Below, piece after piece: positions 1 through 46,121 of a DNA stretch of 46,121 nucleotides. The notes beneath the pieces were generated by a model. The model searched no databases. It saw only the letters and a program-made list of their open reading frames with translations, and was not told where the DNA came from. Source of the DNA: a virus; the IMG/VR virus record IMGVR_UViG_3300024062_000011, positions 1 to 46,121 of that record; one strand, written 5' to 3'. The position numbers and the translations under genes are program-made. Numbering within the stretch: position 1 is the first letter of the stretch; each line of letters opens with the position of its first letter.

Positions 1-3
1 ATT

Positions 4-264
4 ATGAAAGTAAAAATTTTACAGCGAAATGTGTACTACAAAGTAGCAACAATCGAAATCGAAATACCAGATTCTGTTGATGAGTTTGATGTACAAGACT
101 ACGTGAATGAACACGAAGAGTTATGGGTTGAGCAACTCGAAGACCAGATGAGAGCCACTGACTATGAGTATGGTTTTGGAATGGACACTGACTATAACTG
201 GACAGACAAAGACCAACCATGTGAGTACAGATACGAAGTAGACAAGATAGGAGGGCACTTATGA
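4..264 (+). CDS. Hypothetical protein, 86 aa
   Basis: I do not recognise this protein. It opens with a lysine-rich strand-like segment (MKVKILQRNVYYKV) and is then strongly acidic, with many D, E, Y and W residues, which suggests a small soluble protein. The ATG lies three bases from the window edge in the ATTATG context seen at many starts here, so the gene appears complete, but an upstream operon promoter would lie outside the window. Its stop overlaps the next start as ATGA, implying translational coupling. Confidence 0.6.
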   Translation: MKVKILQRNVYYKVATIEIEIPDSVDEFDVQDYVNEHEELWVEQLEDQMRATDYEYGFGMDTDYNWTDKDQPCEYRYEVDKIGGHL

Positions 265-404
265 AAATTAAGCAACACAAAATTCTGCCCTCTGGACTAC
301 ACGCAATCGTAGACCAGAAAAACAGAGTACATATCTACACAGAGTTAGAATACCAACAGCTAACGTGGTGGCAGAAAATTAAATTAGAGAATGGTTGGAA
401 GTAA
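261..404 (+). CDS. Small hypothetical protein, 47 aa
   Basis: This short frame starts at the ATGA overlap with the preceding gene and ends at TAA 402-404. It is basic, with an IVDQKNRVHIYTE strand-like middle and a tryptophan-rich end (TWWQKIKLENGWK). Support comes from coupling to the upstream gene, same-strand position and the lack of any other frame here. It is the last gene before the promoter and ribozyme leader. Function unknown. Confidence 0.5.
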   Translation: MKIKQHKILPSGLHAIVDQKNRVHIYTELEYQQLTWWQKIKLENGWK

Positions 405-427
405 ATTTATTATGCATGCATAGTATA

Positions 428-459
428 TTTGCACGTGTCTAAATTAAGTTTTATATTTG
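428..459 (+). promoter_or_regulatory. Bacteroidota-type promoter (TTTG-N20-TATATTTG)
   Basis: TTTG at 428-431, a 20-nt spacer and TATATTTG at 452-459 match the -33/-7 consensus of the Bacteroidota primary sigma factor (TTTG, about 19-21 nt, TAnnTTTG). A second TATATTTG at 424-431 overlaps the -33 box and could be an alternative -7 element, though I see no -33 box for it. The expected transcription start is about 463-467, only a few nucleotides before stem I of the ribozyme. It would drive the early operon from position 554 onward. Confidence 0.7.
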
Positions 460-469
460 TCGAACTTTA

Positions 470-527
470 GATTAACTGATGAGACTTCAATAGTCGAAAG
501 GGTAGGAGTTTTCCTACTCTCTTAATC
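470..527 (+). ncRNA. Type I hammerhead self-cleaving ribozyme
   Basis: All invariant core positions of a hammerhead can be placed. Stem I is GATTAA (470-475) paired with TTAATC (522-527), 6 of 6. The core is CTGATGA (476-482). Stem II is GACT (483-486) with AGTC (492-495) and loop TCAAT. GAAA is at 496-499. Stem III is GGGTAGGA (500-507) with TCCTACTC (512-519), 8 pairs including one G-U, loop GTTT. A499 pairs with U520, and C521 is the cleavage nucleotide (CUC), so the cut falls between 521 and 522. The molecule opens at stem I, hence type I. It lies between a promoter and an early gene, leaving a 32-nt untranslated region with a 5'-OH end. Structure is read directly; catalytic activity is inferred. 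Confidence 0.9.
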
Positions 528-528
528 A

Positions 529-538
529 GGCGAAAGCC
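529..538 (+). other. GNRA-type hairpin just 3' of the hammerhead
   Basis: GGC-GAAA-GCC forms a 3-bp stem with a GAAA tetraloop one nucleotide after stem I of the ribozyme. After cleavage at 521/522 it would lie close to the new 5' end of the mRNA. It might dock with the ribozyme or protect the 5'-OH transcript; both roles are inference. An A-rich, unstructured stretch (539-553) follows up to the ATG at 554. Confidence 0.6.
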
Positions 539-553
539 ACAAAAAATATTATT

Positions 554-760
554 ATGAGTATACATGCAATGAAGATGTTCATGCTCCTGGGTGACATGAC
601 CAACGAAAACAGCACCTTGGCAGACAAGGTAGCTTACAAACAGCGTATAGCATTTGCGACAATGCGTAATGCTGTTCCAGACTGGCAACCACCAAGCAAC
701 TGGGACACACTTTCAGACGAGGTGAAGATGGAACGTTTAACTAAACTAACTGAGGTATGA
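554..760 (+). CDS. Hypothetical protein, 68 aa (first gene after the ribozyme)
   Basis: This is the first gene downstream of the hammerhead leader and so the likely first product of this early transcript. The protein has a methionine-rich start (MSIHAMKMFMLLGDM) and a predicted helical body ending NWDTLSDEVKMERLTKLTEV. I recognise no domain. ATG 554 is in the TTATG context typical here; an internal ATG at 569 is also possible. The end overlaps the next gene as ATGA. Confidence 0.6.
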   Translation: MSIHAMKMFMLLGDMTNENSTLADKVAYKQRIAFATMRNAVPDWQPPSNWDTLSDEVKMERLTKLTEV

Positions 761-906
761 GCACAGAAGAAACCTTAGTGAACTACCTTAAAGCAAGGAT
801 AAGTGCACTTGAAGTTGAGTTAGAAAAAGATGGGGAAGAGTTAGTCAAAACTAAACTAGACCTAATAGATGCTAGAAAAGAAATAGAATCACTTAAAAAA
901 AAATAA
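757..906 (+). CDS. Small coiled-coil protein, 49 aa
   Basis: The frame begins at the ATGA overlap with the previous stop and ends at TAA 904-906, two bases before the next ATG. The sequence is almost entirely charged heptad-like helix (LKARISALEVELEKDGEELV, then further K/E-rich turns to ESLKKK), a probable coiled coil that could mediate dimerisation. Small helical proteins of this kind are common in phage early regions; no specific role can be assigned. Confidence 0.55.
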   Translation: MSTEETLVNYLKARISALEVELEKDGEELVKTKLDLIDARKEIESLKKK

Positions 907-908
907 TT

Positions 909-1157
909 ATGAAATTCAAAGATTTATTACAGACATGGGAAGACACTGCCTATGATTACTATTCAAAGTTTTCAGATAAAGAAATTGAAAATTTGTATGC
1001 CGAATGGTTTGGAAATTCTATTGACCACTATCTAGAGATGGAAAGAGGTCAGATGATAGATGAACTCATAGAAGATGAGTACTCCTACCGAAAGCAAGAC
1101 AATGCTTATGAATTAAAAAACGAAATTATTAACTATAAAAATTATCACTATGCCTAA
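909..1157 (+). CDS. Hypothetical acidic protein, 82 aa
   Basis: Not recognised. It is acidic and aromatic-rich (WEDTAYDYYSKFSDKEIENL near the start; MIDELIEDEYSYRKQD later) and probably all-helical. It overlaps the following gene by 8 bp in another frame, consistent with one compact early operon. The ATG follows AAATAATT, the local start context. Confidence 0.6.
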   Translation: MKFKDLLQTWEDTAYDYYSKFSDKEIENLYAEWFGNSIDHYLEMERGQMIDELIEDEYSYRKQDNAYELKNEIINYKNYHYA

Positions 1158-1782
1158 TCACGTTTATCACACAATCAAAGCTACGACAGACAAAGGTCGT
1201 AAAGTATTAAAAGAAATATCCAAAACAGAATACGGAATATGTGGATACGTAAACCCAATGCCTAAGGAGTTGACAGGAACAACAAGTCCACAGCGAATAC
1301 CAGAAACAATATCAAGAGAAGAGTCTGACAGATTGAAAGACTTGTATGGTCACGACAACTGGTACGACTGGTCCTTTAGAAACTGGGGTACTAAGTGGGG
1401 TTGCTATGACAACCATTATGATGAGGTCCAAGGGACTTTACATTTTGCTACAGCGTGGTCACCTTTCAACTTTGATGTTCTTGATTTACTAACCAAGAAA
1501 ATGCCAGATTTTATCTGGACCTGGGAAGAAGAGCAAGGATTTGGCGAAGAAGAAGAGTACCAGAACGGAGAATGTATACGTTCTTTGTCATGGGATTTGC
1601 CAGAGATATCAGAAGATATTGTTGAAGTTGATGGAGTAGAATACATGGTGCTACTATCTGACCATGTTACTCCAGAACAGACTTTTCCTGCAGGTTATTA
1701 CCTGGCTTATGAGCCACTGGAAGAGGGCAGAATTTCTGAGACTTTGGAAGAATTAAATAAAAAAGTTTTGGACAATTCATAA
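1150..1782 (+). CDS. Api92/YubB-like ferredoxin-fold protein
   Basis: The 210-residue protein starts MPNHVYHTIKA and carries the signature order of the phage/plasmid Api92/YubB (DUF1281) family: an N-terminal 'N.v' strand, then a W-rich centre with NWGTKWGCYDNH (about residues 78-89), and a strand-turn reading LHFATAWSPF followed by an E-rich WTWEEEQGFGEEEEY stretch. Members have a ferredoxin-like fold of unknown function and occur in phage and plasmid accessory regions. The usual family KWN appears here as KWG. The C-terminal 60 residues are acidic and not recognised. The assignment rests on motif memory, not a search. Confidence 0.65.
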   Translation: MPNHVYHTIKATTDKGRKVLKEISKTEYGICGYVNPMPKELTGTTSPQRIPETISREESDRLKDLYGHDNWYDWSFRNWGTKWGCYDNHYDEVQGTLHFATAWSPFNFDVLDLLTKKMPDFIWTWEEEQGFGEEEEYQNGECIRSLSWDLPEISEDIVEVDGVEYMVLLSDHVTPEQTFPAGYYLAYEPLEEGRISETLEELNKKVLDNS

Positions 1783-1820
1783 ACATTTATTAAATTTACA
1801 ATTCATTAAACACTAAAATT

Positions 1821-2027
1821 ATGGGAAAAACTAAAGAGATGCTCGGAGATATACATGAGCAAGAGGCAGACAGGTTAGATGCTGATTATCGGTACAGACT
1901 TTGGCTGTCAAAGGTTACTAAACACCAGAAATCTTTAACGAGAACAACACAGGCACTTGATGATATATTCGAGGGCTTTGCTATGGCTATAAAGTATGGT
2001 CAGGAAGAATCTAAAAAATATAATTAA
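1821..2027 (+). CDS. Hypothetical helical protein, 68 aa
   Basis: A charged, probably all-helical protein (MGKTKEMLGDIHEQEADRL...) with no recognised motif. It starts after a 38-bp AT-rich gap with no hairpin or TAnnTTTG box, so it is probably co-transcribed. Its TAA abuts the ATG of the DnaA-IV-like gene, suggesting the two are translated together. Confidence 0.55.
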   Translation: MGKTKEMLGDIHEQEADRLDADYRYRLWLSKVTKHQKSLTRTTQALDDIFEGFAMAIKYGQEESKKYN

Positions 2028-2330
2028 ATGCATTATCAAATTTTTAGCAGATACGTATCACATGTATGTGATGCATACTCAATAAGTCCAGATGCCTTGT
2101 TTGTTAAGAGTAAACGTAGAGATATAGTAGATGCTAGACAGCTACTATATTTTCTTTGCTCTGAATCACCTATGAGAATACGTTATATCCAACAATACAT
2201 GGAAGAGAACGGATACAAAGTAGGTCACTCAACAATCATACATGGTATAAAACAGGTAAAGGAAAAGAAAAAAAGCGACTCTATCTTTGACAGGGAGAGC
2301 AATCGTATTCGATTAACTTCAATAATGTAA
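2028..2330 (+). CDS. Stand-alone DnaA domain IV-like DNA-binding protein
   Basis: The 100-residue protein matches the C-terminal origin-binding domain of DnaA. It has an N-terminal helix, a KSKRRDIVDARQLLYFLC segment (equivalent to the basic 'skkR....R..AMyL' helix) and a GHSTIIHGIKQVKEKK signature equivalent to the DnaA-box-contacting 'DHTTVlhAirki'. There is no AAA+ domain, so it cannot open an origin alone. It could bind DnaA boxes to recruit or block the host initiator, or act on a phage origin or promoter (inference). It precedes the recombination module, and a second such protein lies at 9786-10304. Confidence 0.75.
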   Translation: MHYQIFSRYVSHVCDAYSISPDALFVKSKRRDIVDARQLLYFLCSESPMRIRYIQQYMEENGYKVGHSTIIHGIKQVKEKKKSDSIFDRESNRIRLTSIM

Positions 2331-2334
2331 AGTA

Positions 2335-2745
2335 ATGTATAACTCTTTAAGTAATGTATTCGAGGAAGCATTGAATGATGATAAGGCTGCCGTCTTAGAT
2401 GGTGTAGGGTATGACTCTAGAATGTTATATGGTTGCAAGATTACCAGAGATAATGATACTGGTGAGATATTAATTCAAAACACAGCTCTTGGTGGAGATT
2501 ACTATAAAACTATTGACTACGAGTCCGAGTGGGAGTTTGTCGATAAGGGCTGGAGACATGGTGTGTATAGTCTTTGCATTAAAACCTATCACGAAAAATT
2601 AAAACGAATAGAGGTAAGGATAAAAGAAGAAATGAACACAAAGCAAAACCCTAAACAAATTCAGCACTTGAAGAATCACAGAGAAAGAATACTAAAAAAG
2701 TATAACACAATTAATAATAAATTAAAATCACTAAATTATGAGTAA
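2335..2745 (+). CDS. Hypothetical protein, 136 aa
   Basis: Not recognised. The first 80 residues look like a mixed alpha/beta domain (YDSRMLYGCKITRDNDTGEI, then YESEWEFVDKGWRHGVYSLC). The last 50 form a basic helix (KQNPKQIQHLKNHRERILKK) that may bind nucleic acid or form a coiled coil. It overlaps the annealing-protein gene by 8 bp, so it probably belongs to the replication/recombination module. Confidence 0.6.
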   Translation: MYNSLSNVFEEALNDDKAAVLDGVGYDSRMLYGCKITRDNDTGEILIQNTALGGDYYKTIDYESEWEFVDKGWRHGVYSLCIKTYHEKLKRIEVRIKEEMNTKQNPKQIQHLKNHRERILKKYNTINNKLKSLNYE

Positions 2746-3349
2746 TTCAAAATCAGTTTTTGAAACATTGAACTCTATCAATGTAAATGACAAAGTAGAA
2801 AAGAAGAGTAACCTAACGTATCTATCATGGGCGTGGGCATGGGCAGAGGTTAAAAAGCATTATCCAAATGCCACCTATACAATCTATGAAGACGTAAACG
2901 GAATGTTCTACCATACCGATGGCAAATCTGCATGGGTAAAAACTGGAGTAACAATCAACGACCAAGAACATATTGAGTACCTACCTGTAATGGACTTCAG
3001 AAACAATTCAATTATACTTGATAAGATTACATCTGTTGATGTAAACAAAACAATACAGCGTAGCTTAACAAAAGCTATAGCAAGGCATGGGCTAGGATTG
3101 TATGTGTATGCAGGTGAAGATTTGCCAGATGGTGAAACTAAGGTAGCTTCAAAGAAACCTGTCGCTAAGAAACCTGTTACTAAAAAGATGACAACAATTG
3201 AGCTAAATATAGGTGATGAAAACTGGGACAAAGTTCTTAAATATGTAGTCGCTAACAAGAGCAAAGGTCTTAAGGTTATTGGCGAGGAGTTAAAGACTAA
3301 GTATGCTATGACTAATGATGTTAAAAAAGAAATAGCTAAATCAATATAG
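2738..3349 (+). CDS. DUF1071-family single-strand annealing protein (ERF/Sak-type recombinase)
   Basis: Residues 26-43 read LTYLSWAWAWAEVKKHYP, the hallmark start of DUF1071 proteins, which belong to the phage single-strand annealing proteins. These coat ssDNA and anneal complementary strands during recombination-dependent replication. The core runs to about residue 130 (TIQRSLTKAIARHGLGLYVY). A K/P-rich linker (VASKKPVAKKPVTKK) leads to a C-terminal 55-residue segment that may bind partners. The next gene is a PD-(D/E)XK exonuclease, followed by an SSB-tailed protein, as expected for a Red-like system. Confidence 0.8.
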   Translation: MSNSKSVFETLNSINVNDKVEKKSNLTYLSWAWAWAEVKKHYPNATYTIYEDVNGMFYHTDGKSAWVKTGVTINDQEHIEYLPVMDFRNNSIILDKITSVDVNKTIQRSLTKAIARHGLGLYVYAGEDLPDGETKVASKKPVAKKPVTKKMTTIELNIGDENWDKVLKYVVANKSKGLKVIGEELKTKYAMTNDVKKEIAKSI

Positions 3350-3351
3350 AT

Positions 3352-4083
3352 ATGAAAGACATCATCAAATTACTACAAGACGATAGAGAATACTATGATG
3401 GGGTTGGGAAGAATTATCTTTCTAACTCCAATATAGGTGACCTCTTAAAAAATCCTAAGAACTTTAATAAGAAGCAAGAGGATAATAAGAACTTTCTGGT
3501 AGGAAGATACTTCCACCAGTTAATACTTGAGCCAGAAAAAGCAGCAGCTATGCCTCACATTGACCTAGCTACTAGAAGAGGTAAGGCATACGATAGCTTC
3601 CTAGAGGAAAACAATATAACTATTGGTCTGTTGACTAAAGAAAAAGTTATGCTAGAAAACCTAGTCGAAAGCATGTTAAATGTAGATGACTTCAGAGCAC
3701 TAATTCAAGAGGAGGGTGTGCAGTATGAAGTCCCTATGATAAAAGAAATACATGGCGAGATGTGGAAAGGTAAGGCCGACATTGTCGGTAGCGAACACTT
3801 GATTGACATCAAGACATCTAGCTCTATTGAAAAATTTAGGTGGAGTGTGCGAGATTATAACTATGATAGTCAAGCGTACATATATCAACAGCTATTCAAT
3901 AAGCCGCTAGTGTTTCTGGTGATTGATAAGACATCACGCATGATGGGAATGTATCCAGTTAGCGATGAATCTCTAGCTAGAGGTGAAGAGAAAGTTATAA
4001 AAGCTGTAGAGCAATACAGAAAGTTCTATGGTAATAATCCCTCTGAAGATATAAACCAATTCTATTTTTATGAAGAGGTTTAA
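3352..4083 (+). CDS. PD-(D/E)XK exonuclease, RecE/DUF3799-like
   Basis: The 243-residue protein has the fold order of phage RecE/lambda-exo type nucleases: an N-terminal segment with a GRYFHQLILEP helix (residues about 51-61), GKAD at 140-143, the catalytic core D143 plus D152-I-K154 (LIDIKTS), and the downstream QA motif at 174-175 (YDSQAYIYQ). It probably resects double-stranded ends to give ssDNA for the adjacent annealing protein. It follows that gene after 2 bp, so the two form an operon unit. The family assignment is from motifs. Confidence 0.8.
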   Translation: MKDIIKLLQDDREYYDGVGKNYLSNSNIGDLLKNPKNFNKKQEDNKNFLVGRYFHQLILEPEKAAAMPHIDLATRRGKAYDSFLEENNITIGLLTKEKVMLENLVESMLNVDDFRALIQEEGVQYEVPMIKEIHGEMWKGKADIVGSEHLIDIKTSSSIEKFRWSVRDYNYDSQAYIYQQLFNKPLVFLVIDKTSRMMGMYPVSDESLARGEEKVIKAVEQYRKFYGNNPSEDINQFYFYEEV

Positions 4084-4090
4084 AAAATTA

Positions 4091-4240
4091 ATGATATACC
4101 TTTTTGATATTCAAATAGGGAGACGTGTGATGTGGTTTGAAGTTCCGATGGACTGCAGTACACGTGATGCAAAAGATGAAATCATCTTAAGCACTATAGA
4201 AACATTGGAACGAACTATTAATATTAATAATTATGAGTAA
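4091..4240 (+). CDS. Small hypothetical protein, 49 aa
   Basis: The frame begins at ATG 4091, seven bases after the exonuclease stop, and overlaps the next gene's start by 8 bp in another frame. The sequence (MIYLFDIQIGRRVMWFEVPM, then SSB-unrelated acidic helix to INNYE) suggests a small alpha/beta protein. Support is its position filling the gap between two coupled genes. Function unknown. Confidence 0.5.
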   Translation: MIYLFDIQIGRRVMWFEVPMDCSTRDAKDEIILSTIETLERTININNYE

Positions 4241-4535
4241 TTCAAACACCAACGATGAAATTGTATTCGCAGACGGATTCAAGTTCAGAAAGAAACACCC
4301 TAACCAAAAAGACTTTGTATTGGGAAGTATGAGTATCAAAGTAGATGATGCTATTATGTTTCTAAAAGCTAACCAAAAAAATGGTTGGGTAAATTTAGGT
4401 ATCAAAGAAAGTCAAGCAGGCAATCCTTACATGTTTGTTGATAACTTTGAGCCAAAGACACGTAACAATAATGGTAATGGAGTAGACACTGCTCCCAACC
4501 AAGCACCAGTACAAGAGGCAGATGTGCCATTCTAA
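4233..4535 (+). CDS. SSB-like protein with acidic DVPF tail
   Basis: The 100-residue protein has a beta-rich first 75 residues (FKFRKKHPNQKDFVLGSMSI; NGWVNLGIKES; GNPYMFVDNF), then a disordered N/P/Q-rich linker and a C-terminal EADVPF at residues 95-100. That arrangement mirrors bacterial SSB, whose DDDIPF tail recruits replication and recombination proteins. With the annealing protein and exonuclease directly upstream, an ssDNA-binding role is the best inference. It is shorter than a usual OB-fold SSB and the core is not a recognised SSB match. Confidence 0.6.
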   Translation: MSNSNTNDEIVFADGFKFRKKHPNQKDFVLGSMSIKVDDAIMFLKANQKNGWVNLGIKESQAGNPYMFVDNFEPKTRNNNGNGVDTAPNQAPVQEADVPF

Positions 4536-4544
4536 TTAATATAT

Positions 4545-4571
4545 GGGGTGTGTAACAGCACCCCTTTATTA
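4545..4571 (+). terminator. Hairpin plus U-rich tail after the SSB-like gene
   Basis: GGGGTG (4545-4550) pairs perfectly with CACCCC (4559-4564) across an 8-nt loop and is followed by TTTATTA. This resembles a modest intrinsic terminator or attenuator ten bases after the SSB-like stop. The interrupted U-tract suggests partial readthrough. It separates the recombination genes from the primase-helicase. Confidence 0.55.
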
Positions 4572-4575
4572 TACC

Positions 4576-4680
4576 ATGAAAAAAATAGAAAAAATAATAG
4601 TGTGGCTAATCATAGGAATGATTTCCTACATGGTAGCACGCACCATAATAAGATTTGTGTTAGGTTTTTTTTATATATAA
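4576..4680 (+). CDS. Possible small membrane protein, 34 aa
   Basis: ATG 4576 opens a 34-codon frame with a charged start (MKKIEK) and one hydrophobic span (IIVWLIIGMISYMVA), then TIIRFVLGFFYI, consistent with a single membrane segment. It begins right after the hairpin. Without homologues it may be spurious, but its composition is more ordered than random AT-rich sequence. Confidence 0.35.
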   Translation: MKKIEKIIVWLIIGMISYMVARTIIRFVLGFFYI

Positions 4681-4733
4681 GACTATTAGTTTAATATATT
4701 TATTTATATTTACTTCCTATATGTAGACTAAAA

Positions 4734-4767
4734 GTTAACATTCTTAACACAACTACTGATAATCAGT
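4734..4767 (+). promoter_or_regulatory. Inverted repeats upstream of the primase-helicase
   Basis: Two adjacent symmetrical sites lie in the 141-bp gap 4681-4821: GTTAA-cattc-TTAAC (4734-4748) and ACTGAT-A-ATCAGT (4755-4767), the second a perfect 6-bp inverted repeat around one base. Such palindromes often bind dimeric repressors or replication proteins. No TAnnTTTG promoter is visible in the gap; the nearest near-match is TATATTTA. The rest (4681-4733) is featureless AT-rich sequence. Confidence 0.45.
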
Positions 4768-4777
4768 CAGTTAGGTA

Positions 4778-4806
4778 ACACAAAGTCGACACAAAGTCGA
4801 CACAAA
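4778..4806 (+). repeat. Tandem 11-bp direct repeats (iteron-like)
   Basis: ACACAAAGTCG occurs twice head to tail (4778-4788, 4789-4799) and is followed by a partial copy ACACAAA (4800-4806), ending 15 bp before the primase-helicase start. An 11-bp period is one DNA turn, so bound proteins would line up on one face. Such iterons often mark replication origins or operator arrays. Two and a half copies is few, so the call is tentative. Confidence 0.5.
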
Positions 4807-4821
4807 TAAATAAAATACAGC

Positions 4822-7239
4822 ATGACAGCAAAAGAAATCACAATTTTTCAGAACATTAAAGAGACCTCAACACCTTTCTTTAGGAGTTTAGATTTTATTC
4901 TTGATAGGATTAAGGGAGGTGCAACAAAAGACTTAGTAAAAAGAATACGAACAGAGAAAGATAAGTCACAACGTAATGAGTTAAAGAAAAACCTACCTGC
5001 CATTTGTTTTTCAGGAACTTTCAACAAAAGAAATGACGCTTCAATTATTCAGCACTCTGGAATAATATGTTTAGACTTCGATGGTTACGAAAGTAACAAG
5101 GAGTTATTAACAGATAAAGAGAAGTTAACTAAAAGCAATTATGTTTATTCTGTTTTCATATCACCATCTGGCAAGGGATTAAAAGCACTGATAAAGATAC
5201 CACAAGACGTAGATAATCACGTAAACTATTTCAATAGTTTAGAGATTCATTTTAATAATCCACACTTTGATACAACCTGTAAAAATATATCAAGGGTATG
5301 CTATGAATCATACGACCCATTGATATATGTAAACAAGAACTCAAGTGTATGGGAAGAGATTAAAGAAAAGGAATACACTGAAGTCAATACTAGACTAGAC
5401 GTTCCAACTATACCAATTACAGATGAAAATAAGATTGTAGAAATACTTGTAAAGTGGTGGACTAAAAAATATCCAATGGCTGAAGGACAGCGTAACAACA
5501 ACTGTTATGTACTGGCATCAGCATTTAATGATTTTGGCGTTAATAAGTCTCTTGCAGGATATGTGCTGCAGAACTACAGAACATCTGACTTTTCTGAGAA
5601 TGAAATTAACCAGACTATAAACTCAGCCTATGCTCAGACTCAAAACTTTGGTACAAAGTATTATGAAGATGAAGAGAGGGTTAATAATATTCGAGTTAAG
5701 CTTAGGAGAGGCACATCAAAAAAAGAAATAAAGTCACAGCTGGAAGACAGCCATGTAGAAGCTAATGTAATTGAGGCAGTATTAAACAGGGTTGAAGAAG
5801 AGAATCAACAGAAACAATTCTGGACCAAGTCCGACAAAGGAGTTATCAAGATTGTACATATTTTATTTAAGCAATTCCTTGAGGATAATGGATTCTATAA
5901 GTATTGTCCAGAGGGTAGTAAAAACTATGTGTTTGTTAAGGTGACTAACAATCTTGTAGACCACACAGATGAGAAACAAATCAAAGACTTTGTTTTAAAT
6001 AGTGTAATTGAGCTAGACGATGCTTCAATATACAACCACTTTGCAGACCAAGTAAGGTACTTTAGAGAGGATTTCCTGACACTTCTATCTACTATTGACA
6101 TCTACTTCGTTGAGGATAATAAAAGCACATCATACCTTTACTATAACAACTGTGCTATTAAGGTAACTAAGGATAACGTAGAGGTTATAGATTACATAGA
6201 CCTTAATGGTTTTGTTTGGAAAGACCATGTAATAGATAGAGCTTTCAATAAATGTTCCATAGAGGGTTGCGATTACACAAAGTTTATTAACAACATCTGT
6301 GGTAATGAGCCAGACAGAATTAAATCAATGGAGTCAACGATAGGATTTCTTATGCATGGATATAAAAATCTAAGCTACTGCCCTGCTGTTATACTTAATG
6401 ATGAGGTTATATCTGACAATCCAGAGGGCGGCACAGGTAAGGGATTGTTTATGAATGCCTTACAACACATGAAGAAAGTTGTAACGATTGATGGTAAGTC
6501 ATTTACTTTTGAGAGGTCCTTTGCATACCAGTTAGTATCAGCAGATACACAGATACTTGTATTTGACGATGTAAAAAAAGGCTTTGACTTTGAGAGATTG
6601 TTTTCTGTAGTAACAGAAGGATTAACCTTGGAAAAGAAAAACAAGGATGCAATTAAGATACCTTTTAGTAAGTCACCTAAGATTGCAATCACCACTAACT
6701 ACGCTATAAAAGGTGCAGGTAATTCTTTTGCTAGACGTAAATGGGAATTAGAACTACACCAGCACTACAATAAAAACTACACACCAATAGATGAGTTTGG
6801 TAAGCTAATGTTTGGAGACTGGAATGATGCTGACTGGTGTAAGTTTGATAACTATATGGTCGGTTGTATGCAGGCCTATCTTGATACAGGACTAGTAAAA
6901 AGCAAGTTTGTAAACCTAAAAATTAGACAGCTTTCAGCAGAGTCTTCTTATGATTTCATTGAATGGGTTGGACTTATCCAGGGTACAGATGCAGGTGCTT
7001 CTATACCAGTGAACTCAAGAATACACACCAACAATCTATATCTAGATTTTATTTCTGAGTATCCAGACTATGGTCCGAAATCTAGGTTGTCTATATCACA
7101 GGTTAGATTTAATAAGTGGCTTGCTGCTTATGCTGTGTATAAAACAGGAGCTCAACCAGAAAAGGGAAGAGATGCTTCAGGTAGATGGATAAGACTTAAA
7201 AGAGAAGATGAAATAAACGTACAAACATCTATACTATAA
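4822..7239 (+). CDS. Primase-helicase: VirE_N/BT4734-like domain, PriCT-like linker, SF3 helicase
   Basis: The 805-residue protein has three parts. Residues about 1-180 match the VirE_N/BT4734-like region (HSGIICLDFDGY, VFISPSGKGLKALIKI) found with prim-pol replication proteins in Bacteroidota. Residues about 200-285 resemble a primase C-terminal helical domain. The helicase has Walker A GGTGKG at 536-541, Walker B LVFDD ending D582-D583, and the SF3 sensor ITTN at 623-626, followed by an arginine-rich RRKW. It probably primes and unwinds phage DNA. No DNA polymerase is in the window, so one is elsewhere or the host's is used. Confidence 0.85.
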   Translation: MTAKEITIFQNIKETSTPFFRSLDFILDRIKGGATKDLVKRIRTEKDKSQRNELKKNLPAICFSGTFNKRNDASIIQHSGIICLDFDGYESNKELLTDKEKLTKSNYVYSVFISPSGKGLKALIKIPQDVDNHVNYFNSLEIHFNNPHFDTTCKNISRVCYESYDPLIYVNKNSSVWEEIKEKEYTEVNTRLDVPTIPITDENKIVEILVKWWTKKYPMAEGQRNNNCYVLASAFNDFGVNKSLAGYVLQNYRTSDFSENEINQTINSAYAQTQNFGTKYYEDEERVNNIRVKLRRGTSKKEIKSQLEDSHVEANVIEAVLNRVEEENQQKQFWTKSDKGVIKIVHILFKQFLEDNGFYKYCPEGSKNYVFVKVTNNLVDHTDEKQIKDFVLNSVIELDDASIYNHFADQVRYFREDFLTLLSTIDIYFVEDNKSTSYLYYNNCAIKVTKDNVEVIDYIDLNGFVWKDHVIDRAFNKCSIEGCDYTKFINNICGNEPDRIKSMESTIGFLMHGYKNLSYCPAVILNDEVISDNPEGGTGKGLFMNALQHMKKVVTIDGKSFTFERSFAYQLVSADTQILVFDDVKKGFDFERLFSVVTEGLTLEKKNKDAIKIPFSKSPKIAITTNYAIKGAGNSFARRKWELELHQHYNKNYTPIDEFGKLMFGDWNDADWCKFDNYMVGCMQAYLDTGLVKSKFVNLKIRQLSAESSYDFIEWVGLIQGTDAGASIPVNSRIHTNNLYLDFISEYPDYGPKSRLSISQVRFNKWLAAYAVYKTGAQPEKGRDASGRWIRLKREDEINVQTSIL

Positions 7240-7472
7240 TGGACGAACTATATGAGAATATGCATATAGCATTTATTAATTCTTTTGCAGTTATTATACA
7301 TAACAAAGATGCAAAGGAGTTGATAGGTGCTGATGCAGGTTGGTTTATCCACAATCCAAAGTACGATGCTACAATGGAAGAGGTTGAGACAATGTTAGAT
7401 TACTTTGTCGAGATTGAAGACTATGAGAAATGTTCAGAAATTAAAAACTACATAGATGCCAATAGAATTTAG
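7239..7472 (+). CDS. Small protein with UVR-like C-terminal helix pair, 77 aa
   Basis: The start overlaps the primase-helicase stop by one base (TAATG). The last 30 residues (METMLDYFVEIEDYEKCSEI) resemble the UVR motif, a helical hairpin with an E-DYE-(K)C-pattern that UvrB and UvrC use to bind each other and that recurs in other proteins as a docking module. The N-terminal 45 residues are not recognised. Its position between two helicases suggests an accessory role in replication. The motif call is tentative. Confidence 0.5.
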   Translation: MDELYENMHIAFINSFAVIIHNKDAKELIGADAGWFIHNPKYDATMEEVETMLDYFVEIEDYEKCSEIKNYIDANRI

Positions 7473-8697
7473 AGACTATCAGAAAAATATTATCAATACA
7501 GCAGTAGAGGTGATACAAAAAAAGGGGTTTGTTTATCTGGCAATGGAAGTTAGAACAGGTAAAACACTTACAAGTTTAGGGATAGCAGAGAGAATGGGAT
7601 ACGAGAACGTGTTATTTCTTACAAAGAAGAAAGCTATCAGCTCCATAGTTAAAGACAATGAAATGATGTGTCCAACTTCATTTAGTTTGTTCGTAATTAA
7701 TTACGAAAGTATGCATAAACTTCCCAATATTAAATGGGATTTTATTATCTTAGACGAAGCCCATGGCATGGGAGCTTTTCCAAAGCCAAACAAGAGAGCT
7801 AGAGACGTTAAAAGTATTATAAGGAAAACAGATTGTGATGTCTGTTTGTTGTCAGGAACACCAACACCTGAGTCGTACAGTCAAATGTACCATCAGGTGT
7901 TCGGTATTCCGAATAATCCTTTTCGTCAGTACCAAAGCTTTTATAAATTCTGTCACGACTACGTTGATGTTAGAGAGCGAAAGATAAACAGCATGTACAT
8001 AAGGGATTATAGCAGTGGTCGTGATTCTATTATTGAAAAGATGAAGCCATACACTATAGCTTACACACAGAAGGAAGCAGGGTTCAAGGTTGATACAAGG
8101 GAGCATGTGCTAGAGTGTGAGATGAGTGAGTTAACTTATCAGTTAACTAAAAAGCTTCAGAAAGACCTAGTGGTAGAGGGAAACGAAGAGGTTATACTCG
8201 CTGATACTCCAGTAAAACTTATGATGAAACTTCATCAGATGTATTCTGGAACTGTGAAGTTCGAGTCAGGCAAGTCTACTATACTAGACCTCAGCAAAGC
8301 AGAGTTTATTCGCAAACAGTTTTTTGGTATGAAGATTGGAATCTTCTACAAATTTAAACAGGAACTCAAGGCATTAAAAGAGGTATATGGAGATGACTTG
8401 TGCACAGAACTAGATGAGTTCAACAGCACTAATAAAACCATAGCACTTCAGATTGTGTCAGGGCGTGAGGGTATAAGCTTACGTAAGGCCGAGGCTCTTG
8501 TGTACTATAACATAGACTTCTCTGCCACCAGCTACTGGCAGTCAAGAGACAGGATGACAACCAAGGAAAGGCTAGAGTCCGATGTGTACTGGGTGTTTGC
8601 TAAAGGAGGTATAGAGAAACAGATATACAAAGCAGTGACCAAGAAGAAAGACTATACCTTACGTCACTTTAAAAAAGATTTATTAACTTTAAATTAA
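7456..8697 (+). CDS. SF2 (SNF2/DEAD-like) DNA helicase
   Basis: The 413-residue protein has a Q-like RDYQ start, Walker A variant MEVRTGKT (K36), DEAH at 100-103, and motif III SGTPTP at 133-138. The C-terminal RecA-like lobe has VSGREGISL and an arginine-finger motif reading YWQSRDRM. This is the compact SNF2-like helicase type common in phage replication modules near a VRR-NUC protein. It likely translocates on duplex or branched DNA. It overlaps the preceding gene by 17 bp. Confidence 0.85.
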   Translation: MPIEFRDYQKNIINTAVEVIQKKGFVYLAMEVRTGKTLTSLGIAERMGYENVLFLTKKKAISSIVKDNEMMCPTSFSLFVINYESMHKLPNIKWDFIILDEAHGMGAFPKPNKRARDVKSIIRKTDCDVCLLSGTPTPESYSQMYHQVFGIPNNPFRQYQSFYKFCHDYVDVRERKINSMYIRDYSSGRDSIIEKMKPYTIAYTQKEAGFKVDTREHVLECEMSELTYQLTKKLQKDLVVEGNEEVILADTPVKLMMKLHQMYSGTVKFESGKSTILDLSKAEFIRKQFFGMKIGIFYKFKQELKALKEVYGDDLCTELDEFNSTNKTIALQIVSGREGISLRKAEALVYYNIDFSATSYWQSRDRMTTKERLESDVYWVFAKGGIEKQIYKAVTKKKDYTLRHFKKDLLTLN

Positions 8698-8702
8698 ATA
8701 CA

Positions 8703-8798
8703 ATGGTAGAAGCAATTGGTTGGCTATGTATAGCCTGGGTAGTAATGATAGTAGGAAAAGCAATAGCTAAAAAGCTGTGGCCTGAAGATTGGAAATAA
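8703..8798 (+). CDS. Possible small membrane protein, 31 aa
   Basis: This 31-codon frame starts five bases after the helicase stop. It has one hydrophobic span (IGWLCIAWVVMIVG) followed by a basic KAIAKKLW and WPEDWK, fitting a single membrane segment with a positive inner end. Its TAA overlaps the next ATG as TAATG, which supports real translation. Function unknown. Confidence 0.45.
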   Translation: MVEAIGWLCIAWVVMIVGKAIAKKLWPEDWK

Positions 8799-9244
8799 TG
8801 AGAACAAAAGCTGGTAAATTCAGGCAAGATGACTACAATAAATATAACGATATATCAATTAAAAAAGTTTCTAACTATTTAATTGAAAAAGGGTTTAGTG
8901 TTCCTGACAAAGAGGAAGATTATGATATTGATATAATCGCATATAAAAATAATATTGAATACAGAATAGAGGTAGAGGTTAGAACTAAATTAAATTGGAC
9001 CTCAGAAAAAGATTATCCATATAGTACAGTATCATTTCTGGGTAGAAAAGAAAAATATTCTAAGTCAAATATATTCTGGTATTTTCTTGTGTCAAATGAT
9101 ATAAATAATTTTTTATTTTGTAGAAGCGATTATATATTCCATAAGCAGTATCAGGTTTGTATCCAGGTAGATACAAATAAAAGATATGGAATTGATATAG
9201 CATATCATGTGCCGAAACAATTATGTAACTTTAGAAGTTTTTAA
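8798..9244 (+). CDS. PD-(D/E)XK-like nuclease-fold protein, 148 aa
   Basis: I chose ATG 8798, which overlaps the preceding stop as TAATG, over an upstream TTG at 8789. The order helix (KKVSNYLIEKGFSV), then D43-I-D45-I, then E58-V-E60-V is the core of a PD-(D/E)XK restriction-endonuclease fold. The usual E-x-K lysine is replaced by glutamate at 60, though K64 lies close by. A nuclease or DNA-binding role is inferred; it could also be an inactive relative. It sits among helicase and VRR-NUC genes. Confidence 0.5.
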   Translation: MRTKAGKFRQDDYNKYNDISIKKVSNYLIEKGFSVPDKEEDYDIDIIAYKNNIEYRIEVEVRTKLNWTSEKDYPYSTVSFLGRKEKYSKSNIFWYFLVSNDINNFLFCRSDYIFHKQYQVCIQVDTNKRYGIDIAYHVPKQLCNFRSF

Positions 9245-9249
9245 ATTTG

Positions 9250-9257
9250 TAACTTTG
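9250..9257 (+). promoter_or_regulatory. Possible -7 element TAACTTTG before the VRR-NUC gene
   Basis: TAACTTTG matches TAnnTTTG and lies in the 19-bp gap before ATG 9264. No -33 box is visible at 19-21 nt upstream. If used, the transcript would be almost leaderless. Low support. Confidence 0.25.
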
Positions 9258-9263
9258 TAATAG

Positions 9264-9503
9264 ATGACTGAGCAGCAGATACAGAAGAAAAGAATTCAAC
9301 AACTTGAGTCCGAGGGTTACTACGTTATTAAGTTAATCAAGACAAATAAGAATGGAATACCAGACCTTATAGCTATACCTCCAGACAGTGATGTTCTTTT
9401 TAGTGAAGTTAAAAAACCTAATGGTAAAGTATCTGCTCTTCAGGAATACAGATTAAAAGAACTAAAAACGCATGGGGTTAAGACTGAGGTATATAGAGGG
9501 TGA
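9264..9503 (+). CDS. VRR-NUC domain nuclease
   Basis: The 79-residue protein is a minimal VRR-NUC domain, a PD-(D/E)XK branch found in phage nucleases and FAN1. It has an N-terminal E3, GIPDL with D34, E48-V-K50 as the catalytic pair, and the following GKVSALQEYRLKEL helix. Stand-alone VRR-NUC proteins next to SNF2-like helicases are frequent in phages and are thought to process branched DNA. The gene overlaps the next by 32 bp. Confidence 0.85.
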   Translation: MTEQQIQKKRIQQLESEGYYVIKLIKTNKNGIPDLIAIPPDSDVLFSEVKKPNGKVSALQEYRLKELKTHGVKTEVYRG

Positions 9504-9789
9504 AGTAGATTACGAGGTTGATGATTTTTTTATTGACATCTTGAGACAATTACCATCTAAAGTTGGGATGCAAATAGCATCACAAATAGACTGGAATGCT
9601 GAATACTTACCAGAAACTGATAACTGGTCAAGCACATACGCAGGAGTTGTAAAACAAGTTGAACCTCCAGTCTTTTTTGCAGTAGAATATATAAAAGAAA
9701 AAGGAGAAAATACAATTTATATAGACCTAGATATTATTGAAAGCGATGAGTATCTAGATTATCATTTATTAAATCAAATACTAATATGA
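9472..9789 (+). CDS. Hypothetical protein, 105 aa
   Basis: Not recognised. It is acidic with alternating strands and helices (VDYEVDDFFIDILRQLPSKV; PPVFFAVEYIKEKG; TIYIDLDIIESDE). ATG 9472 requires a 32-bp overlap with the nuclease gene; no nearer ATG exists, so translation may instead begin later at a non-ATG codon. It overlaps the next gene by 4 bp (ATGA). Confidence 0.5.
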   Translation: MGLRLRYIEGEVDYEVDDFFIDILRQLPSKVGMQIASQIDWNAEYLPETDNWSSTYAGVVKQVEPPVFFAVEYIKEKGENTIYIDLDIIESDEYLDYHLLNQILI

Positions 9790-10304
9790 AACAAAGAGAA
9801 GATAGATTAAAAGACATTGTCAATCAAGTTTTTAAACTTGATATTATGGAAAAGAATAGGAGAAATGAAGTGGTGGAAGCAAGGATGGTATACTCTCAGA
9901 TACTTAGAGACTCTGAATTTATGACTTTATCTAATATAGCCAAGAGCATAGATAAAAATCACGCAACTATAATTCACTACATTAAAAACTTCAATTATAT
10001 TATCAAACCAGATGAAAGATTATGGGGTTTGTACTTATTGTGCGCTAGAATTTACAATGAAACAGACCATATTGCTAACACTTTAGAGCTAGAAGAGTGT
10101 AGAAATTTAATATTTTCTTTGGAAAATCAAAAAAAATTATTAGCTTTGGAACTAAGTCGTTTAAATTTAGAGCATGAAACGTACAAAAAGCAGGTAGAAA
10201 CATACCCTGATTTGTATAGTTTGATAAACGAAAGAGTAAGACCAAAGAATGTTAAAGAAGTTACTAGAAAATTAAATACATACTTAAATGGAATACACAA
10301 TTAA
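9786..10304 (+). CDS. Second DnaA domain IV-like protein with coiled-coil tail
   Basis: The first 80 of 172 residues follow the DnaA C-terminal pattern: an initial helix (LKDIVNQVFKL), a basic R-R-N-E-VVEARMVYSQIL helix, and DKNHATIIHYIKNF equivalent to the DnaA-box signature. From about residue 105 a long charged helix (LENQKKLLALELSRLNLEHE) forms a likely coiled coil, so it probably dimerises. There is no ATPase domain. It could bind an origin or promoter, or compete with host DnaA (inference). The two DnaA-IV-like proteins differ strongly in sequence. Confidence 0.65.
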   Translation: MKQREDRLKDIVNQVFKLDIMEKNRRNEVVEARMVYSQILRDSEFMTLSNIAKSIDKNHATIIHYIKNFNYIIKPDERLWGLYLLCARIYNETDHIANTLELEECRNLIFSLENQKKLLALELSRLNLEHETYKKQVETYPDLYSLINERVRPKNVKEVTRKLNTYLNGIHN

Positions 10305-10524
10305 CGACATAGAAAAGATAGTAGAGTTTAAATCATGGAGCGATAAGAGAAAAATAGATGAATTATTACGTCTTGATTGTGATTTGTATACTAACCTGGG
10401 AATTGATTCAACAAAATCAGAAAGATTAGCAGCAAAAAAAAACTCAAGAAAAATATATAGACAAATAAAACAAATAGACCAAAAAATGGGCAACGATTTT
10501 CTGGTTGTAATGGATAAGGATTAA
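10288..10524 (+). CDS. Hypothetical basic protein, 78 aa
   Basis: Not recognised. It is small, highly charged and likely all-helical (MEYTINDIEKIVEFKSW; RLAAKKNSRKIYRQIKQIDQ). It overlaps the preceding gene by 17 bp and the next by one base (TAATG), so it is embedded in a translationally coupled run. Confidence 0.5.
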   Translation: MEYTINDIEKIVEFKSWSDKRKIDELLRLDCDLYTNLGIDSTKSERLAAKKNSRKIYRQIKQIDQKMGNDFLVVMDKD

Positions 10525-10715
10525 TGAAACATATAACATCGCTAGAGGACGAAAGGATAAAACATGTTAACGCAATAACTAACGAACTCCACGACTCTTG
10601 TGATGAGATATATGAATCTTTAATAGACCACGATTATACTCACTGTAAAGAAATTACTAAGACATTAATCCTTCAATTGAAATCAATGATAGACTCAATG
10701 GATGATGACTTATAG
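10524..10715 (+). CDS. Hypothetical protein, 63 aa
   Basis: Not recognised. Two or three helices with acidic ends (HDSCDEIYESLIDHDYTHCK; MIDSMDDDL). It is coupled at both ends: TAATG with the upstream gene and a 14-bp overlap with the phosphoesterase start. Confidence 0.5.
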   Translation: MKHITSLEDERIKHVNAITNELHDSCDEIYESLIDHDYTHCKEITKTLILQLKSMIDSMDDDL

Positions 10716-11424
10716 AAAGGATTTTAGACCACGACTAAGTGGCAACAGAAAAGCAGCGTTTGATAACCTGACTCAAAAAGAAAAAAGAATTCTTGTGATT
10801 GGAGATATACATGCTCCATTTGAACTTCCAGAATACTTTGATTTCTGTAAGGACACCTATGCTAAATACAACTGCAACCAAGTAATATTTATTGGTGATA
10901 TAATTGACAACCACTACAGCTCTTTTCATGCCACAGACCCAGACGGAATGGGTGGTGGAGATGAATTGGACTATGCCATACTAGAAGTTCAGAAGTGGGT
11001 TAAAGAGTTTCCTGTTGCTGATGTATGTATAGGAAACCACGACAGAATAATAATGCGAAAAGCTTTTGATTCTCAGATACCTAAACGATGGATAAAATCA
11101 TACAACGAAGTTCTTGGAACTAACTGGAATTGGGTTGATAGAATAGTGTATGATGGCGTACAGTATGTGCATGGAGAAGGTGGTACAGCTAGAACTAAAT
11201 CAAAGAATGACATGATGTCCACAGTTCAGGGACACATACATACACAAGCTTATACAGAGTGGTCTGTCGGAAGAAACTTCAAGGTATTTGGAATGCAGGT
11301 GGGGTGTGGCGTAGATAGCACAGCTTATGCTGCTGCATACGCAAAGAACTTTAAGAAACAAGCGATAGGATGTGGGGTTGTGATTGGTGGACACACAGCT
11401 ATAAACAGACTCATGGAATTGTAA
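10702..11424 (+). CDS. Calcineurin-like metallophosphoesterase
   Basis: The 240-residue protein has the full metal-binding set of the family: GDIHAP (34-39), GDIID (65-69), GNHDR (111-115), H157 in YVHGEG and GHIH (177-180). It would hydrolyse phosphodiesters or phosphomonoesters at a two-metal centre, with nucleotide or nucleic-acid substrates likely. Phage members are often in DNA-metabolism clusters, as here. ATG 10702 or 10705 could start translation; both are within the previous gene's end. Confidence 0.85.
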   Translation: MMTYRKDFRPRLSGNRKAAFDNLTQKEKRILVIGDIHAPFELPEYFDFCKDTYAKYNCNQVIFIGDIIDNHYSSFHATDPDGMGGGDELDYAILEVQKWVKEFPVADVCIGNHDRIIMRKAFDSQIPKRWIKSYNEVLGTNWNWVDRIVYDGVQYVHGEGGTARTKSKNDMMSTVQGHIHTQAYTEWSVGRNFKVFGMQVGCGVDSTAYAAAYAKNFKKQAIGCGVVIGGHTAINRLMEL

Positions 11425-11798
11425 TGACCGAAAAGGTAAAGGCAATAAATAAATTTACCGAAAGGTTTAGTGGCAGCTATAAGAAGCTTGGTCCTGACGA
11501 TGTAGACTTCAGGGTATACGATAAAGAAAATAATCTTATAGCCTTTGTGCTGGTAATACCTACAAAAAAAAAGGTAACTGACTGCTATCCATTAGCGGTA
11601 TCATTAAACAAACTATCTCAGCTTACATTAAAACGATTGAATCCAGTTATAATATGGTCTTGTGAAGATGGCATTATGTATGGCAAGGTAAAAGAAATAT
11701 ACGGAACTGTATCTTGGATGGGCACTACAGAACTGAACTCAGAGTTAGTCGTGCAGTACCCAAAGCAAAAAACTTTTAAGTACGCTAGGTATTATTAA
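11424..11798 (+). CDS. Hypothetical protein, 124 aa, nuclease-fold remnant?
   Basis: I chose ATG 11424, which overlaps the previous stop as TAATG, over an upstream ATG at 11370 that would add 18 residues inside the previous gene. The order DVDFRVYDKENNLIAFVLVI followed by a KKK turn and a helix resembles the central hairpin of PD-(D/E)XK proteins, but the expected E-x-K is V-x-P, so it would be inactive. This is only a structural guess. It is the last plus-strand gene and its stop overlaps the convergent late gene by 4 bp. Confidence 0.5.
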   Translation: MTEKVKAINKFTERFSGSYKKLGPDDVDFRVYDKENNLIAFVLVIPTKKKVTDCYPLAVSLNKLSQLTLKRLNPVIIWSCEDGIMYGKVKEIYGTVSWMGTTELNSELVVQYPKQKTFKYARYY

Positions 11799-14700
11799 TC
11801 AAGACCCATAGCTGCGTCTATCTCTTTCTGGAGGTCACGCTTTCTTTTTCTCTCGTCTTTCTTCATCTGTTCGATAGGCTCTAAGTTTCCTCCAGGTCCA
11901 TACAGCTCTTCATATAATCCAGGAGCAAATTTTTTCATATCTGACTTGCTCATTCCCTTACTTACACTACCTTTATTTTCAGGACGATATGATGGAGATA
12001 TACCCATAATATCATACATTGCTGGGTCTAAATCCTCTTCTTCACCTCCAAAGTAATTATATAAACCAATGAATGGGTCAAGCTGTGCACCTATTGTAAT
12101 CTCAGTTAATGCTCTTACTACAGCGCCGACTTTATTCTCATCATTCTTAGTAAGCTTTCTGTACTTTTGTATCACACTAGCAACAGGATTGACGATATCA
12201 TCATTAAAGATTCTGCCTTTCTGTTTATACTCTTCTCCTTTGACAGCAGATATTGTTCTACCTGCCACATCAAACCCCTCTACTGTAGAGCCTAAGAAGG
12301 GTATTTGATAGATAAGATTTAATCCCATCATTGCTTCAGCCATTTTCTTGAGTGCCGCCTCTTTATCCTCGTCATCCCCCTTAACAAATTTAGCTATGTT
12401 AGATACACCTACAAACAACACGTTGGCTACAGCTAAGTTCAAAGCTAAATCTCTAGTGTCTTTTGAACGTGGCCTTTTCTTGTTAGATATGTCTCTAGTA
12501 ATGTTAGTAGTGCTCTGCATAACTTTATTCATCTGCAGGAATAATGTACTACCAAACATGGTAAATGCACGATTAAATATATTGCTGTTCATTTGAAGTG
12601 GAATTTTATCTGTACCTCTTCGTGATTGCTGTGTAGCATTGTAATCATTAAAAGCTTTTACAGCATCAGCCTTACTCATTCCATTGGCAATGTTACGCTT
12701 GTAGTTAATCATGTAACCCATAACTCCTAAGACATCACCAATTATTGTTGGTGAAGCTGCTGCAGTTTTAAACGCAGCTTGTGCTCTTTTAAGTCTACCT
12801 CCAGTAAGTGCAGTCTTCTTAAATGTTTGCGAGCCAGATTCTAACCCATATACATCACCCTCAAGTCCTTGCTCAACCCTTTTTCTAAATGTAGGTGATA
12901 TCTCCATAGCTTCTCTTACAGCTCCTTTCTTACCAACTAAATCTTTGCCTAAGGACAAAGCTACTTTTGCTCCATCAATCATAAACATAGGCAGGTCTAC
13001 CGATGCCTGTATAACTCTAGGAACTCTAGAGTTGGCAGGGAAATAACTATAATCAGAGTATGCATTCACAAATGATGTTGCCTGCTTCAGTATCTGTATG
13101 GCTTTGAAAGCTAAAGCAAATCCTGTAAACTGAGTTTGTAATCTTGCTATAAGTTTTATACTTAGACTCGCATCTTTTCCAGAGTCTGGATTGATAGCAA
13201 AGTTAACAGCTTTTTTTATAGGTCCTGTTACACCCATCTCTTCTAGCAATACATTAACAGAGTCAATCTTAAATAAAGCATTCAGTCTCTGTGTGCCTAC
13301 AGCATACGCTTTATATTTCTCCATTGTATCCACATGATTCTTAAGAACAGTTGTGAACGTTCCTGCGTGCAGGTCTACATCAGACCTCATGTCTACCCTT
13401 TCTTTAAAAGCAGGAGCAGATTCCGCATTGAACACACCATTGAAATCACCATCAGTAATCATCTTTTTGGTGGTCTCTTTCTGTATCGTTGATGTTGGGA
13501 AGTAGTTATTTACATATCCTAAGTTAACATCATTAACGTATGAGTATACATCGTTAACACTCTCATAGTATTCATTGCTTAAGAAGTTTACAGTTTTGTC
13601 AGTAAACTCTACAGCTTCTGGACCTATGATACTTTTAATATTCTCTATAACCTCAGGAGTTATACCCTGAGCTTCAAGCTTTTGTCTTTGAGTATCATTC
13701 AAGCTAAGCGCATATATACGCATGAGTTCATCTGCATTAAACCTATCAGTATACTCTCGTCCAGTATCGCTACGCTTTAATTTTAAAACATGAACACCAC
13801 TATTGAGTTTAGAGTATATCTGTTTCACTCCTTTAGTTATACCAGGGATTGTATTAGCTATATCATCAAGCTTTTTTTGAGTTTGAAATAAACCTGCATT
13901 GTTAAGGTCATCCATTCTATTTAGAGCATCGTAAACATTCTTGGTAAAAAAGTTTTTACCCTGCGTTACCCTGTCTAGTACATTACTTAATGTTCCTAAA
14001 TGCTGGAACATCTGCTTCATGTTCTGGATAAAGTCTTTAGCTGTGCTAAACTTCATTCTTTCAGATAAAGATGAAAGCCCTTTACCTATCTCAAAATTTC
14101 TGAAGTGAGATAGTATCTCATTCCTTCTGGCATTACGCTCATTTTTATTTAAAACATTTCCATCAGCATCAAACAGCATTGGATTAGTATCCTTAATCTG
14201 AGCATCAGCTTTCTCTTTCATAGCCTTGTTAGCTTCTACTCTGGCGAGTCTTCTAGATTTAAACATAGCAATTGAGTTAGCTCTTACATCTTTAAGCTGT
14301 TGCATTAAGTCTTGAACTTCTTCTAAGCTCATGTTAGATACATCACCGAAAGTGTCCATAGCCAACGCTAAATAAACTTTGGCCTGCTCTTTTTGAGTTA
14401 ATTTCTGTCCATCATTTTGCTTCTCTATGAGATTATTTATCTCTGTGCTTTCATTTTGTAGGTCCTGTTGTATTTTATTAAGGTCATCTATATCAGCTGT
14501 AAGTATTTGTTTTACAGCTTTGAAGTATGCTGTACCCTCTCGACTTAAACCTTTAGCTCTACGCTTACCAGACTTAGTGAATGCAGTCATAGCTTTTGCT
14601 TTGACTAGCTTAAGCATGTCCTTGACAAGAGCATTCTTCATCTTAACTTTCTGCTGGTCTACAATATTCATTACATACTCAGTGTCTGCCTGGAATGTAT

Positions 14701-17700
14701 CCACTGTAGACTTGGTTACACGTGATATAAGCTTGTTTATTTGTGCCTGAGTATATGTCTTAGATTTTGGTAGAGCCTTTCTTATATAGTTTCTCAGCTG
14801 TATCTGTGCAGCTTTCAGGTTCTGACTATTAATCTTACGCTGTCTTAGGTTGTTTTTAATCGCAGCTATTTCTTTTTGCACAGCAACATTAGAACGTGTG
14901 TCCAATGTCTTGTCAAAGTCCACTAGAATCTCCATCTGAGTTTGTTCTGGCTGAGCTTTGTAGATTGGATTCTCTTTAATTAAATCCATTGCCTTTTGTC
15001 TCACATCAGATAATGTTTTCTCTGGTGTAGCAAACTTAGAAAGCTTCTGTCTCACCTCATTAAACAACTGCATGCCCTGGCTAACACCACCTTCTACTCT
15101 ACCAAACGCCTCTGGTAACTGAGTAAATGCATCTACGTTTACCTCCATTGCGGAAATTATATCAGCAACTTTAAACCCTCTCCCTTTTAAAACCTCTTTA
15201 ATAGATGCGTCTGAGAATCCGTTCTGTCTCCCCTTATCTATGATAGCACCCATTGAATCTGTCTTACTGAATGCAGCATCAGGATTCTTAAGCTTTTTCT
15301 CCTGAGCTTTAGTAAGGTCTATTTTTTTACCAGCAAAGATATCAGCAAGTGCAGTTCCTAGGAATGTATCTAGATTCATATCCTGAATTTCTTCAGCCGT
15401 CAAATCTTTTGACATTTTAAATTGAGACTTGATGTAGTTCCACATACCTAAAAGCCACTGAGTAAATTTACTCTTTACTGCTCCATCAGCTATTGTCTGT
15501 CCTTTGTTTCCAATAAGGATAGCCATAGTTTCATTAGCGGCCTTTGCTTTGTCTCCGTTGAAGTTCTTAAGTTGCTTCTTATATTCTTCTGTTTGCTCTA
15601 CAAGTTTTACACCTTGTGCATATATAGCTTTTCCTTTCTTTGTAGTCTGTAAGTAGTCAGTCCACACGTGACCCATCTCATGAATAGATGTGTTAAATAA
15701 AGCAGATTGAGAATTATGTACATCTGGATTTATATATATATCACCATTAACAGTAACACCATATATAACCTCATCACCTTTAAGATATTTTTTTACACCC
15801 TCAGACTCCATAACATTATTAAATGTTGAGCCCTCAGTGGATATAGTGACAGACGGAAATGCAATATTCATAAAAGCATTTAGCTTAGCAGCATCATCCA
15901 TATTATTCTGCGCTAGTGCTCCTACGAAATCTCTACCAGGTAATCCCCATTGAACAAGTAATGTATTATTTAAGATGATATCTACACTAGATGGAGCAAG
16001 CTCACCCTCAACTAGTTTTCCTTTGCTTAGTTCAGCCTTTGTTTTTGTTACTGTTTCTTGTTTTCCCTCTGCTTTTGTTAAGCCTGCCATAGCTAATCTG
16101 TAAGCTTCTGGGTAGGTGTCTACCAATGAAACAGGCTGCTCTAATATCCCTATGGTTTTTCCTTTAGGACCAAAAGGATAATTAGGGTGATTTGTTTCTA
16201 TGACATCAGTAGCTGTTACATCAACTGCTTGTAATGCTATTATACTTCTTGATGGTATATTAGATAGTTGAGGCTCAGTAATAAGGTCTGTAATTTCTTG
16301 TATATGAGTTAAGCTAGCAGTCTCTGTACTAGGCTCCATACCCTCTAACAGAGCAATAACTACAGGCTTACCCTTTTTATTTGGCATACTTACTTTTGTC
16401 TTTGGTGCACCAGGCTTGCGAATAGACCCAGTAGTGATTCTTTTACTTAAAAATTCACGAGTAGGTATGGTAAGCTTAGCTAAAAACCCTGCATCTAAAA
16501 TCTGTTCTATAGATTTAAAATTTTCTATAGAGCTTAATATTTTTTTATAACCATTTATTTCTTCTTGGTATTTACCTAAGCTGCTTTCACTGAGCTTACC
16601 TTGTTTCATAGATGCAGTTCTTTTGTCTATAAAATCTTGTAAGTCTTGTCTTAAAACCTCTAAAGCTTTTACTTTGTTTTCAGCAGGTATTTTAGACAGG
16701 TTGTCTTTAAGTACTCTAAAAACAGCCTCATTTGAAGATATAGAACCCTCGCCCATCTTAACGATGTTCATAGGAACGTGTCCATTAAACTCTGGATTAT
16801 CTTTCCAGAACTTATCAAACAATTCTTTGTTGTCGTTGTATACTTCCTTTGCTTTATTGAGCAACTTTAAAGCCTCTTCTCTTGTAGTACTAGCCCACGC
16901 AGCATTTTCATTTCCGATTGTACCAGTAAATCCTAAACCACCTCTTAAATTATCTATGGTGTTTCCAGTAAAAATATTTACAATGTTACCTGTAGTAAGC
17001 TGGTCTGATATATTAAATATAGCAGGTATACCATTAATTACCTCTAATGTTTTTATTGATGGAAGCTTTCTGTCTGTTCTACTATTGAGTTCGTTAACAT
17101 CAATAGTGCCCTCAGGTTCTACCACAAGATTGGTAGACACATTTCCTGACTGTGTTTCGTTGATTGCCTTAGTGACTGCATCTACTTCACCTTTTATAGG
17201 GGTAAATGTAGCATCATCTTTCTTTCTAAAATCTACTTTTGAATCTGTATCATCTAGGGTGGACTCTAAGTCTGCCACCTCTTGAGCCGCTGCAGTTGAG
17301 CTGGCTTGTAGTTCTTTAAATCCTGGGAAGTATTCTTCAGTAGTTATCCCCTCGAACTTAGCATCGTTCTCTATTGCTTGGACGAGCGAGTTATAAACGT
17401 CTGACCCAGTTTGTCTGTCAGCGGACCTTTGGCTCGCAGTTCGTCCAAGAATTTCTTTCCTTTTTCCCTGGTCGACATAGACGGAGTTGACTGCTCGGTA
17501 GTTTTGTTTTTCATAAGTAATATTATTAGCTTCTAATTCCTCTACAAAGATACCAATTTTATCTTGAAGAGCTGGGTTATCAAAGTCAAATATATTTATA
17601 AAACTTACTTCCCCTGTATCTTCATTAATACTATAGTCTGTTATCCCTGCTTTTTTCAAGGCATTCATTACACCTTGAGTATCTGATACATTTAATATGT

Positions 17701-20700
17701 ATTCGTTTCCATTATGTTTTTCAGAACCCTCTTCCACATACTCAGCAGCTATGCTACTCTCTTGTGTTTCAGGAGCTAAGGCTGCTGTTAACGCAGCGTA
17801 CTCTTGAGCTTGTTCTATTGTCGCATTCTTAAGTACAACTCTATTAGATATCTCTACTATCTCTGTACCTGCGTCATTCTTGTATCCACCAATACCCTCT
17901 TCAACCTCAACCTCTAATCCTAGTTGTTGACCTATACCAGTTAAGTTATTTTTGTACTGCTGATACCCCTCACTTTCTCTCAAAGTCTGTGCCTGTTCAG
18001 CACTCTCTATTGTAGTATCAAAGAATGGTGCAACAGCAACGATAGTCTGTGGCTTAGTTGTGGGAGCTACATTTGTTTTCTCAACTAATGTTACATCACC
18101 TTGAAAGCTACCTATCTTATTTCCATCAGCATCAATTGTTGTAAACTTTACCGAAGCACCTACTCCTGTATCTCCCTCTCTTATTTCATTTATTTCATAA
18201 GTAGCCGTCTCACCATCTTGAAGGTCTAGTCTATCTTCAGGATTAATTTCATAATTAGTATCTGCTAATGCTACCTCTTCTGAAACAAATGAATCATTTC
18301 TTTGGTCCGTTGCTTTATCGCTTCTGTTGAACTTAAACTTGGTGACTTTCATTCCATCACGCTCTCTTACAGATTCCTGTTTAGTCGTAGTGAATACTCT
18401 ACCCTTTGCATCTTCTTCTGTTTGAACAACAGTCTCATTCTCCTGTAGGTTATCCTGTATTGGACTAGCTACTTGTTCCGTTTCGGTGGCCTCAACCCCT
18501 GGGGTTTCTTGGATGGGTACTCCTGTTCCCACTCCTTGGCTATCTTCGGCTTGTTGGCGTGCATCCACGCTCTCTGTTTCTGGCTTTTGAACGGCATCTG
18601 TTTTTGTTTTAAATTGGTTAGGGTTTTGTTTTACCATTTTTCCATCTACGACTTTATAGATATCATAGTTAGATATGTCTCTTGCAGGAGTCCCAGGTTT
18701 AGGAATTACTACACCTCTGCTTTCTTCAAGAGTTGCTTTGTTTACAAAATTCAGATTAGGTTGTAAGTCAGTAGACTGTATGGTCCCTGGCTTTGAAACT
18801 ATTACATAACCTCCTTCTACATCAGAAACTATATCTGAATATACTTTCCCTGTTTGAAAGTTAGGAGCCTGTCTATTATCTCTGTCAACATTAAAAGCAG
18901 TTTTTTGAATAGGAGTCCCTTCAACAAACTCATCTAGGTTTTCATTTCTACCAATAATCTGACCGCCATTTATCCAATTTTCTATAGCTTCTTTTCTTTT
19001 TGTCTTATGAGTTACGACATCAGACCCATAAATATTAGGCACATCAGTAGCGTCAATAGTTTCTTCTGTAAAAGAAGCATCTTCTATTTTTTCATTTAAT
19101 ATGTTAGCAACCTCCTCGTCATTTGCAACCTTACCATTAAATTTAGTTAGCTCACGTACTGACATTTTTCCAAGACGTTTTAAAAACTCTTGTTTACTGT
19201 AAGACTTTCCGTCAATTACATACTGAGATAATCCAGCTCTTACATCACCAACCTCTACGCCTGGTGAGAATATAGCTTCTATCTTTGCTCTCTGGTTGTC
19301 TGGAGCTAATGTTTTATTTTCTAGAAGATATGCAATCTCTCCATTGATATCTTTTATTTTCTGGCTAAACACTTCTTTACGATTAGTGTCAGCTGTATAT
19401 TCTTCTTTGGCAGATAACAATTCCATTAGTCTAGCCTTAACTCTTTTATTTTTAGGGTTGTTTTTACCTCTTCCAAAGTCCAGCATATTATCTGCATCTT
19501 TAGACAGTCCTAAGTTTTTCTGTATACGCTGCCCTTGGTCTTCATTAATCTTGCCGAGTGCAACCATGTTATTTGTCCACGCTGATATTCTTGTATCTGA
19601 TTCTTTCTCGTTTACAATAAAGTTTATATCTGTTAGCTTAGATGCTAGTTCTATATTGGAATTATTTCTTCCGTCTATAAGCTTGTTTACCACCATCATG
19701 CTGGCGTTGTTTCCAAAACCTCCGATACCCTCAGCGGCTATCTCTTTGAAATCTAATTCATCTCCAACCACAACCTGTGCAAGAGCCTCTCCAGACATCT
19801 CTCCAATAGGGTCAAATATGGCACGCTCCGCTAATTGCGATGCAATCTTTTTAGTTCTTGTTGCTGTCTTACCTACCTTAAAAACTCTACCAGCTAAACT
19901 ACCTGTAAGATAGTCAACTAAAGCAATAGGAATACCACGTTTTAAACCACGCTCTTTTGCTAATGCCCAAACATCCTCGTCTTGCATAGCAAGCTCAACA
20001 TCCTTAGCATTAAGAACGTCATATCCTTCAGATTCCATAGCAGCAAAATACTCATTAGTATATTCCATGGCTAATGATGTTAAAGCCATTCCACCCCTAA
20101 GTCCTTTTAAACCACCAGCAATTGCGCCACCAGTTGTAGTTAATACACCACCAGGCCCTGTAACAAAACCAGTTGCTCCTATACCTGCTCCTATACCTGC
20201 GCCAGTCACTGTAGAACCTGTAACTATTTCAGCTCCATAAGGCAACATCATTCCTATAGAGTTTGCAGCCATAGATAACGCCAGTTCTCTTGGGTTTCTT
20301 ATAAAAGCGTCTAAGCTTTCTCTAAAACCTTTAGCCCTATTCCATCGAGATAAAGCTTTTGAATCTTTTTTTCCTCTATTCTTGGTTTTGAGAGCCACTA
20401 TCATTTCAGCGGCTTTCTTTCTATCCTCCTCATTGTCAAGGTCTAAGGACTGAAAATCAAACGCCATACCTGTAGATAACTGAAGTATTATTTCAGAGGC
20501 ATTACCATCATTCAGTCCTTTTCTTAATTCAGAATAAACAGCAGCTGCTCCTTCTTCAAAATCATCTGTTATAGTCTTGTCGTACTTGGCGCTGTAAAAA
20601 GTTTTAGCGGATTCATATATGTTTGCTGCATGTTGTTTCTCTGCATTGAGCGATGCCACTTGAACTTTAAAACTGTCAAGTAATGCAGCATCCCTCTCTG

Positions 20701-22270
20701 TCTCTGGCTTTACGTCTGTTAAGTTTTTTAGTTCAACACCAAAAGTTTCTAGTGCTTCAACTTCCAACGCTTCCTCAAAAGCTTTGGCTTGATAGTTTGC
20801 AATTGATGCATCTTTAGCCAATGCTGAATATTTTTTTTGTAATGTTAGGTCATATTTTTCTCTTAAGCTTATCTTTTCATTTGTGTTAACCTCAGAATAT
20901 AAATCATCTTCTATTTTTTTAAGCTCTGCCAAAACCTCATCAGTATCATCTCTTAAAATACCATCAACATATAAGCCACCATAAAGTTTCTTTTGCTCTG
21001 GTGTTAGCTCTTCAATATAATCTGCTCCAAAATCATCAACCTGAGATTCTATAAAATCTATTTTATCTCTTACCTGTAGATACTTGTCATATTTTGCTTG
21101 CTCAGTTTTAAAGTTTAGGCCAGTATCTGAATATAATTTTTTACCTACGGCATCTGTAGAATGCGTGTCTTTCCACTCACCCTCTGCAAATCTTTGCGCT
21201 TCTTCTTCTGTGTCAAACTGAAAAACCTCACCTCTTTCTTCGGCTACTTTTTTTGCTTCCTCAAAATCTAACTTCATCCAGTCATTAGGATTAGTTCCGT
21301 AGAACTCAGGGTTTTTTGGGAATAAAGTTGGAATAGCATAATGCTTTCCATCTGCCTCGTAAGATGTCATCAAGACAGTAGAGGCAGTTCCATCAGCATT
21401 TATTAACCCTACTCTTCGCAGCTGCTGAGCTTTTAAAGATTTACCCTCGAAGTCTAACGCTTCATTTGTTTCAAACTCTTCAAGAGCATGTTGTGATAAA
21501 AAGTTTTTTAACTTTTGAGATTCTAATATCTCTGTATCTGTAGTGAAAGGGTCGAGGTCAATTGTTTCTGTGGATGAACCATCAAAATTAGTCACAACTA
21601 ATGCATCACCAATTCCAGTTTTTTCAAAAGAAAACCCATACTTCTGAAACTTTTTATTTAAAACAGGTACAACATCATCTTCTTCTTGAGCAATAAGGTC
21701 AGCAGTAACAATTGATAAATCATTTTGAAACTGCTCACTTTGTTGTAGTAAGGTTTGGTTTATTTTTTGTTGCTCTAGCTGAGCCTCTTGTTCTAGCTTT
21801 TCCTTAGTTTTAAAAGCTTCCATGTCTAGCTTACGCTGAGCATCATAAGCCTCTTGAGATTCTCTTGCTTGAGCTTCTTTAATAGGGTCTCTAAACTTTG
21901 GTTGTGCAACTCTTGTTTGGTCTATTGCTTGTACTGGAGGTTGCTCTCGTAAATCAATATCATCTTCTTGAATATTGAACTTAGTCTTGAATCGCTCCAA
22001 TAAACCAACTTCCGAATCTGAGTCCGAAGCGTCTTTTTTTTTTACTTCAACCTCATCTTCAACAAACGATTCTGTTTTAAGCTCAGGACTTTTGTATTTC
22101 AACAAAAACTCTTCCTTTGATTTGGTATATAAACCATCTCTAGATACAACCCCAAATACTTGGTCTTTGTACGCATCACTTCCGTTATACTTCTGTATAA
22201 ATTCTTCGTAAGAGTTAGTGTAGTAACCATCTCTTACTAGAGTATCATATAGTTTTTTTAATTCGTCCAT
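11795..22270 (-). CDS. Giant polyvalent/ejection protein with metallopeptidase motif, 3491 aa
   Basis: The N-terminus has two copies of a short module (LYDTLVRDGYYTNSYEEF; VVSRDGLYTKSKEEF) seen at the start of large Bacteroidota phage virion proteins. Around residues 290-350 is a small 'EADGKHYAIPTLFP' domain common in large phage proteins. A glycine-rich hydrophobic stretch lies at about 665-740. HEMGH at 2197-2201 is a zinc-metallopeptidase motif. The C-terminal third has long helices and regions typical of large polyvalent protein-associated domains. As the last late gene after gp14/gp15-like genes, it is probably packaged and injected, like T7 gp16. No RNA polymerase DxDxD motif was seen. 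Confidence 0.7.
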   Translation of the reverse strand: MDELKKLYDTLVRDGYYTNSYEEFIQKYNGSDAYKDQVFGVVSRDGLYTKSKEEFLLKYKSPELKTESFVEDEVEVKKKDASDSDSEVGLLERFKTKFNIQEDDIDLREQPPVQAIDQTRVAQPKFRDPIKEAQARESQEAYDAQRKLDMEAFKTKEKLEQEAQLEQQKINQTLLQQSEQFQNDLSIVTADLIAQEEDDVVPVLNKKFQKYGFSFEKTGIGDALVVTNFDGSSTETIDLDPFTTDTEILESQKLKNFLSQHALEEFETNEALDFEGKSLKAQQLRRVGLINADGTASTVLMTSYEADGKHYAIPTLFPKNPEFYGTNPNDWMKLDFEEAKKVAEERGEVFQFDTEEEAQRFAEGEWKDTHSTDAVGKKLYSDTGLNFKTEQAKYDKYLQVRDKIDFIESQVDDFGADYIEELTPEQKKLYGGLYVDGILRDDTDEVLAELKKIEDDLYSEVNTNEKISLREKYDLTLQKKYSALAKDASIANYQAKAFEEALEVEALETFGVELKNLTDVKPETERDAALLDSFKVQVASLNAEKQHAANIYESAKTFYSAKYDKTITDDFEEGAAAVYSELRKGLNDGNASEIILQLSTGMAFDFQSLDLDNEEDRKKAAEMIVALKTKNRGKKDSKALSRWNRAKGFRESLDAFIRNPRELALSMAANSIGMMLPYGAEIVTGSTVTGAGIGAGIGATGFVTGPGGVLTTTGGAIAGGLKGLRGGMALTSLAMEYTNEYFAAMESEGYDVLNAKDVELAMQDEDVWALAKERGLKRGIPIALVDYLTGSLAGRVFKVGKTATRTKKIASQLAERAIFDPIGEMSGEALAQVVVGDELDFKEIAAEGIGGFGNNASMMVVNKLIDGRNNSNIELASKLTDINFIVNEKESDTRISAWTNNMVALGKINEDQGQRIQKNLGLSKDADNMLDFGRGKNNPKNKRVKARLMELLSAKEEYTADTNRKEVFSQKIKDINGEIAYLLENKTLAPDNQRAKIEAIFSPGVEVGDVRAGLSQYVIDGKSYSKQEFLKRLGKMSVRELTKFNGKVANDEEVANILNEKIEDASFTEETIDATDVPNIYGSDVVTHKTKRKEAIENWINGGQIIGRNENLDEFVEGTPIQKTAFNVDRDNRQAPNFQTGKVYSDIVSDVEGGYVIVSKPGTIQSTDLQPNLNFVNKATLEESRGVVIPKPGTPARDISNYDIYKVVDGKMVKQNPNQFKTKTDAVQKPETESVDARQQAEDSQGVGTGVPIQETPGVEATETEQVASPIQDNLQENETVVQTEEDAKGRVFTTTKQESVRERDGMKVTKFKFNRSDKATDQRNDSFVSEEVALADTNYEINPEDRLDLQDGETATYEINEIREGDTGVGASVKFTTIDADGNKIGSFQGDVTLVEKTNVAPTTKPQTIVAVAPFFDTTIESAEQAQTLRESEGYQQYKNNLTGIGQQLGLEVEVEEGIGGYKNDAGTEIVEISNRVVLKNATIEQAQEYAALTAALAPETQESSIAAEYVEEGSEKHNGNEYILNVSDTQGVMNALKKAGITDYSINEDTGEVSFINIFDFDNPALQDKIGIFVEELEANNITYEKQNYRAVNSVYVDQGKRKEILGRTASQRSADRQTGSDVYNSLVQAIENDAKFEGITTEEYFPGFKELQASSTAAAQEVADLESTLDDTDSKVDFRKKDDATFTPIKGEVDAVTKAINETQSGNVSTNLVVEPEGTIDVNELNSRTDRKLPSIKTLEVINGIPAIFNISDQLTTGNIVNIFTGNTIDNLRGGLGFTGTIGNENAAWASTTREEALKLLNKAKEVYNDNKELFDKFWKDNPEFNGHVPMNIVKMGEGSISSNEAVFRVLKDNLSKIPAENKVKALEVLRQDLQDFIDKRTASMKQGKLSESSLGKYQEEINGYKKILSSIENFKSIEQILDAGFLAKLTIPTREFLSKRITTGSIRKPGAPKTKVSMPNKKGKPVVIALLEGMEPSTETASLTHIQEITDLITEPQLSNIPSRSIIALQAVDVTATDVIETNHPNYPFGPKGKTIGILEQPVSLVDTYPEAYRLAMAGLTKAEGKQETVTKTKAELSKGKLVEGELAPSSVDIILNNTLLVQWGLPGRDFVGALAQNNMDDAAKLNAFMNIAFPSVTISTEGSTFNNVMESEGVKKYLKGDEVIYGVTVNGDIYINPDVHNSQSALFNTSIHEMGHVWTDYLQTTKKGKAIYAQGVKLVEQTEEYKKQLKNFNGDKAKAANETMAILIGNKGQTIADGAVKSKFTQWLLGMWNYIKSQFKMSKDLTAEEIQDMNLDTFLGTALADIFAGKKIDLTKAQEKKLKNPDAAFSKTDSMGAIIDKGRQNGFSDASIKEVLKGRGFKVADIISAMEVNVDAFTQLPEAFGRVEGGVSQGMQLFNEVRQKLSKFATPEKTLSDVRQKAMDLIKENPIYKAQPEQTQMEILVDFDKTLDTRSNVAVQKEIAAIKNNLRQRKINSQNLKAAQIQLRNYIRKALPKSKTYTQAQINKLISRVTKSTVDTFQADTEYVMNIVDQQKVKMKNALVKDMLKLVKAKAMTAFTKSGKRRAKGLSREGTAYFKAVKQILTADIDDLNKIQQDLQNESTEINNLIEKQNDGQKLTQKEQAKVYLALAMDTFGDVSNMSLEEVQDLMQQLKDVRANSIAMFKSRRLARVEANKAMKEKADAQIKDTNPMLFDADGNVLNKNERNARRNEILSHFRNFEIGKGLSSLSERMKFSTAKDFIQNMKQMFQHLGTLSNVLDRVTQGKNFFTKNVYDALNRMDDLNNAGLFQTQKKLDDIANTIPGITKGVKQIYSKLNSGVHVLKLKRSDTGREYTDRFNADELMRIYALSLNDTQRQKLEAQGITPEVIENIKSIIGPEAVEFTDKTVNFLSNEYYESVNDVYSYVNDVNLGYVNNYFPTSTIQKETTKKMITDGDFNGVFNAESAPAFKERVDMRSDVDLHAGTFTTVLKNHVDTMEKYKAYAVGTQRLNALFKIDSVNVLLEEMGVTGPIKKAVNFAINPDSGKDASLSIKLIARLQTQFTGFALAFKAIQILKQATSFVNAYSDYSYFPANSRVPRVIQASVDLPMFMIDGAKVALSLGKDLVGKKGAVREAMEISPTFRKRVEQGLEGDVYGLESGSQTFKKTALTGGRLKRAQAAFKTAAASPTIIGDVLGVMGYMINYKRNIANGMSKADAVKAFNDYNATQQSRRGTDKIPLQMNSNIFNRAFTMFGSTLFLQMNKVMQSTTNITRDISNKKRPRSKDTRDLALNLAVANVLFVGVSNIAKFVKGDDEDKEAALKKMAEAMMGLNLIYQIPFLGSTVEGFDVAGRTISAVKGEEYKQKGRIFNDDIVNPVASVIQKYRKLTKNDENKVGAVVRALTEITIGAQLDPFIGLYNYFGGEEEDLDPAMYDIMGISPSYRPENKGSVSKGMSKSDMKKFAPGLYEELYGPGGNLEPIEQMKKDERKRKRDLQKEIDAAMGLD

Positions 22271-22279
22271 AGATGTTTA

Positions 22280-24181
22280 TTAATTAAGTTCACCACTTCC
22301 ACGTATAGGTTTTACTTTTGTTCTAACCCTTTTCTTTCCACCCCTATTATTTACGGTAGTGGCTTGCAGAATAATTCCCTGTTCGTCAGCTAGACTTTTT
22401 GTTATAAGCTCTTTTATTTCTTTAGAATACCCTGGCTTACTAATATCAACTTCTCCTAGTTTTTTACCGTCTTTCGTGATTTTAACAAACTTATCTGTGT
22501 TATCACCAACGCCAATAGCTTCGGATATCGTGAAGCCTTTTGGTAATTTGTTTTTAAAAGCTTTTACTGCTTCACCATTTGCATCATCAATAACTCCAGT
22601 TATTTTACCATCTGCATCTTTAGTAACAAACTTATGTCTTGTTTCATCTATGTCCTCATCCAAAATTCTTCTAAATGCATCTTGTGTAGATTCGTCACTC
22701 TCTACAGAACCTGCACTAAATCCTTTTGATGTTGAGTTAAAGTCTTTCGTTAAATCAATACCTGATTTACCTAAGACATCATTTACATTTGTAATCTTAC
22801 TCTTATCATCTAAGAAGAAGTTTGCGCTTGAAGTTATCCAAGCTCCCTGGTCTAATAGAGTTGTTGGGTCACCAGGTGTGCTTTCAAAGGTAATTGTTTC
22901 TGATGCCCTGTTATCATTAAATGTAACTATAACACTATCACCTGTTCTATCAATAGACTCAATATTAGGATTGATACCTCTTAAGAAATCTTCAGCTTCT
23001 TGAACATCCTCATCAGTACCATAGTATAATTTACCTACATTGCTAACGACATTTTTATCCTTAGCGTCTTTAGTACCTTTATCTATTTGAGCAGCACTTG
23101 GTTGTTGTTTCTTTGGTTCGTTATAAGTATCTATTGTTTTTTCTCTATCTATCTTATTTCTAAAGTTTGTTTGAACACTATCAAAAGCTAGCTTTTTTTG
23201 CTCATCACTAAGCATTGGCTCTATTCTACCACTACCATCATCTTTTATTAAAACTTTATTAGGGTCTGCTTTAGCCTCTGCCTCACTGAAAGTTGGTTCA
23301 AAAGTTTTTCCGTTTTTAGGATTTACCAATCCACCTGTAAGAACAGATAATGCGTTTAAAGGGTTAGCCTCTAGATAGCTATTAATCATATCTGTTTCCA
23401 TAGATTTAAAATCATCTACAGCCTTTTGACCTTTAGGACCTAATGTCCCACGCATAGTTGGGTCTAGTAATTTAGTTACAGTACCTACATAATTTGTGCC
23501 TCCAGCACCTCTTACACTATCTATAAATGTACCCAATCTTTCAGCCTCCATAGTCATAGTTGCACCAACATCAAACTTATCGTACTTTTCTTTGTATCTG
23601 TTACGAAGCTGGTTTACTGTCATAAAGTCATTAGGGTTTTTGCTAAGTACTCTTGTACCGTTATCACTATCAACTAGCTTACCAATGCTTACACTCCCAT
23701 CTTGAGAGTTTATATAAGACTGTGCGTTTTTAAGATTAGAAAGACCCTCTATCTGCTCCATCAACCATCCCTCTAATTCCTGGCTTTCTCCAGCCTTAAA
23801 TCTTTTCATTTTTTCTGTGTACTCAGACTGGTACTCTTCGGATAAACCAAATAACTGTTTAGTTCCATCAGTTAAATTCTGACGAGCTACAGTGTAGTCT
23901 CTATCTTTCATTACACCATTCTTCAACAGTCTGTCTTGAATTAAACGCATACGTGAAGCATCTGCAGCATGATTTAGCGCAAATGCATTTGCTGTTTTAA
24001 AATCTCCAGATGGAGCATTGTCAAGAGTCTCTTGGTATTCTTTGGTAGACTTATCGAAAGCATCTCGTTTAGCCTGCCTTGCAGCGCCAGCATCTAATAA
24101 TGTTTGAGATAAATTTGCGCCTACCTCCTGCCAGTTAACACCAGCAGCGTTTTCTCTTTGTACGTATCCGTAGTAAGTCAT
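22280..24181 (-). CDS. Probable internal virion (ejection) protein, gp15-like position, 633 aa
   Basis: The protein is largely charged helix in the first 300 residues (LSQTLLDAGAARQAKRDAFD and onward), with a beta-containing centre and a basic C-terminus rich in K, R and G (NNRGGKKRVRTKVKP). I recognise no domain. It lies between a gp14-like small protein with a hydrophobic N-terminus and the giant protein, matching the gp14-gp15-gp16 order of T7-type ejection proteins. Role assigned by position and length only. Confidence 0.5.
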   Translation of the reverse strand: MTYYGYVQRENAAGVNWQEVGANLSQTLLDAGAARQAKRDAFDKSTKEYQETLDNAPSGDFKTANAFALNHAADASRMRLIQDRLLKNGVMKDRDYTVARQNLTDGTKQLFGLSEEYQSEYTEKMKRFKAGESQELEGWLMEQIEGLSNLKNAQSYINSQDGSVSIGKLVDSDNGTRVLSKNPNDFMTVNQLRNRYKEKYDKFDVGATMTMEAERLGTFIDSVRGAGGTNYVGTVTKLLDPTMRGTLGPKGQKAVDDFKSMETDMINSYLEANPLNALSVLTGGLVNPKNGKTFEPTFSEAEAKADPNKVLIKDDGSGRIEPMLSDEQKKLAFDSVQTNFRNKIDREKTIDTYNEPKKQQPSAAQIDKGTKDAKDKNVVSNVGKLYYGTDEDVQEAEDFLRGINPNIESIDRTGDSVIVTFNDNRASETITFESTPGDPTTLLDQGAWITSSANFFLDDKSKITNVNDVLGKSGIDLTKDFNSTSKGFSAGSVESDESTQDAFRRILDEDIDETRHKFVTKDADGKITGVIDDANGEAVKAFKNKLPKGFTISEAIGVGDNTDKFVKITKDGKKLGEVDISKPGYSKEIKELITKSLADEQGIILQATTVNNRGGKKRVRTKVKPIRGSGELN

Positions 24182-24199
24182 TTGACTATTTTTTTTTAA

Positions 24200-25108
24200 T
24201 TAAAACCCTAACTTCTGCTTTAACATCATTCTTTGTTCTGGAGTCATCTGCAATAGCTGGTCCATAAATTCTGCACCTTGTAGGCCACCTAGTTGACTAA
24301 AGTCTTGTATCTGTGCACTTACCAGGTTACCATCTTGGTCTGCAGCCAACGTTTTTCCTAAAGCACCAAACGTTTTTCCATCATAACTTAAACCTCCTAC
24401 AGCCTGCTGAAACTGCTGATTCATCATTGGCTTTAAGTTCTGTCTGTACTCCCTACCTGTTTTAACGCCTTGACCTGCAAAAGCACCAGTCCCTGCTAGG
24501 TAATCTTTTTTCTGGCCTTTAGTAAACTCTCGCTGCATACCTGCTACATCTCTAGCCTCTGCACTCTTTCCATACGTAGGAATCATGGTAAGTCCTTGCT
24601 GTAAAACATTGCCAACACCTTGAAAACCTTGCTGTTTTAATTGGTTAGCTGCTTGTCCTGCTTCAGCTGAAGCCTGCTGTGCGCCAGCTATATCACCTAG
24701 TTTTAGTTGCATTTTAATATCACTCTTACGAGTTTCTTCATCAGCAACAAGTTTATCTAGCTCGTCTAATTCTTTCCCTTGGGTAGCTCTTATGTTGGCA
24801 GCGGCTTGGACTGTTCCTTCTTGAACTCTTTGAGAGCCTCCTAAAACACCACGCTGGTCACCCTCTCTTATGGCTTCCATTTCTGTTTTTATCTGAGTAC
24901 CAAGCGTGTCTTGCATTTGCTCGTATGGCTCTTGGTTTAAAGACAAAGCTTTGTATTCGTTTTTTGTAAGCTCTTGCTCTATCTCAGCCATTGCCATTGC
25001 AGCTTTTCTATCAGCGTCTTGCTGTTTTCTTCTTTGTTGACCTGCGCCTATAAAACTCATTGCGGTTGTTCCTACAGATATCGCTAAGCCTGCTATTACT
25101 CCTGACAT
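24200..25108 (-). CDS. Probable internal virion protein, gp14-like, 302 aa
   Basis: The start is a hydrophobic A/G-rich segment (VIAGLAISVGTTAMSFIGAG) followed by a long Q/E/A/K-rich coiled coil and a Q-rich C-terminus ending TPEQRMMLKQKLGF. This layout is typical of podovirus internal core proteins such as T7 gp14, which insert in the host envelope during DNA ejection. It overlaps the cupin gene by 13 bp. Assignment is by architecture and order. Confidence 0.6.
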   Translation of the reverse strand: MSGVIAGLAISVGTTAMSFIGAGQQRRKQQDADRKAAMAMAEIEQELTKNEYKALSLNQEPYEQMQDTLGTQIKTEMEAIREGDQRGVLGGSQRVQEGTVQAAANIRATQGKELDELDKLVADEETRKSDIKMQLKLGDIAGAQQASAEAGQAANQLKQQGFQGVGNVLQQGLTMIPTYGKSAEARDVAGMQREFTKGQKKDYLAGTGAFAGQGVKTGREYRQNLKPMMNQQFQQAVGGLSYDGKTFGALGKTLAADQDGNLVSAQIQDFSQLGGLQGAEFMDQLLQMTPEQRMMLKQKLGF

Positions 25109-25620
25109 AATAATTTTTTATTTAGTATAATATACTCAGGTAGTTCTTTATAATCTTCTGTATAAACCTCTACCTCAGCTTCCTTTATTGTTTTAGCGTC
25201 TGTTCTATAAACACAAACCCAAGTTGTATCCTCATGTATATAGGCAACTCGCTGTGTTCCTATCTCAGTCATTACTTTCATTGGTGCTTTTATTCTTTTC
25301 ACCTCACCTGTGTCTAGTAAAACTGACATCTCACCTTTTAAAAAAAAAGATGGGTGGTTCTGTTTATGAATAAAACTTACAACCAATGTGCCTTTCGGCA
25401 TAAAAATCTCTCTGGTGTATAGTCCGTCTTTCAAATGATGAGTAACTGGCATCAACTTTTCCATTTCAGGAGTGTGGTGCTTTACTGAACCATTATGTAG
25501 TAAGACGTTCTCTTTGAATGTGTTAATATTCTCCCAAAGAAGACCTCTATTTTGATGGACATACTCTAATATATTTTCTGGTTTATTTTTCCTTTTCCTA
25601 AATATACTTAATATACCCAT
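25096..25620 (-). CDS. Cupin-fold protein, 174 aa
   Basis: After a basic start (MGILSIFRKRKNK), residues about 65-145 read as a cupin: LKDGLYTREIFMPKGTLVVS, then HKQNHPSFFLKGEMSVLL, then MKVMTEIGTQRVAYIHEDTTW. The His in HKQNHPSF and the late H fit possible metal-binding positions. Similar small cupins are found in phage structural regions with unknown roles. It lies between tail-surface and ejection genes and may have its own promoter (25629-25636). Confidence 0.65.
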   Translation of the reverse strand: MGILSIFRKRKNKPENILEYVHQNRGLLWENINTFKENVLLHNGSVKHHTPEMEKLMPVTHHLKDGLYTREIFMPKGTLVVSFIHKQNHPSFFLKGEMSVLLDTGEVKRIKAPMKVMTEIGTQRVAYIHEDTTWVCVYRTDAKTIKEAEVEVYTEDYKELPEYIILNKKLLCQE

Positions 25621-25628
25621 AACTTTTA

Positions 25629-25636
25629 CAAAGATA
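25629..25636 (-). promoter_or_regulatory. Possible -7 promoter element TATCTTTG before the cupin gene
   Basis: On the minus strand TATCTTTG matches TAnnTTTG and ends 8 nt before the ATG at 25620. No good TTTG/TTG is seen 19-21 nt upstream. It lies in the 22-bp gap between two late genes, where a chance match is less likely than inside coding sequence. Confidence 0.4.
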
Positions 25637-25642
25637 TGAATT

Positions 25643-26446
25643 TTAAGGGAAACTTTTGAATGCCTGACTTTTTACTGCAAAAAGCTCTGTTGGAGAAGTA
25701 TTACTATTAGTTAGTGTAAATTCACAGTAATGTCCTAATACTCCTTGAGACTCTGCAATAGAGTTTTTAATAAAGAAAAAATACTCATTTACCCCTGGTA
25801 TAGGAACACTACCTAATACTGAAGTGTCTATAGTTACTATGGAAGTTCCATCGTTTTGTTTTACCACAGAGATAACTTCCCCTGCTAAATTAGGAACATA
25901 ATTACCCTGCAGGTTTGCAATACCAAAATAAAATAAATCTCCATTTGATAAAATCGTACCAACACTAGATGGAGGTATAAATTTAATGGTTGCTCCAGTA
26001 CCTGCAATTACAACGTTATCACTAACCCCTATACCTGTTAGTGAGCGTAAAGGAAGCTGAGGTGTATTGTCAGGTAACTCTGTGTTGTTTCTTATAAACG
26101 CAAACCAATCAGATTCTTTCTGTTCAAAATAATTTGCTTCTATAAATCCAGTTGTTTGTAGGTCTGTAATAAAAGTTCCCTCCCAGGCATCATCACCTTC
26201 AAGAGCAATTGTTTTAAACTTTTTGTTATCTAAAGCCGATTCATTAAAAACACTAGTTATTTTAGACACCCCTTGAATTCCATAAAAATTATTTCTTGGA
26301 GCGCTATTAGAATTATGTTGATATAAATCACCACCTTTAAAGGTATATAAAAATTGATTCATACCCTTTATAAATTCTGGGTAATAAGAATAAAAAGAAG
26401 GCCACCCTTGTGCCGAACCGCTATATGTTAGTGTGTAATTATCCAT
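25643..26446 (-). CDS. Putative tail-surface structural protein, 267 aa
   Basis: I start at ATG 26446 (MDNYTLTYSG), 11 bp after the upstream stop, rather than a TTG at 26473 inside that gene. The first 50 residues (WPSFYSYYPEFIKGMNQFLY then YTFKGGDLYQHN) match a conserved opening I associate with Bacteroidota phage virion proteins. The rest is beta-rich. It is probably a tail fibre, adaptor or receptor-contact protein, in line with its neighbours. Confidence 0.5.
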   Translation of the reverse strand: MDNYTLTYSGSAQGWPSFYSYYPEFIKGMNQFLYTFKGGDLYQHNSNSAPRNNFYGIQGVSKITSVFNESALDNKKFKTIALEGDDAWEGTFITDLQTTGFIEANYFEQKESDWFAFIRNNTELPDNTPQLPLRSLTGIGVSDNVVIAGTGATIKFIPPSSVGTILSNGDLFYFGIANLQGNYVPNLAGEVISVVKQNDGTSIVTIDTSVLGSVPIPGVNEYFFFIKNSIAESQGVLGHYCEFTLTNSNTSPTELFAVKSQAFKSFP

Positions 26447-26457
26447 GTTTTTGTTTT

Positions 26458-28215
26458 TTAAGGTCCTGTGCAATTTGTTATAGCGCTTACAACACCATTA
26501 GCATCTACTGTCATAACGAAAGTACCTGTTATTCCACTTACTGTATAATTTCCTGCTGTTAACGGAGTAGTTGCAAACTGGTCACTAAAGACAAAGTTAT
26601 GAACCCTAGGGTCAAACTGAGGTGGATTAATTGTTCCTGCTCTATCAGCATAATTATAATTATAATATATCGTCTGTGTTACTGGCTGACAGGTAGTACT
26701 TGTGCCTTGATTTGCACTAGCCTGAACACTAGGCAGTTGACCTGGACAAGCTAAAGATAAGTCTAAACTCCAAGCTGTTCCACAAGGACCATATACATCT
26801 ATTGTCATTTGATTATTACCACTAACTGGTAAAGCAGGTTTTGGAATAACCATAGCACAGTACCCTGGAGACACTCCTGTTGTTAGTGCTACTTGAGTAC
26901 TTGCAATAGTATAATTTCTTGAACCACCTGCAACAAACTGTTGTGCTACTGGGTCGTAAACAAAAAGGTTGTTAGCTGGAGGTGTGTTATAAGGGCTGCC
27001 ACCAGCAAGGTTACAAGTCGAAGCTGTATTGCCAACATAAGTAGCTAGTCCTGCTGGTGCAGACTTATACCCATCTACAGGAGAAGATAATTCGTTATAT
27101 GTGTTTCCATCAAAAGTAACTAATATACCGTCTGGAACGTTTTCAGGCCAAAAGTAAACAACCATAGCACCAACATCAGCTGGTGTAGACCCTGTTCCAA
27201 CCTGCAATGTAAAAGACCCTGTTCCACCTCCTGCGTTCAAAGCTCCTCCACATTGCACTCCTGCTGGAGTACATGTCCCTGTATTTATAACAATACCATA
27301 CTGTATTTCAATATATGTACTGTCTGCTAATATTACAAACTGACTAGTTGCTGTATCGTTAATTTTTGTACCAGCACCGTCATCTAGAAATACATAGTTC
27401 CCAATCCCTGGGGTAGTAAGTGTTTCAGGGACAAAGACAGTTGGTTGAATTGATGTAACATTTGCATTTTGTGCAAAATAATAAGTTACTGTGGCATCAG
27501 CGCATGTGTCATCTCCCTGAACTGGAGACCCAGCAAAGCTATCTAGCTGTATAGGACAATCTGTCTGGAACGAAAAAAATGTTCCTTGTATCGGCCCATA
27601 AAAATCAACATTGATTAGGCTAGCGCTAGGTGAGTTTTTAGGAATAACCTGAGTGTAAACTGTAGTTCCTCCACCCCTTAAGTCTAACTGACTTGCGTTA
27701 ACTGTAATCGGCTGAATATTTCCAGTCGCAATATATGTGCCATTAGTTTGTATCGTGTATATTGGAAGTGCTGAAGTGCTTACAGGCGTATTGTTATTAG
27801 AACCAAAATAAGTTGGCTGTCCTAATGGAGTATTTAATCCAACAGGTCCTTGATTGTTACCTATGTATGTAAGCTGATTAAATGTCTGCCCATTATATGT
27901 AGTTAATATTCCATCAGGAATTGTACTTCCAACAATAGAATAAATCACTACCGCACCTACATCTGTACCACCACTAATCTGACCCAAGAAAGTTCCCCTA
28001 ATATCAGCAGACTCACCACCCACCTGGCCACAAGGTAAAGCACATTGTGGGCATGTTTGTGCAGGTAATAAAACGCAATTAAGTAACTCACGAACTATTA
28101 TACCATTTGAATAAAGTCCATCTGCCGCACAGACATTCATATCCTCATCAGCAAAGATTGCCGTTGAAGTTGCCAAGTCTGGTCCGTTTAAATAATATGT
28201 TCCTGATACTGCCAT
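26458..28215 (-). CDS. Putative tail-surface protein with duplicated beta domain, 585 aa
   Basis: Two related repeats of roughly 215-250 residues are visible, about 70-285 and 310-560. Shared blocks are VGAVVIYSIVGSTIPDGILT/VGAMVVYFWPENVPDGILVT, YNGQTFNQL/FDGNTYNEL, VIPKNSP/VIPKPAL and VDFYGP/IDVYGP, each ending in a C-rich turn and a YY strand. The N-terminus has a C-rich patch (CPQCALPC). It is glycine/threonine-rich and all-beta, as in fibre or receptor-binding proteins. No known family is recognised. Confidence 0.55.
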   Translation of the reverse strand: MAVSGTYYLNGPDLATSTAIFADEDMNVCAADGLYSNGIIVRELLNCVLLPAQTCPQCALPCGQVGGESADIRGTFLGQISGGTDVGAVVIYSIVGSTIPDGILTTYNGQTFNQLTYIGNNQGPVGLNTPLGQPTYFGSNNNTPVSTSALPIYTIQTNGTYIATGNIQPITVNASQLDLRGGGTTVYTQVIPKNSPSASLINVDFYGPIQGTFFSFQTDCPIQLDSFAGSPVQGDDTCADATVTYYFAQNANVTSIQPTVFVPETLTTPGIGNYVFLDDGAGTKINDTATSQFVILADSTYIEIQYGIVINTGTCTPAGVQCGGALNAGGGTGSFTLQVGTGSTPADVGAMVVYFWPENVPDGILVTFDGNTYNELSSPVDGYKSAPAGLATYVGNTASTCNLAGGSPYNTPPANNLFVYDPVAQQFVAGGSRNYTIASTQVALTTGVSPGYCAMVIPKPALPVSGNNQMTIDVYGPCGTAWSLDLSLACPGQLPSVQASANQGTSTTCQPVTQTIYYNYNYADRAGTINPPQFDPRVHNFVFSDQFATTPLTAGNYTVSGITGTFVMTVDANGVVSAITNCTGP

Positions 28216-28226
28216 TCTATTTATTT

Positions 28227-31200
28227 TTAAGTTGGGTCTGTTGGGTCGGTACAGTCACAGCAGACATCTGTTAAGTCTATTGTTCCGTAGCATAAAACTT
28301 CTTCTGTTGGTTGTCTATAATCGTATACTAAATATAACTGATTTCCTGTTGATGCCATTGTATAGTTTCCAATGTATTGGTCTGGCGCAAGAGTAACATC
28401 TAATGGTAAAGGTGAGCCTGCGGCAGAAAGTAAAGAAAGTATACCTGCTGGAGTAGCTGGGTATTGAACATTAGTTCGTAAACCATAAAACTCATTTTGA
28501 GTTGGCTCAAAAACAAAATTATCTGAATTTCTTTTATGGCAAATAACTTGAACCAATGCATTATCAGCTGGTATAACTCCTGCGCCTTGCGGAGCAGTAA
28601 CAGAGTCAAACTGACTGATAGTAATAAAGTCAGTTCCATCAACAAATGTTACTTGCTCAGAATGTAATGGAGATAAATATGTTCCATCAACCCATCTGTA
28701 CTCGTTGTGTATTGTCTGACCAACGTCAGGTGAATTTGTAATACACACCTGAGTTACAGTAATAATCTCGGCAACAGGGCAAGCAACAGTAAGCTGTATA
28801 GTAGCTCCTGCTTTCCCTGTTAAAACAATCTGAGCCTCAGATTCACTAACAAGGTTTTTGTCAAAAGTAAAACTACTGATACCATCAACAATAACAGTTG
28901 TTGGCACAACAGCTACCCCATTGTATGTAACCTCTAAACTGCTTCCTGATGAATTATTTGCCTGAATCGCTATGGCTGTTTCTCCTACTAACAGTCCTAG
29001 GTCTATACAATACTCAAAGGTTTTATCCTCTGGAAAAGTAAACGTCCTGTCAATACCGCAGGCAATACAAGATTCTTCAGATGGTAGTTCCTCGTTATTT
29101 ATACTTAGAACATACTCATTCATGTATGGGTCATATCCCCCAATTTTTTGAGTGTTTAGACCAGATATAAATCTATCTCTAAACCAAGACCTCATCCCAG
29201 ATTCAGAAATTACTGTAAGCTGTTCGTTTTGTCCTGCAGCTCCTGTAAGCATAATTACTGCGCCTCGTTTAGCGTCAGTAAAATATTTATTATAACCCCA
29301 AGAACAAAAACTTTCTGGGTTTCTTGAGATGCCATACTCTTCTATTCTAGCTATCTGAGTTCCTAAAACCTCAGGTACAGAGGCTATCTGTCCCCCACCT
29401 GTTGAGTCGCTTAATAGGTTTTTACCAGCTAATACATAGGATATTTTATCCTCCTGTAATACTAGTATATCAGTTTCTCTTCCATGAAGTTTTTCAATTG
29501 GGCCATATATATCTTCACAAGGTTTGAAATTTAATAACCCTAAGTTAAATTCGTTTAGCTTGTTTACATTACTTTCGTTATTATAAACACCACTATATGT
29601 TAAATCAGCAAAGCGATGCGCTTGCTTAAATTCTAATTCAGAAGTAGAGGTTGTTCTTTCTCCTAAAGAAAATTCTTTTCCTACAATTGAGTCTCTTATT
29701 CTATAACTTTCAACACCATTAGCAAAAGTAAAACAGTTAAAGAAATCTGTTAACACAATAGCAGACTGAGACCCTGTTTGATTTTGTATATTGCCCTCAT
29801 GTCTACCTGTTGCTTTGTCAATACTATATACGTCTGCTGATTCATACCATAAATCTGGTGTAGCCTCTCTTGGCTCAGTCTCAAAAACTATAGTATTTTC
29901 AGCTCTAAAGACTTCTATATTTGCCTCTATCTTTGCTCTCCTACTATTAGAGTGCTTAGAACCTCTACATGAGTTTGTGCCTATTAATCCAAGGGAAAGT
30001 AAATTGTTATTCGTTGCTCTTAAAAACTGGTATTGGTACACACACCTGTCTTGTGGCATTGCACCTAAAGCATCATTAGTACTAGCTCCTGTTTGTAAAG
30101 CAGGATTGTAGTAATTCTGAAAGTATGGTGGCGGACAGTCAGGACCATTAGAAACATTAACCGCTCCATTGTCTAGTCTAGACTGTATATTATCTCCGTC
30201 AAACCACTCTTTAAAATTATCATAATCTTGTGATGATGTTAGCTTTAAATCTAAGGTATACTCTCTTCCATCACATCCACCGCTACGTCTTCCTGCTCTT
30301 CTGAATTTAATATACAAACGTATCCTTGAACCTGCTGGTATTGTGTAATCTATATACTGCCCTGGGTTGTTAGGGTCTTCTACACCGCATGGATACGCAA
30401 GCCTTGGATGACTGTTTCCACTCCTTTGGCTTACACTTCTATTTCCATACAATACAGTAGGAAGGTCACCTGGTTCTACTTGAAAATCATTTGCAATAAT
30501 TTTCATATATGTTCCAGCTGGAACTGTAACACTGTTTCCTTGCCCATCCGCAACGTCTAAGAAATTTTCTTCCTGAGCTTCTTTCTGCAGAACAGTAGCG
30601 TATTGACAACGGTTGGTAGCTCCTCCTGTATCTCTTTTCACCCTAAGCCTATCTCCCTCTTCAACTTTTCTTGCATTCTCTCCTTCTAATAAAAAGTAAG
30701 TGGCAGATGTTGAGAGCTCATCGAAAAATACATTTGAAAAAATTGTGTTATAATCTTCAAAATCTGGCTTTATAACCATCTTATATCTGTCTGCCCATGC
30801 AGGCGCTAATTGTGATGGTGGTATTACTACCTGTATTTGATTTTGTAAATCAGATGCCGAACACCCAACATGTATTGAGTTGTTTGGGCTTACTAGTGCT
30901 GTAGAAGAGCGACCAAACTCATCCATATAAACAATACCCAATTCATAATCCCTATCACTGTGAAGACTTTTAGGGTTTCCTATGCCAAGGTAAGTTAAGT
31001 CTGCAAATGAAACAGTATAATATTCATAAACAGTTTGAGTGGGTGCAGCTAAATCATCTACATAAGCCATCGCTGGAATAACAAAACCTATTTCTTGACT
31101 ACCAGGACTTGAGATTATTTGTATTGGTTGACCAGCACTACTTATACCACTTTCAAATTTTAACAAAGTATCTAAGTTAGCTGGTAGTGAACAGTTCCAT

Positions 31201-32663
31201 TCATCCGTTACAGTTGTTCCGTCACAGGAAGTTTCGTTTCCTGGAACTGGGTCATATACAGGAAGGATGTTTGCTGCTGTACCTATAGTTTCTACAAACG
31301 CAGGGTCTGTTGATAGCTCATAAACGCTATTAAAATCTTGAGGAAGAAGGAAAGTGAATTCAAGTGTTATAAGCGGTGATTGCGCAGCAGGAAAAGGTTG
31401 TTGTCCTGTAAATCCAGAATGATTATATCTTATTTCAAAATTTAAAGAAGCACCAGTAACTAATTCTATATCTGTAAAATCATAGTATACTGCAGCGTTT
31501 ACTACATTATTATTAGTGTCTATAGTGTAGTTAAAACTATCTGTTCTATCAGGTATTGAACCTTCAGCTATAACTTCAGATATAAGCTCGCAATAGTATT
31601 CTAAACGTATTGGATTTGTGTTTAAATCTAATAAGTCATATCCGTCAACATAGTTACCATAAATTAATCTATTACCCATTATTGTTTGAGCCTGCGCTTT
31701 TAAAGGCACGTTGTCAAACAATCTTGTTAACTGGGTAGGAGAAATTACAGTAAATATCTTACTGTTGTTAAAATTTAAAGTATAGTCTGTATTATCTGCG
31801 TACCCAAGATTTTGTTTGTTAAATATCTCTATAGACTTAATTACACTAGATGTGGTTTCTGCAAAAACAACCTCAATACTTTTTACTAAAGGACCTCCAC
31901 TGTTGTATGTGACTTTAACATTGTTAAAAGCATTAGTCATCCCTTCATTTAAACCTGTGTCTATAGCGTAATCAAATCCCTTAGGGATAAAAGCTGGCTC
32001 TGTAAACTGTGATAAAGCGGACCTCTCTCCATCTTCATATATATATCTATAAGAAAAAGTTAAGAATCTTTCTTCTATAAAGTTTTCTTCACCAGATAGG
32101 TTAGTTAATTCAAACGATGGAGCTGCAACAGGTGGTTTTTTTATAACCAAAAGTTGTTCTTCTAAATCAGGTGAGTTTGAGTTATAGTTTCTTTTAATGT
32201 TTATAAATCTAGGTTGATTGTAGTTATCTGTCCAGAACAATAAGTCTTCAACTCTATTAACACCTGTTATTAAGAAATCATCATTAAAGTTTAGCACTGT
32301 CTCTAGAGCACCCACTGTAATGACGTGATACGTTAGTAAGTTTAATTGAACATTATATGAAACGACCATATCTACTATCCCAACGAGATGAGCTGGGTCA
32401 TGAACAAACCAATATAATGTTTCTCTCTGGCCATCTTCATAAGCACCAATACATTTAGCTTGGTCACTTAAAGGAACTCCATTATAACTCAAAGAAGTTA
32501 ATTGCTGATTACCCTTTGTATTTTCAACAGAACCAACCTCAGATTCCTCAGTAGAGCCTAGCCTAATATTCATAGCATCAACATACTCACCATTAGGAAT
32601 CAAGCGTTCATCAACGCTTTTGTTCATTCGACCTGCGATAAAATTTCTAGTAGTTTCTGCCAT
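28227..32663 (-). CDS. Tail nozzle/muzzle (stabilisation)-like protein, 1478 aa
   Basis: The N-terminus (FIAGRMNKSVDERLIPNGEY, followed by DAMNIRLGS and VENTKGNQ) is the characteristic opening of podovirus stabilisation/nozzle proteins (T7 gp12/P22 gp10 class; muzzle proteins in crAss-like phages), which build a beta-propeller tube. Propeller-like strands recur, for example EKLHGRETDILVLQEDKISY at about residue 1060. The C-terminal 300 residues are beta-sandwich-like, and the tail is cysteine-rich (CYGTIDLTDVCCDC). It sits after the ring/adaptor genes as expected. Long for the class. Confidence 0.65.
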   Translation of the reverse strand: MAETTRNFIAGRMNKSVDERLIPNGEYVDAMNIRLGSTEESEVGSVENTKGNQQLTSLSYNGVPLSDQAKCIGAYEDGQRETLYWFVHDPAHLVGIVDMVVSYNVQLNLLTYHVITVGALETVLNFNDDFLITGVNRVEDLLFWTDNYNQPRFINIKRNYNSNSPDLEEQLLVIKKPPVAAPSFELTNLSGEENFIEERFLTFSYRYIYEDGERSALSQFTEPAFIPKGFDYAIDTGLNEGMTNAFNNVKVTYNSGGPLVKSIEVVFAETTSSVIKSIEIFNKQNLGYADNTDYTLNFNNSKIFTVISPTQLTRLFDNVPLKAQAQTIMGNRLIYGNYVDGYDLLDLNTNPIRLEYYCELISEVIAEGSIPDRTDSFNYTIDTNNNVVNAAVYYDFTDIELVTGASLNFEIRYNHSGFTGQQPFPAAQSPLITLEFTFLLPQDFNSVYELSTDPAFVETIGTAANILPVYDPVPGNETSCDGTTVTDEWNCSLPANLDTLLKFESGISSAGQPIQIISSPGSQEIGFVIPAMAYVDDLAAPTQTVYEYYTVSFADLTYLGIGNPKSLHSDRDYELGIVYMDEFGRSSTALVSPNNSIHVGCSASDLQNQIQVVIPPSQLAPAWADRYKMVIKPDFEDYNTIFSNVFFDELSTSATYFLLEGENARKVEEGDRLRVKRDTGGATNRCQYATVLQKEAQEENFLDVADGQGNSVTVPAGTYMKIIANDFQVEPGDLPTVLYGNRSVSQRSGNSHPRLAYPCGVEDPNNPGQYIDYTIPAGSRIRLYIKFRRAGRRSGGCDGREYTLDLKLTSSQDYDNFKEWFDGDNIQSRLDNGAVNVSNGPDCPPPYFQNYYNPALQTGASTNDALGAMPQDRCVYQYQFLRATNNNLLSLGLIGTNSCRGSKHSNSRRAKIEANIEVFRAENTIVFETEPREATPDLWYESADVYSIDKATGRHEGNIQNQTGSQSAIVLTDFFNCFTFANGVESYRIRDSIVGKEFSLGERTTSTSELEFKQAHRFADLTYSGVYNNESNVNKLNEFNLGLLNFKPCEDIYGPIEKLHGRETDILVLQEDKISYVLAGKNLLSDSTGGGQIASVPEVLGTQIARIEEYGISRNPESFCSWGYNKYFTDAKRGAVIMLTGAAGQNEQLTVISESGMRSWFRDRFISGLNTQKIGGYDPYMNEYVLSINNEELPSEESCIACGIDRTFTFPEDKTFEYCIDLGLLVGETAIAIQANNSSGSSLEVTYNGVAVVPTTVIVDGISSFTFDKNLVSESEAQIVLTGKAGATIQLTVACPVAEIITVTQVCITNSPDVGQTIHNEYRWVDGTYLSPLHSEQVTFVDGTDFITISQFDSVTAPQGAGVIPADNALVQVICHKRNSDNFVFEPTQNEFYGLRTNVQYPATPAGILSLLSAAGSPLPLDVTLAPDQYIGNYTMASTGNQLYLVYDYRQPTEEVLCYGTIDLTDVCCDCTDPTDPT

Positions 32664-32665
32664 GC

Positions 32666-33592
32666 TTACTTAATCCACTTATCCATACCTCTGATGTTTT
32701 GAATCAAACGACCAGGATGTATATTACTAATTCTAAGCTTAGCGTTTCTTAGTAACGCAGAGCTTCTTTTTCTTGCTCTTGCAACAACGTATTCTTGTAC
32801 ACCAAACTTAGCATTCAATATAGCAAACTGAATGTAAGCGTAAACATATTCTTCAAATAATTTATTGACACTTATTTGAGAGTCATCTCCAGCCTCCATG
32901 CCATCTGATACATATTCTAAAATACAAAACTCTCCTGCCATATCTGAACTGAAGTTAATAACTCCTGCTTTTTTATTTATTTTAAATGTAGGATTAAAGT
33001 TTGCAGTCTCAGTATTTAATCCGTACTGAGCTCCTATACCGTAATCAAAATACCAACTACCATCTACACAATACCCCTCTCTATTGTTATAAGGGCTTTG
33101 CTCGTTAAGGTAAATACTTTTTTTAGTACCTTCTATCCTTTGCAGGTCAATCGTTGATGTAGATGGCTTTAAAATGTTTCCATCATGGTCAAATAAAATC
33201 CTGCAAGTATTATCTTGAAGGTATGCATCACTCCAATTGGTTTGAATATTTTCAGTAAGCGGTCTAAGAACTCCGTCTTTATATAAAGATATTCTCACCC
33301 AATTTACATAATCTGGAGGTAAAACAAATCTTAGTGTGTCACACACTTCTAGTTCTAAAATCTTAAGCTCTTTAAATGCGTCATAATTTAGTTCTTGTAT
33401 AGCTCTCTTCGCATGAAATAAAATTCTATACCTTTCTTCGTTATTTACTAAACTATGATTGCCAGAATACATCAACATAAAATTATTAACTATGTCATAT
33501 AAACTTACATATTGATATGAACCCCAGTTAGCATCTTCTGTATGAGGGTTTCCTGTATTCTCGTAATATTGATATTCTGTTAAGTACGCCAT
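32666..33592 (-). CDS. Head-tail ring/adaptor protein, 308 aa
   Basis: The block RYRILFHAKRAIQELNYDAF (about residues 55-75) followed by FVLPPDYVNWVRISL resembles the conserved core of ring/tail-tube A-type proteins of crAss-like and related podoviruses. The C-terminus is basic helical (RARKRSSALLRNAKLR). It overlaps the preceding gene by one base and precedes the nozzle-like gene by 2 bp. It probably forms a ring between portal and nozzle. Confidence 0.6.
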   Translation of the reverse strand: MAYLTEYQYYENTGNPHTEDANWGSYQYVSLYDIVNNFMLMYSGNHSLVNNEERYRILFHAKRAIQELNYDAFKELKILELEVCDTLRFVLPPDYVNWVRISLYKDGVLRPLTENIQTNWSDAYLQDNTCRILFDHDGNILKPSTSTIDLQRIEGTKKSIYLNEQSPYNNREGYCVDGSWYFDYGIGAQYGLNTETANFNPTFKINKKAGVINFSSDMAGEFCILEYVSDGMEAGDDSQISVNKLFEEYVYAYIQFAILNAKFGVQEYVVARARKRSSALLRNAKLRISNIHPGRLIQNIRGMDKWIK

Positions 33593-34626
33593 TATTTCTG
33601 ATTTTGTTCTTCTCTCATATCCATTGATTGCCCAAACTGGATTGCTTGAACTTCTCTAATCGACATTCCAGCATATTGTAGTATTTTATTTACTAATGTT
33701 GGCTCATCTTCTAAGGGTAATTCAAAATCCTGGTATAAAGAATCTGATTGATTAAAAGATGGTTCACCTCCAACTAGCTGAGCATAAGTCCACTTAGGGT
33801 CTTTAGGATATCGTATATACTGACACAAGATTCTGCCAGCTGATGTCTCTCCAGAATTTATTACATTTACACCCCATTGAAAGTTCTCAGGATATACCTG
33901 TATTACTGTTCCATTCTGTGAATATGCTGGAAACAATTCTGTAGGTTTTGTTAAGTTAGACATATTTAGTTGTGTTATCTTTTTGTTTGTTACTTTTTCA
34001 CATTCATTTACACCTTGTCTAGCGCTTAAAATTGTGTACTTAACCCCTGCGTTTGGAAAAATATTATTATCTAATATCAAGGTGTCGGTAGCTGATGGGG
34101 TTAAATACCTAACATTAGCTGTATCTCCTGTAGTTAAATTAACAACAACATCACCTGGCTGAACTCCTAATGCAAAAAAGTTTTTAGTATTATCAACTAA
34201 CTCTTGTGTAAATGATAATGTATTAGTGCTGTTATCAACTAAGTATCTTGTTAGTAGTAAAACTTTATTTATTAAATAATAGTCAGAGCTTGTGGTAGCT
34301 ACTGTAGGGACACTGTAAGTAGATGTTGCAGAAGGTGAAACAATAACCTCACTAGCTCCATTTAGATATACAGGCACAAGAGTTTCTTGCTCTGAAAATA
34401 TTTCTATAGCATCCTCATAAGTTTGTTTTATATCTGCCAATCCCACTCCTGATTGCCTAGCATTCTCTTTAGTTATCTGATAATTATATTGATAAAAATA
34501 ATCTTCAAAAATATCTAGCTGTGCTTGCTTGGCATATAAATTAAAATCACTAGGAGTTATATACCCATAGTTGTTTTTATTAAGAACCGACAGTACAGTT
34601 TCTCGTACTGAATTTATTATGCTCAT
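33592..34626 (-). CDS. Head-tail connector/ring protein, 344 aa
   Basis: The start (VLNKNNYGYITPSDFNLYAK, then QAQLDIFEDYFYQYN) is a pattern I associate with ring proteins encoded beside the previous one in Bacteroidota podoviruses. The middle is beta-rich (residues 80-230) and the end has RYPKDPKWTY and a helical C-terminus. Its own TATCTTTG element and an upstream terminator suggest a separate transcription unit start. Function inferred from order. Confidence 0.55.
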   Translation of the reverse strand: MSIINSVRETVLSVLNKNNYGYITPSDFNLYAKQAQLDIFEDYFYQYNYQITKENARQSGVGLADIKQTYEDAIEIFSEQETLVPVYLNGASEVIVSPSATSTYSVPTVATTSSDYYLINKVLLLTRYLVDNSTNTLSFTQELVDNTKNFFALGVQPGDVVVNLTTGDTANVRYLTPSATDTLILDNNIFPNAGVKYTILSARQGVNECEKVTNKKITQLNMSNLTKPTELFPAYSQNGTVIQVYPENFQWGVNVINSGETSAGRILCQYIRYPKDPKWTYAQLVGGEPSFNQSDSLYQDFELPLEDEPTLVNKILQYAGMSIREVQAIQFGQSMDMREEQNQK

Positions 34627-34644
34627 CTGTTATTTTATTTACCA

Positions 34645-34652
34645 CAAAGATA
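34645..34652 (-). promoter_or_regulatory. -7 promoter element TATCTTTG for the tail-connector operon
   Basis: TATCTTTG on the minus strand matches TAnnTTTG and lies 18 nt before the ATG at 34626, directly downstream of a strong terminator. No clear -33 box is seen; that position falls inside the terminator hairpin. Restarting transcription here would set connector/tail expression separately from the capsid. Confidence 0.5.
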
Positions 34653-34655
34653 AGC

Positions 34656-34688
34656 AAAAAAAAAGAGGATGCATTTCTGCAGCCTCTT
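34656..34688 (-). terminator. Intrinsic terminator with GAAA loop and U9 tract
   Basis: On the minus strand an 11-bp stem with one mismatch (34663-34673 with 34678-34688; mismatch 34669/34682) is closed by a GAAA tetraloop and followed by nine T. This is the most canonical terminator in the window. It lies after the 250-aa gene and just before the promoter element of the next one. Confidence 0.85.
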
Positions 34689-34735
34689 CTTGGTTGGTCG
34701 GAGTAATCAGCTCCTTTATTATTATGAACACTTCT
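34656..34735 (-). ncRNA. Candidate small RNA, about 80 nt
   Basis: A promoter-like site (34740-34769) and the terminator at 34656-34688 bracket about 80 nt with no open frame. The predicted RNA has a 4-bp hairpin GGAG/CTCC (34700-34703 with 34711-34714) and then the terminator hairpin. It could be an independent sRNA, or only the leader of an attenuated transcript. Support is structural only. Confidence 0.4.
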
Positions 34736-34739
34736 ATTG

Positions 34740-34769
34740 CAAAAGTAATAATTATTTTTTGTTATCCAA
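34740..34769 (-). promoter_or_regulatory. Promoter TTG-N19-TACTTTTG
   Basis: On the minus strand TTG (34769-34767), a 19-nt spacer and TACTTTTG (34747-34740) fit the Bacteroidota consensus. The -33 part overlaps the last codons of the 250-aa gene. The expected start is about 34733-34736, giving a transcript that meets a strong terminator after about 80 nt. Confidence 0.5.
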
Positions 34770-35504
34770 GTTTTTTTCAAGAAATTTTAATATTTCAATA
34801 CCCTCATCAGATTGTAGATAGCTTGCAATTACATAGTAAGGGTCTTCTCCAAAGGGAAGATTAAGCATTCTCTTTTTATTCTTATCTGTATTAAAGTATA
34901 CATCCTTCTTGTTATTTTTAAATATTAATACCTTATGAGCGAAAAACTCCTGGACTTTAGAGTTTAATTTTAACCCAGGGTCTTTTACAGCTCGCAAGAA
35001 AAATTCTGGTTCTTGCTCTGCGTATATTAATATATCTCTTCTTAATTCAGAAGAGGTGGTTCTAGAAACATCTGTGTTAAATAAAACTCTAGCTAAAGCT
35101 TCTACTTGGTCAATGTCTAATTGACGTGCTTCTATAAGAGCGTCTACTCTAGAATTTAAAACATCCATTTCTTTCTGAGCATCTTTCTCAGTATTAACCT
35201 CAACGAACTTGTTTCCATTCATTGGGTGATAATGTAAGAATTCCTGAAGGGTTGGATTTGTTCTTGGTACAGATAAAAATCCATCTTCAAAAACAATTGG
35301 CTCTATAATAGCATTACCATCCTGCTCATCTTCAAATGGGCTTTTTTGGTTTCTTGCATATCGTAAGGCTCTGTTAGTTCCTGTACCTTCATCAAAGTAC
35401 ATTAAAGGATATCTTCTTGAGTTTCTAGTTGGCAGCATAAAAGAAAGTGGCGCTGCGTCTTTTGTAAGTTTATAGGTCTTATTGACCAATACATTTTTTT
35501 TCAT
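34752..35504 (-). CDS. Hypothetical virion-region protein, 250 aa
   Basis: Not recognised. The protein starts MKKNVLVNKTYKLTKDAAPL, continues with NSRRYPLMYFDEGTGTNRAL, and is later mainly helical and charged. It sits directly after the major capsid gene behind a hairpin and before the connector genes. Possible roles are a capsid-associated or head-completion protein; this is positional inference. It is flanked by hairpins on both sides, so it may be transcribed at its own level. Confidence 0.5.
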   Translation of the reverse strand: MKKNVLVNKTYKLTKDAAPLSFMLPTRNSRRYPLMYFDEGTGTNRALRYARNQKSPFEDEQDGNAIIEPIVFEDGFLSVPRTNPTLQEFLHYHPMNGNKFVEVNTEKDAQKEMDVLNSRVDALIEARQLDIDQVEALARVLFNTDVSRTTSSELRRDILIYAEQEPEFFLRAVKDPGLKLNSKVQEFFAHKVLIFKNNKKDVYFNTDKNKKRMLNLPFGEDPYYVIASYLQSDEGIEILKFLEKNLDNKK

Positions 35505-35530
35505 TTGATTATAATTTAGATTTAATAAAA

Positions 35531-35571
35531 GTAATAATTACCCTCGTCACAATAACGAGGGTAATAATTAC
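35531..35571 (-). terminator. Long hairpin after the major capsid gene
   Basis: A 16-bp stem with one mismatch (35531-35546 with 35556-35571; A-A at 35536/35566) closes on a 9-nt loop. The core is CCCTCG/CGAGGG. Reading on the minus strand it is followed by TTTTATT. It lies 9 bp past the capsid stop and fits a terminator, or a 3' stabiliser of the capsid mRNA. Confidence 0.75.
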
Positions 35572-35580
35572 ATATTTAAT

Positions 35581-37062
35581 TTATGATTGGAAAATCACAA
35601 AGTTGTTTGCACCCATAGTACACACACATCTTTCAGATAGGAAGTTTACTTCCATAGCATCTAAATCAGATGTTGCTGCACCACCAGCTGAACCTGTAAT
35701 CCAAGTCTTGTACTTTCTGTCTTCAGTTTCAGAAGCTCTGTAACGTACATGTAAGAAAGGACGCTTAGCATTCTTTCCAAGGATTTGGTCATAAACAGTT
35801 GTAGAACCTGCTGGTACTAACAATCCATTTACAGCTCCAGTTCCAGTTAAACCACCACGCATAGTTGGGTCGTTTAAGTATTTCCAGTCAGACTTGTAGA
35901 AGTCATATCCTCTACGGAATCCAGTGAATCCAAGGTTTAATGCCATCTCTTGGTCGTTATCAAACAAACCATAAGAAGTACCATTAGCACCTACTTGAGC
36001 AGAACCGTTAAGCTCAGCTAACATGTCATCAATGTCAAATCCAAACTGTCTGTTTAAGAAAAGTACGTTTTCTTCAATCGCACCTTGCTTATCTAAACGA
36101 GAAATGATAGTATCGAAATCTGCTAGTGCAGTTGGGTTACCACCTGCCCATACATTTCCTCTATTTTCTACTGCATGGAATACACCTTCAGAACCTTTGT
36201 TCCCTACGTCACCACCTGCAGCAATTGCTCCAGAACCTGCTTCTGCTGGTACTGCTTCAATCATTGATGTCTCTAAGTAATCATCAAAACGTAAACGAGT
36301 TTCGTGCTCAGACTTCAAGTACCATAAGTATCCTGAAGCTCCGTTCTCAGTAGTCACTTCAATCCATCCGATTTGTGCCATATCAGAACCTGATACTGCA
36401 TACTTATCTTTGATGATGATTGGAGAGTTGTCGAAGATTTCATCTTCAGCCTCTAAAGAACCTTGCATTCCATTGCTTCCTTTTTTGAATTCAGAACCAT
36501 AGATAAAGATAGTTGCATCAGCATTACCTGCTCCTGTACCACCTGTATAACCTGCAGCATTGTAGAAAGCTACACTAATCTGGTTAGCGTTCAATCCTCC
36601 TGCAACACCTACTGCTGTTACAATTCCTTTGAATTCTCCTGAACCGTCATTGTTAGTAACAACTAAAGTTTGACCTACACGAATAGCAATAGTTCCAGCT
36701 GTTAAGCCTGTTGCAGCTCGGTCTGGTACTAACGCATCGTTAATATCAAATATTACGTTGTCTCCAGCAACTACTGCTCCTGTACCAACTTGTGTATATT
36801 TAGTGTGTAGTCTTCCTTGCTCTGCCCACTTTACTAAGTCTGAGTTACTTGGTAATTCAGCTCCTACTAAACGTAAGAAAGAAGAGATAGTTCTATTACC
36901 ATAACGCTCGAATTCTTTTTCATAAGTGTCTGGTAAATACTGATTCAAAAAGTTGAAATCAGTAATGTAATTTGTAGCCAACGGCACTTGTTGTGGTGCT
37001 GGCTGTAGCGCAAATCCTGGTCCTGCTGGCACAGTATTTGGCCCTAATAATTGTCCTGCCAT
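35581..37062 (-). CDS. Major capsid protein, 493 aa
   Basis: Position (scaffold-like gene just upstream, portal before that), length near 490, and a P/Q-rich start followed by NYITDFNFLNQYLPDTYEKE and NRTISSFLRLVGAELP fit major capsid proteins of crAss-like and related Bacteroidota podoviruses. The centre has an insertion rich in G/A/T (about 90-180), and WIEVTTENGASGYLWYLKSE leads to the axial part. It would assemble the HK97-fold shell. It is the only late gene followed immediately by a long hairpin, consistent with high separate expression. Confidence 0.75.
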   Translation of the reverse strand: MAGQLLGPNTVPAGPGFALQPAPQQVPLATNYITDFNFLNQYLPDTYEKEFERYGNRTISSFLRLVGAELPSNSDLVKWAEQGRLHTKYTQVGTGAVVAGDNVIFDINDALVPDRAATGLTAGTIAIRVGQTLVVTNNDGSGEFKGIVTAVGVAGGLNANQISVAFYNAAGYTGGTGAGNADATIFIYGSEFKKGSNGMQGSLEAEDEIFDNSPIIIKDKYAVSGSDMAQIGWIEVTTENGASGYLWYLKSEHETRLRFDDYLETSMIEAVPAEAGSGAIAAGGDVGNKGSEGVFHAVENRGNVWAGGNPTALADFDTIISRLDKQGAIEENVLFLNRQFGFDIDDMLAELNGSAQVGANGTSYGLFDNDQEMALNLGFTGFRRGYDFYKSDWKYLNDPTMRGGLTGTGAVNGLLVPAGSTTVYDQILGKNAKRPFLHVRYRASETEDRKYKTWITGSAGGAATSDLDAMEVNFLSERCVCTMGANNFVIFQS

Positions 37063-37084
37063 TTTTTAAATTTTTAAAATGTTG

Positions 37085-38173
37085 TTAATTTTTTCTTTTA
37101 ATACTCTTAATTTTTAAACCCCTCCCTTCGCTTGGATTGATTGCACGAAACTGAGTTCCTCCTTTAGAAGTAACTTCAGGAGCAGAACGTGTAGACATAT
37201 TGATGTTTTTCATCTTTCTAGTTACATCGTCCGTTGCTGCAGCCTTTCCTTGCTCGTAAAAAAACCTTGCGAACTTATCAGGGTTCATTGCTGCTGATAA
37301 TGCTTTATGATATTCAGCTGCGTTTTTAACTAATCCGTCTTCATTCAAATGATTATTAATAAAATTAATAACGCTTGATTGAGACTTTTTAATTTCCTCC
37401 ACAGAACCTCCTGGGTTGTATAACAAATTAGCTTCATCAATACTGACCTTAAAACCTTTAAAGTCTTGATTTAGCACCTTGTCAGTTTCTTTATGAAAGA
37501 AATCTACTTTCCTAGACTGCTCTTCTGACTGAGTCTTTGCATTCTCAACATATTGCTTGTACGCTTTGTAGTCTTCATTGTCCTCAGAAATACCAGTTGC
37601 GCTTGACTCAAGCGGCTGGTGATACATTTCTTTTTGTTCATTGAAAAACTTCTTAGCTTTTACAATTGCTTTTTTCTTTTTTAACTTAGCTCTCTTAACA
37701 TCAGATTCATCATCAAGTTCCTCATCATAGGAATACTCTTCCATTAATAATTCAACATCATCTTTATCAATACCCTCTTCGGTAGCTATAAGATACTCAG
37801 TTAAAATTTGGTCTTCATCTAAGGAATCAAAGTCTCTGTTTAATTTAACATAATCTTCAATGCCACGACCAGTTTTCTTTTTATATTCAAAATAAGCCGA
37901 CACATCTTCTGGAAGTTCATTGTTGCTTTCTTTTTCTGCAAACAATTGGTCTACCGATGATATGTCCTTATCATATCTGTTCTTAATAAAACTAAGAACG
38001 TCTTCTTCTTTTAGTTCAGCACCTTGCGTTTCCTCAGGAGCTGCGGTTTGCTCTACAGCTTCTGGCTGTGTCTGCTCTTCGTATTGCTGTTCGACTTTTT
38101 GAATTAGAGTTTCCTCTACTTCTGCCACTGATTTTTCTTCAACAACACCTACTTCTTTTACTTTTATTTCCAT
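37085..38173 (-). CDS. Putative scaffolding protein, 362 aa
   Basis: Highly acidic and helical, with an E/V/Q-rich N-terminus (KEVGVVEEKSVAEVEETLIQ), a disordered A/P/E stretch, DEELDDESD, a K-rich helix (RAKLKKKKAIVKAKKFF), and a basic C-terminus (RGLKIKSIKRKN). That composition and its place between portal and capsid genes are typical of tailed-phage scaffolds, whose basic tail contacts the shell. A promoter element lies just upstream. Confidence 0.65.
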   Translation of the reverse strand: MEIKVKEVGVVEEKSVAEVEETLIQKVEQQYEEQTQPEAVEQTAAPEETQGAELKEEDVLSFIKNRYDKDISSVDQLFAEKESNNELPEDVSAYFEYKKKTGRGIEDYVKLNRDFDSLDEDQILTEYLIATEEGIDKDDVELLMEEYSYDEELDDESDVKRAKLKKKKAIVKAKKFFNEQKEMYHQPLESSATGISEDNEDYKAYKQYVENAKTQSEEQSRKVDFFHKETDKVLNQDFKGFKVSIDEANLLYNPGGSVEEIKKSQSSVINFINNHLNEDGLVKNAAEYHKALSAAMNPDKFARFFYEQGKAAATDDVTRKMKNINMSTRSAPEVTSKGGTQFRAINPSEGRGLKIKSIKRKN

Positions 38174-38190
38174 TAGATTAAATTTTAGTA

Positions 38191-38198
38191 CAAATATA
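38191..38198 (-). promoter_or_regulatory. -7 promoter element TATATTTG for scaffold/capsid
   Basis: TATATTTG on the minus strand matches TAnnTTTG and lies 17 nt before the ATG at 38173, in the 54-bp gap after the portal gene. No clear -33 box is visible. It would raise scaffold and capsid expression above that of the packaging genes. Confidence 0.5.
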
Positions 38199-38227
38199 GT
38201 ACATTAAAAAATTATAAATTATTTACT

Positions 38228-40663
38228 TTACCTAGGGTCAAACTCTGCTAAATCAAACCCATCTAAGCTATCTTCATTAGACTCAAAGTTTTGAGGAGGT
38301 AAGTTATTTTTTCTTTGATTAATCAGCTTTGATTGTTCTGTGTTCTGCTGACTAATACGTCCTGCCTTAGCTGTTTCTCTTTGAGATTCTCTTTGAGATA
38401 AAGCTTCCTCTGTCATGCCTCTTAACTGCTGATTATAATTAAACTCTTCAGCCATAAGCATACTTTTTAGCTGAGCTTCATTCTTCATCTTCTCAATTTC
38501 AAAAGCTATCTCCGCTTGTTTAATCTGCATCTTAGCATTCATCTCTGCTTGAGACTTCTGCATTGCTGTTTGAGCTGCCATTTGCTGAGACTTCAGTTGT
38601 GTAGCCGCCTGCATTTGTTGCTGAAGCATAGCATTCTTTTCATCTCGCTCTTGCTTCTGTTTACGCTTAACCTTAAGTAATTGATTAGCTAGTTTGATGT
38701 TTTTTATTTCTCGGATATCAATAGCATCCTCTAAGTTTATATCACTTTTAGATAATGCCATTTGTATATTTTGCTCAAGCTGAGCTTTTTCCTCTTCGTC
38801 AGGAGAAACTTCAATAAAAATACCAAAGTCATAAATATATAAATCTGATATATCGTTAAGTATACTTACGTTATACTTACCTATCTTATTGATGAAGTCA
38901 TCTTTGAAATCCGAATACTCTAAAATGTCTGCAACCCTGTACGTTAGTGCTTCTGCAAGAGTTCTATAAACATATAGACTCCCTTGAAGTATGTGCCTGG
39001 TGGCTGTGTTAGAATTTAATGCGGCAAGTTTCTGTAATCCAACTAAGGAATTAGGGTCAGGCGTTGAGCCATCTCTAGCTTCATTTAATCCTGTTACAGT
39101 TCTAATCATGTTTAAATAATGATTATAGTTTGTAATAAGCATCTGAGTTTTACTAGCTCCGCTGTTTGAGGTTAGCTGTTGTATTGGAACTCTTGCTTGA
39201 TTAAAGTCACCATCCTGAGTGTAGCTTCTACCTATTACAGAACCTGTCTGAAAATACAATCTTAATGCATCCTCTGGATTATATGCAGCACCTGTACCTA
39301 GGTCAACTTCATTTAATCCGTCTGCATCTATAAATACCCCATCAGGGACAGTCCTAGCTATAACTTGTTGTAATTTTAAATGTGTAATCTGAATTAAATC
39401 AGCAAATGGAATCATTCTTCTTACTAATGATTCTATAACACCTTTGTACATTCTTGGTGCAACAGCAACATAATTTGGTAAAGCATGTTGTGAAGAAGAC
39501 TGAGGACGAACCATGTTACTTGCAAGCTCCCACTTCAAAAGAATATCAGTACCCATCACCATTATTCCATCATACCAAACGTCAATAGTTTTAGAGACCT
39601 TCTCAAACTTCCCATCCTCCATCATTTCTGGTGGTGGATTAAATTGGTCATCTTTCTCTATCATTTTTTTAGCTCCACTATCTGTAACCTTTTTCTTATA
39701 AACCATTTTCTTTGTGGTCTTATAATTAAAATACATTAAGGTTACTGTGTCTCTATAAAAAATATCGTTTTGTTGATACTGTGCTGTGTTGTAATAATCA
39801 TACCAGCTCTGACTGTATTTAGATATTTTATCTAAATCATCATTAGTCAAACTCTGGTCTATTTTAAGTAGCTCCGTAATTGGAACTACTTTTATTTCAC
39901 CCCAATAAAAACAATCTTTAAAGTGTGGGTCTTCTGTGTAACTATATACTATATTTGCAGGGTCAACATACTTAACTTCTACTCCAGAACCTGGCAGGAA
40001 TTCATGCTTTGCACAGCCTATCCCCAGTACAGTTAAGTCGTAGTCAATTCTTTTACGAGCATCCGAATAGTGATTTTCTTGAAACATAGTGTCGATAGCT
40101 TCTTCCTCGGCTATCTCAATTGCAGGCTTGTAATTAAGCTGCATATATAATGTTAGTTCTTCATCGTTTTCAGGAAGAGAATCAGGGTCCATTGTAAATG
40201 GGTCTGCTCCTGTCATGTCTTTAATATCTAAGAGTATGTCTTTAGCCGCCATCTGACCTTCAATCATATCTTGATATTTACTTCTTTTACCTTGGGATAA
40301 TGCGTCTTGAGCATAAGCCTTTACCTTAAAGAGTCTGTCAGACATTCCATTAACTACAATATCTACAAACTTAGGGAGTATAGGGACAGGAGTCCAATCT
40401 AAATTAAGATAAGATAAGTCTCCGTCTACAGCTAATTCATTTTTATATTTACCTACTGATTGTTCTCCTCTCGCATATAAACGTAATCTGTGAAATTCTC
40501 GCCATTGGTTATAATAACGACAGCCATTGCCATCTTTTCTAAACCACTCATACTGTATTGCCTGCCCTATCTGTAAGCCAAACTCATCAGTGGCTTTTTC
40601 GGCATCTGATACAAATTGACTAGGAAAGCCTACAGATGAAATATTTACTTTAACTTCTTTCAT
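38228..40663 (-). CDS. Portal protein, 811 aa
   Basis: The N-terminal third (YNQWREFHRLRLYARGEQSV, then LNLDWTPVPILPKFVDIVVNG) is a pattern I recall from crAss-like portals. The middle has long helices, and the C-terminal 150 residues are a Q/A/M/K-rich coiled coil (QQQMQAATQLKSQQMAAQTA), as in portal barrels. It abuts the large terminase without a gap. It would form the dodecameric DNA-entry ring. Confidence 0.8.
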   Translation of the reverse strand: MKEVKVNISSVGFPSQFVSDAEKATDEFGLQIGQAIQYEWFRKDGNGCRYYNQWREFHRLRLYARGEQSVGKYKNELAVDGDLSYLNLDWTPVPILPKFVDIVVNGMSDRLFKVKAYAQDALSQGKRSKYQDMIEGQMAAKDILLDIKDMTGADPFTMDPDSLPENDEELTLYMQLNYKPAIEIAEEEAIDTMFQENHYSDARKRIDYDLTVLGIGCAKHEFLPGSGVEVKYVDPANIVYSYTEDPHFKDCFYWGEIKVVPITELLKIDQSLTNDDLDKISKYSQSWYDYYNTAQYQQNDIFYRDTVTLMYFNYKTTKKMVYKKKVTDSGAKKMIEKDDQFNPPPEMMEDGKFEKVSKTIDVWYDGIMVMGTDILLKWELASNMVRPQSSSQHALPNYVAVAPRMYKGVIESLVRRMIPFADLIQITHLKLQQVIARTVPDGVFIDADGLNEVDLGTGAAYNPEDALRLYFQTGSVIGRSYTQDGDFNQARVPIQQLTSNSGASKTQMLITNYNHYLNMIRTVTGLNEARDGSTPDPNSLVGLQKLAALNSNTATRHILQGSLYVYRTLAEALTYRVADILEYSDFKDDFINKIGKYNVSILNDISDLYIYDFGIFIEVSPDEEEKAQLEQNIQMALSKSDINLEDAIDIREIKNIKLANQLLKVKRKQKQERDEKNAMLQQQMQAATQLKSQQMAAQTAMQKSQAEMNAKMQIKQAEIAFEIEKMKNEAQLKSMLMAEEFNYNQQLRGMTEEALSQRESQRETAKAGRISQQNTEQSKLINQRKNNLPPQNFESNEDSLDGFDLAEFDPR

Positions 40664-42889
40664 CTATCTAATTAAATCGCTCGTTAATCCCTTATTGGTA
40701 TACCTTGCAAAGTTAATGGAAATTTTTGAGCTTTTCTTTTCAGGTGTATACAAATGTTTTTGGCAAGCCATTATAGCTAATCCACTACTAATAGAAGCAT
40801 CAAACTTAGTTCTGTTACCTATATCGAACTTAGCCCAATCTTCTAATGTTCTAGCAAACGGCATAAACCCCATTAAATCAGAGTCTCTAAAAGTTCCTTC
40901 AATATCTAGACCAATATACTTTTCTATATATGATTCTATTGCAGAGGCGTGTGCTTGTTTAATATCCTCACTGGAGTTTGGTATACCTCCTAATTCCTTT
41001 TCTGTTCTTGATAGTTTGTTAAAAATCTTATCAGGTCTGTTCATGCTAAAAGCCCTATACCCTCTATTTTTAAAATGATATAAAAGTCTAGGTTTATTAT
41101 TCTCTACAAGTATTGGCATTCCATAAAAAACACAAGCCATTAATACTTCTTCAAAAAATATTTCAGCTGTTTGAGGTCTTGCTACGTATTCTAAAAAGAA
41201 CTCATTACTTGGAGCTTCGTCCATGTTAAATTTAGTTAAACCATGAAGTGCTCCGTTTGAACCTCTTCCGCCTACAGTTCCAGATATATCATAGCTATCA
41301 CAACCAAATGCTCCTAGGTGTTCATTCCCTGGCATTTTTTTACCATTCCTATTTATAACTCTATTCTGTAGGTTTTTATTAGGAGTCCAAGAAACAAGGA
41401 ATCTTCCTCTATTGTTAGGAGTCCATATAACTTTAGAATCTTTTATCCCATCTTTCCATGAGAAAGAGCCTCTTGTTAAATGATGCTCTTTAATTGTAGA
41501 ATCATTGTAATCAATTTGCTGATATATCTTAGTTAAATTAAATAAGGATTGTTTACTTTCATCCCTAAACGCATGTGACTCTGTCCTTGGGAATTGTCTA
41601 TAAAATTCATTTAAAGCATCTGGGTCTTTCTTAAGACTATCCACTTCGTTTTGCCAATAATTTATTGCGCCTTGTTGGATTATACTATTATCAATCCCTA
41701 TAACAGGCTTACTGTTGGTGTTTATATGCATAACAGGCAAACCATATCTATCTATAAATCCTTCCATATTCCATTCCATAGGGATGAAAAGTGAATATAG
41801 TCCGCTTTTGGTTTGACCATTGGAGTTTCTTAACTTTACATCAGAGTCTTCATAAAGCTTTTTAAAGTTGTCACCTCCTTTACTTAAAGCATTAGAGGTA
41901 GAGCCCATCATGCATTTGCCTATAATTTTACTACCTAATCTTAAACAAGTCTTAGTGACCCTCCAGTTATTTAATATATTATTTGGCTTGAGCCACTTTC
42001 CACTTTCATCATGAACTAGTAGTAAAAGTTTTTCACCATCATAAGAGTTATCGTCAGTATTCTTCCAGTCAATAGTTGTATCCAATCCATCTATATCCTC
42101 CTCAGAGCCATACATATTTTTCTTTGTTATCTTAGAGGCAGGAACCCTGTACGCAAGCTCTGTCTTAGGTTTATCCATACCATCCTGAATAGGTTTAAAA
42201 AAGAATGGTAGTCTATTAGCTATAGGCACAACCTTATCGGTAAACATTTTCTTAGCGTCTGCTCCTGTTTTAGATAGTATTCCAACCCTTGAATCTTTTG
42301 CAAGTGTTCCTATATTGACACTTTCTGAAGAGCCCATAAAAGAAAATCCTGAACGTCTTATCTTTAAATAAGTCATCCCAAAACTTCTGTTATCAGCTTT
42401 ACACGCTTCCCAAAATAAATAAAATATTCTATTAGCTTCTCTATAATCTGGGTAACCCACATCAATAGAAGTCCATTGCAGATACATGTAGTGAGCTCCA
42501 CTTATATAAGTAGGTACTCCGTTATTCATAAACCAATGGCCTAACTCTCTACTGTCAAACTCATTCTCAATGTAATCAACCCAGTTGTTTTTAAATTGAC
42601 TAGGCATTTCATTCCACTGAAATATTGATTTAATTTTACTAAGAGGTTTGGGAATATCTATTCTTTCCCAGTATTGCTCAGATTTTTTCTTTGAACGTGA
42701 ATGTATTTTTTTTGGTTGTTTAGGTAAACCAATAATAAGACCCTGTATATTAATTATATTTTCAATTTCTCCTGTTTTTGAAATTATAACCAAATCATAT
42801 TTCTCGTCATATCCATACTTCCAACTTTTATTTTTGTTCTTATTGGTGAGTACGGCTTTAGGTACGTAATCTTGTACCACTTTATACAT
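40664..42889 (-). CDS. Large terminase subunit (TerL), 741 aa
   Basis: I start at ATG 42889, 4 bp after the upstream stop, rather than TTG 42916 inside that gene. KIRRSGFSFMGSSE (about residues 176-190) is the Walker A-like R-x-x-G-x-S region, LLLLVHDESGKW (about 287-298) is Walker B with the catalytic DE, and GSTSN follows as the coupling motif. The C-terminal nuclease domain has FGCDSYDISG (about 528) and a later VENN acidic site. It is the ATPase/nuclease motor that packages DNA through the adjacent portal. Confidence 0.9.
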   Translation of the reverse strand: MYKVVQDYVPKAVLTNKNKNKSWKYGYDEKYDLVIISKTGEIENIINIQGLIIGLPKQPKKIHSRSKKKSEQYWERIDIPKPLSKIKSIFQWNEMPSQFKNNWVDYIENEFDSRELGHWFMNNGVPTYISGAHYMYLQWTSIDVGYPDYREANRIFYLFWEACKADNRSFGMTYLKIRRSGFSFMGSSESVNIGTLAKDSRVGILSKTGADAKKMFTDKVVPIANRLPFFFKPIQDGMDKPKTELAYRVPASKITKKNMYGSEEDIDGLDTTIDWKNTDDNSYDGEKLLLLVHDESGKWLKPNNILNNWRVTKTCLRLGSKIIGKCMMGSTSNALSKGGDNFKKLYEDSDVKLRNSNGQTKSGLYSLFIPMEWNMEGFIDRYGLPVMHINTNSKPVIGIDNSIIQQGAINYWQNEVDSLKKDPDALNEFYRQFPRTESHAFRDESKQSLFNLTKIYQQIDYNDSTIKEHHLTRGSFSWKDGIKDSKVIWTPNNRGRFLVSWTPNKNLQNRVINRNGKKMPGNEHLGAFGCDSYDISGTVGGRGSNGALHGLTKFNMDEAPSNEFFLEYVARPQTAEIFFEEVLMACVFYGMPILVENNKPRLLYHFKNRGYRAFSMNRPDKIFNKLSRTEKELGGIPNSSEDIKQAHASAIESYIEKYIGLDIEGTFRDSDLMGFMPFARTLEDWAKFDIGNRTKFDASISSGLAIMACQKHLYTPEKKSSKISINFARYTNKGLTSDLIR

Positions 42890-42893
42890 TTCG

Positions 42894-43175
42894 TTATCTT
42901 GACCTTCGTTCTGCAAACCCTTGTTTTGTATCTACTTTGTTATTACTTTCTGCTAAATCTAAAGCCTCTTTTTCTAACTCTATTCTGCTTAGTATTTCAA
43001 ACGCATCAAATATTGCTAGTTTTTTTGTAGCCGCTGCATTCTTTAACCTGTCTGCAGAAATATCATCTTCTGGGTCAGGCTTTATAATATCTTCTTTAGC
43101 GACCTTTATTAGCTGCTCTACAGCCTTTCTGGCAGCAGATATAATATCAAGTTTCATTTCTTTATTTGACTTCAT
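42894..43175 (-). CDS. Probable small terminase subunit, 93 aa
   Basis: An all-helical, charged protein (ISAARKAVEQLIKVAKEDII; ADRLKNAAATKKLAIFDAFE) ending in RRSR, coded 4 bp before TerL. Position and helical character fit a small terminase that recognises phage DNA. No DNA-binding motif is recognised, so the call rests on context. Confidence 0.5.
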   Translation of the reverse strand: MKSNKEMKLDIISAARKAVEQLIKVAKEDIIKPDPEDDISADRLKNAAATKKLAIFDAFEILSRIELEKEALDLAESNNKVDTKQGFAERRSR

Positions 43176-43735
43176 AGAATCATTGTTATTTGATGGTCAA
43201 ACATTCTATATAGCTTCTCTCCATCAACCTCAAACTCATATTCACTTTCAGGCTTAAATGAAATTAAATCTCCTTTTTTTACGCCTTGATTTATCAATGT
43301 AGTATTGGGGTAAATCATCTCTGCGACTAAAGGTTCTTCTTTAGTGTTTTTAAATATAATAGATTCTTTTGTTTTTATTGGTTTAACATAACAATATCTG
43401 TCATGACAAAACCATTGTGTTCCATTCTGGTACATAAAAAACTGGTCGTTATCAACTAGAAATAAATTATCTTTTAAAAAACTCTTACCACTTTTTCTTC
43501 TTCCCTTAATATCGTTGTAGAATTTAAAAACATTGTGATGAACAAGAAGAGTATCTCCTACCTTTATAGGGCCACAATAGTTTATAGGTAATGCTTTTAC
43601 TTCAGCATACCTATTGGAGTACCTGACATCTTCTTCTGATGAGCTTACTAAAAAATCAATACCTCCAATATTTTTAGTATTGGAGTATCGCTTATTTTCT
43701 TTTGGTGTAACTATAAAGTCTGTTGGTGATTTCAA
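43172..43735 (-). CDS. GroES-like co-chaperonin-fold protein, 187 aa
   Basis: The middle (PIKVGDTLLVHHNVFKFYND) and the C-terminal 55 residues (EPLVAEMIYPNTTLINQGVK, then KGDLISFKPESEYEFEVDGE and YRMFDHQITMIL) follow the GroES order: a strand, a mobile loop, 'v..GD.v.f', and a closing 'dGe..y.v...dil.v' pair. Phages such as T4 encode GroES replacements (gp31) to fold their capsid protein; a similar role is plausible. The only start is TTG 43735, overlapping the upstream stop as TTGA. Confidence 0.5.
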   Translation of the reverse strand: MKSPTDFIVTPKENKRYSNTKNIGGIDFLVSSSEEDVRYSNRYAEVKALPINYCGPIKVGDTLLVHHNVFKFYNDIKGRRKSGKSFLKDNLFLVDNDQFFMYQNGTQWFCHDRYCYVKPIKTKESIIFKNTKEEPLVAEMIYPNTTLINQGVKKGDLISFKPESEYEFEVDGEKLYRMFDHQITMIL

Positions 43736-43956
43736 AAGTTTATATTGTATTCAATGGATACAGGCATAGTGGAACTAAACTCTTTCCAAAGAATAACAAC
43801 ATCATTATCATCTATGTATATTTTGTAGGATTGGAATTCAGAATCATATTTAATTAAATGAATTCTATGCGTTCCGTTTAGAACTTCTTGGCCTACTAAA
43901 TAATGCATAGCTCCAGATTTATAATCTGGGCCGACTGATATTTTTCTTATATCCAT
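43732..43956 (-). CDS. Small conserved-looking protein, 74 aa
   Basis: Starts MDIRKISVGPDYKSGAMHYL and is beta-rich (VLNGTHRIHLIKYDSEFQSY; KIYIDDNDVVILWKEF). I associate this opening with short proteins next to terminase genes in Bacteroidota phages, with no known function. It is translationally coupled (TTGA) to the GroES-like gene. Confidence 0.55.
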   Translation of the reverse strand: MDIRKISVGPDYKSGAMHYLVGQEVLNGTHRIHLIKYDSEFQSYKIYIDDNDVVILWKEFSSTMPVSIEYNINF

Positions 43957-43979
43957 TATATTTAATTTTATTTATATTT

Positions 43980-46121
43980 TTATACGTCTTTAAGAAATCT
44001 AATGTACGCAGCACGATTTGCACCATTAGCTCCGTCAAAACCTGAAATTAGGAAAGGGTCTACTGCACCAACAGACCAATATCTTAGAATATCCCAGTTT
44101 CCTGATTGTGATATAGTGCTTGTCCAGATGTATTCTCTAGTTGTATCTTCAACGAAGAAAACTAGATTAGATGATAACGCACCACCCCCATATCCATTAA
44201 GGTTGAAATCAGCATCTCCTAATTCGGTTGTATCGGTTAATCCAGCCCAAATTCCTGGGTTAGAACCATATCTATTTTGATTAGGAGAACTATCATTACA
44301 TGGGTTGTTTGATATTACTTGCCACTCTGGCGAAGTCGGAAGTCTAAATCCTGTTGGTGGCTGTATTTGTCTTGCTGCAAATTGATTATATAAAAGACCT
44401 CTTTCGCTGTTATTAGAGTCAAAGTTCCAGTATGCAGCTACTGGAAGTCCAGCGTTATGCTGAGCATAGAATTCAGTAGCATTTGTAGCAATAGGAATAG
44501 TCCCACCTGATGTTGTATCGGTTATAGTTGAATTTTCATCAGTAAATACAAAATCACAAACTGTAGTTTCACCTGGGCTAGGAGGTGGTGTTGGAGTTGA
44601 TTGTATTTCTTTAAATACAAAAGATATTGCTAGCTCTCCAGTATTTGGAGTTAAAGCTCCTGTTTCTTCTCCAACAACAGCTATATTATCAAACTGTCCA
44701 ACAGTTATAGCACTAGATGAAAGGTCAACTTGTCCTGAAACATAAGTTCCATTGTCACTATTGTCTATTACAAATATATCAGATATTGGTGTATAGTTTG
44801 AAAAATCAGCACTAGTATTGTTTGTTATTTTTCCTATAGAAAATTTAATGTCAGTTCCTACAGGAACAGATACTGTATTCTCTCCCATCCAAACCCACGT
44901 TACGGCTTCTAGTTTAAGATTTAAAGGAACTCTCCATAAAGGTATCTGAGTAGGCCCTGTTACGTTTGACGTCCACTCCATAAAATCATGGCCATTAGTT
45001 TGACTACCCAAGTTGTTTACCATACCATTTATGATATACTTGTTTTCTACTCTTTGAGTTTCAATAACATTACCTGCAGAATCTACCGATAAATTGTAAA
45101 CATCATTACCAACTACATTTCCACTTCCATAGGTTGGTAGTTTGTATTGACCACCTTTTTTTATTTCTAAAGCGTTTGATTGACTAGTTGAGTCTTTACC
45201 GTTACCAATCGTCACTAAGTTGTCAGCTTCGCTCCATGTATTAACACTACCAGGTAGTGGAACATTATATGAGCCTATTACTATTTGTCTAAAATCAGTA
45301 GCGTTTAAATGTGAACCGATTGCATACGACTCCTCTCCTGCGTTTTGGTTACCTTTACCAATAGAAAAAGACTGTGCTGCTGTTCCATTTATTTGATTTC
45401 CTTTACCAATTGCAAAAGAACCAGAGCCATCTACAATATTAAGTGCGCCCATTGTAAATGAACCGACTTCTTTAGATTCATTGTCTTCACCGAAGGAAAA
45501 AGAACCAGCTCCAGATGCTGTGGTTGTACTGAATGTTCCGAAAGCAAAAGAGTTATCTCCACTTGCTTCTGCATTTGAACCATAAGCTTGTGCCTGCTCA
45601 CCTGAAGCTATGTTTGCATAACCTATAGCTACAGAAACCTCTCCATCTGCTGTAGAAAGTTGACCCATAGCAGTAGAAAATTTTCCACTTGCTGTTGTTT
45701 GACTTCCCATTGCTGTTGATGCTTCCCCACTTGCTTCTGTTGCAAGTCCTGATGCAAAAGATGAAGAAGCACTTGCTTGTGTTGTATTATTTAATGCTGT
45801 AGAGTAATTACCACTTGCTGTTGTGTTTGCTCCCATTGCTACAGAACCATCTCCTGAGGCTTCAGTTTGTAAACCCATTGCTGTAGAAGTATTTCCACTT
45901 GCTTCTGTGCTTTGTCCACTTGCTGTAGAATATTTTCCACTTGCTATTGTGCCATCTCCCATTGCTGTGGAAATCTCTCCACTTGCTGTTGTGTCATTTC
46001 CCATTGCTGTAGAACCATCTCCTGAGGCTTCAGTTCTACTTCCCATTGCTGTAGAAGTATTTCCTGAAGCTTCAGTTCCATCTCCCATTGTTGTAGAGGA
46101 AATACCTTTTGCTTCTGTGTT
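43980..46121 (-). CDS. Tail fibre with YadA-type repeats and FISUMP tip (partial at N-terminus)
   Basis: The frame is still open at the window edge; the repeat pattern continues upstream of the first in-window ATG (46088), so the N-terminus is missing. From the edge to about residue 270 lie 14-residue repeats of the form T-E-A-S-G-N-T-S-T-A-M-G-x-x, the YadA/Hia head repeat that builds trimeric beta-rolls. A middle beta domain and a STPTPPPSPG linker precede the last 200 residues, a FISUMP-type domain (GFRLPTSPEW; IWTSTISQSGNWDI; RAAYIRFLK). The tip likely binds the host surface. Confidence 0.8.
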   Translation of the reverse strand, partial: NTEAKGISSTTMGDGTEASGNTSTAMGSRTEASGDGSTAMGNDTTASGEISTAMGDGTIASGKYSTASGQSTEASGNTSTAMGLQTEASGDGSVAMGANTTASGNYSTALNNTTQASASSSFASGLATEASGEASTAMGSQTTASGKFSTAMGQLSTADGEVSVAIGYANIASGEQAQAYGSNAEASGDNSFAFGTFSTTTASGAGSFSFGEDNESKEVGSFTMGALNIVDGSGSFAIGKGNQINGTAAQSFSIGKGNQNAGEESYAIGSHLNATDFRQIVIGSYNVPLPGSVNTWSEADNLVTIGNGKDSTSQSNALEIKKGGQYKLPTYGSGNVVGNDVYNLSVDSAGNVIETQRVENKYIINGMVNNLGSQTNGHDFMEWTSNVTGPTQIPLWRVPLNLKLEAVTWVWMGENTVSVPVGTDIKFSIGKITNNTSADFSNYTPISDIFVIDNSDNGTYVSGQVDLSSSAITVGQFDNIAVVGEETGALTPNTGELAISFVFKEIQSTPTPPPSPGETTVCDFVFTDENSTITDTTSGGTIPIATNATEFYAQHNAGLPVAAYWNFDSNNSERGLLYNQFAARQIQPPTGFRLPTSPEWQVISNNPCNDSSPNQNRYGSNPGIWAGLTDTTELGDADFNLNGYGGGALSSNLVFFVEDTTREYIWTSTISQSGNWDILRYWSVGAVDPFLISGFDGANGANRAAYIRFLKDV
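45280..46121 (-). repeat. Tandem 42-bp coding repeats in the tail fibre
   Basis: About twenty 42-bp units encode the 14-residue YadA repeats, degenerating toward the C-terminal side. Several are near-identical at DNA level; for example CCATCTCCTGAGGCTTCAGT occurs in the units near 45848 and 46016. The array continues beyond the window. Recombination between units could change fibre length. Confidence 0.8.

Follow-up and report, generated by a model that had tools for sequence, protein, structure and literature searches.

Probably, an early RNA of the phage studied here is cut after C521 by a functional, cis-acting type I hammerhead ribozyme that is one of a family placed at boundaries of early genes in this phage group. 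The window, that is, the whole stretch of DNA analysed, is a 46-kb virus record (46,121 nt). Its minus strand encodes terminase and portal proteins, and its plus strand carries genes for primase/helicase, annealing protein, exonuclease and DnaA-type proteins. Judged by the primase, the annotated relative closest to it bears the label 'Podoviridae sp.'; a megablast of its first 12 kb matched no named phage. Read directly, element by element, positions 470-527 of the plus strand form a complete type I hammerhead ribozyme. The site and its surroundings are composed as follows, with the source of each assignment in brackets.

261..404, plus strand: small upstream gene of 47 codons, whose stop ends 65 nt before the ribozyme (reading).
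428..459, plus strand: Bacteroidota-type promoter, with -33 TTTG at 428-431, a 20-nt spacer and -7 TATATTTG at 452-459 (motif positions).
469..469, plus strand: conserved A directly outside stem I, a likely tertiary contact (A in 93% of 147 distinct type I copies).
470..527, plus strand: type I hammerhead ribozyme (direct reading, fold, finder, covariation, covariance model).
470..475, plus strand: 5′ strand of stem I, GATTAA, with 522-527 as partner, 6/6 pairs (reading, covariation).
476..482, plus strand: core CUGAUGA, CTGATGA in the DNA (direct reading).
483..495, plus strand: stem II, GACT (483-486) and AGTC (492-495), 4/4 pairs, with a five-base loop UCAAU (reading, family alignment).
496..499, plus strand: core GAAA, in which A499 is A15.1, with U520 as partner (direct reading).
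500..519, plus strand: stem III hairpin, GGGTAGGA (500-507), gttt, TCCTACTC (512-519) (reading, fold, covariation).
520..521, plus strand: U16.1 (U520) and C17 (C521, the H17 position), with the predicted cut at 521/522 (reading, finder).
522..527, plus strand: 3′ strand of stem I, TTAATC, which would provide the first bases of the mRNA after cleavage (reading, finder).
528..528, plus strand: conserved A after stem I (80% of 147 type I copies).
529..538, plus strand: small GNRA hairpin GGC-GAAA-GCC at the predicted new 5′ end (comparison of relatives).
554..760, plus strand: first gene past the cut, 68 aa, no family match, with its start codon 32 nt from the cut.

The positions that define the class are all present (C3 U4 G5 A6 N7 G8 A9, G12 A13 A14, A15.1-U16.1 and H17), as is the topology of type I, with three stems round the core of which stem I is open and stems II and III are closed by loops. 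The minimum-free-energy fold of 463-545 is the hammerhead (-22 kcal/mol, z -3.0); with upstream sequence added, the minimum-energy structure is a different one. Stem I, six base pairs long, lacks an internal loop, so that something else would have to take the place of the known loop-loop contact; the flanking A469 and A528 and the loop II motif UNANU are conserved and, judged from sequence, would be candidates for the tertiary contact that makes cleavage fast. An intrinsic terminator was also considered because stem III forms a hairpin; no T run follows it, and a terminator scan finds none there.

Relatives were sampled as 80 viral loci, gathered via the primase/helicase gene, and searched with a finder for the three hammerhead topologies (all circular permutations) that demanded at least 13 stem pairs in total; the site in the window has 18. 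This strict search gave 34 sites, 19 of type I and 15 of type III, and none in 3.46 Mb of Markov-shuffled controls; in a relaxed scan of the same loci, 52 copies lay on the gene strand and 0 on the other. All three stems covary in an alignment of 18 type I copies from which the window was left out: 14/17 pairs are altered on both sides and 98.3% of the cells are paired, as against 26-38% in controls with slid partners, a count that leans towards structure because the finder demanded pairing. The covariation score is 0.797, compared with 0.207 in shuffles and about 0.1 with slid partners, and 0/500 shuffles match it.

Two further checks depend less on the pairing requirement. When a pattern specified nothing but the core and stem II, it found 109 distinct sites, and stems I and III are present as well in 103 of them, compared with just 2/5450 when the flanks are shuffled. 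A covariance model built from relatives, with the window excluded and one close orthologue (from L003) in the training set, gives the window site 68.3 bits (E 8e-14), as against 12.8 bits for the second-best match there. The claim of the earlier note that the hammerhead is complete is thereby upheld, the core being intact and stem III pairing 8/8 (including one G·U at 501-518) beside the full stems I and II. A search for core variants with an extra base gave one real case (L016:908); the other matches were re-registrations of ordinary copies and one long-range match that looks like chance. The exact pattern matches just twice across 257 Gb of genome contigs; the two hits come from metagenome-assembled bins, and one or both belong to the phage group of the window. 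A wider pattern finds at least 120 stretches in viral contigs.

A search with the Rfam covariance models, proposed by the earlier note as a check, did not return a hammerhead for the window or for eight relatives at the gathering threshold. When ranked by E-value the best hit, and the sole Rfam hammerhead family with a match in the window, is RAGATH-1-hammerhead (RF03152) at 446-526, with 28.7 bits against a threshold of 56.3. The two have the core segments ACUGAUGAGACU and GAAA in common, but the region that would correspond to the 5′ hairpin of RF03152 (446-467) overlaps the -7 promoter element in the window. The element is a member of the hammerhead class by structure and not a member of RAGATH-1.

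Homologues of the gene past the cut occur in L003, L004 and L006 (78-99% identity), each behind the same type I ribozyme; in L006 stems II and III differ in sequence and are still paired. The GNRA hairpin past the cut is identical in L003, L004 and L205 and is compensated to GCC-GAAA-GGC in L006. Loss of the core from relatives that keep the locus, named beforehand as evidence against the ribozyme, is thus not seen among close relatives, as all with at least 78% identity retain the core. More distant homologues differ: in L009 (48% in the downstream gene) the place of the type I form is taken by a type III hammerhead, some 23 nt ahead of the start codon (RF00008, 45.7 bits, E 2e-9), and in L052 (55%) no hammerhead was found before the homologous gene. 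Of the 44 loci whose sequence extends 6 kb or more beyond the primase gene on its upstream side, 18 contain a strict match.

Across 147 distinct type I copies, stem I typically consists of six pairs, usually G-C-closed, stem II usually of four, and loop II follows the consensus UNANU; the sequence of stem III varies freely among relatives, and the copy in the window agrees with every family feature. Placement was assessed for the 149 type I copies that have sufficient flanking sequence; positions drawn at random from these contigs served as control. A start codon on the same strand follows within 100 nt in 147 of them, at a median of 21 nt from the ribozyme and 27 nt from the cut, and it lies 10-35 nt past the ribozyme in 81% (control, 16%). 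On the other side, an upstream stop codon is found between -30 and +15 nt relative to the ribozyme start in 139 copies (93%), and ends 0-10 nt inside the ribozyme in 64% (control, 7%); most often it is inside or at the edge of stem I, and often inside stem I or the core. In L205, a 5.8-kb contig (JAAGZR010000219.1), nine type I copies are arranged within about 4 kb, all in gene direction and typically 13-30 nt before a start codon, and the last ribozyme and the gene following it match those of the window. This contig is binned as Aliivibrio yet is a close relative of the window's phage group, which indicates that the bin is contaminated or contains phage DNA. The left end of the window is 12 nt past the position of the preceding ribozyme in the close relative L004; further copies have therefore probably been lost at the contig edge.

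The motifs TTTG (428-431) and TATATTTG (452-459), 20 nt apart, agree with the Bacteroidota promoter consensus; the predicted transcription start is at about 463-466. That the ribozyme would serve only transcripts from this local promoter, its cleavage replacing a triphosphate start by a 5′-OH, is unlikely. In favour of it are the promoter-like arrangement about 10 nt before stem I, which L004 has as well, and the conserved small hairpin after the cut; but in L003 and L205 the promoter is absent at the site and the ribozyme sits directly on the end of the upstream coding region, and a close upstream stop accompanies 93% of the type I copies. The placement between a promoter and a first gene, as originally described, accordingly holds for the window and L004 and fails for L003 and L205. 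Since these two do without the promoter and 139 of the 149 copies have a stop nearby, the general role of the hammerheads would be to cut between genes; the trimming of a fresh 5′ end, which the earlier note had suggested, would persist as the special case in which a promoter stands in front and does not extend to the family.

For cutting between genes, we infer the following course in the cell. The nascent RNA, whether it originates at the promoter (452-459) or by read-through from the upstream gene, would fold as the hammerhead and be cut in cis during or soon after transcription. Hammerhead chemistry generates 5′-OH and 2′,3′-cyclic phosphate ends; the downstream mRNA would begin with 5′-OH-UUAAUC, followed by A and then the small hairpin, and the upstream RNA would end in the stable hairpins of the ribozyme with a 2′,3′-cyclic phosphate. 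The likely outcome would be small early mRNAs, separate from one another and each independent of its neighbours in stability and translation. As a general expectation rather than one specific to this host, a 5′-OH end should resist decay pathways dependent on a 5′ monophosphate, and the new ends would be poor substrates for decay enzymes that require a 5′ phosphate. Only tentatively, and with the odds against it, can this be extended to a system of punctuation, in which hammerheads at most boundaries of small early genes would convert an early polycistron into near-monocistronic mRNAs with 5′-OH starts and hairpin-capped 3′ ends; as the upstream stop is often inside stem I, the terminating ribosome might hold back the cut until the upstream gene has been translated.

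It is quite doubtful that cleavage is regulated, i.e., switched by alternative folding, by a ligand or by a ribosome terminating upstream, and thereby controls the next gene. Upstream stops frequently fall within stem I or the core, so that a ribosome terminating there would sit on the ribozyme, and positions 446-454 are able to pair with 478-486 in read-through RNA; however, the competing fold is worth just about 1-4 kcal/mol and is not specific to promoter-bearing copies, no conserved sensor domain is seen, and stem III varies freely. An RNA switch acting through this anti-ribozyme helix was rejected, because its effect in ensemble folding is small and equal in relatives without the segment.

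Very improbable is a scheme in which flanking ribozymes free gene-length RNAs that are subsequently healed or circularised by ligation. From tandem type I copies, RNAs with 5′-OH and 2′,3′-cyclic phosphate ends would result, the substrates of RtcB-type ligases, but genes of the RtcB or RNA_ligase families are absent from the 16 records searched, namely the window and 15 ribozyme-bearing relatives (controls were detected; host enzymes might act instead). A gene for a calcineurin-like metallophosphoesterase is present in the window at 10702-11421; some members of its family act on cyclic phosphate ends, and the gene may possibly be linked to the ribozyme products. That the elements are selfish or relic repeats devoid of function is a still fainter prospect, as their many copies and patchy distribution across relatives are outweighed by covarying stems, a fixed core, their restriction to one strand and to defined gene boundaries, and the two exact-pattern matches in genome contigs as against the 120 or more viral stretches of the wider pattern.

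Cleavage between genes may be studied in cultured Flavobacterium phages as well: the type I copy scores 58.3 bits in elemoA and elemoE, whose host is Flavobacterium sp. BAL314, and 47.2 bits in elemoF, and in each of the three a type III copy directly precedes the first gene of the leftward operon. In elemoA (NC_055852.1) the type I copy occupies about 17288-17349 on the minus strand, and the type III copy is located ahead of gp62. Across the type I ribozyme of elemoA, elemoE and elemoF a small plus-strand gene is annotated (gp68 at 17275-17382 of NC_055852.1, gp65 at 16289-16396 of NC_055854.1 and gp66 at 16030-16137 of NC_055853.1; all hypothetical); lying over a ribozyme on the opposite strand, these are probably spurious annotations.

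Other elements accompany the hammerheads in relatives. A 16-bp inverted repeat, GTGTCTTCAAAGACAC, is present both within and between genes, with as many as about a dozen occurrences in one locus (L009, L010, L014, L015, L017, L018, L026 and others). It supplies the hairpin that immediately precedes many type III hammerheads, as well as stem III in two type I copies; a comparable repeat was not found in the window. A conserved intergenic element, AATCAGAG..-GTGTCTTCAAAGACAC-..CTC, which is not a hammerhead, is located ahead of a start codon (L009:2177, L010:1442 and 1872, L014:294, L015:1802, L017:689, L023:2540, L055:2371) and is possibly another processing or 3′-end signal. In type III copies the 10.1-11.1 pair is G-C in 47 cases and replaced only by A·A in eight (L009:1308, L010:3031, L011:3720, L012:3809, L014:1357, L015:2969, L018:1774, L051:1634) or U·U in seven (L016:1451 and 3712, L039:937, L041:1801 and 4568, L062:1890, L093). 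U·U at this position is known to be tolerated (PMC3088659); A·A in type III may be new.

Type I hammerheads in phages and prophages, in multiple copies flanking genes or short gene blocks, were described by Perreault et al. 2011 (PMC3088659), who already proposed transcript processing; tandem prophage arrays cleave in vitro, one of them also in E. coli. The ribozymes described here agree with that set in core, topology, cut site and multi-copy flanking of genes, but are found in free Flavobacterium-type phages, as many as nine of them within about 4 kb, with a stem I that is uniformly 6 bp long and loopless, the loop UNANU and a tight placement before start codons. HHphage of haloviruses HF1/HF2 likewise lies just before an early gene (there a gene of the replication region), at a distance of 13 nt and with the transcript 5′ end at most 3 nt from the cut (PMC3088659); it has a variant core and belongs to archaeal viruses, whereas the core in the window is canonical. 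The type III form (RF00008) seen before the homologous gene in L009 is a circular permutation that is cut on its 5′ side, so that the ribozyme body stays on the downstream mRNA, unlike type I in the window. Both the hammerhead class and the processing idea are already known, and the role of hammerheads in phages and bacteria has been described as an open question (PMC6155905). Within the open-licence literature, and with earlier reports possible, the following are new: the dense array on one strand, its tight placement, the exchange of one permutation for another at a single site, and the coherent subgroup with a loopless stem I, which falls below the Rfam thresholds.

Since none of the hammerheads in the window or in the eight relatives scanned passed the Rfam thresholds, systems of this sort are probably annotated less often than they occur. 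What is added to the known kind is density, placement and cultivable hosts: elemoA and elemoE are isolated phages with a named Flavobacterium host and both type I and type III copies, which makes the function accessible to experiment. Because the placement is so regular and the permutations are so interchangeable, cleavage just before the start codon is likely a selected trait.
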